Assembly: GCF_023169965.1 (NCBI RefSeq)
Contig: NZ_AP025592.1
Location: 1,178,001 to 1,242,000, forward strand
Length of the DNA stretch: 64,000 nt
Source of the DNA: Anaeromyxobacter paludicola
GTDB lineage: Bacteria > Myxococcota > Myxococcia > Myxococcales > Anaeromyxobacteraceae
Direction: 5' to 3'
Part shown: positions 1 through 64,000 of the stretch, one piece after another
How positions within the stretch are numbered: the stretch's first letter is position 1
Layout of the letters: every line of letters starts with the position of its first letter
Position numbers and translations under genes: made by a program
Notes under the pieces: model-generated
The model's database searches: none
Seen by the model: the letters and a program-made list of their open reading frames with translations, nothing else
Told to the model about the DNA's origin: nothing

Positions 1-156
1 CTCGCGGACGAACGCGACGAAGCGGCCGAGCTCGGCCCGGTCCTCGGCGGTCCCCACGGCCTGGCGCCGGCGGAGCTCGTCGGCGTAGGCGGCGAGGGCG
101 TCGATCGCGCTCTCGATGAGTCGGTGCTCCTGCATCAGGGTCTCGATGGCGTCCAT
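1..156 (-). CDS. Hemerythrin-like HHE domain protein, 5' part only
   Basis: Fifty-two codons of the N-terminus are present; the gene runs off the left edge. The start MDAIETLMQEHRLIE carries the first iron-ligand region of HHE hemerythrins (EHRLIE), followed by a helix rich in Ala, Glu and Arg. Such proteins bind O2 or NO at a di-iron site. An in-frame TAG lies four codons upstream of the ATG at 156, so translation starts at 156 or at the second Met at 135. The sigma-54 promoter just upstream predicts a transcript start near 159, which favours the Met at 135. The gene is divergent from a GAF/sigma-54 activator, the likely regulator. Confidence 0.72.
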   Translation of the reverse strand, partial: MDAIETLMQEHRLIESAIDALAAYADELRRRQAVGTAEDRAELGRFVAFVRE

Positions 157-169
157 GCCCTTGCCCTAG

Positions 170-186
170 AGCAACTCGCTTGCCAA
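170..186 (-). promoter_or_regulatory. Sigma-54 promoter for the hemerythrin-like gene
   Basis: Read on the minus strand, TTGGCAAGCGAGTTGCT matches the sigma-54 consensus TTGGCACG-N4-TTGCW at every scored position except one. GG (-24) and GC (-12) have the required 10-bp separation. It points to the hemerythrin gene; the divergent neighbour is a sigma-54 activator. Predicted +1 is about 159. Confidence 0.75.
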
Positions 187-261
187 GCAGCCAACCTCCC
201 GGAATTCCAGTCGTTGACCTGCGTGCGCGCGATCGCCCCACCGCCTTTTCGGTGGAAGGCG

Positions 262-333
262 CACCGACATTCGGGTGCGACACCGAAATTCCGGTGCGGA
301 TCGCGATGTTTTGACAAGGCCACCCGCATTTCG
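262..333. promoter_or_regulatory. Three-copy operator-like repeat (activator binding sites)
   Basis: Two 16-bp copies, CACCGACATTCGGGTG (262-277) and CACCGAAATTCCGGTG (281-296), differ at two positions and have palindromic ends CACC/GGTG. A third, partial copy CACCCGCATTTCG (321-333) lies in the opposite orientation. They sit about 100-175 bp upstream of the predicted hemerythrin +1, the usual range for sigma-54 enhancer sites. The third copy lies just after a TTGACA hexamer, in the presumed promoter spacer of the regulator gene, so binding there could repress the regulator itself. Function is inferred from position. Confidence 0.6.
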
Positions 334-339
334 TTAGTC
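311..339 (+). promoter_or_regulatory. Possible sigma-70 promoter of the GAF/sigma-54 activator
   Basis: A perfect -35 hexamer TTGACA (311-316) is followed 16-17 bp later by only a weak -10 (around 333-339, GTTAGTC). The ATG at 348 is so close that the transcript would be nearly leaderless. The third operator repeat occupies the spacer. Confidence 0.3.
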
Positions 340-347
340 CCGATCCG

Positions 348-1913
<1,566 letters not shown>

Positions 1914-1932
1914 CGAGCGGCGCGGCCCGGCC

Positions 1933-2412
1933 TCAGTCCTCGTCCTCCTTCACCTGCTGGGCGAGGTAGTTCTGCGCGCCCACCTGGTCGATGAGCGTGA
2001 GCTGCGCCTCGAGCCAGTTGGCGTGCTCCTCCTCGCTCTCGAGCAGGTCCTCGAGCAGGTCGGCGGTGCCGTTGTCCCCCACCTGCCGGCAGAGCTCGAT
2101 GCCGTGGTTCAGCACCGGGATGGCGGTCCGCTCGAGCTCGAGGTCGAGCTTGAGCTGCTCCGGCACCGTCTCGCCGACGTTGATCTTCTCGAGCCGCTGC
2201 AGGTTGGGCAGCCCCTCGAGGAAGAGGAGCCGCTCGATGAGCGCGTCGGCGTGCTTCATCTCGTCGATCGACTCGTGGCGGATCTTCTTCCAGAGCCGCT
2301 CGTAGCCCCAGTTCTCGCACATGCGCGCGTGCAGGAAGTACTGGTTGATGGCGGTGAGCTCGTTCGTGAGGACCTGGTTCAGCAGGTCGATGACGCGGGG
2401 ATCGCCCTTCAT
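1933..2412 (-). CDS. bfr: Bacterioferritin
   Basis: A 159-residue iron-storage ferritin that oxidises Fe(II) and mineralises iron inside a 24-mer. It begins [15 protein letters not shown] and contains the ferroxidase helices with [26 protein letters not shown] (Glu and His ligands) and [11 protein letters not shown], as expected for Bfr. The chosen ATG at 2412 has GGAGG seven bases upstream. Family length is about 158, which excludes the in-frame Met further out. It lies 79 bp downstream of bfd on the same strand, so both probably share the Fur-controlled promoter. It is convergent with the GAF activator, with only a 19-bp gap. Confidence 0.96.
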
Positions 2413-2491
2413 GCGGCCTCCGGGTGGCGAGAGCGCCGGCGCCGGGCCGGCCGTCCTCACCTAGCCGGGCGACCGGCGGCGCGCCGCACCC

Positions 2492-2707
2492 TCACGCGGC
2501 GTCGAGGGGCCGGACCTGCTCGGGCCGGGCCCGCTCGGCGTGGGCCGCCGGACGCGCCAGCTGCACGAGCCGGCTCACCGTCGGGCGGCAGGCCCCGCAG
2601 CAGCTCCCGGCGCCGGTCCGGGCCATCACCTGCTCGGGTGACAGCCCCTGGGCGGCGAGCTCGTGGATCAGGCGGTCGGAGACGGCGCGGCAGACGCAGA
2701 CGATCAT
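2492..2707 (-). CDS. bfd: Bacterioferritin-associated ferredoxin
   Basis: A 71-residue [2Fe-2S] protein that passes electrons to bacterioferritin to release stored iron. The cluster cysteines are visible as CVC near residue 4 and SCCGAC near residue 36, the BFD-like Fer2 pattern; residues 55-71 are a nonconserved tail. ATG at 2707 is preceded by a weak GGGAAGAG. A strong Fur box lies about 40 bp upstream, so the pair bfd-bfr should be expressed under iron limitation. Confidence 0.93.
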
Positions 2708-2747
2708 CGGTTCTCTTCCCCGCGCGCCCCGGCCTCGGAGCGGACGC

Positions 2748-2766
2748 GATAATGAGAACCGTTATC
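2748..2766. promoter_or_regulatory. Fur box upstream of bfd-bfr
   Basis: GATAATGAGAACCGTTATC matches the classical 19-bp Fur box GATAATGATAATCATTATC at 16 of 19 positions. It stands out as an AT-rich island in very GC-rich DNA. It lies between bfd and the 3' end of the next gene on the same strand. Confidence 0.85.
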
Positions 2767-2798
2767 ACGTTACCCGGCTCGACGCAACCTGCCCCCCG

Positions 2799-5015
2799 TC
2801 ACCGCGCCCCGTGCCCCTGCGACAGCCGGAACAGCTCGGCCAGCACGCCGCCCGCCGTGCTTACCGCGCCGACGCCCGCCCCCTGCACCAGGAGCGGATG
2901 CTCCTGGTAGCGCTCGGTGTGGCAGGCCACGTACGCCTCCACGCCGCGCAGGCGGCTCGCGAGGTGCTCCGGCCCGACGGCCGCCGGCCCCACCCGGATG
3001 CGCGCGCGCCCGCCCTCGACGTCGATGCGGGCGAGGTAGCGCAGCGCCCGGCGCTCGCCCCGGAGCGCCGCGACCCGCTCCTCCATGAAGGGGTCGTACC
3101 AGCGCAGCGCCTGCAGGAGGTCGCCGGGCCGGGAGAGGAGGTCCGCGGGGACGAGCGGCTCGCGCTCCACCTCGTCGAGCTCGGCGGCGAGCCCCAGCTC
3201 GCGGGCCAGGATCACCGCCTTGCGGGCGGCATCGAGGCCGGAGAGGTCGTCCCGCGGGTCGGCCTCGGTGTACCCGAGCTCGCGGGCCCAGCGGACCGCG
3301 AGCGAGAGCGGCGCCCCCTTCATGAGCTCGCCGCAGACGTGGCCGAGCGTCCCGGAGAGCGCGCCCTCCAGCGAGAGGAGCCGATCGCCGGCGTGGCGCA
3401 GCCCGGCGAGGGTCCCGATGAGCGGCAGGCTCGCGCCCACGGTCGCCTCGTGCGACCAGCGCCGGTGGTGCCGCCGCTGCACCGCGAGGAGCTCGTCGCG
3501 CGCGGGCTGCCGGGTGGCCAGCGGCCGCTTGTTGGCCGAGACCACGTCCACGCCGCGCCGGAAGGCCTCGGCGTAGACCGCCTCCATGCCGTCGGCGGCG
3601 GTGAGGTCCACGAGCACGGGGTGCGGCAGCCGGCCGAGCCGCTCGAGCAGCGGGGCGCCGCGGGCGAGGTCGAACGGGCCCGCCTCGGGCTCGGCCGCGA
3701 GCGCCGCCCGCCAGCCCTCGAGCCCCACTCCCTCGGGCTCGAACAGGGTGCGGCGGCTGTCGGCCAGGCCGACGACCCGGAGCGTCACGTCGTAGTCGCG
3801 CTCGAAGCCGGCGCGCTGCTCGGCCAGCTGCGCGAGGAGCTGCGAGCCCACCTTGCCCTTCCCGAGGACGAAGAGGCTCACCTCCTCGCGCCCGGCGGCG
3901 GCCGCGCCGTCGGCCCCGCCCCGGCGCGCCGCGGAGGCCTCGGCGCGCGGCGCGCGGCCCCGGAAGTCGGCCACCATCCGGTCGAGCCGCTCCACGTCGA
4001 TGAGGAAGGCGTCGTGGCCGTGGGGCGACTCGATCCGCTCGAACCGCGCGCCCGGCACCAGCTCCGCCACCTCCCGCTGCTCCTCGGGCAGGTAGAGCAC
4101 GTCGGTGTCGATCGAGACCACGAGCGCCGGCTTGCGCAGCCCGCGCAGCACCTCCTCGTACTCGCCCCGGCCGCGCGACACGTCGTGCGTGTCCATGGCC
4201 CGCGTGAGCGCCACGTAGCTCGCGGCGTCGAAGCGATCCACGAGCTGCTGGCCCTGGTAGCGCAGGTAGCTCTCGACCGCGTAGGTGCCGGCGGTCTGCG
4301 GCCGGCGCGCGAAGCGCTGCTCGAAGCTGTCGCGGCTCCGGTAGGTGCACATCGCCATCATGCGCGCCGCCGCGAGGCCGGCGAGGGGCGGATCGGCCGG
4401 GTCGTAGCGCCCGCCGCGCCAGCGCGGGTCGGCGTAGATCGCCTGGCGCTGCGCCTCCGAGAGGCCGATGCACCAGGCGGAGTGGCGCGCCGAGCTGGCG
4501 ATGAAGGCGAAGGCGTCCACGAGCTCGGGGTACGAGAGCGCCCACTCCAGCGTCTGCATGCCGCCGAGCGAGCCGCCCACCACCAGCCTCACCCGGGTGA
4601 CGCCGAGCGCGCGGCAGAGCTCGCGCTGGACGCGCACCATGTCGCGGATGCTGACGAGGGGGAAGTCGCCGAGGTAGGGCGCGCCGGTCCGGGGGTCGAT
4701 CGAGGCCGGCCCGGTGGTGCCGTAGCAGCTCCCGAGGATGTTGGAGCAGAGCACGAAGTCGCGCTCGGGGTCGAAGGCGCGGCCGGGACCGAACATCTTC
4801 GTCCACCAGCGGTCGGCGTCGGCCGAGCCGGTGAGGGCGTGGCAGACGACCACCGCGTTGGCGCCGTCGCGGTCGAGGGTCCCCCAGGTCCGGTAGGCCA
4901 CCTGGACCTCGGGGAGCGTTCCGCCCATCTCCAGGGGGAGCTCCCCCGGCAGGGTCAGGACCTTCGTCTCGGGCGCCACGAAGGCCGCGCGCGCCGCGGC
5001 CCGGGCATCCGTCAT
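2799..5015 (-). CDS. Fusion: homoserine O-acetyltransferase (MetX) - homoserine dehydrogenase
   Basis: One 738-residue frame holds two consecutive enzymes of methionine/threonine synthesis. The N-terminal part (about 1-365) is an alpha/beta-hydrolase MetX: nucleophile [12 protein letters not shown], acid in [11 protein letters not shown] and histidine in [11 protein letters not shown]. After a low-complexity Ala/Arg/Gly linker, the rest (about 390-738) is a homoserine dehydrogenase: dinucleotide fold [21 protein letters not shown] and the signature [19 protein letters not shown]. It would make homoserine and acetylate it. No aspartokinase part is present. Two starts are possible, 5036 and 5015; neither has a clear ribosome binding site. 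5015 is chosen because the promoter upstream would leave only a few bases before 5036. Confidence 0.93.
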
Positions 5016-5048
5016 ATTGAGCGAACGATCGACCATGGCGGAGGCACC

Positions 5049-5078
5049 TGCATAGCCGCCGCCCGGAACGACTGTCAA
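5049..5078 (-). promoter_or_regulatory. Sigma-70-type promoter before metX-hom
   Basis: On the minus strand TTGACA (5078-5073), an 18-bp spacer and TATGCA (5054-5049) lie in the short gap after the upstream kinase gene, overlapping its last codons. The -35 is perfect and the -10 partial. The predicted start near 5042 suits translation from 5015. No SAM riboswitch-like structure fits in the gap. Confidence 0.45.
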
Positions 5079-6700
5079 GGTTGGCGCGGACGCGCGCCGG
5101 GGGCGATCGGCAGGTCCACGCGGAAGGTGGTGCCGCCGGGGCCGGTGTCGAAGCCGATCCGGCCGCCCATCTGCTCCACGATCTCCTTGCAGATGTAGAG
5201 CCCGAGCCCGGTCCCCTTCCCCACCGGCTTGGTGGTGAACCAGGGGTCGAAGATCTGCGGCGCCGCGTCGGCCGGGATCCCGTGCCCCTCGTCGGCGACC
5301 TCGACCCGCACCGCGGGCCCCTCGACCCGGGCCCGCACCTCGACGCGCCCGCGCCCCTGCATCGCGTCCACCGCGTTCTCGAGCAGGTTGATGGTCACCT
5401 GCGCGAGCGCGCCGGGCAGACCGAGCACCTCCGGGAGCCGGGGCTCGAGCTCGAGCTCGAGCAGGACGTCGCTGCCGCGCGCGCCACGGAAGACGGCGAC
5501 CGCCTCCTGCACCGGCACGCCGGGATCGAAAGCGGTCGGCTGCCCCGGGCTGCGGCGGGCCATGCTCTTGAGCGTCTGGATGATGCCCGACATGCGGTCC
5601 AGGCCGGCGAGGCTGTCGTCCATCATCTCGCGCAGCTCGCCCGCGAGCTCGGTGAGGTCGGGCCCCGGGCGCGCGCCCTCCCCCGCCAGCCGGGCCTCCT
5701 TCTCCGCCGCGAGGCCGCAGAGGATCTCGAAGCCGGACGCCAGCCCGCGCAGGTTGGAGCGGAGCGCGGCGAGCGGGTTGTTGATCTCGTGGGCGATGCA
5801 GGCGACGAGCTGGCCCAGGGTGGCGAGCCCCTCGCGCTGGACCGCCACCTCGCGGGCGCGCCGGGCCGCCGCCTCCGAGGCGGCGCGGGCGCTCCGCTCG
5901 GCCTCGAGCGCGAGCTCGCCGCGAGCCCGCCCCAGGAGCGAGCCGGCCGCGTCGGCGAACCCCTGCACGAGCCGCAGGTCGCCCTCGGCCAGCATCGGCC
6001 CGTGGGCGTAGATGGCCCCGACCAGCTCCCGCCCGGCCAGCACCGGCAGCGCCAGGGAGCCGGCCACCTGGCCGCGGCGGCCCGGCGCTCCCCGCCCCGG
6101 CGCGCGGACGATCCGCGCCACGTGGATGGGCTGCCGCGCCTGGATGGCGCGCTCGGCCAGCTCCTCCGGGGAGACGCCCTCGCCGGCGAGCTGGGGCGGC
6201 GCCGGGCGCGCGGCCCGGGCGAGGACCACGAGCCGGCCCCCCTCGCGGCCGTAGAGGACGAACTGGGTGTCGGGCAGCGCGTGGCCGAGCGCCTCGAGGC
6301 CGCGCGTGGCCGCCTCGAGCGGCCCCGGCCCCGAGGCCACGCCCGCGAGCATGGCGCGGAGCGCCCGGGCCTGCTCGCGCGCGCGCTCCATGGCGTCGCG
6401 CGAGAGCACGGCGGTGAAGCCGTCCTCCTCGGGAGCGACGAGGAGCCTGAGCTCGCCCGCCGCGGTGGCCAGGCGATGCTCCGCGGTGCGCCCGAGCTCG
6501 GCCGCGCGGCGCGCCACCGCCGGCAGCGACGCCGCGACCTCGTCGCCCCCCGGGCCGCGCAGGAGGTCGCGCGCCGCCAGGTTCGACCAGCTCACGGCGC
6601 CGGCGGCGTCGAGCCGGAACAGCCCCACCGGCAGCTCGTCCACCAGGGCGCTCGAGGAGCCGGACGGTTCGAGCCAGGGGATGGACGGGTCTCGGGTCAC
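5075..6700 (-). CDS. PAS-GAF sensor histidine kinase (FlrB/FleS-like)
   Basis: A 541-residue cytoplasmic kinase: PAS (about 20-100), GAF-like domain (about 115-265), HisKA with IAHEINNPLAAL (His304) and an HATPase domain with N box INLLENAVDAM, G1 DEGHGIP, F box FDPWFTTKP and G2 GKGTGLGL. No membrane segment is evident. GTG at 6700 has GAGG five bases upstream; GTG at 6643, immediately before the PAS domain, is an alternative supported by the sigma-54 promoter position. It is divergent from a FleQ-like activator, the context of flagellar kinases FlrB/FleS. Neither nearby activator has a receiver, so its phosphorylation target is unclear. Confidence 0.85.
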   Translation of the reverse strand: MTRDPSIPWLEPSGSSSALVDELPVGLFRLDAAGAVSWSNLAARDLLRGPGGDEVAASLPAVARRAAELGRTAEHRLATAAGELRLLVAPEEDGFTAVLSRDAMERAREQARALRAMLAGVASGPGPLEAATRGLEALGHALPDTQFVLYGREGGRLVVLARAARPAPPQLAGEGVSPEELAERAIQARQPIHVARIVRAPGRGAPGRRGQVAGSLALPVLAGRELVGAIYAHGPMLAEGDLRLVQGFADAAGSLLGRARGELALEAERSARAASEAAARRAREVAVQREGLATLGQLVACIAHEINNPLAALRSNLRGLASGFEILCGLAAEKEARLAGEGARPGPDLTELAGELREMMDDSLAGLDRMSGIIQTLKSMARRSPGQPTAFDPGVPVQEAVAVFRGARGSDVLLELELEPRLPEVLGLPGALAQVTINLLENAVDAMQGRGRVEVRARVEGPAVRVEVADEGHGIPADAAPQIFDPWFTTKPVGKGTGLGLYICKEIVEQMGGRIGFDTGPGGTTFRVDLPIAPGARPRQP

Positions 6701-6714
6701 GATCCTCGAAAGGG

Positions 6715-6731
6715 TGCAAGGTTCCTGCCGA
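6715..6731 (-). promoter_or_regulatory. Sigma-54 promoter candidate for the sensor kinase gene
   Basis: The minus strand reads CGGCAGGAACCTTGCA with GG at 6729-6728 and GC at 6717-6716 exactly 10 bp apart; GGCA, the later G and TTGCA match consensus. The predicted +1 (about 6704) falls inside the Shine-Dalgarno of the GTG at 6700, so either the start is at 6643 or the match is fortuitous. Confidence 0.45.
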
Positions 6732-7022
6732 GCAGAACTACCCCCCAGTCGAGTCACGCGCCAGTTTCCTGCGCCCCGGAGCTGCTCCCTTCGGGCGAGG
6801 ATCGCGGCCCCTGTCGCCAGGAATCCGGCAGCGCCCCCGACAGAGCGCCAGCGCGACCACTCCGCCGCACATCCGTGCGTCCCAAACTCCAGGTACATCG
6901 CGGACTTGGCTGACGTCCTTCGGACCGGATCTGGCGACCCCGGGTCGCATGGGACTCGCCTCGCGTCACGCGAACGGCGTCAACAACCCCTCGGAGTTCC
7001 TGAACGTCACTCCTGTGACGGA
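6732..7022. other. Noncoding divergent regulatory spacer with an inverted repeat
   Basis: About 290 bp between the kinase and the FleQ-like activator in which no convincing gene is seen. It contains a perfect 6-bp-arm inverted repeat CGTCAC-TCCT-GTGACG at 7005-7020, ending 4 bp before the -24 element of the downstream sigma-54 promoter. That position would suit a repressor or accessory factor. Confidence 0.45.
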
Positions 7023-7040
7023 TTGGCTCCCTCTTTGCTA
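7023..7040 (+). promoter_or_regulatory. Sigma-54 promoter of the FleQ-like activator gene
   Basis: TTGGCTCCCTCTTTGCTA has -24 GG (7025-7026) and -12 GC (7037-7038) 10 bp apart, with matching TTGGC and TTGCT ends. The predicted +1 at about 7050 leaves a 37-nt leader. A sigma-54 promoter on a sigma-54 activator gene implies control by itself or another activator. Confidence 0.7.
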
Positions 7041-7086
7041 AAGGGGGGGGACGTCGCGGGGACATCCCGCGCGCCGGAGGGAGACC

Positions 7087-8160
<1,074 letters not shown>

Positions 8161-8333
8161 GGGGCCCGCCCCGACGCCGTCCGCTCGCCGCGGGGGCGCC
8201 CCGGGGAACCGGAGCGGCCCCCGGCGCGCCGGAGCGCTCCCTTCCCTGCCGCGGGGGTGCGCTCGCGCGTCCCGGCTCCGGCCGGGCGCGGGATTCCCCG
8301 CGTCGCGCCTGGACAAGCCCCCGCTCCGGCGCG

Positions 8334-8350
8334 TGAGCACGGCGGTTGCA
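8334..8350 (+). promoter_or_regulatory. Weak sigma-54 promoter candidate before the secreted-protein/flgB operon
   Basis: GAGCACGGCGGTTGCA matches GCACG-N4-TTGCA fully, but the first G of the -24 GG is A (8336). The predicted +1 near 8361 is only 3 bp before the chosen GTG. Elsewhere in this 200-bp spacer (8161-8333) nothing but GC-rich sequence is seen. Confidence 0.3.
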
Positions 8351-8363
8351 GTCGTGGGGCGGC

Positions 8364-9709
8364 GTGGCTCCCTTCGTCGCAATCCTGACGCTCCTCGCCG
8401 CGGCGCCGGGGCGCTTCCCGTCCACGGCCGAGCCGCCGTTCCAGCTCGACAGCGTCTCCTCCATCGAGCGGCTGCGGCTGCCGGCGCTGAAGCGGCGCCC
8501 CACCCTCGACGTGGACGCCTCGAGCGCGACGGTGCGGCTCGAGGTGGCGCCGGCCGAGGTGGCGCGGGTCGCCGCCGCGCTCCGGGCCACGTCGCGCATC
8601 GCCTGCCCCTCCCTGACCGAGGAGCCGGCCGCCGTGGTCCTGCGCTGCCGCACCCACCTCGTCTCCGCCGCGATCTCCGGTCCGCGGCAGGCCGAGACGC
8701 TCGACCTGCGCGAGCTGCGGGTCCTGCCGTGGGACGGCCGGGCCCGGCCGCCGCGCGTCGCGCTCGACCCCGCCGAGCTCGGGATGGGCGCTCCCTGCCC
8801 CGGCTCCACCCCCGCCGGCCGCGGCGAGTGCGCCTTCGCGCGCGGCGCCGACGACAAGGCGCTCGCCGCGTTCCGCGCCGCGCTCGGCACCCCGGAAGCC
8901 AGCCTGGCCGAGCTCCGGCTCGGGGACCTCGAGCTCGAGGCGAACCGCCCGGCCGAGGCGGTGCGGCACTGGCAGGCCGCGCGCGCCCACCCGGTGGTGG
9001 GCCGGCTGGCCGGCTCGCGGCTCTGCGAGCTCGACCCCGACTGCTTCGGGAGCCCCATCATGCAGGACTTCCAGCGCTCCGACGGGCTGCCGTCCTCGGC
9101 CCACGCCGACGTGCTGCTGCGCGGCGCGCGGCTCCGCGCGATCCTGGGCGATCCCCTGGGCGCGGCGCGCCAGCTCTCCCCGGAGATCGTGGACGCGCAC
9201 GGCGCCTGCCGGCGCTCGCCGGCCTTCTGCCGGGAGACGCTCCTCAGCGCCCTCCGGCTCCCGCTCCCGGCCGGCTCCGAGGCGCTCTCGCTCTGGATGG
9301 AGCTGCCCGACCGGCGGCACGGGCCGCTGGCCCTCGACCTCGCCCGGGCCGCGGCCGAGCGCGCGGCCGACTCCGGCGCCCCGGTCTTCGGCGCGAGCGT
9401 GCTCGGCTCGATCTCGGAGCAGGTGCCCGCGGCGCAGCTCCCGGCCCACCTGCTTCGGCAGGCCGAGCTCTACCTGCAGGGCAACGACCGCGCCCGGGCC
9501 TCGGTGGTCGTCGAGTTCGTGCGGGCCCACAACAAGGGCAAGCTCCACCCCGACCCGCGCTGGGCGAAGGTGGTCGAGGGGATCGAGCAGCGCCCCGGGG
9601 TCCTGCCCACGCAGCTCCGCGACCCGGCCGCCGGCGTCGCCCCGGAGCTCGCCACCGCCGCCGCCACCGCCTCGAAGGCCCGCGCGCTGAAGCTGAACGG
9701 AGATCGCCG

Positions 9710-9713
<4 letters not shown>
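8364..9713 (+). CDS. Secreted protein of unknown function with helical repeat-like region
   Basis: No family is recognised. The 449-residue product starts with a hydrophobic stretch ([14 protein letters not shown]) that looks like a signal peptide without the usual positive N-terminus. An N-terminal beta-rich part (about 25-150) is followed by Ala-rich helices resembling TPR units, for example around [19 protein letters not shown]. Six or more cysteines, some in GECAF and CELDPDCF, suggest an exported, possibly disulfide-bonded protein. GTG 8364 has GGGG upstream; TTG 8346 is an alternative. It overlaps the next activator gene by ATGA, so the two are translationally coupled. A periplasmic assembly or sensing role is only a guess. 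Confidence 0.65.
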
Positions 9714-10827
<1,114 letters not shown>

Positions 10828-10831
<4 letters not shown>

Positions 10832-11226
10832 AGCTGTTCGACGCCACTTTGATGACGCTGGAGCGCGCCCTCGACGCGCGCCTCGTGCGTCAGAACGTCC
10901 TCGCCTCGAACCTCGCCAACGCCGACACGCCCGGCTTCGCGCCGAAGGACGTGGACTTCGCCAAGATGATGGAGGGCGCCCTGGCGCAGCCGGCCGGCGC
11001 GACGCGCGAGGGCGACCTGCCCCTCACCGCCTCGAGCCTCGGCGGCCCAGCGCCGCTCGTGGCCGCGCCGGACCAGGCCGGGGCCGGCCTCGACGGCAAC
11101 TCGGTGGACGTGGACCGCACGCTCGCCGCCGTGGCCGAGAACGCCATCCAGTACGGCGCGGCGGCCAAGGCCGCCCAGAAGAAGCTCGCCATCCTCCGCT
11201 ACGCCGCCTCCGACGGCGCCGCCTAG
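10828..11226 (+). CDS. flgB: Flagellar proximal rod protein FlgB
   Basis: A 132-residue rod subunit. It shows the N-terminal rod/hook signature [19 protein letters not shown] and a C-terminal helix ending [11 protein letters not shown]. The ATG at 10828 overlaps the stop of the sigma-54 activator (ATGA). First structural gene of the flgBC-fliE-fliF series. Confidence 0.94.
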
Positions 11227-11234
11227 GGACACCC

Positions 11235-11669
11235 ATGGACTTCCTCTCCGCGCTCAAGATCAGCGGCTCGGGCCTGGCGGCCGAGCGCACCCGCGTCAAC
11301 CTCGCGGCGTCGAACCTCGCCAACGCCGAGACGACGCGCGGGCCCGACGGCAAGCCCTACCGCCGCCTCGACCCGGTGATGGAGTCGGTGCCGTTCGAGG
11401 CCGCCCTCGGGCAGGCCGACCAGGCGGCGGGCGCGGCCCCGGCCGGCGTCCGCGTGGCGCGCGTCGCCGCCGACCCGACGCCCGGCAAGCGCGTCTACAG
11501 TCCGTCGCACCCGGACGCCGACCCGCAGGGCTTCGTGACGCTGCCCAACGTGAACCCGATCCACGAGGTGGTGAACCTCATGTCGGCGTCGCGCACCTAC
11601 GACGCCAACGCCACCGCCATCGACACCCTCAAGACGATGGCGCAGCGCGCCCTCGACATCACCCGGTGA
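11235..11669 (+). CDS. flgC: Flagellar rod protein FlgC
   Basis: A 144-residue proximal rod protein. NLAASNLANAETTRG near residue 20 is the N-terminal signature; the C-terminal signature includes NPIHEVVNLMSASRTYDAN followed by a helix. Starts 8 bp after flgB. Confidence 0.95.
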   Translation: MDFLSALKISGSGLAAERTRVNLAASNLANAETTRGPDGKPYRRLDPVMESVPFEAALGQADQAAGAAPAGVRVARVAADPTPGKRVYSPSHPDADPQGFVTLPNVNPIHEVVNLMSASRTYDANATAIDTLKTMAQRALDITR

Positions 11670-11674
11670 GCGAC

Positions 11675-11974
11675 ATGTCCACGCCCATCCGCCCCGTCAC
11701 CGCCGACCTCCAGATCCTCGAGCCCGGGGCCGCCTCCGCCGCCCCGGCCGCGAAGGGCGCCTCGTTCGCCGACGCCCTCGGCCAGGCGGTCGGGAAGGTG
11801 GACGCCCTGCAGGTCGAGGCCGACGAGCAGGCCCGCAAGGCGGCCATGGGCGAGGGCAACCTGCACGAGCTCGCCCTCTCGCTGGAGAAGGCCGACATCG
11901 GCATGCGCGTCCTCACCAAGGTGCGCACCAAGGTGGTCGAGGCCTACCAGGAAGTCATGCGGATGAGCGTGTAG
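11675..11974 (+). CDS. fliE: Flagellar hook-basal body adapter FliE
   Basis: A 99-residue protein joining the MS ring to the rod. The C-terminal half is typical: SFADALGQAVGKVDALQ, LHELALSLEKADIGMRVLTKVRTK and YQEVMRM. ATG 11675 has GGTGAG seven bases upstream. The GTG at 11666, which overlaps the flgC stop, is an alternative adding three residues. Confidence 0.93.
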   Translation: MSTPIRPVTADLQILEPGAASAAPAAKGASFADALGQAVGKVDALQVEADEQARKAAMGEGNLHELALSLEKADIGMRVLTKVRTKVVEAYQEVMRMSV

Positions 11975-11987
11975 GGGCCCTCCGTCC

Positions 11988-13550
11988 ATGGACCAGCTCC
12001 TCTCCTCCCTCCGCCAGCTGCCCCAGCGGTTCGCCGCCCTGCCGGGCGCGTTCCGCGCGCTCGTCATCGTGGGGCTCGCCGCGGCCATCCTGGGCGCGGT
12101 GGCCTACAGCGTGGCCCAGGGCGAGACCTGGCAGTACGCCTTCACCAACCTCACCGCCGAGGACTCCGGCGACGCCGCCGCGCTCCTCAAGACCGCCGGC
12201 GTCCCCTACCGGCTCGAGGCCGGCGGCAGCGCGCTGGCGGTCCCGGCCGCCAAGGTCTACGACGCGCGCCTCCTGCTCGCCGCGCAGGGGCTGCCGCGCG
12301 GCGGCGGGGTGGGCTTCGAGATCTTCGACAAGGGCGACCTCGGCGTCTCCGAGTTCACCCAGAAGGTGAACCTGCGCCGCGCCATCGAGGGCGAGCTCGC
12401 CCGCACCATCGGCAAGCTCGGCTCGGTGCGCGCCGCCCGCGTGCACATCACCCTGCCGGAGAAGGGGCTCTTCCGCGACGAGGACCGCAAGGCCTCCGCC
12501 GCGGTGGTGCTCACGCTGCAGCCGGGCCGGGCGCTGGAGGAGCGCGAGGTGGCCGGGATCCGCCACCTCACCGCCTCGGCGGTGCCGGGGCTCGCGCCGG
12601 GGAGCGTCTCGGTCATCGACGGCCGCGGCAACGTCCTCTCGAGCGAGGGCGCCTGGGGCGAGGCCGACGGCTTCCAGCGCCGCGTCGAGCACGACCTGCA
12701 GCAGCGGGTGACGGAGCTCCTCGAGCAGGCGGTGGGCCCGGGCGCCGTGGTGGCCCGCGTGACCGCCTCGGTGGACGCCTCCGAGGTCCAGACCAGCGCC
12801 GAGAAGGTGGACCCCGACGCCACCGCGCTGCGCAACGAGCGGCACGTGCTGCAGAGCCAGAGCCAGTCGAGCGCCACGCCCGGCGGGGTGGCCGGCGCGG
12901 CCGGCAACCAGCCCGGCGCCCCGGCGGCGACCGCCACCGGCCAGAACGGCAGCTCGACCATGCAGGACGACGTGAAGAACTACGACGTCTCGCGCACCAG
13001 CACCACCACCGTCACCCGCGCTCCGCGCGTGAAGCGCATCTCGGTCGCGGTGCTGCTCGACGGGGTCGGCGGCAAGCCCCGCCCGGACGCCGAGGTGCAG
13101 CGGCTCGGAGAGCTCGCCAAGCGGGCGGTCGGCTTCGACGCCGCCCGCGGCGACGAGCTCGACATCTCCTCCTCCCCGTTCACCCGCGCCGACGAGCAGG
13201 CCGGCGCCGCGGCGGGCGCGCCGGCGGAGGCGAAGCGCGGCGTGCTCCTCGCCGGGGGCGCCGTGGCCGCGGCCGTGGTCCTCGCGGCGGTCCTCCTCCT
13301 GGCGCTGCGCAAGAAGGGGCCGGCGGCCCCGGCCTTCCCGCCGGGCGCCACCGTGGCGCAGCTCGAGGCGGCGCTCGCCGCCGACGCCGCGCTGATGGAC
13401 GCCGGCGCCGCCGGCATGCCGCGCCTCCCCGACCCGGCGAGCGGCATGCGGGATCGGGCCAAGGCGCTCGTGACGCAGGACCCGGCCAAGGCGGCGCTCA
13501 TCCTGCGCGCCTGGATCCAGAACGAGGGCAGCAACAATGCCAGAAGCTGA
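11988..13550 (+). CDS. fliF: Flagellar MS-ring protein FliF
   Basis: A 520-residue inner-membrane protein forming the MS ring. A first membrane segment (about 26-44) is followed by ring-building domains with GDLGVSEFTQKVNLRRAIEG and RVHITLPEK. A Gly/Ala/Gln-rich loop spans about 290-325. A second membrane segment lies near 415-438 (LLAGGAVAAAVVLAAVLLL). The C-terminal tail (ALILRAWIQNE) is the FliG-binding motif. It overlaps fliG by 14 bp. Confidence 0.96.
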   Translation: MDQLLSSLRQLPQRFAALPGAFRALVIVGLAAAILGAVAYSVAQGETWQYAFTNLTAEDSGDAAALLKTAGVPYRLEAGGSALAVPAAKVYDARLLLAAQGLPRGGGVGFEIFDKGDLGVSEFTQKVNLRRAIEGELARTIGKLGSVRAARVHITLPEKGLFRDEDRKASAAVVLTLQPGRALEEREVAGIRHLTASAVPGLAPGSVSVIDGRGNVLSSEGAWGEADGFQRRVEHDLQQRVTELLEQAVGPGAVVARVTASVDASEVQTSAEKVDPDATALRNERHVLQSQSQSSATPGGVAGAAGNQPGAPAATATGQNGSSTMQDDVKNYDVSRTSTTTVTRAPRVKRISVAVLLDGVGGKPRPDAEVQRLGELAKRAVGFDAARGDELDISSSPFTRADEQAGAAAGAPAEAKRGVLLAGGAVAAAVVLAAVLLLALRKKGPAAPAFPPGATVAQLEAALAADAALMDAGAAGMPRLPDPASGMRDRAKALVTQDPAKAALILRAWIQNEGSNNARS

Positions 13551-14592
13551 GAGCGCGCCCCGCGGCCGCCCCGGCCCGCCCCCCGCGCCGGTCGAGGTGG
13601 TCTCGCCGCAGTGGGTCAAGGCCGCCGCGGTGCTCCTCGGGCTCGGGCCCGACATCGCCATCACCCTCTTCCGGCAGTTCACGGAGGCGGAGCTGCGCCG
13701 CATCGCGCTCGGCGCCAAGGAGCTGCGCAAGCGCGGCGACGAGGCGGTGCCCGACGCGCTCGGCAGCTTCTGCCAGTCCATGGAGAAGGTGGGCGGCGAG
13801 GCGGCCGCCGGCGACGACGTGCTGCGCGAGGTGGCGACGCGCGCGGTGGGCGCGGACGCCGCCCGGCGGGCCTTCGACGGCATCATGCCGCCGCCCCCGC
13901 CCGACGAGGTGCTCGGCCCGGTGTCGCAGGCCGACCCCGAGGCGCTCGCGATGGTGCTGCAGCGCGAGGGCGCCCAGACCATGGCGCTCGTCCTCTCCTC
14001 GCTCGAGCCCTGGCGCGCCGCCGGCGTGCTGGAGCGGCTGCCCGAGAAGAAGCGGCCCGAGGTGCTCCGGCGCATGGCGACCATCGAGTCGGTGGCGCCC
14101 GAGGTGCTGCGCGAGGTGGGCCAGGCCCTCTCGGCCGAGCTCAAGGCGCTGGTGGCCGGCGGCATGCGCAAGGTGGACGGCAAGAAGACCGCCCTCGAGA
14201 TCCTGCGCTTCGTCCCCGTCTCGCAGCAGGGCGCGGTGCTCGCCGAGATCGAGCGCGACGACGGCGGGCTCGCCGGCGAGCTGCGCGGCAGCCTCTTCAC
14301 CTTCGAGGACCTGCGCAACCTCGCCGACCGGGATCTCCAGACGCTGCTGCGGGAGATCGACATGAAGAAGCTGGCCGTGGCGCTCAAGGGGGCCACCCCC
14401 GAGATCAAGCAGAAGTTCATGGGCAACCTCTCCTCGCGCGCGGCCGAGATGTTCCAGGACGACCTCGCCGCGATGGGCCCGGTCAAGCTGGCCACGGTGG
14501 AGGCGGCGCAGTCGGAGATCGCCAAGCTGGCGCAGGACCTCGCCGCCCAGAACCGGATCACCATCGTCGGCGCCGGCGAGAAGATGCTCTGA
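13537..14592 (+). CDS. fliG: Flagellar motor switch protein FliG
   Basis: A 351-residue C-ring protein that couples stator force to the rotor. Middle-domain sequence ALVLSSLEPWRAAGVLERLPEKKRPEVL and the C-terminal charged helix region FEDLRNLADRDLQTLLREID are as in the family. A proline-rich 20-residue N-terminal extension precedes the usual start. Confidence 0.96.
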   Translation: MPEAESAPRGRPGPPPAPVEVVSPQWVKAAAVLLGLGPDIAITLFRQFTEAELRRIALGAKELRKRGDEAVPDALGSFCQSMEKVGGEAAAGDDVLREVATRAVGADAARRAFDGIMPPPPPDEVLGPVSQADPEALAMVLQREGAQTMALVLSSLEPWRAAGVLERLPEKKRPEVLRRMATIESVAPEVLREVGQALSAELKALVAGGMRKVDGKKTALEILRFVPVSQQGAVLAEIERDDGGLAGELRGSLFTFEDLRNLADRDLQTLLREIDMKKLAVALKGATPEIKQKFMGNLSSRAAEMFQDDLAAMGPVKLATVEAAQSEIAKLAQDLAAQNRITIVGAGEKML

Positions 14593-14602
14593 GGCTCACG
14601 CC

Positions 14603-15247
14603 ATGGCCCCTCCCCCTCCAGGCGCGCTCCGCCGTCCCGGCTTCCTCTCCTCGGTCCCCGAGGAGCGCGCGGTCGAGCCCGCGCCGTTCGTCGCCCACCT
14701 CGCCCGCGCGCCGCTGCCGCTCCGCCAGGCCCGGCTGCAGGAGCCGCAGGAGCCGCCGCCCCCGCCCCCGCCGCCGCCAGGCCCCTCCGCCGCCGACCTC
14801 GCCGAGATCCGGCGCGAGGCGATGGAGCGGGTGGCGCAGGCCGTCCAGCTCCTGAAGCTCCAGTCGGAGCGGCTCGCCGAGCAGGCCCGCGCCGACGCGC
14901 TGGAGATCGGCTTCCAGGTGGCGGCCCGCATCCTCGAGGCCGAGGTGCGCCAGAGCCCGGAGCCCCTGTTCGCGCTGGTCCGCTCGGCCCTCCGGCGCGC
15001 CGGCGACTCCCGCCAGATCGCCCTGCGCGCCTGCCCCGAGGACGCCGCCCTGCTCCAGTCGGAGGCCGGGCGCGAGGCGATGGGCGTCGCCACGGCGCGG
15101 GTCGAGATCGTGCCCGACCCGGAGCTCGCCCGCGGCGACTGCGTCGTCGAGACCGACTACGGCCGGGTGGACGGGCGGCTCGCCACGCGGCTCGCCGAGG
15201 TGCGGCGGGCGGTGGACGGCGCGCTCGAGGGAGGCGGCGCCGCGTGA
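14603..15247 (+). CDS. fliH: Flagellar export ATPase regulator FliH
   Basis: A 214-residue stator-like regulator of the FliI ATPase. The first 75 residues are proline-rich and include nine consecutive prolines (about 52-60), just before a long amphipathic helix (AEIRREAMERVAQAVQ). The C-terminal globular part (VEIVPDPELARGDCVVETDYGRVDGRL) is typical of FliH/YscL. Overlaps fliI by GTGA. Confidence 0.9.
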   Translation: MAPPPPGALRRPGFLSSVPEERAVEPAPFVAHLARAPLPLRQARLQEPQEPPPPPPPPPGPSAADLAEIRREAMERVAQAVQLLKLQSERLAEQARADALEIGFQVAARILEAEVRQSPEPLFALVRSALRRAGDSRQIALRACPEDAALLQSEAGREAMGVATARVEIVPDPELARGDCVVETDYGRVDGRLATRLAEVRRAVDGALEGGGAA

Positions 15248-16572
15248 GCCTCCACGACCTCGACGCCCTCCGCCGGGCCCTCGCCGACGCCGACCCGCTG
15301 CCGCTCACCGGCACGGTGGTGCGGGCCACCGGCCTCGTCATCGAGGCCTCGCTGCCGCGCGTCCCGGTCGGCACCGGCTGCGAGATCCGGGCGGCCGACG
15401 GCGCGCTGGTGCAGGCCGAGGTGGTGGGCTTCGCCGGCCAGACCGCGCGGCTCATGCCGCTCGGCGACATCCAGGGCATCGGCGAGGGCTGCGTGGTGAC
15501 GCCGCGCGCCAGCGCCGGCGAGATCCCGGTGGGCGAGGCGCTCCTCGGCCGGGTGGTGGACAGCGCGCTGCACCCCATCGACGGCGGCCCGGTCCCCATC
15601 CTGCGCGGCCGGGTGAAGCTCCACCGCAGCCCGCCCTCCTCCATGGAGCGGCGCCGGGTCCTCGACCCGCTGCCGCTCGGCATCCGCTCCATCGACGCCT
15701 TCCTCACCGTCGGCGAGGGGCAGCGGCTCGCGGTGCTCGCCGGTCCGGGCGTGGGCAAGAGCGTGCTGCTGGGCATGCTGGCCCGCTCCGCCTCCGCCGA
15801 CGTGGTGGTGGTCGGGCTGGTGGGCGAGCGCGGGCGCGAGGTGCGGGACTTCATCGAGCGAGACCTCGGCACCGGGCTCGCCCGCTCGGTGGTGGTGGTG
15901 GCGACGAGCGACGAGTCGCCGCTCCGGCGGCTCCGGGCCGGCATGGTCGCGACCGCGGTCGCCGAGCACTTCCGGGCGCGGGGCCAGAAGGTGCTCCTGC
16001 TCGTGGACTCGCTCTCGCGCATCTGCCAGGCGCAGCGCGAGATCGGGCTCGCGGCCGGGGAGCCGCCGACCACCAAGGGCTACCCGCCCTCCGCCTTCGC
16101 GCTCCTGCCGCGGCTGGTGGAGCGCGCCGGGAACGACGGCGGCGCGGGGAGCATCACCGCCTTCTACTCGGTGCTCGCCGAGGGCGACGACCAGGCCGAT
16201 CCGATCGTGGACGCCGCCAAGGCGACGCTCGACGGCCACGTGGTCCTCTCGCGCAAGCTCGCCGAGGCGGGCCACTTCCCGGCCGTGGACGTCCTCGCGA
16301 GCATCTCGCGCGTCATGAACGACGTCGTGGACGAGCGCCACCGCGAGCTGGCGCGGCAGGCCCGCGAGGTGCTCTCGGCCTGGCGCGAGTCGGCCGACCT
16401 CGTCGAGGTGGGCGCCTACGTCGCGGGCTCGAACCCGCGGGTGGACCGCGCGCTCCGCTGCCTGCCGGCCATCGAGGCCTTCCTGAAGCAGGCCCCGGCG
16501 GAGCGGACCGCCATCGACGACGCCCGCGCGCAGCTCCGCGCCGCGCTCGGGATCGCCCCGGAGGCCGCGTGA
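15244..16572 (+). CDS. fliI: Flagellum-specific ATPase FliI
   Basis: A 442-residue F1-type hexameric ATPase of the export apparatus. P-loop AGPGVGKSVLLG (about 166-177), the signature VVVGLVGERGREVRDFIE, Walker B VLLLVDSLSRI and the PPSAFALLPRLVERAG segment are intact. GTG start overlapping the fliH stop. FliJ, which normally follows FliI, is instead at 44837-45271. Confidence 0.97.
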   Translation: MSLHDLDALRRALADADPLPLTGTVVRATGLVIEASLPRVPVGTGCEIRAADGALVQAEVVGFAGQTARLMPLGDIQGIGEGCVVTPRASAGEIPVGEALLGRVVDSALHPIDGGPVPILRGRVKLHRSPPSSMERRRVLDPLPLGIRSIDAFLTVGEGQRLAVLAGPGVGKSVLLGMLARSASADVVVVGLVGERGREVRDFIERDLGTGLARSVVVVATSDESPLRRLRAGMVATAVAEHFRARGQKVLLLVDSLSRICQAQREIGLAAGEPPTTKGYPPSAFALLPRLVERAGNDGGAGSITAFYSVLAEGDDQADPIVDAAKATLDGHVVLSRKLAEAGHFPAVDVLASISRVMNDVVDERHRELARQAREVLSAWRESADLVEVGAYVAGSNPRVDRALRCLPAIEAFLKQAPAERTAIDDARAQLRAALGIAPEAA

Positions 16573-17228
16573 CCGGCCGCGCGCTCGCCTTCGCGCTCCT
16601 GGCGCTGCTCCCGGCGGCCCCCGCCCGGCTCGCCCTCGCGGAGGGGCACGGCCCGGCGGCGCCGCCCCCCGTCGCGCCCGTCGTGGCCCCCTCGGCGGCC
16701 GCCGCCGCCAAGGGCGGCGACGCCCAGAAGCGGTTCGGGACCGACGCGGCCATCGCGCGCGAGGCGGCCGCCCGCGCCGCCGAGCAGGACATCCCCTACT
16801 CCCTCACCGCCCGGGCGCTGCTCGACGAGCTCCGCCAGACGCGCGCCGGGCAGGCCAGGGCCGGGGCCGAGCGCGAGGCGCTCGCCGCGGAGCGCGCCCG
16901 CCTCGACCGGACCGCCGCCGAGATCGCGCAGGCCCGCGCGGCCCTCCGCGACGAGACCGCGCGGCTCGAGACCCTGGTCGGCCACGGCGCCACCTGCGCC
17001 GCCGCCGCCCCGACCGTCCCGCCCGAGGTGCTCGCGAAGACCCTCAAGGTGATGAAGCCGGAGCAGGCGGCCGGGGTCATCGCCAAGCTCGACCGCCCCC
17101 TCGCGGTCGAGCTCCTGCGCCACATGAAGCCGGCCGAGGCCGGCCCCGTCCTCGATCGGATGAGCACCGAGCGCGCCGCGGAGCTCATCCGCTCCATGGC
17201 CGCCAACCAGCCCGGAGCCACGAGATGA
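16569..17228 (+). CDS. MotE-like periplasmic flagellar chaperone
   Basis: A 219-residue protein in the place usually held by fliJ. It has a signal sequence (about 1-24), an Ala/Pro linker, a charged coiled coil (about 75-135, REALAAERARLDRTAAEI) and a C-terminal MgtE_N-like repeat domain (LAKTLKVMKPEQAAGVIAKL, LRHMKPAEAGPVLDRM). This is the MotE architecture; MotE acts as a periplasmic chaperone for the MotC stator protein in Rhizobium. Here the partner could be MotB. GTG start overlaps fliI; the stop overlaps fliK by ATGA. Confidence 0.72.
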   Translation: MTGRALAFALLALLPAAPARLALAEGHGPAAPPPVAPVVAPSAAAAAKGGDAQKRFGTDAAIAREAAARAAEQDIPYSLTARALLDELRQTRAGQARAGAEREALAAERARLDRTAAEIAQARAALRDETARLETLVGHGATCAAAAPTVPPEVLAKTLKVMKPEQAAGVIAKLDRPLAVELLRHMKPAEAGPVLDRMSTERAAELIRSMAANQPGATR

Positions 17229-18586
17229 GCGTCACCCCTTCCCCGCTCCTGCCCGGCGGCGCCGCCGCCCAGGCCGCCCGCGGCCGCGCCCCCGGCGCCA
17301 AGGCCGGGCACGCCGCCGCGACCGGCTTCGCGGCCCTCCTCGCCGCAGCGGGGAAGCCGGCCGCCGCCGCCGCGACCGCGACCGGGGCGGCCGCCGCCCT
17401 CGCGGCCCAGGCCGGCCAGGCGACGCGGGCCCTCCCCTCCGCCCGCCCCGGCGCGCTCGCCGAGCGTCGCGCCGACGCCCCCGCCGCGAGCGGCCCCGGC
17501 CCCCGCCGGGCCGCCGACGCCGAGCGCCGCCGTTCGCCCGACACCGCCGGCGCCGCCGCGCCGGACCCGCTCGCCTCGTCGACGGCGGCGGCGCAGGCCG
17601 CCGCGCTCGCCGCCGCGCCCCGCCCCGCCGCCCCGGGCCCGGCCCCGGCGGCCCGTCGCCCGGCGGCCCCTGGGACCGGCAGCGCGACCGAGGTCGCCGC
17701 GGCCGCCGCCGGCGCGCGCGAGGCCGCGGCGGGAGCCGCCGAGGGGCCGAAGGCGGCCGGGGCGGCGCGCGCCGCGCCCGCGCGCGGCCAGCGCGCCGAC
17801 GATCCCGAGGCCGGACCGCGCGCCTTCGACGCGGCGCGCCCGGAGGACGCCCGGAGGGGCGCGCCCGCCCCGGCCCGCAAGGCCGCCGCCAGCGCCGAGG
17901 CGTCGTCGCCGGCCGCGGCCGCCCCGGGCGTGCCCGTCCCGCAGCCGACCCGGCTCGCGGCCCCGCCGGCCCACCCCCAGGCCGCGGGGGACAAGCCGGC
18001 GGAGCGGGAGCCCGGCGAGAAGCGGCGCGAGGCCCCGGCGAGCGCCGCCGCCGCCGCGGCGCCGGCGACGGCCGCGCTCCCCGCGCCGGTCCCGGAGCCC
18101 GAGCGCGCCACCCGCGCCGCCGCGCCGGCCGCGGCGGCGCCGCCCCGCCCCGTCGAGGCGCCGGCGGAGGACCAGGTGCAGGGCGCCGTGCTGAAGAACG
18201 CCGCCCACCTCCGCATCGAGTCGCCCGACCTCGGCGACGTCTCGCTCCACCTGCGGGTGCGCGACGGCGTGGCCCACCTCCGGCTCGACGGCGAGGCCGC
18301 GCGCGCGATGGCCGACCGCGCCCCCGAGCTCTCCCGCGCCCTCGCCGCCGAGGGGCTCTCCCTCGGCCGCGTGGACGTGACGCACGCCGTCTCCGAGGCG
18401 CCGCGCGCCGCGCCCCAGGGCGGCTCCGACGCCTTCGCGAGCGCGGATCGGGGCGGCCGCCAGGCCCCGGATCCGGAGGAGCGCCCGGAGCCGCGCCGCC
18501 CGGCGCCGCAGCCCGCCTCCGTCCCGGCCGGTCCCGCCGCCGCGCCCTCCACCTCCTCTCTCGGCACGCTGCACGTGAAGGCTTAA
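17225..18586 (+). CDS. fliK: Flagellar hook-length control protein FliK
   Basis: A 453-residue, mostly disordered protein: the first 310 residues are almost entirely Ala, Pro, Gly, Arg and Glu. The conserved Flg_hook domain follows (about 315-395), with LRIESPDLGDVSLHLRVRDG and LSRALAAEGLSLGRVDV. It measures hook length and switches export specificity. Its place before flgD supports the call despite the low complexity. Confidence 0.86.
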   Translation: MSVTPSPLLPGGAAAQAARGRAPGAKAGHAAATGFAALLAAAGKPAAAAATATGAAAALAAQAGQATRALPSARPGALAERRADAPAASGPGPRRAADAERRRSPDTAGAAAPDPLASSTAAAQAAALAAAPRPAAPGPAPAARRPAAPGTGSATEVAAAAAGAREAAAGAAEGPKAAGAARAAPARGQRADDPEAGPRAFDAARPEDARRGAPAPARKAAASAEASSPAAAAPGVPVPQPTRLAAPPAHPQAAGDKPAEREPGEKRREAPASAAAAAAPATAALPAPVPEPERATRAAAPAAAAPPRPVEAPAEDQVQGAVLKNAAHLRIESPDLGDVSLHLRVRDGVAHLRLDGEAARAMADRAPELSRALAAEGLSLGRVDVTHAVSEAPRAAPQGGSDAFASADRGGRQAPDPEERPEPRRPAPQPASVPAGPAAAPSTSSLGTLHVKA

Positions 18587-18595
18587 GGAGCCCCG

Positions 18596-19288
18596 ATGGA
18601 CACCTCCGCCGTCAACTCGACCGCCAACATCGCGGGCACCACCGCGACGACCACCGGCAAGAGCACCCTCGGGAAGGACGACTTCCTGAAGCTCATGCTG
18701 GCGCAGCTCCAGAACCAGGACCCGACGCAGCCGGTGGACAACCAGGCCTTCGTCGCGCAGATGGCGCAGTTCTCGAGCGTGGAGCAGCTGCAGAACGTGA
18801 ACGACCAGCTCGGCAACCTGCTGCTCGCCCAGAACTCCGGGAACCAGATGTCCTTCGCCTCGATGGTGGGCAAGGACGTCCTCTTCAACACCGACGGCGT
18901 GACGCTCGTCCCCGGCCAGGCGGCGCAGGTCCAGGCCTCGCTCGCCGACTCGGCCGACAAGGTCTCGGCGGTCATCACCAACGCCAGCGGCAAGGTGGTG
19001 CGGACCATCCAGCTCGGGGCGCGCCAGGCCGGCGACCTCGCCGTGAGCTGGGACGGGCGGGACGACGACGCCCAGGCCCTCCCGGCCGGCGACTACAAGA
19101 TCGCGGTGAGCGCCTACAAGGCCAACGGCGACAAGGTGGGCGTGACGGAGCGGTCCACCGGGACGGTCACCGGCGTCCGCTACGAGAACGGCGCGGCGCT
19201 GCTCCTCGTGGGCGGCCGCAAGGTGCCGCTCTCCGACGTCCTCGAGATCGATCAGCACCAGGCAACCTCCACGAACGCGGGCGCCTAG
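18596..19288 (+). CDS. flgD: Flagellar hook-capping protein FlgD
   Basis: A 230-residue scaffold that caps the growing hook. The N-terminal motif [19 protein letters not shown] is diagnostic, followed by [18 protein letters not shown]. The remaining part is the FlgD Ig/Tudor-like region ([20 protein letters not shown]). AAGGAGCC precedes the ATG. Confidence 0.96.
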
Positions 19289-19322
19289 CCCGGAACTCCG
19301 ACGCGAAAGAAAGGGCAACCCC

Positions 19323-20603
19323 ATGAGCCTCCTCTCCTCCATGAACGCCGGGACCAGCGGGATGCAGTCGGCCTCCGCCGAGCTCTCGGTGGTGAGCGAC
19401 AACATCGCCAACTCCAACACCGTCGGCTTCAAGGCCGGCCGGGCCGCCTTCGAGGACGTGCTCTCGAGCAGCGTCGGCGGCACCGAGACCGGCCTCGGCT
19501 CGCGCCTCTCCGGCATCCAGAAGATGTTCATGCAGGGCGCCCTCACCAGCACCGGGGTCTCGACCGACCTCGCGCTCCAGGGCAACGGCATGTTCGTGCT
19601 GAAGGGCTCGCAGGGCGGCCAGACCGGCACGTTCTACTCGCGCGCCGGCCAGTTCACCGTGGACAAGGACGGCTACATGGTGAACCTCCAGGGCCTGAAG
19701 GTGCAGGGCTTCCTGGCCGACCAGAGCGGGCAGATCACCTCCAGCTCCTCCGACCTGCTCGTCGGCAACGCCTCGGCCACCCCCAAGGCCACCTCGGCCA
19801 TCACCGTGAAGGCCAACCTCCAGGCCGACGCGACCACCCCGGCCGCCGCCTGGGACCCGACCGACCCGAGCAGCACCTCCAACTTCTCCACCAGCCTCAC
19901 CGTGTACGACTCGCTCGGCACCGCCCACCAGGTGCAGGCCTTCTTCCGCAAGACCGGCACCGGGGCCTGGGACTGGCACGCCCTCACCGACGGCTCCGGC
20001 GTGGCCGGCGGCACCGCCGGCACGGCGAGCGAGATCGCGAGCGGCACGCTCTCCTTCGACACGAGCGGCAAGCTCACGGCGGTGACGCAGACGAGCTCGT
20101 TCAACCCGGCCGGCGCGTCGGGCCCGCAGGCGCTCTCCTTCAACTTCGGCGACCCCACCGGCGCGGGCGGCACCGGCCTCGCCGGCATCACCCAGTTCTC
20201 GGCCGCCTCGGCCACCACCTTCCTCGGCCAGGACGGCTACGCCTCGGGCCAGCTCGCCTCGATCCAGGTGGACGCGACCGGCACGGTCACCGGCGTCTTC
20301 TCGAACGGCCAGTCGCGGCCGCTCGGCCAGGTGGCGGTGGCGAGCTTCACCGCCCAGGACCAGCTGGCGCGCGTGGGCGGCAACCTCTTCACCGGCACGC
20401 TCGCGGCCGGCACCCCGGTCATCGGCACCCCGGGTCAGGGCGGACGCGCCACCATCACCTCCGGCGCGCTCGAGCAGTCGAACGTGGACCTCGCCGACCA
20501 GTTCGTGCGGATGATCTCGGCGCAGCGCGCCTTCGAGGCCAACTCGAAGACCATCACCACCACCGACCAGCTCCTCTCCGAGCTCATCCAGTCGAAGCGC
20601 TAG
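19323..20603 (+). CDS. flgE: Flagellar hook protein FlgE
   Basis: A 426-residue hook subunit with the N-terminal signature SVVSDNIANSNTVGFKAGRA, FlgE D2 features (TSLTVYDSLGTAHQVQAFF) and C-terminal GALEQSNVDLADQFVRMISA followed by QRAFEANSKTI. Last gene of the first large structural operon; only 34 bp separate it from flgD. Confidence 0.96.
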   Translation: MSLLSSMNAGTSGMQSASAELSVVSDNIANSNTVGFKAGRAAFEDVLSSSVGGTETGLGSRLSGIQKMFMQGALTSTGVSTDLALQGNGMFVLKGSQGGQTGTFYSRAGQFTVDKDGYMVNLQGLKVQGFLADQSGQITSSSSDLLVGNASATPKATSAITVKANLQADATTPAAAWDPTDPSSTSNFSTSLTVYDSLGTAHQVQAFFRKTGTGAWDWHALTDGSGVAGGTAGTASEIASGTLSFDTSGKLTAVTQTSSFNPAGASGPQALSFNFGDPTGAGGTGLAGITQFSAASATTFLGQDGYASGQLASIQVDATGTVTGVFSNGQSRPLGQVAVASFTAQDQLARVGGNLFTGTLAAGTPVIGTPGQGGRATITSGALEQSNVDLADQFVRMISAQRAFEANSKTITTTDQLLSELIQSKR

Positions 20604-20615
20604 GCGCGCGCCGCC

Positions 20616-20632
20616 TCGGCGAGCGGCTTGCA
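20616..20632 (+). promoter_or_regulatory. Sigma-54 promoter for flbD-motAB
   Basis: TCGGCGAGCGGCTTGCA has GG (20618-20619) and GC (20630-20631) 10 bp apart, with a full TTGCA -12 element. The predicted +1 near 20643 gives a leader of about 100 nt before flbD, in which no structure was noted. Confidence 0.55.
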
Positions 20633-20742
20633 TGAGGGCCGATCCGGCCCCCCTCGATCCGGCTCCGGCCGTGTCGCGGGGGACCCGGGTTGGCCCTTAG
20701 CATTTCCCCCGTGCGTGCCGAAGAGCCCGGAGAGGAGCCGCG

Positions 20743-20985
20743 ATGATCTGTCTCACGCGACTGGACGGGCAGGAGCTCGTGGTCAACGCCGACCACATCC
20801 TCACCGTCGAGCGCACCCCCGACACCATGATGCTGCTCACCACTGGCCTGCGGCTCATGGTGCGCGAGACCGTGGAGGACGTGGTGTCGCGCACGGTGGA
20901 GTACCGCCGGACCATCGCCCGGGGGCCGCTGGTGCACGACGCCGCCGTGCTCCCCTTCGGCCGCCGCGCGCCGGCGGAGCCCTGA
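20743..20985 (+). CDS. flbD: FlbD family flagellar protein (small)
   Basis: An 80-residue protein of the small FlbD family found before motAB in Gram-positives, spirochetes and delta-proteobacteria. The conserved core is MICLTRLDGQELVVNADHI, VERTPDTMMLLTTG and VRETVEDVVSRTVEYRR. It is unrelated to the Caulobacter response regulator also called FlbD. Its molecular role is uncertain. GGAGAGG precedes the ATG; motA follows after 3 bp. Confidence 0.9.
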   Translation: MICLTRLDGQELVVNADHILTVERTPDTMMLLTTGLRLMVRETVEDVVSRTVEYRRTIARGPLVHDAAVLPFGRRAPAEP

Positions 20986-20988
20986 GCC

Positions 20989-21765
20989 ATGGACCTCTCG
21001 ACCATCCTCGGCATCGTCATCGCCTTCGGCGGCATCCTCGGCGGCCAGGCGCTGGAGGGCGGCCACATCGGCTCCATCGTCCAGGGCACCGCCTTCCTCA
21101 TCATCATGGGCGGCACCGTCGGCGCGGTGATGATCGCGTTCCCGCTGAAGGACTTCCTCAAGGGGATGAAGCTCGCCAAGGCGGCCTTCACGGACAAGAA
21201 GGTGGACCTCACCGCGGTGACCCGCGAGATCCTCGAGTACGCCGGCGTGGCCCGCAAGGAGGGCGTGCTCGCGCTCGAGGGCCGCCTCGCCAAGGTCGAG
21301 GACCCGTTCCTGCGCAAGGGGCTCCAGTTCGTGGTGGACGGCGTCGACCCGAACGTCACCCGCTCCTCGCTCGAGACCGCGATCGAGGCCGCCTTCTCCG
21401 AGGAGGCGATCGGCGCCAAGGTCTGGGAGTCGGCCGGCGGCTTCGCGCCGACCATCGGCATCCTGGGCGCGGTGCTCGGCCTCATCCACGTGATGGAGAA
21501 CCTCTCCGACCCGTCGAAGCTGGGCGGCGGCATCGCCACCGCCTTCGTGGCGACCGTCTACGGCGTGGGCTTCGCGAACATCTTCTTCCTGCCCATGTCC
21601 ACCAAGATCAAGCGCAAGCTCGGCGTCGAGAAGGAGCGCAAGACGCTCATCGCCGAGGGCGTGCTGGCCATCCAGGAGGGCATCAACCCCCGCGTCCTCG
21701 AAGAGAAGCTCCGCGCGTTCACCGGCGAGGCCGAGGGCGGCGAGGCGGAGAAGAAGGCCGCCTAG
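20989..21765 (+). CDS. motA: Flagellar motor stator protein MotA
   Basis: A 258-residue stator subunit with four membrane segments (about 3-22, 32-50, 148-168 and 180-200) and a large cytoplasmic loop. The signature GGFAPTIGILGAVLGLIHVM and the GGGIATAFVATVYGVGFAN helix are those of MotA/PomA. It forms the ion channel with MotB, encoded next. Confidence 0.97.
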   Translation: MDLSTILGIVIAFGGILGGQALEGGHIGSIVQGTAFLIIMGGTVGAVMIAFPLKDFLKGMKLAKAAFTDKKVDLTAVTREILEYAGVARKEGVLALEGRLAKVEDPFLRKGLQFVVDGVDPNVTRSSLETAIEAAFSEEAIGAKVWESAGGFAPTIGILGAVLGLIHVMENLSDPSKLGGGIATAFVATVYGVGFANIFFLPMSTKIKRKLGVEKERKTLIAEGVLAIQEGINPRVLEEKLRAFTGEAEGGEAEKKAA

Positions 21766-21783
21766 CCGGCCCGGGAGCCCCAG

Positions 21784-22755
21784 ATGGCGAAGAAGCACCA
21801 CGAGGAGGAGCACGAGAACCACGAGCGCTGGCTCGTCTCCTACGCCGACTTCATGACGCTGCTGATGGCGTTCTTCGTGGTCATGTACTCGGTGAGCCGC
21901 GTGGACAACAAGAAGCTGGCCCAGACCGCCAAGGCGATCCAGTGGGCCCTCCACTTCTCCGGCACCGGCGGCGTCGGGCAGCTGCCCATCTTCGAGGGCC
22001 CCGCCACCAGCGAGTCGATGGGCGGCCCGGCCAACATCGGCGCGGGCGCGCTGGCCGTCGGGCAGGACCAGATGCGCGCCATCGAGACCCTGCGCCGGCG
22101 CATCGAGTCCCGGGTCAAGGCCTACGTGATGGAGCGCCCGGGGCAGAAGCTCTACGTCACCGTGGCGGTGGACGGGCGCCGGCTCATGGTCCGGCTCGCC
22201 GCCTCGGAGTTCTTCGACTCGGGGATGGCCGCGCTGCGGCCGCAGATCCTGCCGGTGCTCGACGGCATCGCCGCCGAGCTGGTGCCGCTCGGCCAGCCGC
22301 TGCGCGTGGAGGGGCACACCGACGACCAGCCGACCCAGGGCGGCCGCTTCCGCACCAACTGGGAGCTCTCCGCCGCGCGCGCGGCGACGGTGGTCGGCTA
22401 CCTCGAGGAGGCGCACCGCGTCCCGCCCGAGCTCCTGTCGGCGGTCGGCCTCGGCTCGACGCACCCCATCGACACGAGCGGCTCGCCCGAGGCCCGCGAG
22501 CTGAACCGGCGGGTGGAGCTGGTGGTGGAGCTGCCGCCCGACGCCCGGCTCCAGCCGGCGGCGCACGGGCCGGCGGCGCCGCCCGCGGGCTCGGGCCGCC
22601 CCGAGGCGCCCGCGCCGGCGCCGGCCCCCGCGGCCGCCCCGGCGCCGAGCCCCGCCGCGGCGCCGCCCCCGGCGGCGAGCCCCGCCGCGCCGCCGGCCTC
22701 CCCCGAGGCCGCCGCGCCGGCCCCGGCCTCCGCCCCGGCGCCCGCCGCGCCGTGA
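21784..22755 (+). CDS. motB: Flagellar motor stator protein MotB
   Basis: A 323-residue protein: charged N-terminus, one membrane helix with the essential channel aspartate (ADFMTLLMAFFVVMY, Asp22), plug and linker, and an OmpA-like peptidoglycan-binding domain (VEGHTDDQP, NWELSAARAATVVGYL, LNRRVELVVEL). The last roughly 70 residues are an Ala/Pro tail not needed in standard MotB. KKHHEEEHENHE at the start is notably charged. Confidence 0.96.
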   Translation: MAKKHHEEEHENHERWLVSYADFMTLLMAFFVVMYSVSRVDNKKLAQTAKAIQWALHFSGTGGVGQLPIFEGPATSESMGGPANIGAGALAVGQDQMRAIETLRRRIESRVKAYVMERPGQKLYVTVAVDGRRLMVRLAASEFFDSGMAALRPQILPVLDGIAAELVPLGQPLRVEGHTDDQPTQGGRFRTNWELSAARAATVVGYLEEAHRVPPELLSAVGLGSTHPIDTSGSPEARELNRRVELVVELPPDARLQPAAHGPAAPPAGSGRPEAPAPAPAPAAAPAPSPAAAPPPAASPAAPPASPEAAAPAPASAPAPAAP

Positions 22756-22850
22756 GCGCTGGGGCGCGGTCCCGACTCATGGGTCCGCATCGCCTCGCCC
22801 TCCCCGCGCCGCAACCCCCCACCCCTCCGCGCAAGCCCCGCCACGCGAGG

Positions 22851-22867
22851 GTGGCACGGTGCGTGCT
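22851..22867 (+). promoter_or_regulatory. Sigma-54 promoter of the chemotaxis operon
   Basis: GTGGCACGGTGCGTGCT contains a perfect TGGCACG -24 element, GG (22853-22854) and GC (22865-22866) 10 bp apart, and GTGCT at -12. The predicted +1 near 22878 is 32 bp before the cheA ATG. No other promoter-like motif is seen in the 154-bp gap after motB. Confidence 0.78.
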
Positions 22868-22909
22868 CTCCAGCCCGGCGGACGTCCGAACCCCTCACGA
22901 GAGGCCGAG

Positions 22910-25165
22910 ATGAGCGCGCGCGCAGGCGAGAACGGGAACCAGGGGGGGGAGCGTGGGCGCTCGCCGGCCGTCATCCTCGAGGAGATCGCCGCGGCGGTGG
23001 TGCTGGCCGACTCGATGGATCCCGAGTCCCTGACCCAGCTCGCCGCGCGCTTCCAGGAGCTCGAGGTGGCCGCGCCGGAGCCCCGGATCGCCGCCCGCGC
23101 CGGGGAGTGCGCCGAGCTCCTCACCCGGGCCGCCGCCGCCGCAGAGGACGCGGACCGGGCCAGCGCGCTCGGCGTGGTCGGCGACGCCACCAGCCTCTTG
23201 CAGCAGGCGCTCGCGGGCGGCGAATGGCCCGCCGAGCCCGCCGCGGCCGCGGCCGCGGGCCCGGTGGAGAAGGTGGAGCGCGACGAGGAGACCGTCATGC
23301 TCTTCGGCGAGTTCCTGCAGGAGAGCGGGGACGGGCTCACCCGGGTGGACGGCATCCTCATGAAGGTGGAGCAGGCGCAGGCCGACGCCGAGTCGGTGAA
23401 CGCCCTCTTCCGCGTGTTCCACACCATCAAGGGCACCGCCGGCTTCCTCGAGCTCGAGGCGGTGGTGGCCCTCGCCCACACCACCGAGACGATGCTCAAC
23501 TGCTGCCGGCAGCACACGCTGGCGCTGTCGGGCCCGGTGGTGGACGTGGTCTTCGACGCCACGGCGCTCATGCGCCGGATGATCGAGGACGTCCAGACCG
23601 CCATCGAGAAGGGGCTGCCCTTCGGCCGGCCGGGGGAGCTCACCGGCCTGCTCGCCAAGATCGAGGCCGTGACCGCGACCGCCGCGCCCGGCGAGGACGG
23701 GCCGCCGGCCGCGGCCCCCTCCCCGGCGCCCGTCGCGGCACCCGCGCCCGCGCCGACCCCCACGCCGGCCCCCGTGCCGACCCCGATCGCGGCCCCGGCG
23801 CCCGTCGCCGCGCCCACGCCGGTCGCCCCGACGCCGGTCGCCGCCGCGCCGGCGCCCGCCCCGGCCGTCGCCCCGCCGCCCCCCGCCCCCACGCTCACGC
23901 CGGTCTCGGCCGGCGGGTCCTCCGAGCCGGTGCGCATCAAGGAGACCATCAAGGTCGATCTCGAGCGCGTGGACAGCCTGGTGGAGATGATCGGCGAGCT
24001 GGTGGTCGTCGAGTCGATGGTGGTGAACGCCCCCGAGATCTCCGCCGTGGAGTCGGTGCGGGTGCGCAACTGCCTGGCCCAGCTCGCCAAGGTGACGCGC
24101 GACCTGCAGGACGTTGGCATGCGGATGCGCATGGTCCCGGTCTCCGGCGTCTTCCAGAAGATGGCGCGCATGGTCCGCGACCTCGGCAAGCGGGCCGGCA
24201 AGCAGGTGCGCATGGTCCTCACCGGCGAGCAGACCGAGATGGACCGGAGCATGGTCGAGCAGATCGCCGACCCGCTCGTCCACATGATCCGCAACGGGAT
24301 CGACCACGGCATCGAGTCGCCGGAGGACCGCGCGAAGGCCGGCAAGCCGGCCGAGTGCGTCATCCGCCTCAGCGCCTACCACGAGGGCGGCCACATCTGC
24401 ATCGAGGTGGCCGACGACGGCCGAGGCCTGGACAAGGACGCCATCCTCCGCAAGGCCAGGGCGCAGGGGCTCGTCAAGGAGGGCGAGGAGCTCCCCGACG
24501 AGCGGATCCACGCGCTCATCTTCGCCCCCGGCTTCTCCACCGCCAAGAAGGTCACCGAGATCTCCGGCCGCGGGGTGGGCATGGACGTGGTGAAGCGGAA
24601 CGTGGAGGCCATGCGCGGCCGCGTCGTCATCTCGACCGTGAAGGGCCAGGGGACCACCTTCAAGATCATCCTGCCGCTCACGCTCGCCATCATCGACGGC
24701 ATGCTCGTGGCCTGCGGCGAGGAGCGCTACATCGTCCCCACCCTCTCCATCGTGGAGTCGGTGCAGCCCGAGCCCTCGATGCTGGTGTCGCTGGCCGGCG
24801 CGAACGAGATGATCAACCTGCGCGGCGAGATCCTGCCGCTGGTCCGGCTCGACCGGCTGTTCGGCATCTCCAACGCCAAGAGCGAGCCCACCGAGGCGCT
24901 GGTGGTGGTCCTCGAGGGCGTCGGGCGGCGGCTCGGGCTGCTCGTGGACGAGGTGGTCACGCAGCAGCAGGTGGTCATCAAGAGCATGGGGTCGGGGCTC
25001 TCCGAGACGCCGTTCGTCTCCGGGGCCGCGATCCTCGCCGACGGGCACGTGGGGCTCATCCTCAACGTGGACGAGATCGCCGGCGGCATCCACGAGAAGG
25101 GCCACCGCGAGCTGTACGCGCGCCAGCAGCAGACCTCACCCGCCGGCTCGAAGAGCGCGGCGTAG
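22910..25165 (+). CDS. cheA: Chemotaxis histidine kinase CheA
   Basis: A 751-residue kinase. An extra helical N-terminal segment of about 120 residues precedes the Hpt domain (phosphorylated His171 in VFHTIKGTAGF). A linker of about 80 residues made of Ala, Pro, Val and Thr replaces P2. Then come dimerisation (about 340-400), HATPase (IRNGIDHGIESP, DDGRGLD, GFSTAKKVTEISGRGVGMD) and a C-terminal CheW-like domain (about 600-745). It phosphorylates CheY and CheB. ATG 22910 has GAGAGG upstream. The apparent absence of P2 suggests that response regulators dock without a dedicated domain. Confidence 0.95.
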   Translation: MSARAGENGNQGGERGRSPAVILEEIAAAVVLADSMDPESLTQLAARFQELEVAAPEPRIAARAGECAELLTRAAAAAEDADRASALGVVGDATSLLQQALAGGEWPAEPAAAAAAGPVEKVERDEETVMLFGEFLQESGDGLTRVDGILMKVEQAQADAESVNALFRVFHTIKGTAGFLELEAVVALAHTTETMLNCCRQHTLALSGPVVDVVFDATALMRRMIEDVQTAIEKGLPFGRPGELTGLLAKIEAVTATAAPGEDGPPAAAPSPAPVAAPAPAPTPTPAPVPTPIAAPAPVAAPTPVAPTPVAAAPAPAPAVAPPPPAPTLTPVSAGGSSEPVRIKETIKVDLERVDSLVEMIGELVVVESMVVNAPEISAVESVRVRNCLAQLAKVTRDLQDVGMRMRMVPVSGVFQKMARMVRDLGKRAGKQVRMVLTGEQTEMDRSMVEQIADPLVHMIRNGIDHGIESPEDRAKAGKPAECVIRLSAYHEGGHICIEVADDGRGLDKDAILRKARAQGLVKEGEELPDERIHALIFAPGFSTAKKVTEISGRGVGMDVVKRNVEAMRGRVVISTVKGQGTTFKIILPLTLAIIDGMLVACGEERYIVPTLSIVESVQPEPSMLVSLAGANEMINLRGEILPLVRLDRLFGISNAKSEPTEALVVVLEGVGRRLGLLVDEVVTQQQVVIKSMGSGLSETPFVSGAAILADGHVGLILNVDEIAGGIHEKGHRELYARQQQTSPAGSKSAA

Positions 25166-25194
25166 CGCAGCACCCCGACGCCTCAGGAGAACGC

Positions 25195-25725
25195 ATGAGC
25201 ACCGCCACCGAAGTCACCCCCGACCAGGGCCCCGTCAACGCCGGCATGGCGCAGCTCGGCGGGAAGTACATGACCTTCAAGCTCGCCGAGGAGGAGTACG
25301 GCCTCGAGATCCTGAAGGTCCGCGAGATCATCGGCTTCATGGAGGTGACGCGGGTGCCGCGCACGCCGGAGTTCATCCGCGGCGTGATCAACCTGCGCGG
25401 CAAGGTCATCCCGGTGATCGACCTGCGCCTCAAGTTCGCCATGCCGCGCACCGAGGCCACCGACCAGACGGTCATCATCGTGGTCCAGTGCCAGCTCGGC
25501 GACAAGCAGCTCACCATGGGCATCCTGGTGGACCAGGTCCTCGAGGTGCTCTCCATCGACGGGCCGCAGATCGAGCCGCCGCCCTCCTTCGGCACCTCGG
25601 CCGTGGACACCGAGTTCATCCTCGGCGTGGGCAAGGCCGAGAAGCGCGTCATCTTCCTCCTGGACATCGACAAGGTGCTCTCCACCGAGGAGGCCAAGGC
25701 GGTCGCCCAGGCGCAGGTCGCCTGA
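25195..25725 (+). CDS. cheW: Chemotaxis coupling protein CheW
   Basis: A 176-residue adaptor linking receptors to CheA. The CheW core is clear: YGLEILKVREIIGFMEVTRVP, FIRGVINLRGKVIPVIDLRL and VFLLDIDKVL-type ends. A 25-residue N-terminal extension precedes it. AGGAGAAC before the ATG is a good ribosome binding site. Confidence 0.97.
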   Translation: MSTATEVTPDQGPVNAGMAQLGGKYMTFKLAEEEYGLEILKVREIIGFMEVTRVPRTPEFIRGVINLRGKVIPVIDLRLKFAMPRTEATDQTVIIVVQCQLGDKQLTMGILVDQVLEVLSIDGPQIEPPPSFGTSAVDTEFILGVGKAEKRVIFLLDIDKVLSTEEAKAVAQAQVA

Positions 25726-25750
25726 GCACGGCGCGGGCGCGGGGTCCGGG

Positions 25751-26230
25751 ATGGCGCTCATCACCGTCGAGATCAGCGACCTGCGGGTCAGCGCCGACCA
25801 GGACTCCACCCTGGTGACCTACGCGCTCGGGTCGTGCATCGCCGTCATGGTGCACGACCCGCTGCGCAAGGTCGCCGGGATGATCCACTACATGCTGCCG
25901 CTCTCCGAGACCTCGGCCCAGAAGGCCGCGGAGCGGCCGGCCATGTTCGCCGACACCGGCATCCCCCTGCTGTTCAAGACCATGTACGGCTACGGCTGCG
26001 AGAAGAAGGACCTCGTGGTCAAGGTGGCCGGGGGCGGCGCCCTCTACGACGACCAGGGGCTCTTCTCGATCGGCAAGCGCAACTACACCGTGCTGCGGAA
26101 GCTGTTCTGGAAGAACGGCATCATCATCGCGGCCGAGGACGTGGGCGGCGCCCGGTCGCGCACCGTCCGGCTCGAGGTGCTCTCCGGACGCTGCACCGTG
26201 CAGTCCCAGGGCGAGGAGCTCGCGCTGTGA
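25751..26230 (+). CDS. cheD: Chemoreceptor glutamine deamidase CheD
   Basis: A 159-residue deamidase of chemoreceptors that also partners CheC/CheX phosphatases. The catalytic Cys is in TYALGSCIAVMVHDP; the catalytic His is in GMIHYMLP. VVKVAGGGAL and RNYTVLRKLF-type regions match the family (here KRNYTVLRKLFWKNG). It overlaps the next gene by GTGA. Confidence 0.96.
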   Translation: MALITVEISDLRVSADQDSTLVTYALGSCIAVMVHDPLRKVAGMIHYMLPLSETSAQKAAERPAMFADTGIPLLFKTMYGYGCEKKDLVVKVAGGGALYDDQGLFSIGKRNYTVLRKLFWKNGIIIAAEDVGGARSRTVRLEVLSGRCTVQSQGEELAL

Positions 26231-27090
26231 TCACCCCCGACCGCATCGCCGGCGCGATCGCCCAGCTGCCCACCCTCTCCACCGTCGCCACCCGGCTCTG
26301 GTCGCTCACCCGCGACGAGCGCTCCAGCGTGGCCGACTTCGAGGCGGTGATCCGGCCCGACCCGGCCCTGACCGCCAACCTGCTCCGCTACGCCAACTCC
26401 GCCTGGTTCGCGCCGCGCTCCCGCGCCGAGTCGGTGCGCCAGGCGGTGGTCCTCCTCGGGGTGAAGCGGGTGTGCGAGGTGGCGACCCTCGCCGCGGCCG
26501 CGCGCGTGGTCCCGCCGCGGCTCCCGGGCTACGGCTTGGACGCCCTCGGCTTCTGGCAGCACTGCGTGGCCGTGGCCGTCCTCTCGGAGCGGCTCTCGGG
26601 CGAGCTCGGGCTGCGCCCGCCCGACCTCACCTTCACGGCCGGGCTCCTGCACGACATCGGCAAGCTCGCCATCTGCAGCTTCGTCGCCGACCAGTCGGAC
26701 GAGATCCTGAGCGGCCTGCGCGAGGGGCTCTCCTTCGTCTCGGCCGAGCGGCGCGTGCTCGGGCTCGACCACGCGGAGATCGGCGCCGCGGTCGCCCGCG
26801 CCTGGAACCTGCCCCCGCAGGTGGCGGACGTCGCCGCCTGGCACCACGACCCGGGCCGCGCCCCGGACTCGGTCGATCGCGCCCTGGTGGACCTCGTGCA
26901 CGTGGCCGACGGCCTGGCGCAGCTGGTCGGCTTCGGGAACGACGTGGGCGAGCTCGCGCGCGAGATCGACCGCGGCACCCGCCAGCGGCTCGGCCTGAAG
27001 GTGCAGCAGCTCGAGCGCGCCGCCGGCGACTGCCTCGAACCGATCCGGGAGATGGGCGCCCTGTTCGCCCCGGCTGGAGGTCCCCGATGA
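26227..27090 (+). CDS. HDOD domain signalling protein
   Basis: A 287-residue HDOD protein (about 12-205) with LLRYANSAWFAPRS, SVRQAVVLLGVKRV and a retained HD motif GLLHDIGKLAI plus WHHDPG. HDOD proteins are usually non-enzymatic regulators of signalling or motility. GTG start overlaps cheD and the stop overlaps cheY (ATGA), so it is made together with Che proteins. A second HDOD gene lies at 31815-32669. Confidence 0.9.
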   Translation: MITPDRIAGAIAQLPTLSTVATRLWSLTRDERSSVADFEAVIRPDPALTANLLRYANSAWFAPRSRAESVRQAVVLLGVKRVCEVATLAAAARVVPPRLPGYGLDALGFWQHCVAVAVLSERLSGELGLRPPDLTFTAGLLHDIGKLAICSFVADQSDEILSGLREGLSFVSAERRVLGLDHAEIGAAVARAWNLPPQVADVAAWHHDPGRAPDSVDRALVDLVHVADGLAQLVGFGNDVGELAREIDRGTRQRLGLKVQQLERAAGDCLEPIREMGALFAPAGGPR

Positions 27091-27477
27091 GCTACAGCGT
27101 GCTGGTGGTGGACGACTCGTCCATCGTCCGCGCCATGGTCAAGAAGTCCCTCGCCATGGCCGGGCTCGACGTGAAGGTGATCCACGAGGCCGGGAACGGC
27201 GAGGAGGCGCTGGCCGTCCTGCGCCGCGAGTGGGTGGACATCGTCTTCGCCGACCTCAACATGCCGGTGATGGGCGGCCTCGAGCTGGTGCGCCACATGG
27301 CCGAGGACCGGCTGCTCGAGACCGTGCCGGTGGTGATCGTCTCCTCCGAGCACGCCGAGGCCCGCATCGCCGAGCTGAAGCAGCGCGGGGCGCGCGCGTA
27401 CATCAAGAAGCCGTTCCGCCCGGAGCAGTTCCGGGAGGTGCTCGGCGCCCTGCTCGGCGCCGGCGAAGGGGGATCCC

Positions 27478-27485
<8 letters not shown>
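27087..27485 (+). CDS. cheY: Chemotaxis response regulator CheY
   Basis: A 132-residue single receiver. VVDDSS (acidic pair), phosphoacceptor Asp56 in VFADLNMPVMGG, VSSEH and the lysine in YIKKPFRPEQF are all present. Probably the output regulator binding FliM. It overlaps the CheX-like gene by 8 bp. Confidence 0.92.
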
Positions 27486-28973
<1,488 letters not shown>

Positions 28974-28978
28974 GGCCG

Positions 28979-29005
28979 GGCGCGCCGGCGAAGGCCGCGC
29001 GCGCC
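28979..29005. terminator. Weak hairpin between convergent cheB and cheR
   Basis: GGCGCGC (28979-28985) and GCGCGCC (28999-29005) form a 7-bp GC stem with a 13-nt loop in the 31-bp convergent gap. There is no T-run on either side. Such stems arise easily at this GC content. Confidence 0.25.
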
Positions 29006-29811
29006 TACCCCGGCAGCCGGTAGACGCTCGGGCGCAGCGCCTTCAGCGGCGTCTTGAGCCCGTTCAGCGTCTCGGAGTGGCCCACCATGAACAGGCACCC
29101 GGGCCGCAGCAGCCGCGCGGCCTCCGACACCAGCCCCTGGCGCACGTGCTGGTCGAAGTAGATCATCACGTTCCGGCAGAGGATCCCGTCGAGCGGCCCC
29201 TTCATCGGGAACGGCGGGGTGGCGAGGTTGAGCCGGCGGTAGACCACCCGCTCCTTCAGCTCGGCGCGCACCGCCCAGGCCGGCTCGCCCGCCACCGCGG
29301 CCCCGGCCGGCTCGAGCCAGCGGCGGCGGAGCGGCTCGGGGATGGCCGCGACCTCGTTCTCGCCGTACACGCCGGCCTTGGCGCGGGCCAGCACGCGGGT
29401 CGAGATGTCGGTGGCGAGGATGAGCCAGTCGCAGCCCTCGAGCGCCCCGGCCAGCGCCATGGCGATCGAGTACGGCTCCTCGCCGGTGGAGGACGCGGCG
29501 CTCCAGATGCGGAACTTCCGCTGCCCGCCGTCGCGCAGGCGGGTGACGTCCCGCACCAGCTCCTCGATGTGGTCGGGCTCGCGGAAGAAGGTGGTGTAGT
29601 TGGTCGAGATGGCGTCGAGGAAGCGGACGATCTCCTCCTCCGCGCCCTCGCCGCGCAGGAGGTCGAGGTAGTCCCGCTCGCCCGGCAGGCCGAGCTCGCG
29701 GATGCGCTTGGCGATGCGGGCCTGGACGAGCGCCTCCTTCCCGTCGCGCAGGAAGATGCCGGCGTGCTTGTAGGCGACGTCCTGGAACCCCTGGAAGCTC
29801 TCTCGATCCAT
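29005..29811 (-). CDS. cheR: Chemotaxis methyltransferase CheR
   Basis: A 268-residue SAM-dependent methyltransferase of chemoreceptors. NYTTFFREPDHIEEL, SAM-binding WSAASSTGEEPYSIAM, ATDIS and LCRNVMIYFD are diagnostic. ATG 29811 has AGAGGG five bases upstream; residues that could be read further upstream are Arg/Ala-rich and not part of the family. It is transcribed against the rest of the che operon. No chemoreceptor gene is in the window. Confidence 0.95.
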   Translation of the reverse strand: MDRESFQGFQDVAYKHAGIFLRDGKEALVQARIAKRIRELGLPGERDYLDLLRGEGAEEEIVRFLDAISTNYTTFFREPDHIEELVRDVTRLRDGGQRKFRIWSAASSTGEEPYSIAMALAGALEGCDWLILATDISTRVLARAKAGVYGENEVAAIPEPLRRRWLEPAGAAVAGEPAWAVRAELKERVVYRRLNLATPPFPMKGPLDGILCRNVMIYFDQHVRQGLVSEAARLLRPGCLFMVGHSETLNGLKTPLKALRPSVYRLPG

Positions 29812-29826
29812 GTGCCCTCTGCGCCG

Positions 29827-29843
29827 TGCACCCGCCGTGCCCG
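29827..29843 (-). promoter_or_regulatory. Weak sigma-54 promoter candidate before cheR
   Basis: On the minus strand CGGGCACGGCGGGTGCA contains GGCACG and TGCA with GG and GC 10 bp apart. The predicted +1 (about 29816) falls in the cheR Shine-Dalgarno, which weakens the case. Confidence 0.35.
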
Positions 29844-30089
29844 GACCGCGGCGCTGACGCGCCTTGACGGCGCGCCGGGTCATTCCGCCCCCAGGGTCCA
29901 GGGGAACCACCCGCCGGAGCGGGGCCGCGGGGCCGCCCGACCCCGGGGTCGCGGCGCCCGGGCCCGCCCGGCGGGGCGGGGCGGCCTCCGCGCAACCTGC
30001 CGACCTCACGGGCGGAATCCTCGCCCGGCCGCCCCGGGCGCGCGCGGCGGCGGAGGTTCCCGGCGCCGCCGGCCGCCCGCCTCGAAGGC
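29844..30089. other. Noncoding spacer between cheR and the CheX/double-REC operon
   Basis: About 250 bp of the 320-bp divergent gap. I see only GC-rich low-complexity sequence and no gene, RNA structure or repeat I can defend. Activator binding sites for the flanking promoters may lie here. Confidence 0.4.
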
Positions 30090-30106
30090 GGGGCGTGGCG
30101 CTTGCA
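30090..30106 (+). promoter_or_regulatory. Sigma-54 promoter of the CheX/double-REC/HDOD operon
   Basis: GGGGCGTGGCGCTTGCA has GG (30092-30093) and GC (30104-30105) 10 bp apart and a perfect TTGCA -12 element; the -24 is less good. The predicted +1 near 30117 is 18 bp before the ATG at 30135, which suits that start. Confidence 0.5.
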
Positions 30107-30134
30107 AACACCCGTCGCAGACACCAACGACCCT

Positions 30135-30590
30135 ATGAACGCTCTCCCTTCTTCCGACAAGATGGCGGCAGTCGTTTCAGGCGTGACCCAGACCATGCTC
30201 GGGCTGTCGTTCGTCCCCGACGGCGGCTCCTCCGAGCTCTCGAACCTGGTCTGGCGCACGGCGGTGCTGCCGATCCCGGGCTCCAGGCCCATCACGGTGG
30301 GCCTGTCCTCGGACACCCACGGCTGCACCACGCTCAGCGCCGCCATGTTCGGCTGCGCGCCCGAGACGGTCGATCAGTCGATGATGAACGACTCGCTCTG
30401 CGAGCTCGTCAACATGACGGCCGGCCTGCTCAAGAGCCTGATGGCGCTCGACCAGGCCCTCGGCCTCCCCAAGATCGTGGACGGCGGAGACGGGGTCCCG
30501 GCAGTCCCCCCCACCGACGGCCAGCACGCGGTCGTGCTCCGCGCGCAGCAGGTGGGGCTCGTTCTCTGGATCATCGAAGGCATCGCGTAG
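30135..30590 (+). CDS. CheX-like protein, second copy
   Basis: A 151-residue protein with the CheX/CheC signature SLCELVNMTAGLLKSLM (about 86-102), including the Glu-x2-Asn pair needed for phosphatase activity. It precedes a double-receiver protein, a likely substrate. ATG 30135 is chosen; TTG 30102 would add 11 residues but lies on the -12 element. No clear ribosome binding site is visible. Differs greatly from the CheX-like protein at 27478-27942. Confidence 0.75.
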   Translation: MNALPSSDKMAAVVSGVTQTMLGLSFVPDGGSSELSNLVWRTAVLPIPGSRPITVGLSSDTHGCTTLSAAMFGCAPETVDQSMMNDSLCELVNMTAGLLKSLMALDQALGLPKIVDGGDGVPAVPPTDGQHAVVLRAQQVGLVLWIIEGIA

Positions 30591-30608
30591 CAGGAGGAAG
30601 ACGCACCC

Positions 30609-31799
30609 ATGGCAACGATTCTGACGGTCGACGACAGCCGCGCGGTTCGAACCATCGTGGCGAAGCAGGTCCGCGAGCTCGGCTTCGACGTCGGCGAGGC
30701 GGAGGACGGAGTGCAGGGGCTCGCCCGGCTCCAGGAGGCCAGGTTCGACCTGGTGCTGCTCGACGTCACCATGCCCAACATGGACGGGCCGACCATGCTC
30801 CAGACCCTGCGCGAGCGCGGGGACAAGACCCCCGTCATCATGCTGACCTCGGAGTCGAAGCGCTCCGTGGTGGCGAGCGCGCTGAAGCAGGGCATCACCG
30901 ACTACATCCTCAAGCCGTTCAAGCCGGAGGAGCTGCGGAGCAAGATCCTCTCGGTCCTCCAGGCCGCCGCCCCGGCCGACGCCCTCGCCGCCATGAACGC
31001 CGCCGTCGGCGCGCCCGCGGGGGCCGCGCCCGCCGCCCCGGCCGCGGCCGCCCCGTCCGCCGCCCAGCCGGCCGCCGGCGCGAAGGGGGCGATGGACCTC
31101 CTCGTCATCGACGACATGGAGAACGTGGCGAAGCGCCTCCGCCAGCTCCTGCCGCAGCAGCTCTCGCTGCACGGCGCGGTGAACGCGGCGCAGGCCCTGC
31201 AGGCCTGCCGCGAGGCGTCCTTCAAGGTGGTGCTGCTCGACACCGAGATCCCCGACGTCAACAGCGTGGTCCTCATGGGCCAGCTGCGCGTGCTGCAGCC
31301 GAACGCCGCCTTCGTGGCGCTCGCGCTCCGGACCACCAACGACGTGGTCAAGGAGGTCAAGCAGCAGGGCTTCGACGACGTCTTCTACAAGCCGTTCAAG
31401 CCGGAGAACATCGACGACCTCGTGGCGCAGTACTTCGAGAGCAGCAGCGACGCGCTCTCGATCCAGGACAACGTGGTCTCGATGGCCTCGTTCAGCGGCA
31501 AGCCGGAGCGGCTCGAGAAGTTCTACGGCCGCCTCACCACGATGCTCCCCGAGGCCCTGAACCAGCTCGCCAACGCCTGCTACGCCGACATGATCTTCCA
31601 GGTGGGCCAGGTCCCGAGCGACGGAGACCGGCTGCCCCGGCTCGTCATGGGGCTCGTGACCCAGGCGTCGAGCATGGGCATCGAGGTCTCCCTGGTCGGC
31701 TCCGACGAGGCCCGCAAGACGCTCTCCGGGTTCGACGAGACGAAGAGCCTCAAGTTCTACCCGACGCTGGAGGAGGCCCGCGCCGCCAGCGGCAGCTAG
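30609..31799 (+). CDS. Double-receiver response regulator with STAS-like tail
   Basis: A 396-residue protein. Receiver 1 (about 1-120) has DD8-9, Asp52 in LLDVTMPNMDG and YILKPFKP. An Ala/Pro linker (about 121-160) follows. Receiver 2 (about 162-280) keeps VIDDM, Asp211 and FYKPFKP, so both look phosphorylatable. The last roughly 115 residues have the alpha/beta pattern of STAS (anti-anti-sigma) domains, ending SSMGIEVSLVGSDEARKTL and YPTLEEARA; this domain call is tentative. It is flanked by a CheX-like protein and an HDOD protein, suggesting a phospho-regulated switch linked to motility. GGAGGAAG before the ATG. Confidence 0.8.
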   Translation: MATILTVDDSRAVRTIVAKQVRELGFDVGEAEDGVQGLARLQEARFDLVLLDVTMPNMDGPTMLQTLRERGDKTPVIMLTSESKRSVVASALKQGITDYILKPFKPEELRSKILSVLQAAAPADALAAMNAAVGAPAGAAPAAPAAAAPSAAQPAAGAKGAMDLLVIDDMENVAKRLRQLLPQQLSLHGAVNAAQALQACREASFKVVLLDTEIPDVNSVVLMGQLRVLQPNAAFVALALRTTNDVVKEVKQQGFDDVFYKPFKPENIDDLVAQYFESSSDALSIQDNVVSMASFSGKPERLEKFYGRLTTMLPEALNQLANACYADMIFQVGQVPSDGDRLPRLVMGLVTQASSMGIEVSLVGSDEARKTLSGFDETKSLKFYPTLEEARAASGS

Positions 31800-31814
31800 C
31801 GGAGCGCGAACCGG

Positions 31815-32669
31815 ATGAGCGCAGAGAAGCTCGCCGCCCAGCTGGAGCAGATCGTCCGCAAGCGGATCCAGGAGGACTCGCTGGTGCTCCCCACCCTGCC
31901 GTCGGTGGTGAAGCGCATCAACGAGATCCTCCAGGAGCCGGAGGTGAACCTGCGCCGCGCGGCCGAGGTGATCGAGCAGGACCCGGTCCTGGCGGCGCGC
32001 GCGCTGCGCGCCGGCGGCACCGGGCCCGGCAAGAAGGCCACCGTGCCCGAGGCCCTCGGGCGCATGGGGCCGCGCGCGGTCCGGGCGCTGCTGGCGGACG
32101 CCGCCGGGCTCAAGATGTTCGTCTCGCGCGACGCCAAGATCGCCGGGGCGGCGCGGAAGCTCTGGGAGCACTCGGTGGCGGTGGGCAACATGGCCCGCGA
32201 CGTCTCGGCGCTCTCCGGCTATCCGGACTCCCCCGGCGCATACGTGGCCGGGCTGCTGCACGACCTCGGCAAGTACGTGGTCATGGCGGTGCTGCTGGAG
32301 CTCGAGCGCCAGATGACCGAGCTCTACAACCAGCCCTGGATCGAGTTCGAGGAGTGGATCGACGTGGTCGGGCGCACCCACCGCGCCGTCGGCATGGCCC
32401 TGGCGGAGCGCTGGCAGCTCCCCGACGCCATCGCGAAGTGCATCCGCGACTCCTCGGAGTACGACAACTCGGATCGCTCGGCGCTGGTGAACGCCGTCTG
32501 CTTCGGGAACGCCCTCGCCAAGAAGGCGACCCTCTACTCCGGGCCGGTGGACGCCGACGACGTGGACGCGCTGGTGATGATCGGGCGCTCCCTCATCGGC
32601 GTGAGCGACGACGTCCTGAAGTCGCTCACGATGGGCCTGCGCGAGCGGGTCTCGGGCCTCTTCGACTGA
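31815..32669 (+). CDS. HDOD domain signalling protein, second copy
   Basis: A 284-residue HDOD protein with LPSVVKRINEILQEPEVNLR, VIEQDPVLAARAL, LLHDLGKYVV and the C-terminal VNAVCFGNALAKKA. The HD pair is retained. It is the last gene of a three-gene operon with a CheX-like and a double-receiver protein, and ends just before a large inverted repeat. Confidence 0.88.
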   Translation: MSAEKLAAQLEQIVRKRIQEDSLVLPTLPSVVKRINEILQEPEVNLRRAAEVIEQDPVLAARALRAGGTGPGKKATVPEALGRMGPRAVRALLADAAGLKMFVSRDAKIAGAARKLWEHSVAVGNMARDVSALSGYPDSPGAYVAGLLHDLGKYVVMAVLLELERQMTELYNQPWIEFEEWIDVVGRTHRAVGMALAERWQLPDAIAKCIRDSSEYDNSDRSALVNAVCFGNALAKKATLYSGPVDADDVDALVMIGRSLIGVSDDVLKSLTMGLRERVSGLFD

Positions 32670-32672
32670 GCC

Positions 32673-32716
32673 CGTCACCCCGCTGACGCCGGGTCGCCGA
32701 CGTCAGCGGGGTGACG
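32673..32716. terminator. Perfect 16-bp inverted repeat after the HDOD gene
   Basis: CGTCACCCCGCTGACG (32673-32688) and its exact reverse complement (32701-32716) are separated by 12 bases. The stem would be very stable. There is no T-run after it, so it could be a factor-assisted terminator, an mRNA-stabilising hairpin or a protein site. It lies between the signalling operon and the fliL sigma-54 promoter. Confidence 0.6.
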
Positions 32717-32757
32717 CCCTCGAAGGCGCAAGTCACCGGAATCACGGGCGCATCCGA

Positions 32758-32774
32758 GAGGCACGCCCCTTGCT
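32758..32774 (+). promoter_or_regulatory. Sigma-54 promoter of the fliL-fliA operon
   Basis: GAGGCACGCCCCTTGCT matches the core GGCACG-N4-TTGCT perfectly, GG at 32760-32761 and GC at 32772-32773. The predicted +1 near 32785 is 12 bp before the fliL ATG. It probably drives fliL through fliA and the glycosyltransferase. Confidence 0.85.
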
Positions 32775-32796
32775 CTCAGGCCGGCCAGGAGATTCC

Positions 32797-33309
32797 ATGG
32801 CCGACCCCGAGACTGGCTCACCCCCCGCCCCAGGCACCTCCAAGCTCCCGCTCATCCTCGCGGGCGTGAACACGCTCCTCATCGTGGGCGTGCTCGCCTT
32901 CGTGATGCTGCGCGGCGGCCACCCGGCCAAGGCCGCCGACGGCGAGCACGGCAAGGAGCCCGCCGGCGAGCAGGCCGGCAAGGAGGGCGAGCACGGCAAG
33001 GAGGGCGCCGGGCCGGGCCCGAGCGTCAAGCTCCCCGACTTCACCATCCACCTGCGCAACCCCGAGGCCGACCGCTACGCCCGCATCTCGTTCGAGGTGG
33101 AGGTGGGGATGGAGCTCGACAAGGAGAAGGTGAACGCGCGGCTGCCGCAGATCCGCGACGCCTTCATCGCCTACCTCTCGGACCGCTCGCTCGAGGAGCT
33201 CCGCGGCAGCGAGGGGCTGAACCGCGTCAAGACGGCGCTGGTGGACATCCTGAAGCAGGTCGGGGCGCCGGTGCGCGCGCTCTACATCACCGACTTCGTC
33301 GTGCAGTAG
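32797..33309 (+). CDS. fliL: Flagellar basal body-associated protein FliL
   Basis: A 170-residue inner-membrane protein around the stator. One membrane helix (about 18-40), a charged linker with two GEHGKE repeats, then the periplasmic FliL domain (FTIHLRNPEADRYARISFEVEV to LYITDFVVQ). The FVVQ end is typical. CAGGAGA before ATG 32797. Confidence 0.94.
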   Translation: MADPETGSPPAPGTSKLPLILAGVNTLLIVGVLAFVMLRGGHPAKAADGEHGKEPAGEQAGKEGEHGKEGAGPGPSVKLPDFTIHLRNPEADRYARISFEVEVGMELDKEKVNARLPQIRDAFIAYLSDRSLEELRGSEGLNRVKTALVDILKQVGAPVRALYITDFVVQ

Positions 33310-33325
33310 CGAGGAGCCCGCGCCC

Positions 33326-34375
33326 ATGCCCGCCACGCTGACACCAGAGGAGATCAAGGCGCTCATGAGCGCCGTCCAGGACGGCCGGGTCCAGCCCGAG
33401 GCCACCCTGGATCAGCACGACAACACCGTCGTGCCGTACGATCTGACGAGCCAGGACCGGATCATCCGCGGCCAGATGCCGACGCTCGACGCCATCAACG
33501 AGCAGGTGGCCTCGATGCTCGGGATCGGGCTCGCCGGCCGCACCCGCCTCACCCTCGCCGTAACCTCGGCGCCGGCCACCCTGCTCAAGTTCTCCGACCT
33601 CGTCCCGGTCACCGCGCCGCCCGCGTCGGTGTGCGTGCTCGGGCTCGGGTCGGCCTACGGCTTCGCCCTGGCGGTGCTCGAGCCGGGGCTCGGGGAGGCG
33701 CTCCTCTCGGCCGCCCTGGGCGATCGCCGCGGCAAGCGCGAGCAGGCCGACGCGCGCCGCGAGTTCACCGCCATCGAGCAGATGGTGCTCCGGCGGCTGC
33801 TCGTGATCCTCACCGACGCGATGCGGACCGCCTGGCACCCCGTGCTGCCGTTCGACCCCGAGGTGCTCCGCTTCGAGGCCGACCCGCGCATGGCGGCCAT
33901 CGCCCCGCCCACCGACGTGGGCATCATCACCGCCTTCGAGATCAAGGGCGGCATCGAGGGGCGCCTGCAGCTCGTCATCCCCTACGCCTCGGTCGAGCCG
34001 GCCAAGAGCAAGCTCTGCTCGCCGCGCCGCCTGTCGCAGCGCGGCGACGACCGCTTCGCCGACGCCCTCGCCCGCGAGATGGAGCAGGTGCGGGTGGACG
34101 TGAAGGGGCTGCTCGGCCGCACCACCATCCCGTTCTCGCGGCTGCTCGACCTGCAGGTCGGCGACGTGCTCCTGCTCGACAGCGACGAGGGCAGCCCGCT
34201 CTCGATCCTGGTGGAGGGGCGCGAGAAGCTCAGCGGCAGCCCCACCGTGCAGGGCGGCAGCCTGGCCCTGGTGGTGGAGGACCAGCTGCGGCCGCCGCTC
34301 CCGCCCTCCCTCACGCCCCCCCTCCCCGCCCCCTCCGCCGCCCCCGCGCCCCGCCCGGCCGTCGCGCTGCCCTAG
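33326..34375 (+). CDS. fliM: Flagellar motor switch protein FliM
   Basis: A 349-residue C-ring protein. The N-terminus LTPEEIKALMSAV is the CheY-P binding motif; the middle CheC-like domain and C-terminal SpoA domain (KGLLGRTTIPFSRLLDLQVG) follow. The last 25 residues are Pro/Ala-rich. Confidence 0.96.
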   Translation: MPATLTPEEIKALMSAVQDGRVQPEATLDQHDNTVVPYDLTSQDRIIRGQMPTLDAINEQVASMLGIGLAGRTRLTLAVTSAPATLLKFSDLVPVTAPPASVCVLGLGSAYGFALAVLEPGLGEALLSAALGDRRGKREQADARREFTAIEQMVLRRLLVILTDAMRTAWHPVLPFDPEVLRFEADPRMAAIAPPTDVGIITAFEIKGGIEGRLQLVIPYASVEPAKSKLCSPRRLSQRGDDRFADALAREMEQVRVDVKGLLGRTTIPFSRLLDLQVGDVLLLDSDEGSPLSILVEGREKLSGSPTVQGGSLALVVEDQLRPPLPPSLTPPLPAPSAAPAPRPAVALP

Positions 34376-34387
34376 AGGCCCCCGCCC

Positions 34388-34675
34388 ATGGACACCCCCC
34401 AGAACGAAGGCTCCACCCGCCGGCTCGACATGCTCCTCGACGTCCCCCTCGAGGTGGACGTGGAGCTCGGGCGCGCCCGCATGACCATCCAGGATCTGCT
34501 CGCGCTCGGGCCGGGCTCGGTGATCGAGCTCGACAAGGTCGCCGGCGAGGCGCTCGACATCCTCGTGAACGACCGGCTCGTGGCCCGCGGCGAGGCGGTG
34601 GTGGTGAACGACAAGTTCGGCATCCGCATCACCGACATCGTGAGCCCGCAGGAGCGAATCCAGCGCCTGCGCTAG
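34388..34675 (+). CDS. fliN: Flagellar motor switch protein FliN
   Basis: A 95-residue SpoA-domain protein completing the C-ring: LDMLLDVPLEVDVELGRAR and DILVNDRLVARGEAVVVNDK followed by FGIRITDI, the standard single-domain form. Confidence 0.97.
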   Translation: MDTPQNEGSTRRLDMLLDVPLEVDVELGRARMTIQDLLALGPGSVIELDKVAGEALDILVNDRLVARGEAVVVNDKFGIRITDIVSPQERIQRLR

Positions 34676-34684
34676 GGGCCGCCC

Positions 34685-35368
34685 ATGCTCTCCGCCCTCG
34701 CCGCCGCCGCCCTCCCGCTCGCGCTCCTCGCCTCGCCGGCCCAGCCGGCGCCGCGGCCCGCCCCGGCCCCGGCCGCCGTCCCCGCGCCCGCCCTCGCCCC
34801 GCCGCTGCCCGCCGCCGCGGCGCCCGCCGCCGAGCCGGCCCGCGAGCTCGCCCGGCCCCTCGAGCTGCCGGCCTCCTCCGGCGGGCTCGGGTCGGTGGCG
34901 GTGCCGGCGCTGCTGCTCCTCGCGCTCGCCGCCGCGGCGCTCCTGCTCGCCCGCAAGAAGGCCCGCGCCGGCGGGCTCGTGCAGGTGCTCGAGACCGCCA
35001 GCCTCGGGCCGCGCCGCTCCATCGTGGTCGCCCGCGTGGGCGACGAGCTCCTCGTGCTCGGCAGCTCCGAGCGCGGCATCCAGCTGCTCTCGTCCCGCCC
35101 CTGCGATCCGGCGCTCGCGCCGCTCGCCGCGCCGCCGCCGCTCGCGGCCCCCGGCGCGGCCGCCGCCCCGGCCTGGTCGGCGGCGCCCCGCGAGAAGCTC
35201 TCCGAGGTGGCCGGCAGCGTCCGCGGCCTCTTCGAGAAGCTCTCGGCCCACCGCGCCGGCGCCCCCCCGCCGCCGCCCCCCGACTTCGCCGCCCTGCTCG
35301 CCGAGAGCGCCGAGGACGAGGAGCTGCGCCGCAAGCTCGCGACCGGCCAGCGGGGCCAGGTGCGATGA
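34685..35368 (+). CDS. fliO: Flagellar export protein FliO
   Basis: A 227-residue membrane protein assisting FliP assembly. An Ala/Pro-rich N-terminal region with a possible signal sequence is followed by one membrane helix (about 74-95, ALLLLALAAAALLLARKK) and the FliO domain (VQVLETASLGPRRSIVVARV, ELLVLGSSERGIQLL). Overlaps fliP by ATGA. Confidence 0.9.
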   Translation: MLSALAAAALPLALLASPAQPAPRPAPAPAAVPAPALAPPLPAAAAPAAEPARELARPLELPASSGGLGSVAVPALLLLALAAAALLLARKKARAGGLVQVLETASLGPRRSIVVARVGDELLVLGSSERGIQLLSSRPCDPALAPLAAPPPLAAPGAAAAPAWSAAPREKLSEVAGSVRGLFEKLSAHRAGAPPPPPPDFAALLAESAEDEELRRKLATGQRGQVR

Positions 35369-36069
35369 TCCCCCCGGGCAGCGCCCTCGGCGCGCTCGCC
35401 GCGGCGGCCGCCGACCCCGGCGTGTCGATCACCGTGGCGGGCGGCGGCTCGGCGCCGGTCAAGCTGTTCCTGCTGCTCACCGCGCTCTCCTTCGCGAGCG
35501 GGCTGCTCGTCTCGGTCACCTGCTTCACCCGCATCGTCATCGTCCTCTCCTTCCTGCGCCAGGCGCTCGGGACCCCGCAGCTCCCGCCGAACCAGGTGGT
35601 GGTGGGGCTCGCGCTGGTGCTCTCGGCGTTCGTGATGGCCCCCACCGGCAACCGGGTCTGGTCGGAGGCGCTCGGCCCCTACCTCGAGGACCGGGTGGCG
35701 CCCGGCGACGCGCTCGACCGCGCCAGCGTCCCCTTGCGGGAGTTCATGCTGCGGCAGACGCGCGACCAGGACCTGCAGCTCTTCTACGAGATCTCGGGCA
35801 AGCCCCGCCCCGCCCGCGGGGAGGCCATCCCGATGACCATCGTGATGCCCGCCTTCATGGTCTCGGAGCTCACCACCGCCTTCCGCATGGGGCTCTTCGT
35901 CTACATCCCGCTGCTGCTCGTGGACCTGCTCGTCTCGGCGATGCTCATGTCGATGGGCATGATGATGGTGCCCCCCACGATGATCACGCTGCCGCTCAAG
36001 CTCGGCATCTTCGTCATGGCGGACGGGTGGCGGCTCGTCGTCGCCTCGCTGGCGCGGAGCTTCGCCTAG
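35365..36069 (+). CDS. fliP: Flagellar export protein FliP
   Basis: A 234-residue membrane protein of the export gate. Diagnostic sequences are SFLRQALGTPQLPPNQVVVG, VMAPTGNRVW, IPMTIVMPAFMVSELTTAF and MMMVPPTMITLPLKL. It starts with a short hydrophobic leader typical of FliP. Confidence 0.97.
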   Translation: MIPPGSALGALAAAAADPGVSITVAGGGSAPVKLFLLLTALSFASGLLVSVTCFTRIVIVLSFLRQALGTPQLPPNQVVVGLALVLSAFVMAPTGNRVWSEALGPYLEDRVAPGDALDRASVPLREFMLRQTRDQDLQLFYEISGKPRPARGEAIPMTIVMPAFMVSELTTAFRMGLFVYIPLLLVDLLVSAMLMSMGMMMVPPTMITLPLKLGIFVMADGWRLVVASLARSFA

Positions 36070-36070
36070 C

Positions 36071-36334
36071 ATGGACGCCGCGCTCCCGGCCGCGCTGCTC
36101 AAGGAGGGCTTCCTCCTGCTCGTCAACGTCGGCGGCCCGCTGTTCGGGGTGCTCTTCGGGATGGGGCTGCTCATGGGCGTGCTGCAGGCGGCCACCCAGA
36201 TCAACGACCCCGCCGTCGGCTTCCTGCCGCGCGTCGGCGGGGCCCTGCTCCTCTGCTGGTTCGCGGGAGGCTGGATGATGGAGCGGCTCTCGGGCTTCCT
36301 CGCCACGGCGCTGACCCGCATGGCCGGCCACTGA
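36071..36334 (+). CDS. fliQ: Flagellar export protein FliQ
   Basis: An 87-residue two-helix export gate protein. LLKEGFLLLVNVGGPLFGVL and LMGVLQAATQINDPAVGFLP are typical. Starts 1 bp after fliP and its stop overlaps the fliR start (TGATG). Confidence 0.96.
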   Translation: MDAALPAALLKEGFLLLVNVGGPLFGVLFGMGLLMGVLQAATQINDPAVGFLPRVGGALLLCWFAGGWMMERLSGFLATALTRMAGH

Positions 36335-37077
36335 TGGACCTGCCACTCGCCGCCGCCTACGGCTACGCCCTGGTGCTGCTGCGCACCCTGGGCATGTTCG
36401 TCAGCGCGCCGGTGCTCTCCGCCCGCGTGGTCCCGATGCGGGCGCGGCTCGGGCTCGGCCTGCTCGTCGCCTTCGCCGTCTGGTCGGGGGCCGGCGGGCC
36501 GCGGATCGAGCCGCCCGGCGGGATCGACGGCCTCGCCGTCGCCGCCGCCGGCGAGACCGCGCTCGGGCTGCTGGGCGGGCTCTCCGCCCGCTGGATCCTG
36601 GAGGCGGCCCGCGCGGCCGGTCAGGCGATGGGGCTCGCCGCCGGCATCGGCATGTCGCAGCTCATGGACCCGACCACCGGCGACGCCTCGGGGGCGGTCG
36701 GCGAGGCCGTCTACCAGACCGCCCAGGCGGTCGCCATCGCCTTCGGGATCCACCGCGAGGCCATCGGCTGGCTGGCGCGATCGACCGCCGCCTGGCCCCC
36801 GGGCGCCCCGCGCTCCCTCGGCGACCTCGCCGTGCGCGCCATCGGGAGCGCCTCGGTCTCGGCGGCGCTGGCGGTGCGGCTCGCCTTCCCGGTGATGGGC
36901 GCGGTGCTGGTCGGCCACGCCACCATCGGCATCCTCGGGCGCAGCGCGCCGCAGCTCAGCCTCTCGTCCATCGGCTTCTCGGTGGCCATCCTGGCCGGCG
37001 GCGGCGCCCTCTACCTCGTCGCCCCCGCGGCGGCGGAGCTGGCGGCCCGCGCGGCCCTGGCGGCCTTCCAGAGGTGA
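36334..37077 (+). CDS. fliR: Flagellar export protein FliR
   Basis: A 247-residue gate protein with about six membrane segments. LVLLRTLGMFVSAPVLS, the GQAMGLAAGIGMSQLMDPTT segment and IGILGRSAPQLSLSSIGF are conserved FliR sequences. Confidence 0.96.
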   Translation: MDLPLAAAYGYALVLLRTLGMFVSAPVLSARVVPMRARLGLGLLVAFAVWSGAGGPRIEPPGGIDGLAVAAAGETALGLLGGLSARWILEAARAAGQAMGLAAGIGMSQLMDPTTGDASGAVGEAVYQTAQAVAIAFGIHREAIGWLARSTAAWPPGAPRSLGDLAVRAIGSASVSAALAVRLAFPVMGAVLVGHATIGILGRSAPQLSLSSIGFSVAILAGGGALYLVAPAAAELAARAALAAFQR

Positions 37078-37080
37078 CCC

Positions 37081-38142
37081 GTGTCGGGTGAATCGGACGG
37101 CCGCACAGAGAAACCGACGGGCAGGAAGCTCCAGCAGGCCTGGGGCGAGGGGCAGATCCCGATCAGCCGCGACGCCGCCATGGTGGCCGGCATCGCCGCC
37201 GGGACGGCCGCGCTCGGGGCGATGGCGGCCCCGCTCCGGAACGGCCTCACCTCGCTCTTCGCCGAGGCGCTCCGCTCGCTCCCCACCACCCCGTTCTCCG
37301 CCCTGCCCCGCATGGCGGTGGGCCCCATCCTCGCCACCCTCGCGGTCTCCGCCGCCTGCGCCCTCGCCACCGCCACCGGCCTGCTGGTGCAGACCCGGGG
37401 CGGCTTCTGGCCCGACCTCGCCCTGCCCGATCTCTCCAAGGTCTTCCAGGCCGGGAAGCTCACCCGGATGTTCGGGAAGGACTTCCTCATCGAGCTCGGG
37501 ATCGCCGCCGTCAAGGTGGTGGCGCTCGCCGGCTCGGTGTACGGCGCGCTCCGCGCCCACTTCCTGACGATCGACCGGCTTCTGGGGCTCGGCCCGGGGG
37601 AGCAGCTGGCCCAAGCGTTCGGTTTCCTGTCCTCGGCCGCGATCCGGGTCCTCGCCGTGCTCGTGGTCATCGGCGGCCTGGATGTTGCAGTCACTCGCTA
37701 CCGGTTCACGGATCGGCTCAAGATGACCAAGGAAGAGGTCAAGCAGGAGGCGCGCGAGGAGGACGGCGATCCCCACATCAAGGGGAAGCGCAAGAAGCGC
37801 CATCGCGAGCTCGCCCGCGGCCGGGCCCGCGTCGAGGTGCCCCGCGCCGACGCGCTCCTCGTGAACCCGACCCACATCGCCATCGCCCTCCGCTACCGCC
37901 GGGACGAGGGCGGGGCGCCGCGCGTGACCGCCAAGGGCAAGGGGAAGCTCGCCGAGTACATGCGCGAGCTGGCCCGCGAGAACGGCATCCCCATCGTCCA
38001 GGACATCCCGCTCGCCCGGCTCCTCTACCGCAAGGTGAAGGTCGGCGCCGAGATCCCGGCCCAGACCTACAAGGCGGTCGCGGCGGTGCTGGCCTTCGTC
38101 TACCGGCTCACCGGCAGGACCGGCGCGGGGGCCCGCCCGTGA
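37081..38142 (+). CDS. flhB: Flagellar export switch protein FlhB
   Basis: A 353-residue gate protein. It begins with the charged EKPTGRKLQQAWGEGQIPIS region, has four membrane helices and a cytoplasmic domain with the autocleavage site NPTH (262-265), required to switch export from hook to filament substrates. GTG start 3 bp after fliR; overlaps flhA by GTGA. Confidence 0.97.
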   Translation: MSGESDGRTEKPTGRKLQQAWGEGQIPISRDAAMVAGIAAGTAALGAMAAPLRNGLTSLFAEALRSLPTTPFSALPRMAVGPILATLAVSAACALATATGLLVQTRGGFWPDLALPDLSKVFQAGKLTRMFGKDFLIELGIAAVKVVALAGSVYGALRAHFLTIDRLLGLGPGEQLAQAFGFLSSAAIRVLAVLVVIGGLDVAVTRYRFTDRLKMTKEEVKQEAREEDGDPHIKGKRKKRHRELARGRARVEVPRADALLVNPTHIAIALRYRRDEGGAPRVTAKGKGKLAEYMRELARENGIPIVQDIPLARLLYRKVKVGAEIPAQTYKAVAAVLAFVYRLTGRTGAGARP

Positions 38143-40217
38143 GCGCCGCCGCCCCCGCCCCGAGCGCCCGCGGCGAGATCCTGCTCGCCGGCGCCGTCCT
38201 GGCCGTGGTCGGGATCCTCATCGTCCCGGTCCCGCCGGTCTTCCTCGACCTCTTCCTCGCCCTCAGCATCGGCCTCGCCGTGCTGATGCTGCTCATCGCC
38301 CTCGGCCTCACCCGGGCGCTCGACTTCTCGGTCTTCCCGTCGCTGCTCCTCATCGTCACGCTGTTCCGGCTGGCGCTGAACGTCGCCACCACCCGGCTCA
38401 TCCTGCTCCACGGCGGCGAGGGGCCGAGCGCGGCGGGCCACCTCATCGAGACCTTCGGCCGCTTCGCGGTCGGCGGCAGCCTGGTGGTCGGGCTCGTCAT
38501 CTTCCTCATCCTGCTGGTGGTGAACTTCGCCGTCATCACCAAGGGCGCGGGGCGCGTCTCGGAGGTCGCGGCCCGCTTCACCCTCGACGCCATGCCCGGC
38601 AAGCAGATGTCGATCGACGCCGACCTCGCCGCCGGCATCATCGACGACCGGGAGGCGCGCACCCGCCGCGAGCAGCTCGCCGCCGAGTCCGAGTTCTTCG
38701 GCGCCATGGACGGCGCGAGCAAGTTCGTCCGCGGCGACGCCATGGCCGGCCTCGCCATCACCGGCATCAACATCGTCGGCGGCCTCGTGGCCGGCCTGCT
38801 GCGCGACCACATCCCGCTGGCGCAGGCCGCCGAGACCTACACCCTCCTCACCGTGGGCGACGGCCTCGTCTCCCAGATCCCGGCGCTGCTCGTCTCCACC
38901 GGCGCCGGCATCCTCGTCACCCGCGCCGCCGGCGCCAACCTCTCCTCGCAGATGGGGTCGCAGCTCCTCGGGAAGCCCCGGGTGCTCGCCATCGCCGCCG
39001 GCGTGCTCGGCCTCATCGGCCTGCTCCCCGGCATGCCGCTCGCGGCCTTCGGCACCGTGGGCGGAGTGCTCTACCTCCTCTCCCGCCGCGCCCAGGGGGC
39101 CGCCGCCGAGGCCGCCGCCGGCGCCGCCCGGCCCCGCCCCGAGGCGGCCAAGGCCACCGACCGGCTCCAGGACCTGCTCGCGATGGAGACCCTCGAGCTC
39201 GAGGTCGGATACGGCCTGCTCTCGCTCATCGACCTCGCCAAGGGCGGTGAGCTGCCAGGGCGCGTGACCGCCCTGCGCCGCCAGACGGCGAGCGACCTCG
39301 GGATCGTGCTGCCCTCGGTGCACCTGCGCGACAACCTGCGCCTCGACGCCAGCGCCTACCGCGTGATGCTGCGCGGCCTCGAGATCGGGCGCGGCGTGGC
39401 CCACGCCGACCGGCTCATGGCCCTCGACCCGCAGGGCGGCACGCCGCCCATCGACGGCCTCCCCGGCCAGGACCCGGCCTTCGGGCTCCCGGCCATCTGG
39501 ATCCTCCCGAGCGACCGCGCCCGCGCCGAGTCGATGGGCCTCACCCTGGTGGACGCCGCCTCGGTCATCACCACCCACCTCACCGAGCTGCTCCGGCGCA
39601 ACGCCCACGAGCTGGTCGGCCGGCAGGAGGTCCAGGAGCTCCTGGCGGTCTGCGGCAAGGAGGCGCCGAAGCTGGTGGAGGACACGGTGCCCGGCGTCGT
39701 CACCCTGGGCGAGCTGGTGCGGGTCCTCCGCGGGCTCCTGCGCGAGGGGCTGTCGGTCCGCGACCTGCGCACCATCCTCGAGGCGGTGGGCGACGCCGCC
39801 CCGCGCAGCAAGGAGACCGCCTTCCTGGTGGAGCAGGCGCGCCGCCGGCTCTCGCGCCAGATCACCGGCCGGCTCGCCGGCCCGGACGGCGTGGTGCACG
39901 CCCTCACCCTCGACCGCGGCACCGAGGAGGTGCTGCGGCAGAGCCTCGGCGCCGCCGACGGGGAGGCGGCGCTCGCGCCCGACCTCGAGACCGCGCGCCG
40001 CCTGGTGGCCTCGCTCGAGGCGCAGGCCTCCCGGCTCAACGCCGCCGGCCAGCCGGTGGTGGTCCTCGCCCCCGCCGACCTGCGCCGTCCGCTCTTCGAC
40101 TTCGCCGCCCGCTTCGTCCCCGACCTCTGGGTGGTGACCGCCCGCGAGCTCGTCCCCGGCACCACCGTGCAGCCCGCCGGGACCATCCAGTCCGCCCTGC
40201 AGCTGAGCGCCGCCTGA
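38139..40217 (+). CDS. flhA: Flagellar export protein FlhA
   Basis: A 692-residue export gate protein with about eight membrane helices (1-325) and a cytoplasmic nonamer domain. LFRLALNVATTRLIL, AVITKGAGRVSEVAARFTLD and AMPGKQMSIDADLAAG are signatures. The C-terminal part is standard. GTG start. Confidence 0.97.
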   Translation: MSAAAPAPSARGEILLAGAVLAVVGILIVPVPPVFLDLFLALSIGLAVLMLLIALGLTRALDFSVFPSLLLIVTLFRLALNVATTRLILLHGGEGPSAAGHLIETFGRFAVGGSLVVGLVIFLILLVVNFAVITKGAGRVSEVAARFTLDAMPGKQMSIDADLAAGIIDDREARTRREQLAAESEFFGAMDGASKFVRGDAMAGLAITGINIVGGLVAGLLRDHIPLAQAAETYTLLTVGDGLVSQIPALLVSTGAGILVTRAAGANLSSQMGSQLLGKPRVLAIAAGVLGLIGLLPGMPLAAFGTVGGVLYLLSRRAQGAAAEAAAGAARPRPEAAKATDRLQDLLAMETLELEVGYGLLSLIDLAKGGELPGRVTALRRQTASDLGIVLPSVHLRDNLRLDASAYRVMLRGLEIGRGVAHADRLMALDPQGGTPPIDGLPGQDPAFGLPAIWILPSDRARAESMGLTLVDAASVITTHLTELLRRNAHELVGRQEVQELLAVCGKEAPKLVEDTVPGVVTLGELVRVLRGLLREGLSVRDLRTILEAVGDAAPRSKETAFLVEQARRRLSRQITGRLAGPDGVVHALTLDRGTEEVLRQSLGAADGEAALAPDLETARRLVASLEAQASRLNAAGQPVVVLAPADLRRPLFDFAARFVPDLWVVTARELVPGTTVQPAGTIQSALQLSAA

Positions 40218-40230
40218 AAGGACGCCCACC

Positions 40231-41577
40231 GTGTACCAGCCGAGCCGCCGCACCGCCCCGCCCCCGAACGCCACCGTGCGGACCTTCCGCGCCGCCGACA
40301 CCGCCTCGGCGCTCGCCGCCGTCAAGGCCGCGCTCGGCCCGGACGCGGTGATCCTCGACACGCGCAGCGTGGACCGCGGGCTGTTCCGCCGCCCCGAGGT
40401 CGAGGTGACCGCCGGGCTCGAGCTGCCCGAGGCCGGCCTCTCCGCCGTCCCGGCCGCCCCCGCCCTCCCGCAGCGCCCGTCGCCGGCCGTGCTCGCCCCG
40501 GCCGCCGACGCGCCGGCGCCGCTCGCGCGCCCCGCCGCCGAGCTCCCCGCTCCCGTCGAGGTGCGGCCGGCCCCCGCCTTCCCGCCCGCGCCCGCGCCGG
40601 TCCCCGCCGCCCGCCCGCCCCGTCCCGCCCTGCGCGGGTTCGGCGCCGACGAGCCCTTCCCCGAGGAGCCGCCGGCCGGCGCCGAGGAGCTCGGCGAGGA
40701 CGAGATGGCCGACGGGCTCCGCCGCTCCTTCGAGGAGGCCCGCCGCGCCCTCGCCCTCATGGCCCGGCGCGCCCGCGCCTCCGGCAAGCCGCGCCTCCCC
40801 CCCGGCGCCCAGTCGGTCGAGAAGCACCTCCTGGACTGCGGCGTGGACCCGGCGCTCGCCGAGGAGCTCGTGACCGCGGCGGTGGCCGCCGGCGGCGGCC
40901 GCAAGGCGGCGGTGCTCGCCCGCGTGCGGACGGCGCTCGAGGGCCGGCTGCCGGTCGCGCCCGCCCCCTGGCTCGCCCCCGGGCGCCAGGTCATCGCCTT
41001 CGTCGGCCCGACCGGCGTCGGCAAGACCACCACCCTCGCCAAGGTGGCGGCCCGGGCGCTGCTCGAGTCGCGCAAGCGGATCGCGCTCCTCACCGTGGAC
41101 ACCTACCGCATCGGCGCCTGCGACCAGCTCGCCCGGTACGGCGAGATCATGGGGGTCCCGGTGCTCGTGGCCCGCGACCGCACCGAGCTCGCCCGCGCCA
41201 TGGAGCGGGTCGGCCAGGCCGACATGGTGCTGGTGGACACGGCCGGCCGCTCCTCCATCGAGGACGTGGAGCGCCAGACCGACCTGGTCCGGAGCGTGCC
41301 CGGGATCGAGCTCCACCTGGTGGCGAGCGCCGCCGCCGGGGGCCGGCAGCTCGCCGCCGTGGGCGACCGCTACCGCGCCATCCAGCCGGACCGGCTGGTG
41401 TTCACGAAACTCGACGAGGCGGCGGGCCCTGGCGGTATCCTCGCGCTCGCCGCGCGGGTGGACCGGCCCGTGGCGTGCATCGCCGACGGTCAGCGGGTCC
41501 CCGAGGACCTGCACGCCTTCGACTCGGCGAAGCTGGTGGAGCTGGTGCTGACCTCGCCCGAGGGAGCGCTCCGATGA
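40231..41577 (+). CDS. flhF: Flagellar SRP-type GTPase FlhF
   Basis: A 448-residue GTPase that sets flagellar position and number. An N-terminal basic segment and a Pro/Ala-rich region (about 75-150) precede the NG domain: P-loop VGPTGVGKTTTLAKV (about 258-272), TVDTYRIGACDQL, VDTAGRSS and TKLDEAAGPGG. GTG start. Followed directly by flhG, its regulatory partner. Confidence 0.96.
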   Translation: MYQPSRRTAPPPNATVRTFRAADTASALAAVKAALGPDAVILDTRSVDRGLFRRPEVEVTAGLELPEAGLSAVPAAPALPQRPSPAVLAPAADAPAPLARPAAELPAPVEVRPAPAFPPAPAPVPAARPPRPALRGFGADEPFPEEPPAGAEELGEDEMADGLRRSFEEARRALALMARRARASGKPRLPPGAQSVEKHLLDCGVDPALAEELVTAAVAAGGGRKAAVLARVRTALEGRLPVAPAPWLAPGRQVIAFVGPTGVGKTTTLAKVAARALLESRKRIALLTVDTYRIGACDQLARYGEIMGVPVLVARDRTELARAMERVGQADMVLVDTAGRSSIEDVERQTDLVRSVPGIELHLVASAAAGGRQLAAVGDRYRAIQPDRLVFTKLDEAAGPGGILALAARVDRPVACIADGQRVPEDLHAFDSAKLVELVLTSPEGALR

Positions 41578-42473
41578 CGGAGACTGGAGAGACGTCCGTG
41601 GATCAAGCCAATACGCTGCGCGAGCTGGTGGAGCGCTCCCCCCAGGGAGCCAACCCGCTGCGCGTCATCGCCGTGACGAGCGGCAAGGGCGGCGTCGGCA
41701 AGACGCACATCGTCGCGAACCTGGCGGTGCTGGCCGCGCGGATGGGGCGGCGGGTGCTCCTGCTCGACGGCGACCTCGGCCTCGCCAACTCGGACATCGT
41801 GCTCGGGATGACCACGCAGTACCACCTCGGCCACCTGCTCGACGGCACCATCGACGCCGAGCACGTCCTGGCCGAGGGGCCGCACGGGATCCGGGTGCTC
41901 GGCGCCTCGAGCGGCGTCCAGGAGCTGACGGTCCTCGACGACGCGCAGAAGCTCCGGCTGCTCTCGGCGCTCGACCCGCTCGACAGCAAGTTCGACCTCG
42001 TGCTCATCGACTGCGGCGCCGGCATCGGCGACAACGTGCTCTTCTTCGCGGGCGCGGCCCAGGAGGCCATCCTGGTGGTCTCGCCGGAGCCGACCTCGCT
42101 CACCGACGCGTACGCCACGGTGAAGGTGCTCTCGCAGCGGGCGGGCGTGGACCACTTCCAGGTGCTCGTCAACCCCATGCCCACCGAGGCGCACGGCCGC
42201 GAGATCTTCTCCAAGCTCTCCCGCGTCACCGACCGCTTCCTGCAGGCGCGGCTGTCGTTCCTCGGCCACATCCCGCGGGACGAGAACCTCCAGCGGGCGC
42301 TCATGGCGCAGCGGCCGGTGGTGGACCTCTACCCCCGCTCCCCGGCCAGCCGCGCCCTCGAGGCGATCTGCGACCGGCTCCTCGCCTCCCGTCCCCAGGC
42401 GCAGCTCCAGGGCGGCCTCAAGTTCCTCTGGCAGCGGCTGCTGCGCGAGTCGGGGGGGCCGGCGGCCGGCTGA
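41574..42473 (+). CDS. flhG: MinD-like ATPase FlhG (FleN/YlxH)
   Basis: A 299-residue P-loop ATPase controlling flagellar number with FlhF and, in polar flagellates, restraining the master regulator FleQ. Deviant Walker A SGKGGVGKTHIVANL (about 35-49), DGDLGLANSDIVLG and LIDCGAGI are present. An amphipathic membrane helix is likely at the C-terminus (LKFLWQRLLRE). Overlaps flhF by ATGA. Confidence 0.95.
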   Translation: MTETGETSVDQANTLRELVERSPQGANPLRVIAVTSGKGGVGKTHIVANLAVLAARMGRRVLLLDGDLGLANSDIVLGMTTQYHLGHLLDGTIDAEHVLAEGPHGIRVLGASSGVQELTVLDDAQKLRLLSALDPLDSKFDLVLIDCGAGIGDNVLFFAGAAQEAILVVSPEPTSLTDAYATVKVLSQRAGVDHFQVLVNPMPTEAHGREIFSKLSRVTDRFLQARLSFLGHIPRDENLQRALMAQRPVVDLYPRSPASRALEAICDRLLASRPQAQLQGGLKFLWQRLLRESGGPAAG

Positions 42474-42489
42474 CGGCCGCGGGGGACGC

Positions 42490-43194
42490 ATGCACCTCGC
42501 CCACGCACGCTACGCCGCCGCCGGCGCCGAGGAGGGGGCGCTCATCGCGCGCCACGCGGCGCTCATCGACCGCGCAGCGCGGCGGCTCGCCGCCCGCACC
42601 GGCGGGGCCGTGAGCGCCGACGACCTCTGGAGCGTGGGCGCGCTCGGCCTGCTCGAGGCGGCCCGGCGCTTCGACCCGGCCCAGAACGTCCGCTTCGAGA
42701 GCTTCGCCGAGCACCGGATCCGCGGCGCCATGCGCGACGAGATGCGCCGCATGGACCACCTGCCCCGGCGCCTGCGCGCCCGGACCGAGGAGCTCGGGCG
42801 GGCCCGGGCGCAGCTCACGAAGGACCTGCAGCGCGAGCCGACCTCCGACGAGGTCGCCGCCGCGCTGGGGCTCGCGGTGGACGAGGCCGACGGGCTCGCC
42901 GGGCTGGAGCAGCCGGTGCTCCCCATGACCTACGAGCTCGAGGGCGTGAGCGAGGAGCGGGCCGACGACCTCGTGGACCGGGCGCAGCTGCGCGGCCGGC
43001 TGGCGTGCGCCGTCGGGCAGCTCCCGGAGCGGCTCCAGCTCGTGCTCTCGCTCCACTACGTCGAGGGGCTCACCTACCGCGAGATCGCGCAGGTGCTCGA
43101 GGTGAGCGAGCCGCGGGTCTGCCAGCTCCACTCCGAGGCGGTGCGCAAGGTGCGCGGGCTCCTCGCGGGCGAGGACGGCGACGAGGGGCCGTGA
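42490..43194 (+). CDS. fliA: Flagellar sigma factor FliA (sigma-28)
   Basis: A 234-residue sigma factor for late flagellar genes. Region 2 (LWSVGALGLLEAARRFDP, FESFAEHRIRGAMRDEMRRM), region 3 and region 4 (LPERLQLVLSLHYVEGLTYR) are intact. The matching anti-sigma FlgM is at 50367-50678. Confidence 0.96.
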   Translation: MHLAHARYAAAGAEEGALIARHAALIDRAARRLAARTGGAVSADDLWSVGALGLLEAARRFDPAQNVRFESFAEHRIRGAMRDEMRRMDHLPRRLRARTEELGRARAQLTKDLQREPTSDEVAAALGLAVDEADGLAGLEQPVLPMTYELEGVSEERADDLVDRAQLRGRLACAVGQLPERLQLVLSLHYVEGLTYREIAQVLEVSEPRVCQLHSEAVRKVRGLLAGEDGDEGP

Positions 43195-44759
43195 GCCGGC
43201 CGCGCCTCTCGCTCTGCCTGCTGGTCCGGGACGAGGCGGAGCTCCTGCCCCGCTTCCTCGCCGCGGCGCGCGGGCTCTGGGACGAGCTCGTGGCCGTGGA
43301 CACCGGCTCCTCCGACGCCACCCCCGCCCTCCTCGCCGCGGCCGGCGCGCGGGTGCTGCGGCGGCCCTGGACCGGCGACTTCGCCGCCGGCCGCAACGCC
43401 GGGCTCGAGGTGGCGCGCGGAGAGTGGATCGCCTGGCTCGACCCCGACGAGCTGGTCTCGCCGGCGCTGGTGGCGGAGGCGCGGCGCGCGCTCGCCGATC
43501 CCGCCGCCGGGGCCGCCTCCCTGCGCATGCGCAACCACCTCCCGCACGGGCACGTGCGCGAGGCCCGGCTGCTGCGCCTCTTCCGCGCCGACCCGGCCAT
43601 CCGCTTCCGGCACGCCATCCACGAGGACGTGGGCCCCGACGTGGCCGCCATGCTGGCGCGCACCGGGCGCCGCCGGGTGGACCTCGAGGGGGCGGTCGAG
43701 CACCTCGGCTACGTGCGCGCCCGCGCCGCCGCCAAGGACAAGAAGGCGCGCGACGTCGCCATCCTCGACGCCTGCGTGGCGCGGGACCCGGGCGACCTGT
43801 ACGCCTGGTTCAAGCTGCTCGAGCAGGCGCGCTTCTGGGGCGATCGGGCGCTCTGGCACGCCCGCGCCGCGCCGGGGCTCGCCGCCGCCGAGCGCGACCC
43901 CGCCGCGCTCGCCCGGGCGCACTTCGGCGGCGAGTGGCTGGTGCTCCTCTCCGAGGGGCTCCACCCCGGCGACCCGGCCGCGCAGCACCGCTTCCTCGCC
44001 CTCCGCGAGCGCGCCGTCCCGCGCGCCGCCCCGCTGCTGCTGCGGCTCGGCGAGCTCGAGGAGCGGCTCGGCCGCGCCGCCGAGGCCGCCCGGCGCTTCG
44101 AGGCCTGCCTCGCCCTCGCCCCCGAGACCGAGCAGGTGCAGCTCGCGACGGTGCGGCCGACGCTCGGGCTGGCGCGCCTCGCGCTCGGGCGCGGCGACCT
44201 CCCGGCGGCCCGCCGCCGGGTGGACGCCGCCGCCTCGGCCGCGCCGCACGACCCCGAGGCCCTCGTCGCCGCGGCGAGCCTGGCCCGGATCGCCGGCGGC
44301 GCGCCGGCGGCCGCCCGCTTCGCGGAGGAGCACGCCGCCCGGCACGGCGAGTCGGAGGAGCTCCTGCAGGCGCTCGGCGAGGCGGCCCTCCTCGCCGGGG
44401 ACGCGGCGGGCGCGTGCGCGCCGCTGGCGCGGGTGGCGGGGGATCCCCCTCGCGGCCGCGGCGCGCTCCGCCTGGCCCAGGCGCTCTTCGCGGCGGGCGA
44501 GGTCGCGCGCGCCCGCGAGGCCTGCGCGGCGGTGCTCGCCGAGCTGCCCGAGGCGGCGCTCGGGATCCTGACCTGCGATCTCGCGCTCGGGCGCGACAGC
44601 GCGCTCGAGGTGGAGCTCGGGCCGGCGGAGGCGGAGGCGGCGCTGCGCGGCTGGGCCGCGGTCTCCCGGCTCGCCCCGGCGCCGGTGCGAGCCGCGCTCG
44701 CGCTCCGGGCCGAGGCGGTGGCGGAGCCGTTCCCCTGGTTCGCCGCCGCGGTCCGCTGA
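43191..44759 (+). CDS. GT2 glycosyltransferase with TPR-like C-terminal region
   Basis: A 522-residue protein. The N-terminal GT-A fold (about 1-215) has LCLLVRDEAELLPRFL, VAVDTGSSDAT and a WLDPDE metal-binding motif. The long C-terminal part consists of Ala-rich helix pairs with TPR-like spacing (LGRAAEAARRFEACLALAP, GDLPAARRRVDAAASA). GTG start overlaps the fliA stop (GTGA) with GAGGGG upstream. Being tied to the flagellar sigma gene suggests modification of flagellin or another secreted flagellar protein. Donor sugar unknown. Confidence 0.85.
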   Translation: MSRPRLSLCLLVRDEAELLPRFLAAARGLWDELVAVDTGSSDATPALLAAAGARVLRRPWTGDFAAGRNAGLEVARGEWIAWLDPDELVSPALVAEARRALADPAAGAASLRMRNHLPHGHVREARLLRLFRADPAIRFRHAIHEDVGPDVAAMLARTGRRRVDLEGAVEHLGYVRARAAAKDKKARDVAILDACVARDPGDLYAWFKLLEQARFWGDRALWHARAAPGLAAAERDPAALARAHFGGEWLVLLSEGLHPGDPAAQHRFLALRERAVPRAAPLLLRLGELEERLGRAAEAARRFEACLALAPETEQVQLATVRPTLGLARLALGRGDLPAARRRVDAAASAAPHDPEALVAAASLARIAGGAPAAARFAEEHAARHGESEELLQALGEAALLAGDAAGACAPLARVAGDPPRGRGALRLAQALFAAGEVARAREACAAVLAELPEAALGILTCDLALGRDSALEVELGPAEAEAALRGWAAVSRLAPAPVRAALALRAEAVAEPFPWFAAAVR

Positions 44760-44811
44760 GCGAGGGCATCGCGGCCGGCGCCGCGCCGCGCGGGGCTCCG
44801 AGGCGATCCGT

Positions 44812-44837
44812 GGAGCCGGGGCCGCTCCGGCGGCTCC
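44812..44837. terminator. Weak hairpin between convergent glycosyltransferase and fliJ genes
   Basis: GGAGCCG (44812-44818) and CGGCTCC (44831-44837) could pair with a 12-nt loop in the 77-bp convergent gap. No T-run follows. Confidence 0.3.
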
Positions 44838-45271
44838 TAGCTCCGCCCCGCGCGCGCGGTCCCGAAGCGGATGGTGGCGAGCTCGTCGAGCACCTTGCGC
44901 TCGCGCCGCTCCTCCTCCTTCACGAGCTCGGCCCGCTTCCGGTCGGCGATGCGCCGCACCACCTCGGCCTGCTGCCGCGCGTCGCCGTAGCTCGCCCGGG
45001 CGCGCGCCTCGCCGTCGGCGGCCGAGGCCACCGCCTGCTCGGCGATCCGCACGCCGTGGAGGTCCCGCGTGTGCGCGGCCTCGACGAGCATCCAGAGCGC
45101 CGCCTGGCCCGCGCTCCGCTCGTCGGAGCGGGCCCGCGTGAGCGCGCCCTCCAGGTTCTCGCGGGCGCGGCTCAGGCTGGCCTGCGCGCGCGCGAGGTGC
45201 GCGAGCGCGGTCTCCTCCGAGCGATCGCGGAGCTTCACCAGCTTGTCGAGTCGCGTCTTGGGCGCCGCCAT
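44837..45271 (-). CDS. fliJ: Flagellar export chaperone FliJ, displaced and inverted
   Basis: A 144-residue, almost wholly alpha-helical coiled-coil protein: TRLDKLVKLRDRSEETALAH at the N-terminus and RKRAELVKEEERRERKVLDE near the end, with length and composition of FliJ (about 147). FliJ couples FliI to the export gate. It normally follows fliI, whose neighbour here is a MotE-like gene. It is divergent from flgF. The homology is by pattern only. Confidence 0.78.
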   Translation of the reverse strand: MAAPKTRLDKLVKLRDRSEETALAHLARAQASLSRARENLEGALTRARSDERSAGQAALWMLVEAAHTRDLHGVRIAEQAVASAADGEARARASYGDARQQAEVVRRIADRKRAELVKEEERRERKVLDELATIRFGTARAGRS

Positions 45272-45410
45272 GCCTCTTCTCTCGGCACGACGATAACCTT
45301 CCCTTAAGGGGCGCGCGAGAGGCGGAAATTGCCCACCTCGGCGGCAGCTCCTGCCCGGCCGCCCCGGCCGGCGGGCACGGCGCCCCGCGGCGGCGGGACG
45401 CGGCCGCTCC

Positions 45411-45427
45411 TTGGCACCGGCCTTGCT
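45411..45427 (+). promoter_or_regulatory. Sigma-54 promoter of the flgF operon
   Basis: TTGGCACCGGCCTTGCT matches TTGGCACG-N4-TTGCW at all but one position; GG at 45413-45414 and GC at 45425-45426. The predicted +1 near 45437 lies 20 bp before the flgF ATG, with GGAGGAG in the leader. The rest of the 185-bp fliJ-flgF gap holds a 10-bp palindrome CCCTTAAGGG at 45301-45310. Confidence 0.85.
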
Positions 45428-45456
45428 GTAGAGGCGCTCCGGAGGAGCAACGCCAG

Positions 45457-46164
45457 ATGTCTGACGGTCTCTACGTGAGCATGTGCGGCGCGACGGCGCG
45501 GTCGGATCAGCTCGACGCGATCGCCGACAACCTCGCCAACGCCCAGACGCCGGGGTTCCGCCCCTCGCGCCCGGCGTTCGAGTCGTTCCTGCCGGCCGGC
45601 GGCGCGCCCGACAAGGTCTACGCGGCCGCGGTCGGGACGGGCGTGAGCCTGAAGCCCGGCCCGGCGGTGCGCACCGGCAACCCGCTCGACGTCTACCCCG
45701 AGGACGGCGCCTTCCTGGCGGTCCGCGGCGCCGACGGCGCCACCGCCTACACCCGCGACGGCCGGATGACGCTCGACGCCGAGCGGCGCCTCACCGCCGG
45801 CGGCCGGCTCGTGCTCTCCACCCGCGGCGAGCCCATCACCGTGCCGCCCGAGCGCACCGCCACCGTGGATCGGGACGGGGTGGTGCGGGCCGGCGACCTC
45901 GAGCTGGGCGAGGTCGCCCGCGTGCAGCTGCAGGGGCCGGCGGACCGGCTCGGCCCCTCCGTCGTCGTCCCCGCGCCCGGCGGAACCGCGAGCCCCGTGA
46001 GCGCCCCGCTCCGCGGCGGCGAGGTCGAGCTCGGCACCGGCAGCGCGCTCGAGGGGATGGTCGAGCTCATCTCGGCGCAGCGGCAGTTCGACTCGTCCAT
46101 GCAGGCCCTCCAGACCTACCGCCAGCTCGACCAGCGCTCCACCGACGTGGGCCGCGTCCGCTAG
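45457..46164 (+). CDS. flgF: Flagellar rod protein FlgF
   Basis: A 235-residue proximal rod subunit. QLDAIADNLANAQTPGFRPS and the TGNPLDVYPEDGAFLAVRG segment identify it; the C-terminus MVELISAQRQFDSSMQALQT is standard. Ribosome binding site GGAGGAG. Confidence 0.95.
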   Translation: MSDGLYVSMCGATARSDQLDAIADNLANAQTPGFRPSRPAFESFLPAGGAPDKVYAAAVGTGVSLKPGPAVRTGNPLDVYPEDGAFLAVRGADGATAYTRDGRMTLDAERRLTAGGRLVLSTRGEPITVPPERTATVDRDGVVRAGDLELGEVARVQLQGPADRLGPSVVVPAPGGTASPVSAPLRGGEVELGTGSALEGMVELISAQRQFDSSMQALQTYRQLDQRSTDVGRVR

Positions 46165-46179
46165 CCCGAAAGGATCCCG

Positions 46180-46968
46180 ATGCTCCGCTCCCTCTACACC
46201 GCCGCCACCGGCATGGACGCCCAGCAGCTCAAGATGGACACCATCGCCCACAACCTCGCCAACGCGAACACCACCGGCTTCAAGAAGGTGTCGGCGCAGT
46301 TCGAGGACCTGCTCTCGGAGACGCTGCGGGTCGCCTCGCCCACCGACGCCCGCGGCGGCACCTCCTCGCCGTCGCCGCTGCAGGTGGGCCTCGGCGTCCG
46401 GGCCGGCAGCACCTCCCGCTCGCTCTCGCAGGGCGACCTGGTCCAGACCGGGAACCCGCTCGACGTGGCGATCCAGGGCAACGGCTTCTTCCGCGTGCAG
46501 CAGGCGGGCGGCGAGCCGGCCTACACCCGCGCCGGCAACTTCCGGGTGGACGCGTCGGGCAAGCTGGTCACGCCCAACGGCCAGCAGATCGAGCCGGGCA
46601 TCACCGTGCCGCCGGAGACCACCGCCGTCACCATCAAGGCCGACGGGACGGTGCTCGCGACGCTCCCGAACCAGACCGCGCCCTCCGAGGTCGGCCAGCT
46701 CGAGCTCTACAGCTTCCCCAACCCGGGCGGCCTCGAGGCGCTCGGCGGCAACCTGCTCAAGTCCACCGCCGCCTCCGGCGAGGCCACCGGCGCCCGCCCC
46801 GGCGAGCAGGGGCTCGGGACGCTGTCGCAGGGCTACCTCGAGTCCGCCAACGTAAAGGCGGTGGAGGAGATGATCGACATGATCTCCACCCAGCGCGCCT
46901 ACGAGCTCAACTCGAAGGTGATCCAGACCGCCGACCAGATGCTGCAGCGCCTCAGCCAGGTCCGGTGA
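46180..46968 (+). CDS. flgG: Flagellar distal rod protein FlgG
   Basis: A 262-residue distal rod subunit: LYTAATGMDAQQLKMDTIAH, NLANANTTGFKK, NPLDVAIQGNGFF and the C-terminal SANVKAVEEMIDMISTQRAY. Same length as the E. coli protein. Overlaps flgA by GTGA. Confidence 0.97.
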   Translation: MLRSLYTAATGMDAQQLKMDTIAHNLANANTTGFKKVSAQFEDLLSETLRVASPTDARGGTSSPSPLQVGLGVRAGSTSRSLSQGDLVQTGNPLDVAIQGNGFFRVQQAGGEPAYTRAGNFRVDASGKLVTPNGQQIEPGITVPPETTAVTIKADGTVLATLPNQTAPSEVGQLELYSFPNPGGLEALGGNLLKSTAASGEATGARPGEQGLGTLSQGYLESANVKAVEEMIDMISTQRAYELNSKVIQTADQMLQRLSQVR

Positions 46969-47600
46969 TCGCCGTGGCCGCCGCCCTCCCCGCGCTCGCG
47001 CTGCTGCTCCTCGGCGCCGCCCCGCCGCCGGACCCGATCCCGCCCGCCGTCGCGGCCGCGGTGTCGGCGGCCCTGGTGCAGCCCTCCGCGCGGGCCGAGG
47101 TGGTCGGGCTCTCGCCGCCGCCGCCCGCCGCCTGCGCCGAGGTCGCGCCCGAGCCCCCGCACCCGCTGGCGGCCTCGGGCCGCGTGGCGCTCCACTTCCG
47201 GGGCCCGGGCTGCGACGCCTGGAGCTGGGCCGAGGCGCGCGTCTACGCGCCGGCGCTGGAGCTCACGCGCGACGTCCGGGCGGGCGAGCCGCTCGCCGGC
47301 GCGACCCGGCTGCGCGAGCAGGAGGTCCTGCCCGGCCGCCGGCCGCTGGCGGCCCTCCCGGAGGGCGCGACCGCCGCCGGGCCCGCCGCCGCGGGCGCGC
47401 CGGTCGAGGCCGCCCTGGTCCGGCTCGGCCCGGCGCCGGGCGAGCCGCTCACGGTGGTGGTGCGGCTCGGCGCCCTGGCGCTCGAGCAGCCCGGGCGCGC
47501 CGTCCCGTGCGCCCCCGGGCGCGCCTGCGCCCTCCTCCCCTCGGGGCGGCGGGTCGAGGGGCCCATCGTCGGCGGCAAGCTCCTCCTGGAGGTCCCGTGA
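46965..47600 (+). CDS. flgA: Flagellar P-ring assembly chaperone FlgA
   Basis: A 211-residue periplasmic chaperone for the P ring. A signal peptide (about 1-18), an Ala/Pro-rich region and the SAF/ChapFlgA domain (LTRDVRAGEPLAGATRLRE, then LLPSGRRVEGPIVGGKLLLE). GTG start overlapping flgG; a second GTG at 46974 is possible. Confidence 0.85.
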   Translation: MIAVAAALPALALLLLGAAPPPDPIPPAVAAAVSAALVQPSARAEVVGLSPPPPAACAEVAPEPPHPLAASGRVALHFRGPGCDAWSWAEARVYAPALELTRDVRAGEPLAGATRLREQEVLPGRRPLAALPEGATAAGPAAAGAPVEAALVRLGPAPGEPLTVVVRLGALALEQPGRAVPCAPGRACALLPSGRRVEGPIVGGKLLLEVP

Positions 47601-48271
47601 AGCGCCTCGCGCCCCTCCTCCTCGCCCTCGCGGCGGGCTGCGCCGCGCAGACCCACATCGGCGAGTACAAGCCCAAGCGGCGCGAGTACGAGTCGCCGCC
47701 GGCCGCCGCCAGCGACAAGGAGGCCTCGCCCGGCAGCCTCTGGCGCGACGGCCGCTCCGCCTCGCTCCTCTTCACCGACGCCCGCGCGCTGCGCGAGAAC
47801 GACCTCGTGGTGGTCAAGGTGGAGGAGATCGCCGACGCCAAGCGGAGCGCCGACACCGAGCTCACCCACAACTCCCAGATCGCCGCCTTCGCCGCGCTGA
47901 TGAAGGCGCAGGGGGTCGCCACCACCACCCCGCAGCTCTCCATCGAGAGCAGCGTCCAGAACGGCTTCACCGGCGACGGCAGCACCGGCCGCACCGAGCG
48001 GTTCGTGGCCACGGTCCCCGCCATCGTCCGCAAGGTGCTCCCGAACGGCAACCTCTTCGTCGAGGGGCACCGGGTCATCCTGGTCAACGCGGAGGAGCAC
48101 CACTTCTACATCTCGGGCGTGGTCCGCCCCATCGACATCGACGGCGACAACAGCGTGAAGAGCTCGATGGTGGCCGACGCCGAGATCGAGTTCACCGGCC
48201 GCGGGATCCTCACCGACAACCAGAAGCAGGGGTGGTTCCAGAGGTGGTTCGGCTGGATCTGGCCCTTCTGA
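47597..48271 (+). CDS. flgH: Flagellar L-ring protein FlgH
   Basis: A 224-residue outer-membrane lipoprotein. GTG 47597 gives the signal VKRLAPLLLALAAGC with lipid-modified Cys15. SLWRDGRSASLLFTDARALR, NDLVVVKVEEIADAKRSADT and GNLFVEGHRVILVNAEEH are FlgH signatures. Confidence 0.96.
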   Translation: MKRLAPLLLALAAGCAAQTHIGEYKPKRREYESPPAAASDKEASPGSLWRDGRSASLLFTDARALRENDLVVVKVEEIADAKRSADTELTHNSQIAAFAALMKAQGVATTTPQLSIESSVQNGFTGDGSTGRTERFVATVPAIVRKVLPNGNLFVEGHRVILVNAEEHHFYISGVVRPIDIDGDNSVKSSMVADAEIEFTGRGILTDNQKQGWFQRWFGWIWPF

Positions 48272-48284
48272 GCCCTCACACGCC

Positions 48285-49373
48285 ATGCGACGCCTCCTCC
48301 TCGCCGCCCTCGCCCTCTTCCTCGCCCTGCCCGCCCGCGCCGCGGTGCGGGTGAAGGAGCTCACCGAGGTGCAGGGCGCCCGCGACAACGAGCTGTACGG
48401 CTACGGCCTCGTCGTCGGCCTCGCCGGCACCGGCGACACCGAGCAGGTGCTCTACACCAAGCAGTCGATCGCCGGCATGCTGGGCCGGCTCGGGGTGCGC
48501 ATCAACCCCAACGACATCCGGGCGCGCAACGTCGCCGCGGTGATGGTGACCGCCCGGCTGCCGGGCTTCACGCGCCCCGGCGTCCACCTCGACGTCGCCG
48601 TCGCCTCGATGGGCAACGCCCGCTCCATCGCCGGCGGCGTGCTCCTCCTCACGCCCCTCACCGCGGCGGACGGCCAGGTCTACGCGGCCGCGCAGGGGGC
48701 GGTGCAGGTGGGCGGCTACGACGCGAGCGGCTTCGGCAACACCCAGCGGAAGAACACCCCGACCTCGGGGCGCGTGGTCGGCGGCGCCACCGTGGAGCGG
48801 GCCGTCGCCCCGGCGCTCGGGGCGGGCCCCCTCACGCTCGGGCTCCGCCGGCCCGACTTCACCACCGCGAGCCGGATCGCCGCCGCCGTGAACGGGGCGC
48901 TCGGCGCCGGCGCCGCCCGGGCGCTCGACCCCGCCGCGGTGGAGGTGACGGTGCCGGAGAGCTTCAAGGCCGATCCGGTGGGGCTCGTCGCCAGGCTCGA
49001 GGCGCTCGAGATCGACGCCGACCAGCGGGCGCGGGTGGTGGTGAGCGAGCGCACCGGCACCGTCGTCGCCGGCGAGCGGGTCCGCATCCGCCCGGTGGCG
49101 GTGGCCCACGGCGGCCTCCAGGTGTCGATCACCTCGCGGCCGGTGGTCTCGCAGCCCAACGCCTTCGGCCAGGGGACGACGGTCACCGAGCGCGCCGGGA
49201 CCGCGGCCGCCACCGAGGAGCACCGCGGCGCGGTGGCGCTCCCGGCCACCAGCACCGTCGAGGACCTGGTCAAGGCGATGAACCTGCTCGGCGCCACGCC
49301 GCGCGACCTCGTCGCCATCCTCGAGGCCATGAAGGCCGCGGGCGCGCTCGACGCCGAGCTGGAGGTCCTGTGA
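48285..49373 (+). CDS. flgI: Flagellar P-ring protein FlgI
   Basis: A 362-residue periplasmic ring protein with a signal peptide (1-19). YGYGLVVGLAGTGD, AAVMVTARLPGFTRPG and LDVAVASMGNARSIAGG are typical. TAATEEHRGAVALPATSTV is near the C-terminus. Confidence 0.97.
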   Translation: MRRLLLAALALFLALPARAAVRVKELTEVQGARDNELYGYGLVVGLAGTGDTEQVLYTKQSIAGMLGRLGVRINPNDIRARNVAAVMVTARLPGFTRPGVHLDVAVASMGNARSIAGGVLLLTPLTAADGQVYAAAQGAVQVGGYDASGFGNTQRKNTPTSGRVVGGATVERAVAPALGAGPLTLGLRRPDFTTASRIAAAVNGALGAGAARALDPAAVEVTVPESFKADPVGLVARLEALEIDADQRARVVVSERTGTVVAGERVRIRPVAVAHGGLQVSITSRPVVSQPNAFGQGTTVTERAGTAAATEEHRGAVALPATSTVEDLVKAMNLLGATPRDLVAILEAMKAAGALDAELEVL

Positions 49374-49411
49374 TGCCGCACGTCACCCTGCCCGGGGCGA
49401 GGCATCGTTGA
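49373..49411 (+). CDS. Twelve-codon leader ORF coupling flgI to flgJ (tentative)
   Basis: ATG at 49373 overlaps the flgI stop (TGATG), encodes MPHVTLPGARHR and ends in a TGA that overlaps the TTG start of flgJ (TTGA). It would carry ribosomes across the gap. No homology can be judged at this size. Confidence 0.3.
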   Translation: MPHVTLPGARHR

Positions 49412-50370
49412 AGCTCTCCGCCGCCAGCGCCGGCGCGAGCGACGCCGCCCGCCTCCACGACGCCGCGCAGGCGCTCGAGGCGATGATGCTGAAGCAGATC
49501 ATCTCCTCGAGCGGCGCGTTCAAGGGCAACGGCGTGGCCGGCTCGTCGATCCGGGCCGACCTGTTCTCGGACGCGCTCGCCGAGGCGGTGGCGAAGGCGG
49601 GAGGCCTCGGCCTCGCCGCCGAGCTGGAGCGCTCGCTGGGCGCCCGCGCCGGCTCGCCCTCCCCCTCCCCCTCCGCCGCCCGATCCCCGGCCGCCCCGAG
49701 CGCCGCCCCGGCGCGCGCGGGGGGCGTGGCCGCGGCGGCGCGGGCGCTCCCGGCCGCCCGCTCCCCGGCGACGGTCGGGGCGGCCGCCGCCGCCTCCGAC
49801 GCGGCGGTGAGCCTGCTCGCGCCCGACCTCGACGTCCCGGACGACGGGGACGCCAGCGACGTGACGGGTGCGACCGGCCCCGCCGGCGCGACCCCGCCCG
49901 CCCCTTCCGCGGCGGGTCCGAGGGAGCTCGCCGCGACCCTGGTCGGACCCACCAGGGTCACGAGCCCCTACGGCCTCCGCGCCGACCCCTTCACCGGCGT
50001 CGTCCGACCGCACCATGGGGTCGATCTCGCGGCGGCGGAGGGGAGCACGGTCCAGGCCGCCCTGGCCGGCACCGTGAAGCGTGCAGGCCCTCGCAATGGC
50101 TACGGAAATACCGTGGAGATCGAGAGCCCCGACGGGGTCACCACCCTCTACGCCCACGCCTCGGAGCTGCTCGTCTCGGCCGGCGCCCGGGTCGAGGCCG
50201 GCCAGCCGATAGCCAGGGTGGGTCACACCGGCCGCGCCACGGGGGCGCACCTCCACTTCGAGGCGAGGCAGGGGGGCCGGGCGGTCGATCCGTCGCGGTT
50301 CCTTAAGGCCTACGGAATTCGTGACGATGGAATGGCGAAGCGCGGTCTTCCACCGCGGAGTGAGCCATGA
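49408..50370 (+). CDS. flgJ: FlgJ-type rod cap protein fused to an M23 metallopeptidase
   Basis: A 320-residue protein. The N-terminal rod-capping domain (about 10-75) has ALEAMMLKQIISSSGAF and ADLFSDALAEAVAKAGGLGL. An Ala/Pro/Ser linker follows (about 78-175). The C-terminal domain (about 185-305) is an M23/LytM peptidase with HHGVDLAA (HxxxD), the GNTVEIESPDGVTTLYAH strand and HLHFEA (HxH), a complete zinc site. Enteric FlgJ instead carries a muramidase. It would cut peptide bridges so the rod can pass the wall. Start is TTG with GAGG five bases upstream. Confidence 0.9.
   Translation: MKLSAASAGASDAARLHDAAQALEAMMLKQIISSSGAFKGNGVAGSSIRADLFSDALAEAVAKAGGLGLAAELERSLGARAGSPSPSPSAARSPAAPSAAPARAGGVAAAARALPAARSPATVGAAAAASDAAVSLLAPDLDVPDDGDASDVTGATGPAGATPPAPSAAGPRELAATLVGPTRVTSPYGLRADPFTGVVRPHHGVDLAAAEGSTVQAALAGTVKRAGPRNGYGNTVEIESPDGVTTLYAHASELLVSAGARVEAGQPIARVGHTGRATGAHLHFEARQGGRAVDPSRFLKAYGIRDDGMAKRGLPPRSEP
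50304..50330 (+). promoter_or_regulatory. Sigma-28-type promoter candidate before flgM
   Basis: TAAG (50304-50307), exactly 15 bp, then GACGATGG (50323-50330), against TAAA-N15-GCCGATAA. The site lies in a locally AT-richer stretch at the end of flgJ and would start transcription near 50340, 27 bp before flgM. FlgM is classically transcribed from a FliA promoter as well. Confidence 0.45.
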
Positions 50371-50678
50371 AGGTCAAGAACACCAGCGAGACCACCCCCA
50401 TCGACGGCAGCCGGACGACCGAGGCCAGGAAGGCGTCCGGCGCCGACCCCTCGGCCCCGCCCGAGCGCGTCAGCACCCCCGATAGCACCAAGTTCGCCGC
50501 GGCCGTGGACGCCGCCCGGCAGCACCTCGGCGCGACCCGGGCCGCCAAGCTGCAGAGCATCGCCGCGGCGGTGAAGCAGGGCACCTACCAGCCCGACCCG
50601 AACCAGATCGCGCAAGAGATCCTCGACGACGCCGAGCTGACCGCGTCGCTGCAGGGGATGCTGAAGCGCCTCAAGTGA
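50367..50678 (+). CDS. flgM: Anti-sigma-28 factor FlgM
   Basis: A 103-residue, disordered protein that holds FliA inactive until exported. The C-terminal FliA-binding part (KLQSIAAAVKQGTYQPDPNQ, IAQEILDD) is the family signature. Overlaps flgJ by ATGA. Confidence 0.93.
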   Translation: MKVKNTSETTPIDGSRTTEARKASGADPSAPPERVSTPDSTKFAAAVDAARQHLGATRAAKLQSIAAAVKQGTYQPDPNQIAQEILDDAELTASLQGMLKRLK

Positions 50679-50691
50679 ACGGAGCCCCGCC

Positions 50692-51171
50692 GTGAGCAAG
50701 CTCGACGACGCAGCCCACAAGGCCGAGGCCCTCCGGGCCCTCCTGGCGGCCGAGATCGAGCGGGCGCGGGGCGAGCGCGAGCTGATGCGGTCCCTCGACG
50801 CCGACGGGCTGTTCGCCCGCGCGGCGGCCCGGAGCGCCTTCAACGGCGAGGTGGGGCGGATCGAGGGCGAGCTGGCCCGGTCCCTGTCCCTCGCCGCCGG
50901 CGCCCTCGGCGCCCCGGAGGTCACCCTGGAGCGGCTGCGCGAGCGCGCCCCCGCGGAGACCGAGCGGCTCTCCACCACCCTCGGCGAGATCCGCGCCCTG
51001 GCCGAGGCCCTGGGCGAGATCGACGCGCTCAACCGGACGCTCTGCGAGCGCGCCCTCACCTGCGTCCGCGGCTACGTGCGCGCCGTCCGCCCCGCCCCCG
51101 CCGCCTACGACCGGCGCGGCGCGCGGCCCGAGTCGCGCGGCGCCGCGGCGATGATCTCCAGCAAGGGCTAG
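50692..51171 (+). CDS. flgN: Flagellar chaperone FlgN
   Basis: A 159-residue helical protein, chaperone of FlgK and FlgL, which follow directly. Sequence similarity visible by eye is limited (LMRSLDADGLFARAAARSA, LNRTLCERALTCVRGYVRA), but size, helicity and the flgM-flgN-flgK order agree. GTG start. Confidence 0.82.
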   Translation: MSKLDDAAHKAEALRALLAAEIERARGERELMRSLDADGLFARAAARSAFNGEVGRIEGELARSLSLAAGALGAPEVTLERLRERAPAETERLSTTLGEIRALAEALGEIDALNRTLCERALTCVRGYVRAVRPAPAAYDRRGARPESRGAAAMISSKG

Positions 51172-51179
51172 CACCGACC

Positions 51180-52592
51180 ATGGCAGACCTGTTCTCGATC
51201 CTCTCCAACGCCAGCTCGAGCCTCGCCGCCCAGCAGGCGGCGATGGCGGTCACGAGCAACAACCTCCAGAACGCCGCCACCCCCGGCTACGCGCGCCAGC
51301 GCGCCGAGCTCCTGACCCGGCCGGCGGAGCTCGTCTCCGGCGGCGCGTGGGTGGGCCGCGGCGTGACGCTCGGCGCCGTCACCCAGGTGCGCGACCAGTT
51401 CATCGAGTCGCAGGTCCCGGCCAGCATCGCCAACGCGGCGAGCTCCGACGCCGAGGCCACCGCCCTCTCCGCCATCCACACCTTCGACCCCGCCCAGTCG
51501 GGCGGCGTCGGCGACGCCATCTCCGGCTTCTACTCCGCGCTCCGCGCCCTGTCGCAGAACCCGGGCGACAGCGGCCTGCGCGAGGCGGCGCTGGGCGCCT
51601 CGCAGAGCCTCGCCGCGGCCTTCAACCAGGCCTCGCGCGACGTCGAGACCGCGCGCACCGGCCTCGACGACCAGGCGGTGAACCTCACCGGCCAGATCAA
51701 CGCGCTCGCGAAGCAGATGGCGGACCTCAACACGCAGGTGCGGCAGGCGCGCGCCAGCGGCGGCGAGCCGAACGACCTGCTCGACGCCCGCCAGCAGGTG
51801 CTGGACCAGCTCGCCTCGCTCGTCGGCGGCCAGCCGGTGACCAGCACCGGCGGCGACGTGAACGTGATGATGGGCGGCGGCGTGGCGCTCGTCTCGGGCG
51901 GCGTGCCGGGCGTCTTCAGCAGCCAGCCCGACCCGAACAACCGCGGCCACCTGCAGCTCCTCTACGCCTCGCCGCTCGGCACCCCGGCCGCCCCCCTCGC
52001 CAACTCGGTCGCGGGCGGGCAGCTCGGCGGCACCCTCGCCGCCCGGGACGGCGCCCTCGGGAAGGCCTCCACCCAGCTCGACACGCTCGCGTTCGACCTC
52101 GCGAACCAGGTGAACGCGGTCCACCAGGCGGGCTACGGCGCCGACGGGGTCACCGGCCGGCCGCTCTTCGCCGTCGGCGCCACCAGCGCCGGCGCCGCCA
52201 GCACCATCGCCATCTCCGCCGCGGTCGGCACCAACGCCGGCGCGCTCGCGGCGGCCGGCGCCGCCACCGCGGCGAGCGGCGACGCGGACAACGTGCAGGC
52301 GCTGCTCGCGACCGAGCAGCAGGCCCTCCCCACCAGCGGGCTCGACGCCACCCGGACCCTCTCCTCGATCACCTCGAGCTTCGGGATCGCCTCCGCGCAG
52401 GCCACCTCGCTCTCCAAGCAGGACGCCGCCCTGCGCGACAACGTCAAGGCGCTGCGCGAGAGCGCGTCGGGCGTGTCGGTGGACGAGGAGCTCGTGAACA
52501 TGCAGAAGACCCAGCGCGCCTACGAGGCCATCGCCCGGGTGCTCCAGACCTCGAGCGACATGCTCGACGTCCTCATGAAGCTCGGGTCCTAA
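51180..52592 (+). CDS. flgK: Hook-filament junction protein FlgK
   Basis: A 470-residue junction protein HAP1. SNNLQNAATPGYARQRAEL near the N-terminus, SGFYSALRALSQNPGDSGLR in the middle and the C-terminal SGVSVDEELVNMQKTQRAYE are signatures. Confidence 0.96.
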   Translation: MADLFSILSNASSSLAAQQAAMAVTSNNLQNAATPGYARQRAELLTRPAELVSGGAWVGRGVTLGAVTQVRDQFIESQVPASIANAASSDAEATALSAIHTFDPAQSGGVGDAISGFYSALRALSQNPGDSGLREAALGASQSLAAAFNQASRDVETARTGLDDQAVNLTGQINALAKQMADLNTQVRQARASGGEPNDLLDARQQVLDQLASLVGGQPVTSTGGDVNVMMGGGVALVSGGVPGVFSSQPDPNNRGHLQLLYASPLGTPAAPLANSVAGGQLGGTLAARDGALGKASTQLDTLAFDLANQVNAVHQAGYGADGVTGRPLFAVGATSAGAASTIAISAAVGTNAGALAAAGAATAASGDADNVQALLATEQQALPTSGLDATRTLSSITSSFGIASAQATSLSKQDAALRDNVKALRESASGVSVDEELVNMQKTQRAYEAIARVLQTSSDMLDVLMKLGS

Positions 52593-52601
52593 GGAGCCGC
52601 C

Positions 52602-53486
52602 ATGCGCGTGAGCGACAGCCTCACCTACGACATCGCCCGCACCGGGGTCCTCGAGGCCCGCTCCCGCAACGAGGAGGCGATGCGCCTCGCCACCACCGGC
52701 CTGCGCGTCGGCCAGCCCGGCGACGACCCGGCGGCCGCCGCCCTGATGGTCACCACCCAGGCGGACCAGAAGCACTACGACTCGATCCAGTCGGTCGCCC
52801 AGCTCGCCAGCGACGAGCTCGCCAGCGCCGACTCGGCCTTCGGCTCGCTCCAGAACTTCCTCACCCGCGCCCAGCAGCTGGCCGTGCAGTTCTCGAACGG
52901 CAACTACAGCGCCTCGGATCGGGCCTCCGCCGCCACCGAGGTGGACGGCCTGCTCCAGTCCTCGGTCGCCGCGCTCAACGTCCGGGTGGGCGACCGCTAC
53001 ATCCTCGGCGGCAACGTGGACTCCGCCCCCCCCTTCGACGCCAGCGGCGCGTACCACGGCGACGCCGCGCAGCGGCAGGTAGAGATCGCCCCCGGCGTGA
53101 CGGTGAAGAGCTCGGTCCGGGCCGACGTGGCGGTGAAGGGCGCCGGCGGCGGCACCGACGTCCTCGCCACGATCCAGGCGCTCTCCACGGCGCTCAAGGC
53201 CAACGACCCCGACGCGGTCGCGGCCACGCTCGCCGGGCTCTCCGCCGGGATCTCGCAGGTCGGCGCCGCCCGCAGCCAGGCCGGGGTGTCGATGAACAGC
53301 TTCGACTCGGCGGTGGCGGCGGCCAAGCAGGCCCGGGACGACGCCACCGCGCGCACCTCGCAGCTCGGCGACGCCGACCCGATCAAGGCCGCGAGCCAGC
53401 TCGCCTCCACGCAGCACGCGCTCGAGGCCTCCCTGACCGCCACCGCGCAGGGCTTCAAGCTGACGCTGCTCGACTACCTCCGGTAG
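52602..53486 (+). CDS. flgL: Hook-filament junction protein FlgL
   Basis: A 294-residue flagellin-like junction protein HAP3. N-terminal ATTGLRVGQPGDDPAAAALM and ALNVRVGDRYILGGNVDSAP are typical; the C-terminal helix ends GFKLTLLDYL. The next gene starts on the base after its stop. Confidence 0.94.
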   Translation: MRVSDSLTYDIARTGVLEARSRNEEAMRLATTGLRVGQPGDDPAAAALMVTTQADQKHYDSIQSVAQLASDELASADSAFGSLQNFLTRAQQLAVQFSNGNYSASDRASAATEVDGLLQSSVAALNVRVGDRYILGGNVDSAPPFDASGAYHGDAAQRQVEIAPGVTVKSSVRADVAVKGAGGGTDVLATIQALSTALKANDPDAVAATLAGLSAGISQVGAARSQAGVSMNSFDSAVAAAKQARDDATARTSQLGDADPIKAASQLASTQHALEASLTATAQGFKLTLLDYLR

Positions 53487-55730
53487 ATGCCGCCCGCGCT
53501 GCCGCTCTCGCGGGCCGTGCCGGAGCCCGACGCGCCGGGCGCCCCCGCGGTGCTCCGCTGGCGGGCCCGCTGGCTCTCGCGGAGGGCGGCGCCCCCGCTC
53601 GCGGCCGCGGCCCGGCTCTTCCCGGTGCTGCTCCACGCCAGCTTCGAGCAGGCGGGGCTGCGCGAGCTCGCGCCGGGCGTGGCGGGGCTGCGCTACCGCC
53701 CGAGCTGGGGAGCGCTGGCGCGCCGCTTCGGCCTCCCCCCGCCGCACCGCGTGCAGCGCGGCGCCTGCGCGGTGGACGCCGTGCTGGCGCGGCAGGCCAC
53801 CGACCGGCTCGAGCTGGTGGTGCTCGCTCGCGGCGGCCTCCTCCCCGCCGAGTACGGCGAGCTCGAGGAGCGGATGGAGGCCGCGCGCCGCGCGCTGACC
53901 GCCGCCGACCGGCCCATCTCCGCCCGCCTCCTCGACCCGGCCCGGCTGGCCCGGCAGCGCGGCCTCTGTCACGAGCTCTCCGCCTTCGGCGCGCTGCTCG
54001 CCGGGGCGCTCCCCCCCGAGTCCTGGCGCGCGCTCGAGGCGGCCGCGGAGGCGCCGCTCGACGGCGACGCGCTCTGGGCCCTCGCGGCCGCGGCCCCCAC
54101 CGGCTTCGTGCGGCTGGCGCTCTCGGTGATGAGCGGCGGAGCGGCCCCCGCCCCGCTCACCGCCCTCTCCGCGCTGGCCCGCCGCGGGCCGGCCCGCCAC
54201 CTCGCCGATCCCTCGATCTTCCTCTGCCGCTGGGCCGCGCTGGCGGGCCTCGACGGCGCCCTCCTCGAGGAGGCGCTCGCCCACGCCGACCCGGCGCTCG
54301 CCGCCCGCGCGCTCGCGTCCTCCCCGCCCGCCCGCGGCGCGGCCGGGCCGGTCCTCTCGACGGGGCGCCGCCTCGCCATCGCCTGCGCCCGCGGCGCCCG
54401 CCGCCACCCGCCGCTCGCCCGGGCGGCCCGCGACGCCTGGCGCGGCGCCTTCGCCGCCGGCTTCCCGGTAGCGCTCCTGCCGGCGCTCCGGACGGCGCTG
54501 GAGCGCGGCGGGCCGGGCCCGGTGCCGCTCCGCGCCACCCCGAGCGGCGCCTGCTTCGAGGTGCGGCTGCCGGACGGCGCCCCCCTCTCCCGCGGCGCCA
54601 CGGCGGCGCAGGCCCGCGTGCGCGCGCTCTCCCTCGCGGCGGCGGCCCTCGGTCCGGAGCGCGTCGCCGGCGCGCTCGACCGCGCCTGGCTCCCGCTGGC
54701 CGGCCCGCTGTGCCGGCCCGCGCCCCGGCCGGCGCTGCTCCTCTCCCTCGACGGCCCGGGCGCGCCCGCCGCGCCCGGCGCCCCCCTCGACCCCCTGAAC
54801 CGCGGGCCGGACCGGAGCCTCGGCTTCGACGCCGCCCTGGCGGTCCGCGTGGCCCCGGGCCGCCGCCCCACCGCCCGCGAGCTGCCGGCCGGCGAGGCGG
54901 TCCGGCTGCTCCTCGCGACCGCCAGCGCCGGCGTCGAGGCCCAGGTCACGGCGGCGCGGACCGAGGCGCGCGCGGCCGCGGCGCGGCTCGCCGGGATCGC
55001 CGCGCTGCTGCGGGACCCGGAGCAGGGGCGGCCCGTCGCCGCCGAGGTGGCCGGCGAGGTGCTGGTCCCGGTGGGCGGGCGGGTGATGCGGTACGCGCTC
55101 CGGCGCTACCTCCGCCGGCCCCGCTTCGTCTCCCCGGACCCGGACGCGCCCGACCTGTCGCTCTCCTACGGCAGCCGCGCCACCCAGCGCTGGCGCGTGC
55201 CGGGGGTCGTCGAGGCGCGCGTCTCCCTGCTCGACCCGGGCCGCGCGGTGGTGCTCTACGGCGACGGCGACGGCCGCCAGCTGCGCGAGGAGGTCCCGCT
55301 CCCGGAGCTGGAGGAGCACCTGCGGGAGGCGCGCCTCACGCTGCTCGCCGCCGACCGCGGGGCGGTGCTGGCGATGCGGCTGTCGGAGGACCTCGAGCCG
55401 GTGCTGCGCCGGCTCCCGCCCGCCCCCCGCGCGGTCGAGGTCGACGTCTCCGGCGCGGCGCCCTTCGGGCTGGCGCTCACGGTCGGCGCGGAGCGGTTCT
55501 CCGGCCCGCACCGGTGGGAGGACGCCGCACAGGCGGCCATGTCCGCCTGGCCCATCGAGCAGCCCGGCCGCATCGCCGTCACGGCGGTGACGGCCACCCT
55601 CGCCGGAGAGCCCGTCCGCGGGCTCCTCGCGCTGCACGTCAGGTCGGTGGCGCTGCGCCGGCTGCGCGCCGGCGTCGATCGCGCGTTCCGCTCTTATCGG
55701 GATTCGCTCGCGGGCCGAAGAGCATGGTGA
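53487..55730 (+). CDS. Large protein of unknown function between flgL and flagellin
   Basis: A 747-residue protein I cannot assign. It has no signal peptide or membrane helix, about 60% of residues are Ala, Arg, Leu, Pro or Gly, and there is no obvious P-loop, zinc site or repeat. The N-terminal 300 residues look helical. The C-terminal third has alternating strands and helices (VEARVSLLDPGRAVVLYGDG, VPLPELEEHLREARLTLLAA, AAPFGLALTVGAERFSG) suggesting a folded domain. It follows flgL with no gap and no ribosome binding site, so it is probably translationally coupled. The fliC promoter candidate lies in its last codons. A late flagellar role is inferred from position only. Confidence 0.75.
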   Translation: MPPALPLSRAVPEPDAPGAPAVLRWRARWLSRRAAPPLAAAARLFPVLLHASFEQAGLRELAPGVAGLRYRPSWGALARRFGLPPPHRVQRGACAVDAVLARQATDRLELVVLARGGLLPAEYGELEERMEAARRALTAADRPISARLLDPARLARQRGLCHELSAFGALLAGALPPESWRALEAAAEAPLDGDALWALAAAAPTGFVRLALSVMSGGAAPAPLTALSALARRGPARHLADPSIFLCRWAALAGLDGALLEEALAHADPALAARALASSPPARGAAGPVLSTGRRLAIACARGARRHPPLARAARDAWRGAFAAGFPVALLPALRTALERGGPGPVPLRATPSGACFEVRLPDGAPLSRGATAAQARVRALSLAAAALGPERVAGALDRAWLPLAGPLCRPAPRPALLLSLDGPGAPAAPGAPLDPLNRGPDRSLGFDAALAVRVAPGRRPTARELPAGEAVRLLLATASAGVEAQVTAARTEARAAAARLAGIAALLRDPEQGRPVAAEVAGEVLVPVGGRVMRYALRRYLRRPRFVSPDPDAPDLSLSYGSRATQRWRVPGVVEARVSLLDPGRAVVLYGDGDGRQLREEVPLPELEEHLREARLTLLAADRGAVLAMRLSEDLEPVLRRLPPAPRAVEVDVSGAAPFGLALTVGAERFSGPHRWEDAAQAAMSAWPIEQPGRIAVTAVTATLAGEPVRGLLALHVRSVALRRLRAGVDRAFRSYRDSLAGRRAW
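55695..55721 (+). promoter_or_regulatory. Sigma-28-type promoter candidate for flagellin
   Basis: GCCGAAGA (55714-55721) matches GCCGATAA at 6 of 8 positions; 15 bp upstream TATC (55695-55698) is only a half match to TAAA. The predicted +1 near 55728 leaves a 40-nt leader containing AAGGAGAA. A FliA promoter is expected for flagellin. Confidence 0.4.
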
Positions 55731-55767
55731 GGCGAACGCGAACGGTCGCCCAACCCAAGGAGAAGTC

Positions 55768-56610
55768 ATGTCACTCTCGATTCGCACCAACGTCAGCTCG
55801 CTCGACGCCCAGCGGAACCTCTCCGCCACCACGAGCCAGCTCGACTCCACCCTCTCGAAGCTCTCCTCCGGCTACCGCATCACCAAGGCGTCGGACGACG
55901 CCGCCGGCCTGGGCGTCAGCGTGAGCCTCGAGGCGCAGATCAGCAGCTTCAACCAGGCCTCCCGCAACGCCAACGACGGCGTGTCGCTGGTGCAGACGGC
56001 GGAAGGCTCGATGAACGCGGTGACCAACATCCTCACCCGCATGCGCGAGCTCGCCATGGAGTCGTCCTCGGACGGCGTCGGCAACTCGCAGCGCGCCTAC
56101 ATCAACACCGAGCAGACGCAGCTCGCCAACGAGCTCGACCGCATGCAGCAGACGGCGAAGTACAACGGCTCGCAGCTGTTCGGCGCCTCCGGCTCCTCCT
56201 CGGTGCTGAACTTCCAGGTCGGCATCGACGGCACCAGCAACGACCGCATCTCGGTGGACACGTCGAAGATGTCGATCGACTCGACCAGCCTCGCCGTGAA
56301 CAGCTCGAGCGTGGACCTCTCGACCGCGACCGGCGCCCAGGCCGCGCTCGCCAAGATCGACGCCGCCATCCAGACCATCTCGTCGAACCGCTCCGCCCTC
56401 GGCGCGATCGCCAACCGGTTCCAGAGCGTCATCTCCAACATCCAGTCCACGGTCGAGAACTTCTCGGCCGCCAACAGCCGCATCAAGGACGTGGACGTGG
56501 CCGAGGAGTCGGCGAAGATGAGCCGCCTCAACATCCTGTCGCAGGCCGGCGTCTCCGTCCTCGCCCAGGCCAACCAGTCCCCGCAGCTCGCCCTCAAGCT
56601 GCTCGGGTAA
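55768..56610 (+). CDS. fliC: Flagellin
   Basis: A 280-residue filament subunit. The N-terminal D0/D1 region (LDAQRNLSATTSQLDSTLSK, LSSGYRITKASDDAAGLGVS) and C-terminal D1/D0 region (IKDVDVAEESAKMSRLNIL, VLAQANQSPQLALKLL) are classical. The middle is very short (about 150-215) and Ser/Thr-rich, so D2/D3 are essentially missing; those residues are candidate glycosylation sites. No cysteine. Strong ribosome binding site AAGGAGAA. Codon use is less GC-extreme than neighbours. Confidence 0.97.
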   Translation: MSLSIRTNVSSLDAQRNLSATTSQLDSTLSKLSSGYRITKASDDAAGLGVSVSLEAQISSFNQASRNANDGVSLVQTAEGSMNAVTNILTRMRELAMESSSDGVGNSQRAYINTEQTQLANELDRMQQTAKYNGSQLFGASGSSSVLNFQVGIDGTSNDRISVDTSKMSIDSTSLAVNSSSVDLSTATGAQAALAKIDAAIQTISSNRSALGAIANRFQSVISNIQSTVENFSAANSRIKDVDVAEESAKMSRLNILSQAGVSVLAQANQSPQLALKLLG

Positions 56611-56629
56611 CCCTCGCAGTCGTCTAGCC

Positions 56630-56664
56630 GGCCGCCCCGCGGTGAGACCCGCTGCGGGGCGGCC
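56630..56664 (+). terminator. Terminator after flagellin gene
   Basis: GGCCGCCCCGC (56630-56640) and GCGGGGCGGCC (56654-56664) form a perfect 11-bp stem with a 13-nt loop, followed by ATTTCGTT, a short T-rich run. Located 20 bp after the fliC stop. Confidence 0.82.
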
Positions 56665-56684
56665 ATTTCGTTCGGGAGGTGGAT

Positions 56685-58040
56685 GTGGCTTCCGTGTTCT
56701 CCGCCAGCGGCCTCGCCTCGGGTATGGACTGGAGCTCGATCATCGACTCGATGGTCCAGATCGAGTCCCAGCCGCTCACGCTCCTCGCGAACAAGAAGTC
56801 GGCGCTCAACGCGCAGATCTCCAAGCTCGGGGACCTCTCCTCCAAGCTGTCGGACCTCGAGAGCGCGGCCGGCGCCCTGAAGACCGGCGGCGTCCTCGGC
56901 CTCACCGCCACCACCAGCTCGACCAGCTTCAGCGCGACCGCCGGCAGCGGGGCCACCGCCGGGCGCTACTCGGTGGAGGTGAACCAGCTCGCGCAGGCCG
57001 CCAAGGCGCGCTCGCAGGGCTTCGCCTCGGGCAGCGCCGGCGTCACCGGCGGCTCGCTCACCCTCAGCGTGCAGGGCAAGGCCTACGATCCCATCACCCT
57101 CACCGACGGCGAGAGCCTGGCCGACGTCGCCTACTCCATCAACCAGCTCGGGGCCCCGGTCTCGGCGGTGGTGGTGAACGACGGGACGAACAGCTACCTC
57201 TCCCTCAACAACCGCGACACCGGCTACCCGCTCACGGGCGCCGCCGCCGACGCGCTCAAGTGGACCGAGAGCTACACCGGCAGCCAGGGCCAGGCGCTCG
57301 GGCTCGCCAGCGTCCAGGGCGCGCAGAACGCGGTCGTGACGGTGGACAAGCTCAAGTTCACCCGGCAGAGCAACACCATCAGCGACGCGCTCCCCGGGGT
57401 GACGCTCAACCTCACCGCGCAGACGCCCGGGACCACCGACGACCTCGTCCTCAACAACGACGCCACCGCCACCCAGGCGAACCTCCAGAAGTTCGTCACC
57501 GCCTACAACACGGTGATGGGCGTGCTGCAGTCGAACCTCGACGCCAGCGACGTCACCGACCGCGAGCGGAACCTCACCGGCGACAGCTCGGTCCGGATGC
57601 TCCAGATGCAGCTCCAGTCGCTCACCTCGACGCCCGTGGCGGGGCTCGTCGGCGTGCGCACCCTGGCCGACCTCGGGATCAAGACCCAGAAGGACGGCAG
57701 CCTCACCATCGACACGACGACGCTGCAGAGCGCGCTCTCGATCAACCCCGGGGCCGCCAACGCGATCTTCGCCGACCCCGTGAACGGGATGGCGAAGAAG
57801 TTCTCCGACCTGGTGGACTCCTACGTCGCGCCCGGGAGCGGCATCCTCACCCTCGACTCCCAGGCGAAGACCGACCAGGTCTCGAGCATCGACAGCCAGA
57901 CCACGCAGATGCAGGTCCGCATCGACGCCTACCGCCAGACGCTCCAGGACCAGTTCACCGCGATGGAGTCGATCATCAGCGGCCTCAAGGCGACCAGCAG
58001 CTTCCTCACCCAGCAGTCCAACCAGTCCAGCAGCAAGTGA
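56685..58040 (+). CDS. fliD: Flagellar filament cap FliD
   Basis: A 451-residue cap protein HAP2. ASGLASGMDWSSIIDSMVQI is the N-terminal signature; ATAGSGATAGRYSVEVNQLA and the C-terminal coiled coil ending near LTQQSNQSSSK are typical. GTG 56685 with GGAGGT four bases upstream is preferred over GTG 56679, whose codon overlaps that site. It lies just after the fliC terminator, so expression needs read-through or an unseen promoter. Confidence 0.93.
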   Translation: MASVFSASGLASGMDWSSIIDSMVQIESQPLTLLANKKSALNAQISKLGDLSSKLSDLESAAGALKTGGVLGLTATTSSTSFSATAGSGATAGRYSVEVNQLAQAAKARSQGFASGSAGVTGGSLTLSVQGKAYDPITLTDGESLADVAYSINQLGAPVSAVVVNDGTNSYLSLNNRDTGYPLTGAAADALKWTESYTGSQGQALGLASVQGAQNAVVTVDKLKFTRQSNTISDALPGVTLNLTAQTPGTTDDLVLNNDATATQANLQKFVTAYNTVMGVLQSNLDASDVTDRERNLTGDSSVRMLQMQLQSLTSTPVAGLVGVRTLADLGIKTQKDGSLTIDTTTLQSALSINPGAANAIFADPVNGMAKKFSDLVDSYVAPGSGILTLDSQAKTDQVSSIDSQTTQMQVRIDAYRQTLQDQFTAMESIISGLKATSSFLTQQSNQSSSK

Positions 58041-58056
58041 TCCCAGGGGAACGACC

Positions 58057-58446
58057 GTGACCCACGCCAGCCGATACCTCCAGGCCCAGCGCGAGACCGC
58101 GTCCGCCGAGCGGCTCATGGTCCTGCTCTTCCAGCGGGCCCTCCGCGAGATCCGCGCCGGCGCCGCCGCCATCGAGGCCCGCCAGCGCGCCGAGGCCAAC
58201 CGCGCCCTCACCCGCGCCGGGGAGATCGTGTCCGAGCTCCACGCCACCCTCGACACCCGGCGGGCGCCGGAGCTCTGCCAGCAGCTCGGCGAGATCTACC
58301 GCTTCGTGACCGGGCGCATCACCCTCGCCAACCTCCGGCAGGACGCGCGCCTGGCCCGGGAGGCCGAGCGCGCCTTCGCCCCCATCGTCGACGGCTTCGA
58401 GAACGCCGTCGCCTCGCTCACCACGCAGGCCCAGGGCGCCCGGTGA
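58057..58446 (+). CDS. fliS: Flagellin chaperone FliS
   Basis: A 129-residue helical export chaperone. YLQAQRETASAERLMVLLFQ matches FliS (classically YxxNxVxTASPxELIxMLYD), as does the second half with LYRFVTGRITLANLRQD-like sequence (here IYRFVTGRITLANLRQDARL). GTG start; overlaps the next gene by GTGA. Confidence 0.92.
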   Translation: MTHASRYLQAQRETASAERLMVLLFQRALREIRAGAAAIEARQRAEANRALTRAGEIVSELHATLDTRRAPELCQQLGEIYRFVTGRITLANLRQDARLAREAERAFAPIVDGFENAVASLTTQAQGAR

Positions 58447-58724
58447 GCGCCACCCGGCAGCTCCTCGAGGCCCTCGCCGAGGGGGCGCGGCGGCTCGAGG
58501 CCGGCGACGCGCCCGGCGCCTCGGCCGCCCTCGGCCGCGCCGCCGAGTCCTGCCGCGCGCTCCAGGCCGCGGGCACGCTGCTCGACGCCCAGAGCCTCGA
58601 CACCTTCCGCTTGCTCCAGGGCCGCTGCGAGGGGCTGGCGCGAGCCGCCCAGGCGAAGCTGCAGGCGGCCCTGGACGGCGCCGCCGCCGGCCGCCTCGCC
58701 CAGGCCGCCTACCGCCGCCGCTGA
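58443..58724 (+). CDS. FliT-like small helical protein
   Basis: A 93-residue Ala/Arg/Leu-rich helical protein in the place of fliT, the FliD chaperone, directly after fliS. There is no diagnostic motif, so the assignment is by size and position. GTG start overlaps fliS. Confidence 0.55.
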   Translation: MSATRQLLEALAEGARRLEAGDAPGASAALGRAAESCRALQAAGTLLDAQSLDTFRLLQGRCEGLARAAQAKLQAALDGAAAGRLAQAAYRRR

Positions 58725-58733
58725 GGTCCGCTC

Positions 58734-60479
58734 GTGGACGCACCGTCCCTGGGCACCGCCCTCGCGCTCTACCGGGCGGGCCGCCTCGCCGAGTCGCAGG
58801 CGCTCTGCGAGGAGCTGGTCGCGCGCGACCCCGGCTGCGGCGGCGCCTGGGAGCGGCTCGCGGTGATCGCCGATCGGACCGGCCGGCCCGCCGAGGCGGT
58901 GGCGCTGTACGAGCGCGCCCTGCCCCACGTGCCGCACCCCGCCGCGATCCACGCCAACCTCGGCGCGCTCTGGCTGCAGCTCGGGGAGCGCGGCCGCGCG
59001 CTCGAGCACCTGCTCCGCGCCGCGCAGGGCGGGCTCCAGGATCCGGCGCTGGCCGTGAACCTCGGCGCGCTCCTGCGCGAGCTCGGCCGGCTGGGCGACG
59101 CCGAGGCCCTGCTGCGGCTGGCGGTCGAGGCGGCCCCGGAGAGCGGCCCGGCCCACGCCCACCTCGGCCTCACGCTGGTGCTCTCGGCCCGGGTCGCGGA
59201 GGGGCTCGGCGCGCTCCGCCGCGCCGTGGCGCTCGCCCCGGAGGACGCGGCGACCCGCTCGAGCCTGCTCCTCGCCCTGCACTACTCGGACGAGGTCGGG
59301 TTCGGCGAGCTCGCCGCCGCGCACCGGGCCGCGGGCGGGCCGCCCCGCGCCCGCGAGCTCCCGCCCCCGCCCGACCGGCCGCTGCGGCTCGGGCTCCTCT
59401 CCGCCGACCTGCGCCAGCACCCGGTCCCCTCCTTCGTCGAGCCGCTGCTGGAGGCGGCCCGGGCGCGCGGGTGGGACCTCTGCTGCTATGCCTCGGTGGC
59501 GCGGCCGGACGAGGTCACCGCGCGGCTGCGGGAGCTCGCGCCGCGCTGGTGCGACGTGGCGGGCCTCTCGGACGAGGCGGCCGCGGCGCGGGTGCGCGCC
59601 GACGGCGTGGACGTCCTGCTCGAGCTCGGCGGGCACACCGCCGGGAGCCGCCTCGGCGTGCTGGCGCACCGCGCCGCCCCGCTCCAGGGGACCTGGATCG
59701 GCTACCCCGACGTCACCGGCTGCCCGGAGGTGGACCTGCGGATCACCGATCCGCGCTGCGACCCTCCCTCGGCGCCCTGGCCCGAGGTGCCGGAGCGCCC
59801 GCTCCGGCTCGCGGGCGGGTTCCTCGCCTGGCGGCCCCCCGCCGACGCGCCGCCGGTGGTCCCGCCGCCCGCGGGGCCGTTCACCTTCGGGAGCTTCAAC
59901 TCGCTCGCGAAGGTGAGCCCCGCCACGCTCGCGCTCTGGCGCGCGGCGCTCGCCGCCGTCCCCGGGAGCGAGCTCCTGGTGAAGAGCCCGGCGCTCTCCG
60001 ACGACGCCACCCGCGAGGGCTTCCGGCGGCTGGCGTCCGCGGCCGGCCTCCCGCCCGAGCGGCTGCGGCTGGCCGGCCACGCGCCGGGGGCGCGGGCGCA
60101 CCTCGCCGCCTACGGGCAGGTGCACGTGGCGCTCGACACCTTCCCCTACAACGGCACCACGACCACCTGCGAGGCGCTCTGGATGGGCGTCCCGGTGCTC
60201 TCGCTCGGCGGCGAGACCCACGCCTCCCGCGTCGGCGCGAGCCTGCTCGCGGCGGTGGGGCTCGGGGAGCTCGCCGTGCGGCGGCCGGAGGACCACGTCC
60301 GCGCGGCCGCGGCGCTGGCGGCCTCGCCGGAGCGGCTCGCCGGGCTGCGCGGCTCGCTGCGCGCGCGCCTGCGGGCCTCGCCCCTCCTCGACGGCGGCCG
60401 GCTCCTCGACGAGCTCGAGCGCGGGCTCCGCGCCTTCTGGGCCGAGCGGGCCCGCGATCCGCGCGCCCGCGTGGCCTAG
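58734..60479 (+). CDS. O-GlcNAc transferase-type glycosyltransferase (TPR + GT41)
   Basis: A 581-residue protein. TPR repeats (about 1-185, for example HPAAIHANLGALWLQLGERG) precede a two-part GT41 catalytic region (about 212-575): SADLRQHPV with the catalytic-type histidine, GTWIGYPDVTG, FTFGSFNSLAKVSP, LLVKSPAL and LDTFPYNGTTTTCEALWMGV. This is the OGT/SPY architecture, which transfers a sugar to Ser/Thr. Near fliC-fliD-fliS it is a strong candidate for flagellin O-glycosylation. GTG start. The stop shares CTAG with the convergent gene. Confidence 0.92.
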   Translation: MDAPSLGTALALYRAGRLAESQALCEELVARDPGCGGAWERLAVIADRTGRPAEAVALYERALPHVPHPAAIHANLGALWLQLGERGRALEHLLRAAQGGLQDPALAVNLGALLRELGRLGDAEALLRLAVEAAPESGPAHAHLGLTLVLSARVAEGLGALRRAVALAPEDAATRSSLLLALHYSDEVGFGELAAAHRAAGGPPRARELPPPPDRPLRLGLLSADLRQHPVPSFVEPLLEAARARGWDLCCYASVARPDEVTARLRELAPRWCDVAGLSDEAAAARVRADGVDVLLELGGHTAGSRLGVLAHRAAPLQGTWIGYPDVTGCPEVDLRITDPRCDPPSAPWPEVPERPLRLAGGFLAWRPPADAPPVVPPPAGPFTFGSFNSLAKVSPATLALWRAALAAVPGSELLVKSPALSDDATREGFRRLASAAGLPPERLRLAGHAPGARAHLAAYGQVHVALDTFPYNGTTTTCEALWMGVPVLSLGGETHASRVGASLLAAVGLGELAVRRPEDHVRAAAALAASPERLAGLRGSLRARLRASPLLDGGRLLDELERGLRAFWAERARDPRARVA

Positions 60480-62086
60480 CCGGGCGGCGCGCAGCCCGCG
60501 ACCGCGAGCATGTGATCCACCCGCGACTGCACGGTGTGCCGCCCGAGGACCGCCTCGCGGCCCCGCGCCGCCAGGGCCGCCGCGCGGTCCGGGTGCGCGA
60601 GGTAGTGCGCCACCTTCCGCTCGAGCTCCTCCAGGCTGCCGTAGCAGTCCACCTCGACGCCGACCTCGAAGAGCGCCGCCAGGTCGTCGGAGCGCTCCGC
60701 GAGCACGAAGCCGCCGCAGGCGAGCACGTCGAAGACGCGCATGGTCACGATGTCCATCTGGTAGAGCCGGCCCAGGTCCACGTTCACGGCCGACCCGCAG
60801 TAGATCCGGTCGAGCTCGTCGCCGTGGCCGGCCGGGCCCATGTAAGCGACGCCGCCCCCCTCCGCCTCCCGCCAGCCCTCGTCGCCCCAGACCCGCGGCG
60901 CGAAGCGCGCCAGCCGCCGCACCGCCGCGAGCCGCTTCAGCGCGGCGGCGATCTCCGACGCCGCGCGGACGGCCTCGGGGTGGGCGGCGGCGAGCGCCGG
61001 CCAGCGGCCCGCCAGGAGCGCCGGCACCCGGTGCGCCGAGAGGTCCCGGCTCTGCGCCTCGAGCACCCACGAGAGCGCCGCGAGGCCCGTCCCGCGCGCG
61101 CCGGGCCCGTGCGCCGCCTCCCAGGCCTCGAGGAAGGCCCGCTCGTGCCGGGCGACGTCGGGGACCATGCTCGAGCCGACCACCGAGACGGCGGCGCGGT
61201 GGCGCGCCGACTCCGGCCCCGAGACGTCCACGGGGCGGCGCCGCGCCGGATCGGCCGCCAGCGGCAGGTGCTCCACGTGCGGGAAGCCGGCGGCGCGGTA
61301 CTCGGCGACCGCGCCGCGGCGGTAGGTGAAGATGAACGACCGGCCCGGCTCGCCGCAGGGTTGGAGGTCGCTCGTGGCCGGGTCGATCTCCCAGCAGACG
61401 AGCGTCACGCCGTGGGCCGCGCAGAACTCGGCCAGCCCGTCCACGTAGTTCACGGCCGCGAGCAGCGCCGGGCGGAGCCGTCCGAGCGACCGGGAGAGCT
61501 CCTCGCGCGAGAGCCGCCCGAGGTCGAGCGTGAAGGGGGCGAGCCCGGCGCGCTCCAGGCCGGCGGCGAGGTCCTGCACGAAGAGCCCGCCGCTCGCGAG
61601 CGCCGCGACCGGCCGGTCGTGGCGCCCCTCCAGCAGGCGTCGCTCGACCCCGTACACCTGCCCGAGCAGCGGGTGGAGCACGAGCCCCCCGCGCAGCCCC
61701 CGCCGGCGCTCCTCGACCAGATCCGAGCCGAGCAGGAGCCGGAGCGTCCCCGCCCGCAGGGCCCCGGAGAGATCGTGACGCGAGAGCGCCAGCCGCATTA
61801 GCCACGGGTCGCGCTCCCAGGCGACCACGAGCCGCCCCCCGGCGAGGAGCGCGGCGGCGAGCTCCCCGAGCCCGAGCCCGAAGAGGAAGGCCTCGTCGCC
61901 AGCCTGCCGCGCGAGCCCGGCGGCGGCCTCCGGCCCGACGCGGAGCGGGAAGCGCTGCATGCCGAGGACGTACTCCGGACCCTCGGCCCCCTCGACCACG
62001 TGGTCGCTGCCGGCCGGCCAGGAGAGGCGGACCACCAGCTCCGGGTCGCGCTCCGCCAGCGCGAGCAGGTTCTTCTCGAGCGTCAA
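60476..62086 (-). CDS. CgeB/Maf-like glycosyltransferase
   Basis: A 536-residue protein. The C-terminal half is CgeB-like (GT4-type: YCGSAVNVDLGRLYQMDIVT, MRVFDVLACGGFVLAERSDD and HTVQSRVDHMLAV). The N-terminal 150 residues (FLFGLGLGELAAALLAGGRL, VVAWERDP) resemble the Rossmann-like part of flagellin-modifying Maf proteins. TTG start overlaps the stop of the MobB gene by TTGA, so it follows moeA-mobB. Located tail to tail with the OGT gene, it probably also modifies flagellin or another surface glycan. Confidence 0.78.
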   Translation of the reverse strand: MTLEKNLLALAERDPELVVRLSWPAGSDHVVEGAEGPEYVLGMQRFPLRVGPEAAAGLARQAGDEAFLFGLGLGELAAALLAGGRLVVAWERDPWLMRLALSRHDLSGALRAGTLRLLLGSDLVEERRRGLRGGLVLHPLLGQVYGVERRLLEGRHDRPVAALASGGLFVQDLAAGLERAGLAPFTLDLGRLSREELSRSLGRLRPALLAAVNYVDGLAEFCAAHGVTLVCWEIDPATSDLQPCGEPGRSFIFTYRRGAVAEYRAAGFPHVEHLPLAADPARRRPVDVSGPESARHRAAVSVVGSSMVPDVARHERAFLEAWEAAHGPGARGTGLAALSWVLEAQSRDLSAHRVPALLAGRWPALAAAHPEAVRAASEIAAALKRLAAVRRLARFAPRVWGDEGWREAEGGGVAYMGPAGHGDELDRIYCGSAVNVDLGRLYQMDIVTMRVFDVLACGGFVLAERSDDLAALFEVGVEVDCYGSLEELERKVAHYLAHPDRAAALAARGREAVLGRHTVQSRVDHMLAVAGCAPPG

Positions 62087-62781
62087 CGCCGGTCCTTCTC
62101 CCGGGCGGCGCGCTTCTTCCCGGCGGCGACCAGCTGCCGCACCTTCGCGCCGCCCTTCTTGCCGCCGCGCGGCCCGCCCTTCTTCCCGCCTTCCCGGCCG
62201 ATCTCGGCGTAGTACCCCTCGCCGCGCGTCGCGCGGGTCCGCTCGCCGCCCCGCCGCCCCGCCTCGCGGACGGTGAGCGCGGCGTCGTCGCCTCCCCGCT
62301 GCGCCGCCAGCCAGCGCTCGACGAAGGCGGCCAGCCCGGCGACGTCGTCCGGGCCGAAGCAGGGGAGCGCGCGCGGCGGCGGCTCGTCGGTGACCAGGGC
62401 CACCACGCCGCGGTCGCGCTCGCAGAGGAAGGCGCGGCTCACGGCGCGCCGGTGCACCTCGACCCGCGGCATGGGCTCGGACTTGAAGCCCTCGGCCAGG
62501 ACGAGGTCGGCCGGCGGGAGCAGGGCCCCGAGCGCGCGCGCGCCCTGGATGGGCGGCCCGAAGTAGGCCACGCCGGACGGGCCGGAGATGGCCGCGGCGA
62601 TCGCCCCGGCGCGGCGCAGCACCTCCGTGTCCTTGCCGGGCGCGTCGAACTCGTGCGGGTGACCGGTGTGCTTGAGCACCGCCACGGTGAGGCCGCGCCG
62701 GGAGAGCTCCGGCAGGAGCAGCGAGAGGATCCGGGTCTTGCCGGCGCCGCTCGGGCCGCTGAAGCCGAGGAGCGGGGTCAC
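62083..62781 (-). CDS. mobB: MobB-type molybdopterin-guanine nucleotide protein with KGG tail
   Basis: A 232-residue protein. The MobB GTPase part (1-165) has P-loop FSGPSGAGKTRIL (about 7-19), VAVLKHTGH, DTEVLRRAGA and DLVLAEGFKSEPMPRVEVHR. It helps make the guanine dinucleotide form of molybdenum cofactor. Residues 185-232 form a very basic tail with YYAEIGREGGKKGG repeated as GGKKGG, like the KGG motif of stress-induced and con-10 proteins. That tail is not part of MobB. GTG start with GGAGG upstream, overlapping moeA. Confidence 0.87.
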   Translation of the reverse strand: MTPLLGFSGPSGAGKTRILSLLLPELSRRGLTVAVLKHTGHPHEFDAPGKDTEVLRRAGAIAAAISGPSGVAYFGPPIQGARALGALLPPADLVLAEGFKSEPMPRVEVHRRAVSRAFLCERDRGVVALVTDEPPPRALPCFGPDDVAGLAAFVERWLAAQRGGDDAALTVREAGRRGGERTRATRGEGYYAEIGREGGKKGGPRGGKKGGAKVRQLVAAGKKRAAREKDRR

Positions 62782-63944
62782 CGGCCCTCCTCGAGCAGCC
62801 AGGTCTCGACCGGCGTCCCCTCGGCCAGCTCCCCGGCCTCGGACGGCGCCACCACGAGCGCGTCGGCCAGGGCGGGCCCGCGGATCTGCGCGGCGTCGCG
62901 GCCGATGGGCCGGACCCGCCCGTCGTCGTCGAGCCGCGCCCAGATCAGGCGCGCGCGCCCGGGCTTGCCGCGGAGCGGCGCCGCGAGGCGGAGCTCCAGC
63001 CGGCGGCGGAAGGGGCGCGCCGCGCCCGCGAGCCGCAGGAGCGCCGGGCGGACGAAGACCTCGAAGGCGACGAGGCAGGCGGAGGGGCTGCCCGGGAGAC
63101 CGAACACCGGCTTGCCGCCGGACAGCGCGAAGAGGAACGGCTTGCCGGGCTTCATCGGGACCCCGTGGACGCGCACCTCGGCCCCGAGCCGCTCGAGCGC
63201 CGCGCGCACGTGGTCCCGGGCCCCCACCGAGACCCCGCCGACGGTGAGCACCGCGTCCGCCGCGGCGAGCGCGCCCCGCAGCTCGCCGGTCAGCGCGTCG
63301 AGGTCGTCGGGCACGCGCCGGAGCTCCACCTCGGCCCCGAGCGCCGCCAGGGCGGCCTCGAGCACCGGGCCGTTCGAGTCGGGGGTCCGGCCGCGCACCA
63401 CCTCGTCGCCGGTGGCGAGCACGACCGCCCGCGGCCGGCGCACCGCCACCACCTCCTGCACCCCGACCGCGACGCACAGCCCGAGCTGCCGCGGACCGAG
63501 GCGCGCGCCGGCCTCGAGCGCGAGCCCGCCCGCCGGCACGTCCTCGCCCTGGGGACGCACGTGCTCGCCCTCGCGGACCGGCGCGCGGAAGCTCACCCAT
63601 GCGCCCTCCTCGCGCGCCGCCTCCTCGCGGACCACCGCGTCGGCCCCCGGCGGCAGCGGCGCGCCGGTGTAGATGCGGGCCGCCTGCCCCGGCCCGAGGG
63701 GCGCGCCGGGGAGATCGCCCGCGAAGATGGCGCGGACCACCTGCAGCCGCGCCGGGCCGGTGACGTCCGCGGCGCGGACCGCGAAGCCGTCCATGGCGGA
63801 GCAGGTGAGGGGCGGCGCGGGCCGGAGGGCGTGAACCGGCTCGGCCAGCCGGCGGCCGGACGCGAGCGAGAGCCGCACGCGCTCTGGGGCGAGCGGCGCC
63901 ACGGCCTGCACCACCGCGTCCTGATACCGACCGAGCTTGTCCAT
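62778..63944 (-). CDS. moeA: Molybdopterin molybdenumtransferase MoeA
   Basis: A 388-residue enzyme inserting molybdate into molybdopterin-AMP. PPLTCSAMDGFAVRA, YTGAPLPPGADAVV, ATGDEV, VLTVGGVSVGARDHV and PVFGLPGSPSACLVAFE are diagnostic. ATG 63944 follows a short purine-rich stretch (GGCGGG). The 56 bp beyond it to the window edge hold no supportable feature. Confidence 0.95.
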   Translation of the reverse strand: MDKLGRYQDAVVQAVAPLAPERVRLSLASGRRLAEPVHALRPAPPLTCSAMDGFAVRAADVTGPARLQVVRAIFAGDLPGAPLGPGQAARIYTGAPLPPGADAVVREEAAREEGAWVSFRAPVREGEHVRPQGEDVPAGGLALEAGARLGPRQLGLCVAVGVQEVVAVRRPRAVVLATGDEVVRGRTPDSNGPVLEAALAALGAEVELRRVPDDLDALTGELRGALAAADAVLTVGGVSVGARDHVRAALERLGAEVRVHGVPMKPGKPFLFALSGGKPVFGLPGSPSACLVAFEVFVRPALLRLAGAARPFRRRLELRLAAPLRGKPGRARLIWARLDDDGRVRPIGRDAAQIRGPALADALVVAPSEAGELAEGTPVETWLLEEGR

Positions 63945-64000
63945 CCCGCCGATACTCTCCCGTCGCGCCCCTACCCATCCAGCCCGAACTCCGCCGTCCT

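Follow-up and report, generated by a model that had tools for sequence, protein, structure and literature searches.

Closest described systems

Stand-alone HDOD proteins alter swimming in other bacteria (PMC11813219, PMC11004494, PMC6543031), and SadB, GsmR, PSPTO_4229 and Cj0248 all carry an HDOD domain linked to flagellar motility. The HDOD-bearing motility regulator SadB is reported to bind c-di-GMP (PMC6543031), and PSPTO_4229 of Pseudomonas syringae resembled a chemotaxis gene when screened for fitness, its interaction partner not being known (PMC11813219). In Pseudomonas aeruginosa, the HsbR-HsbA/FlgM system places a STAS-type anti-sigma factor antagonist under response-regulator control and is tied to flagellar gene expression (PMC6482189). 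In addition, the group-alpha che clusters of Geobacter, a deltaproteobacterium, contain a stand-alone HD-type protein (PMC2577667). Aspartyl-phosphate phosphatases of the CheX/CheC/FliY type complete the set of relevant systems.

The locus described here lies in a 64,000-nucleotide stretch of Anaeromyxobacter paludicola DNA, the whole of which is called the window. Three adjacent genes, the trio, encode a CheX-like protein (CheX1), a response regulator that joins two receivers to a STAS-type C-terminal domain (RRS) and an HDOD protein (HDOD1), and each of these parts belongs to a known family. CheX1 shares with the CheX/CheC/FliY phosphatases the CheX Pfam family, the D-x3-E-x2-N motif and the chemotaxis context; however, its neighbouring receiver protein is a REC-REC-STAS protein rather than a plain CheY, and the same region encodes another CheX, accompanied by a separate receiver and HDOD protein. 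Whereas HsbA is a separate antagonist, itself phosphorylated, with HsbR as a distinct regulator, the STAS domain of the trio is fused to two receivers, lacks the serine and has CheX1 as its candidate eraser. The layout of PSPTO_4229 (273 aa, HDOD at 23-210) is nearly that of HDOD1 (284 aa, HDOD at 25-213), but no CheX or REC-STAS partner is described for the HDOD motility proteins in the passages considered from their reports. The Geobacter clusters differ in that a STAS domain is not mentioned in the main text (PMC2577667). Neither an HDOD protein together with CheX nor a REC-STAS regulator was found in the open-licence literature, and CheX and HDOD are both absent from the main text of the 2008 Anaeromyxobacter genome paper. 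The combination thus apparently is undescribed in that literature, in agreement with an earlier note made from the letters of this DNA.

The trio and its gene neighbourhood

The genes under discussion, together with the nearest candidate phosphodonor, are as follows.

30135 to 30590, plus strand: cheX1, putative CheX-type aspartyl-phosphate phosphatase (151 aa; Pfam PF13690, 8.5e-10)
30609 to 31799, plus strand: RRS, REC-REC-STAS response regulator (396 aa; relatives align over the full length at 40-58% identity)
31815 to 32669, plus strand: HDOD1, third gene of the trio (284 aa; Pfam HDOD, 1.4e-34)
22907 to 25165 (start approximate), plus strand: cheA of the neighbouring che operon, candidate phosphodonor (Hpt, H-kinase_dim, HATPase_c and CheW domains)

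The three open frames of the trio are separated by gaps of only 18 and 15 nt. The gene content that the earlier note had read from the sequence, a CheX-like protein, two receivers and an HDOD protein, is borne out by Pfam, in which RRS matches Response_reg twice (4.4e-47). Upstream, cheR lies on the opposite strand (inside 29005-30111), and fliL, fliM and fliN follow downstream. The genome is a single contig of 4.59 Mb and encodes four CheA-type proteins.

CheX1 scores 39 bits against the curated Pfam cut-off of 27. Its motif D86-x3-E90-x2-N93 is intact, as is P112, and D86, E90, N93 and P112 are invariant in all 22 aligned sequences. These residues match the phosphatase motif of CheC/CheX, with E90 and N93 presumably the catalytic residues known from published CheX/CheC work. 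HDOD1 matches its family far above threshold (119.8 bits versus a cut-off of 22.9) and conserves H119, H149, D150 and H189; N232 replaces the last Asp of the HD superfamily, a position that is Asp in HD enzymes.

The neighbouring che operon carries a second set of the same kinds of protein, encoded by genes whose ends overlap.

26227 to 27090, plus strand: HDOD2 (Pfam HDOD, 7.4e-55)
27090 to 27485, plus strand: single receiver (Pfam Response_reg, 2.8e-25)
27478 to 27942, plus strand: cheX2, overlapping the receiver gene (Pfam CheX, 1.1e-10; ExxN motif in the alignment)

CheX1 and CheX2 are the two CheX matches above cut-off in the whole genome, and a weak third lies near another CheA. The earlier note had pointed to this second, distinct CheX-like protein and proposed that the two may each act on a separate receiver; the second protein is indeed there, and the proposal fits the finding that both CheX genes adjoin a receiver gene of their own. 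HDOD2 retains an Asp (VHVADGLA) at the position of the HDOD1 Asn.

Three elements bear on how the trio is transcribed.

30091 to 30106, plus strand: candidate sigma-54 (-24/-12) element GGGCGTGGCGCTTGCA (GG-N10-GC; 9 of 12 consensus positions)
32668 to 32721, no strand assigned: inverted repeat following the trio, perhaps a terminator although it has no T run (25-nt arms, 88% complementary)
32759 to 32774, plus strand: separate sigma-54 site AGGCACGCCCCTTGCT before fliL (11 of 12 positions)

In this GC-rich window, a 9/12 match to the sigma-54 consensus is expected about 32 times by chance, and the site at 30091-30106 was therefore rejected as promoter evidence on its own and kept because relatives have it in common. 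In the two nearest families 19 loci were counted, and in 17 of them cheX is preceded at short distance by a site with at least nine matches, against an expectation of about 2.45% for each. Because several of the 19 are almost identical to one another, the binomial value overstates the strength of this contrast. Most of the more distantly related loci showed no sigma-54 site upstream of cheX. The sigma-54 promoter that the earlier note had placed before the trio thus gains from conservation in the two nearest families what the near-chance match alone could not give it. Since the inverted repeat and the strong site both stand between the trio and fliL, the trio is probably a transcription unit of its own, and the 11/12 site makes a separate promoter for the fliL operon probable. 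Near-perfect (11/12) sites number four in the window (22852, 32759 and 45412 on the plus strand, 185 on the minus strand) where 0.2 are expected; those at 22852 and 32759 stand just before cheA and fliL, and that at 45412 precedes an open frame at 45457.

Two receivers with different equipment

RRS begins with two receiver domains.

30618 to 30947, plus strand: receiver 1, residues 4-113 (canonical D8, D9, D52, T80 and K102; Pfam Response_reg)
31092 to 31439, plus strand: receiver 2, residues 162-277 (D168, D169, D211 and K261 kept; switch Thr replaced by Ala239)

The earlier note had spoken of two apparently functional receivers. For receiver 1 this stands, as all five residues are invariant in 26 of 26 aligned RRS sequences. 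For receiver 2 it is not borne out as worded: although the pocket of D168, D169, D211 and K261 is likewise invariant in 26/26, the switch position 239 is occupied by Ala in 15 sequences, Pro in five, Cys in two, Val in two, Ser in one and Tyr in one, and by Thr in none of the 26. Receiver 2 is thus not canonical. From the alignment, the invariant pocket argues that metal or phosphate may still be bound, while the lack of Thr argues against switching in the usual way; taken together, they make a sink or docking domain likelier than a second switch.

These features also bear on a different reading, in which phosphate from CheA is lost through the two receivers, so that the CheY-P signal ends sooner. 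CheX1 would accelerate this loss, with the STAS domain doing no more than anchoring or oligomerising the protein. Such a phosphate sink would suit the intact acid pockets of both receivers, the second of them unable to switch in the usual way, as well as the cheX gene immediately upstream of RRS and a regulator in which Pfam recognises neither a DNA-binding nor an enzymatic output domain. A pure sink, however, would not need the STAS domain and the HDOD gene, both of which are kept across several families of the phylum, and we regard this reading as unlikely.

The C-terminal domain of RRS

31452 to 31790, plus strand: STAS-fold C-terminal domain, residues 282-394 (AlphaFold2, Foldseek, VIA and hhalign)

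Residues 281-396 of the window protein give nothing specific in Pfam or NCBIfam and no STAS match. Six of 18 alignment members match STAS weakly, below the Pfam cut-off (best E 0.015), and a profile search of PDB sequences returned weak matches only (RsbR, E 0.3); fold and profile-profile comparisons were therefore needed. An AlphaFold2 model of the domain built from 26 sequences has a mean pLDDT of 90, and its best Foldseek matches are RsbS, TM1081, SpoIIAA and other STAS domains. STAS proteins also top the VIA list, with Z from 12.8 to 12 (best Z 12.8 over 106 residues). Moreover, hhalign against 18 STAS domains from related genomes gives a probability of 96% (E 4.8e-9), while 30 column shuffles reach at most 0.45%. 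Judged by predicted fold, with strands and helices alternating like those of SpoIIAA and RsbS, and by profile homology, the C-terminal domain of RRS is a STAS domain. The similarity suspected in the earlier note, on which the single sequence is silent in Pfam, is thereby confirmed.

The partner-switch part of that note fared differently. In the profile-profile alignment, the D-S-S-G motif of STAS domains aligns to G339-D340-R341-L342, so that Asp340 occupies the phospho-Ser position at the start of STAS helix 2, a residue-level placing that rests on this one alignment. Across the 26 RRS sequences the position is Asp in 20, Glu in four, Lys in one and Gln in one, i.e. acidic in 24/26. A search of the genome with PF13581 did not identify an RsbW-type kinase gene beside the trio; its sole match in the window is an ordinary HisKA histidine kinase at 5075-6898, and its many matches elsewhere may include both RsbW-type and histidine kinases. 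Because the serine is fixed as Asp or Glu, we propose that serine phosphorylation is not what switches the STAS domain. A classical partner switch, with a STAS output under two phosphorylation sites and erased by CheX, has the REC-REC-STAS architecture and the adjacent CheX in its favour, both of which are real, but the acid in 24/26 sequences and the missing switch Thr of receiver 2 in 26/26 make it very improbable.

The same position weighs on control of the HsbA type, in which the STAS domain would bind FlgM or another anti-sigma factor under the direction of receiver 1 and so set late flagellar gene expression. HsbA of P. aeruginosa, an anti-sigma factor antagonist, does bind FlgM (PMC6482189), and the window encodes FlgM (near 50490-50627) and a FliA-like sigma factor (42490-43194). 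Yet HsbA needs its own phosphorylation to switch, where RRS has Asp or Glu at the Ser position, and a dedicated kinase/phosphatase pair was not identified near the trio; we consider such control quite doubtful. The FlgM gene, coding for an anti-sigma-28 factor, belongs to the same flagellar region as the trio.

Conservation and association with flagella

RRS loci were sought in GTDB species genomes with one short motif, and presence was scored only through that motif. The scan gave 27 RRS loci, and three further matches were weak and confined to the receivers. Titles of the 27 name Anaeromyxobacter, Archangium, Kofleriaceae, Sandaracinus, other Myxococcales and unplaced deltaproteobacterial bins. 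In 20 of these 27 Myxococcota loci, taken from named contigs, cheX, RRS and the HDOD gene are immediate neighbours in the same order and on the same strand, and the trio is thus conserved. By the earlier note's own terms, a lack of conservation or of STAS similarity would have refuted its reading, and on both counts the reading stands. Two of the twenty (L071 and L090) have a regulator frame broken in the assembly; the other 18 have intact frames, mostly spaced by less than 70 nt. Among the remaining seven, three have cheX but no HDOD gene was found (L073, L074, L081), one runs into a contig end, two have no recognisable cheX and one has RRS alone (L084). Since an HDOD protein went undetected beside CheX and RRS in L073, L074 and L081, and L084 keeps RRS by itself, HDOD is not obligatory to the module. 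Distance correlation is good for RRS-HDOD (0.70) and modest for CheX-RRS (0.39).

The chemotaxis and flagellar setting recurs as well. A cheA homologue lies within the fetched flanks of 16 of the 27 loci; in two (L077, L092) cheA, cheW, cheX, RRS and HDOD are consecutive on one strand, and a third (L080) has the same run plus cheR and a receiver gene. As in the window, the trio stands before fliL-fliM in four relatives of its own family or near it (L040, L042, L043/L044, L045). One Myxococcota genome (G030; L060, L062, L064, L065 and others) has nine STAS-profile matches, lying in frames some 370-430 aa long, so that REC-REC-STAS-like proteins have expanded in this lineage. One Archangium MAG has three RRS loci (L073, L079, L081), two of them with cheX but without HDOD; as contamination of the assembly is estimated at about 7%, the three may derive from more than one organism.

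The STAS-domain query was found in 21 of 193 genomes of the phylum, and in 22 with the profile, the extra one at E 1e-3. Genomes were counted as flagellated when FliM matched below 1e-18, a cut-off set after seeing the gap to weaker matches that probably belong to type III secretion. By this measure 38 of the 193 genomes are FliM-positive overall, compared with 19 of the 21 with RRS (Fisher p 7e-14, a guide only because the genomes are related). Within the window's own family, a qualifying FliM match occurs in nine of nine genomes with the trio and in none of the 15 without it. The two genomes with RRS but without a qualifying FliM (G030 and G041) carry divergent copies, and about half of the sampled flagellated genomes do not have the trio. 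Among the genomes sampled, the trio thus appears almost only in flagellated Myxococcota species, and this near-restriction suggests that it probably links chemotaxis signalling to swimming.

A proposed signalling route

Given these observations, the trio may well be a conserved module accessory to chemotaxis in flagellated Myxococcota, a reading that we hold with moderate confidence, in which CheA acts on receiver 1, CheX1 erases the signal, the STAS domain provides a binding output and HDOD1 is the partner or effector. From the domains, invariant residues, gene order, co-occurrence with flagella and promoter motif we infer a phosphoflow and an output as follows. CheA of the che operon would phosphorylate receiver 1 at Asp52; its gene neighbourhood makes it the natural donor, though with four CheA-type proteins in this genome a different one may play that part. 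CheX1 would strip the phosphate from receiver 1, and receiver 2 would serve as an interaction domain or phosphate sink instead of switching in its turn. Phosphorylation of receiver 1 would then alter the binding of the STAS domain, which would not itself be switched on serine. The likeliest binding partner or effector would be HDOD1, a natural candidate because the genes are adjacent in most loci and HDOD proteins alter swimming elsewhere, and the eventual target may be flagellar behaviour or flagellar gene expression.

A more specific form of this module can be put forward tentatively. The two receivers of RRS would drive a permanently “phosphomimetic” STAS domain. CheA would set the binding of this domain to an HDOD protein and a dedicated CheX would erase it, giving flagellated Myxococcota, next to CheY-FliM, a second branch of chemotaxis output. 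The trio would then be a case of a receiver-fused STAS domain with its switch Ser fixed as an acid. HDOD proteins affect swimming in several bacteria, but the one studied most closely as a chemotaxis-like gene had no known partner. If the proposal is true, an HDOD protein would gain a receiver-controlled partner and a phosphatase, that is, a testable route from CheA to HDOD.

Follow-up and report, generated by a model that had tools for sequence, protein, structure and literature searches.

A large open reading frame encoding 747 residues lies between flgL and fliC in the window, by which we mean the whole 64,000-nucleotide stretch of Anaeromyxobacter paludicola DNA that was analysed and whose numbering is used here. 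The frame and its flanking genes are as follows:

51180..52592, + strand: flgK (Pfam FlgK_D1, E 3.8e-56)
52602..53486, + strand: flgL, hook-filament junction protein (Pfam and NCBIfam TIGR02550), its stop abutting the frame at 53487
53487..55730, + strand: 747-residue protein, class I adenylate cyclase-like and without the catalytic motif (open reading frame, family and homology)
55768..56610, + strand: flagellin gene fliC, preceded by an AAGGAG ribosome binding site of its own (Pfam Flagellin_N/C)
56679..58040, + strand: fliD, 3′ of fliC (gene order; aligns with the same-placed gene in relatives)

The last gene is presumably fliD, a name that we take from gene order and partly from general knowledge of flagellar biology. 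The flgL stop codon (TAG) ends at 53486 and the frame opens with ATG at 53487, in the same frame as flgL, exactly on the first base after flgL as the earlier note had it. The absence of a ribosome binding site of its own, also claimed there, was confirmed by a Shine–Dalgarno check of the 20 bases 5′ of the start, which contain no run of at least four bases of AAGGAGGTGA; AAGGAG stands 5 bases from the start in both flgL and fliC. The short distance to fliC held as well, with the gap measuring 37 bp and not 38. Because the start abuts the flgL stop and has no Shine–Dalgarno match, translation is probably coupled to that of flgL. The product would then be made together with the hook-filament junction proteins and just before flagellin, so that the joint production with junction proteins proposed earlier is plausible.

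The frame is a real gene and not a chance GC-rich frame, as judged from its GC content by codon position (0.86, 0.63 and 0.98 at the three positions; 82% for the gene), from intact relatives and from purifying selection. It is present as a single copy in its own genome, relatives keep the whole frame at 20–47% identity to the window protein, and full-length frames were found in every complete locus of the family. The family gene is under purifying selection: its dN/dS was 0.11 in the closest pair of relatives, a value inside the 0.07–0.22 span seen for flgK, flgL, fliC and fliD in that pair. Two wider pairs gave 0.30 and 0.31, the gene evolving faster there than flgL and fliC. The protein has no long hydrophobic stretch (best 19-residue Kyte–Doolittle mean 1.49), in line with the cytoplasmic location previously assumed for it. 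It contains no lysine and a single asparagine in 747 residues, a composition that was ruled out as an oddity and is a base-composition effect, GC-rich genes being lysine-poor (two lysines in each of the nearest relatives, L018 and L019, and 2 of 581 residues in the OGT-like gene of the window) and AT-richer relatives containing lysine (up to 6.5%).

Several further genes within or beside the flagellar cluster were recorded. A GT2 and TPR protein is encoded at 43005–44759 (+), a TPR and GT41 (O-GlcNAc-transferase-like) protein at 58734–60479 (+) and a Glyco_trans_1_2 protein at 60476–62086 (−), and these three are possible flagellin glycosylation genes. Downstream of fliS, a 93-residue protein (58443–58724, +) gave no Pfam match and has a weak relative in L019.

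Searched alone, the 747-residue protein matched nothing significantly in Pfam, NCBIfam or, by sequence, the PDB. A PDB match to neuroglobin (E 0.03) was judged to be due to chance, as the family profile gives it no support. Used to scan contigs, the single protein recovered no relative and a three-row alignment recovered one (L088); as a query against the 99 genomes of the order, the protein alone gave matches in 14. Family profiles extended this to 28 and 29 of 195 Myxococcota genomes in two profile searches. Three weak rows were left out, namely G025 (a 25-residue match where a contig ends, E 7e-4, with fliC directly following), G033 and G187 (both E about 1e-3), and the family is solidly present in 27 of the 195 genomes.

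With flanks annotated by means of the window's own flagellar proteins, the family gene was found between flgL and fliC in all 27 genomes, 20 of them with both flanks on one contig and the other seven cut by contig ends, the visible part agreeing with this position. The earlier note had made much depend on whether the place beside fliC is conserved in relatives, and conserved it is, over several taxonomic families. The distance from the end of the flgL match to the gene start is 0 to 39 bases, and close coupling to flgL thus appears common to the family. A second copy occurs in G171 (L069:5718–9485, −), where the family sequence forms the C-terminal part of a protein with a Zn ribbon and a Ser/Thr kinase domain (Pfam PF00069, E 2.3e-48). 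This fusion gene lies outside any flagellar cluster and adjoins TldD/PmbA-type and lamin-tail-domain genes.

A likeness to the E. coli-type adenylate cyclase was first seen by eye, and one of ten relatives then gave a sub-threshold Pfam match of the same kind. Among 19 family members searched against Pfam, the best match was to the class I adenylate cyclase, with one member reaching 14.5 bits for PF12633 (Adenyl_cycl_N; E 0.035) against a cut-off of 27. The NCBIfam class I adenylate cyclase model also matched one of the 19 below its cut-off (E 0.056), and was, with one other, the only NCBIfam family to match any member. None of the 19 exceeded the curated cut-off for PF12633 or PF01295 (Adenylate_cycl), nor that of the NCBIfam model, unlike canonical class I cyclases.

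Profile–profile comparison gave a far clearer signal. Aligned by hhalign with a profile of four cyclases (E. coli cyaA and three canonical Myxococcota class I cyclases), the family scored 64.6 (E 1e-6, probability 91) in a colinear match over 693 columns, against maxima of 22.1 for 60 column-shuffled cyclase alignments and 18.9 for nine unrelated flagellar protein alignments, and 15.5 for the reversed alignment. The score remained at 60.1 without the Pfam-matching member and at 55.8 without the E. coli sequence. The long clade alone scored 67.7 and the eight-member short clade 40.0, the latter over the N-terminal part only, while E. coli CyaA alone against the family scored 27.9. Most of the signal comes from the N-terminal part (63.5); the region beyond the first 160 residues scored 38.6, still above all controls, and the columns from 561 alone 30.2 (E 0.0068) against the shuffle maximum of 22.1. 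Two parts of the protein can thus be placed on the window:

53529..54056, + strand: N-terminal part, residues 15–190, matching the N-terminal nucleotidyltransferase-type region of the cyclases (hhalign residues 18–158, merged alignment)
55167..55727, + strand: C-terminal part, from about residue 561, matching the C-terminal region of the Myxococcota cyclases (class I), weakly when taken alone

An HMM built from the long clade's N-terminal part was run on 3367 distinct open reading frames from 107 sources. The first five rows outside the family were all class I cyclases (E 9e-6 to 0.0034; three distinct genes including E. coli CyaA, two of the genes being present twice), and the next non-cyclase frame followed at E 0.056. 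The third Myxococcota cyclase, L106, reached only 0.12, and the full-length HMM misranked it (E 1.9 in one profile). At the residue level, 29 positions are conserved in at least 17 of the 19 family rows, and 21 of these align to an E. coli CyaA residue; four are also invariant in the four cyclases (R26/R19, P46/P39, G64/G60 and G173/G195, family/E. coli), and 70 of the 613 aligned positions are invariant overall. The resemblance to class I cyclases is one of a colinear N-terminal 140 residues sharing four invariant residues, with the rest of the protein colinear but weak. That the family is homologous to adenylate cyclases of class I, the E. coli type, is well supported by these sequence comparisons. 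The earlier statement that no family was recognisable stands for searches with the single sequence, but not for family profiles, which reveal the cyclase relation.

Nucleotidyltransferases need a GS motif and paired acidic residues. In E. coli CyaA, we take G102 and S103 to be the GS motif and D114 and D116 to be the paired metal-binding aspartates; all four are kept in the four canonical cyclases. By residue mapping on the merged alignment, the GS loop is deleted in the family, and neither the G-S pair nor D114 is kept in any of the 19 rows, D114 being replaced by R, G, A, P or V. In the window protein, the GS loop and the first metal aspartate are missing between residues ~103 and 107. The segment GE.CGST...EEFYRT is likewise deleted in 19 of 19 rows, with E185–R188 unaligned and most of E. 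coli ~166–189 missing, and the central region is shorter than in canonical cyclases. With the GS loop and the first metal aspartate absent from all 19 aligned members, the proteins of the family are very probably pseudo-cyclases, not cyclases. An acidic residue (D or E) does occupy the second metal position, equivalent to D116, in 17 of the 19 rows, so some binding or chemistry might still take place.

Structure prediction contributed little. AlphaFold2 run with two sequences gave a mean pLDDT of 39 for the full-length protein and, at low confidence, 53 for residues 15–190. The order of elements in this weak model is helix, helix, strand, strand, helix, strand, helix, the strands and a helix being its best part, and the strand-strand-helix-strand order would fit a nucleotidyltransferase fold, although the top fold matches are other proteins. 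Foldseek found no match for it at E up to 0.001 (best E 8e-3, to another protein). In VIA-align 2, where Z below 8 may reflect a common arrangement only, the first matches were a TcdB mini-binder complex (Z 7.2), the MafB2-CT/MafI2 complex (Z 6.3) and CzrB (Z 6.2), followed by ribosomal S3-type and magnetosome MamB/MamM domains (Z 5.5 to 6), and no nucleotidyltransferase was noticed among the best 50 matches listed for this pLDDT-53 model. An RNA-binding, KH-like reading was set aside as the model is too weak for it. A sequence search of the PDB returned no class I cyclase structure.

A second line of evidence, independent of sequence comparison, came from what else occupies the slot between flgL and fliC. 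Canonical class I cyclases exceeded the cut-off in only three of 193 genomes, all from one Myxococcota family, and all three genes lie in the order flgL-csrA-fliW-cyaA-fliC; each exceeds the cut-off for the N-terminal domain or for both cyclase domains:

L104:6689–10158: canonical class I adenylate cyclase between fliW and fliC
L105:6402–9839: canonical class I adenylate cyclase between fliW and fliC
L106:6618–9434: canonical class I adenylate cyclase between fliW and fliC

The enzyme and the degenerate family thus share a slot and are positional counterparts. This placement of a canonical cyclase suggests a link between cAMP and the flagellar late genes; a search of the open-licence PMC literature found no paper placing a class I cyclase within a flagellar operon. 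The earlier note had also held that clear similarity to a known, unrelated family would tell against its reading. A similarity to a known family was indeed found, but the canonical cyclase itself sits in the flagellar slot in three genomes.

Forty-four genomes were scored as FlgL-positive (a full FlgL match, E below 1e-30), of which 26 carry the family, three a canonical class I cyclase and 15 neither, so the family is not essential for the flagellum in general. G049 has the family gene on a contig that does not reach flgL, and G025, G170, G186 and G190, with short flagellin-like matches only, also stand outside the 44. Among the 15 genomes with neither gene, fliC directly follows flgL in six, including all three sampled flagellated members of one sister genus, and the slot holds csrA and/or fliW in three; in four, no fliC was seen downstream of flgL on the stretch examined. 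In the remaining two it holds a hybrid histidine kinase:

L089:4709–6640, − strand: hybrid histidine kinase in the flgL-fliC slot (response regulator, HisKA and HATPase_c domains)
L097:4031–5497, − strand: hybrid histidine kinase in the flgL-fliC slot (response regulator, HisKA and HATPase_c domains)

These kinases, of signalling type and in the same slot as the family but with unrelated domains, indicate that the slot repeatedly holds regulators. CsrA and FliW were each over cut-off in nine of 195 genomes and matched in none of the 27 family genomes; neither PF02623 (FliW) nor PF02599 (CsrA) was matched by the window protein or anywhere in its own genome. Among the six genomes in which fliC directly follows flgL, CsrA or FliW occurs only in G116.

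Taken together, the family is probably, in our moderately confident reading of the sequence evidence, a non-catalytic class I cyclase homologue of the Myxococcota flgL-fliC slot, acting as a FlgL-coupled regulator or scaffold of the step from junction to filament. Its conserved place in the flagellar cluster suggests a regulatory role in flagellum building. A signalling role is indicated by the occupants of the slot in relatives (csrA, fliW, an active cyclase or a hybrid histidine kinase) and by the kinase fusion seen in one relative. Lacking the nucleotidyltransferase active site, the protein most likely makes no cAMP and would act by binding, its remnant cyclase domain and C-terminal half forming a putative cytosolic regulator or scaffold that may adjust either how much flagellin is supplied or how assembly passes from junction to filament. 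In another bacterium, flagellar motility is reported to respond to cAMP made by a class I cyclase (PMC13079933), which makes a cyclase–flagellum link plausible and has no bearing on the family itself.

A broader evolutionary version of this reading is tentative and, on balance, rather doubtful: in an ancestral Myxococcota flagellar operon, an active class I cyclase encoded between flgL and fliC would have tied filament building to cAMP, and the enzyme would have died in several lineages and been kept, in genomes without CsrA-FliW, as a pseudo-cyclase controlling flagellin supply directly.

CsrA-FliW is a known flagellin homeostasis module (PMC6529632), and some Myxococcota encode it between flgL and fliC. 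A narrower form of the preferred explanation, which we regard as unlikely, has the family protein replace this module as a regulator of flagellin supply, perhaps through binding to flagellin or to the flagellin mRNA. In its favour, neither CsrA nor FliW was matched in any of the 27 family genomes, whereas the slot holds csrA-fliW in all three canonical-cyclase genomes, csrA and/or fliW in three others and hybrid histidine kinases in two more, and coupling to flgL would give the right timing. However, no RNA-binding domain and no sequence relation to FliW or CsrA were found, and in at least six FlgL-positive genomes fliC directly follows flgL, only G116 among them having CsrA or FliW, so that flagellated relatives with neither the family gene nor the module show that no replacement is needed. 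The protein may nevertheless act in flagellin supply, which would be a functional likeness to CsrA-FliW if correct.

It is improbable that the protein is still an enzyme, derived from a class I cyclase by rearrangement of the active site, that makes a cyclic nucleotide or transfers a nucleotide to flagellin or another partner. The acidic residue kept at the second metal position is compatible with this, as is the host genome, which as a whole has no match to class I (PF12633) or class III (PF00211) cyclases, such that any cAMP made there would need a non-standard enzyme; against it, the GS loop, the first aspartate and most of the ~166–189 segment are missing from the aligned family. Also improbable is an enzyme of flagellin modification or quality control from an unrecognised family unrelated to cyclases, close to the quality-control or modification factor that the earlier note had suggested. 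The position between flgL and fliC would suit it, and the two glycosyltransferase genes just downstream (58734–62086) mean that flagellin here may be modified. Yet none of the 19 members matched a flagellin-modifying-enzyme family in Pfam or NCBIfam (E up to 1), and the profile evidence points to class I cyclases; for a cyclase homologue without the catalytic motif, regulation or scaffolding is likelier than chemistry on flagellin. That the gene is a decaying or carried-along cyclase leftover without function is very improbable, since the lost active site, its absence from some flagellated relatives and its faster evolution than flgL and fliC in the two wider pairs are set against intact frames, dN/dS well below 1 and the same position in all 27 genomes, which span several families.

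The preferred reading, a non-catalytic cyclase homologue acting as a FlgL-coupled regulator or scaffold, bears on how such enzymes are seen. Class I adenylate cyclases are usually viewed as stand-alone metabolic sensors. In the Myxococcota, an active cyclase (three genomes) and its putatively dead relative (27 genomes) hold the same place in the flagellar late-gene cluster, and the latter most likely represents a previously unnamed family of class I cyclase pseudo-enzymes with a fixed place in flagellar clusters. If this is true, a second-messenger cyclase has given rise to a pseudo-enzyme family, and there would be a fixed genetic link between the cyclase lineage and the flagellar switch from junction to filament. 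The family would then also be a concrete candidate for balancing flagellin supply in flagellated Myxococcota without CsrA-FliW.
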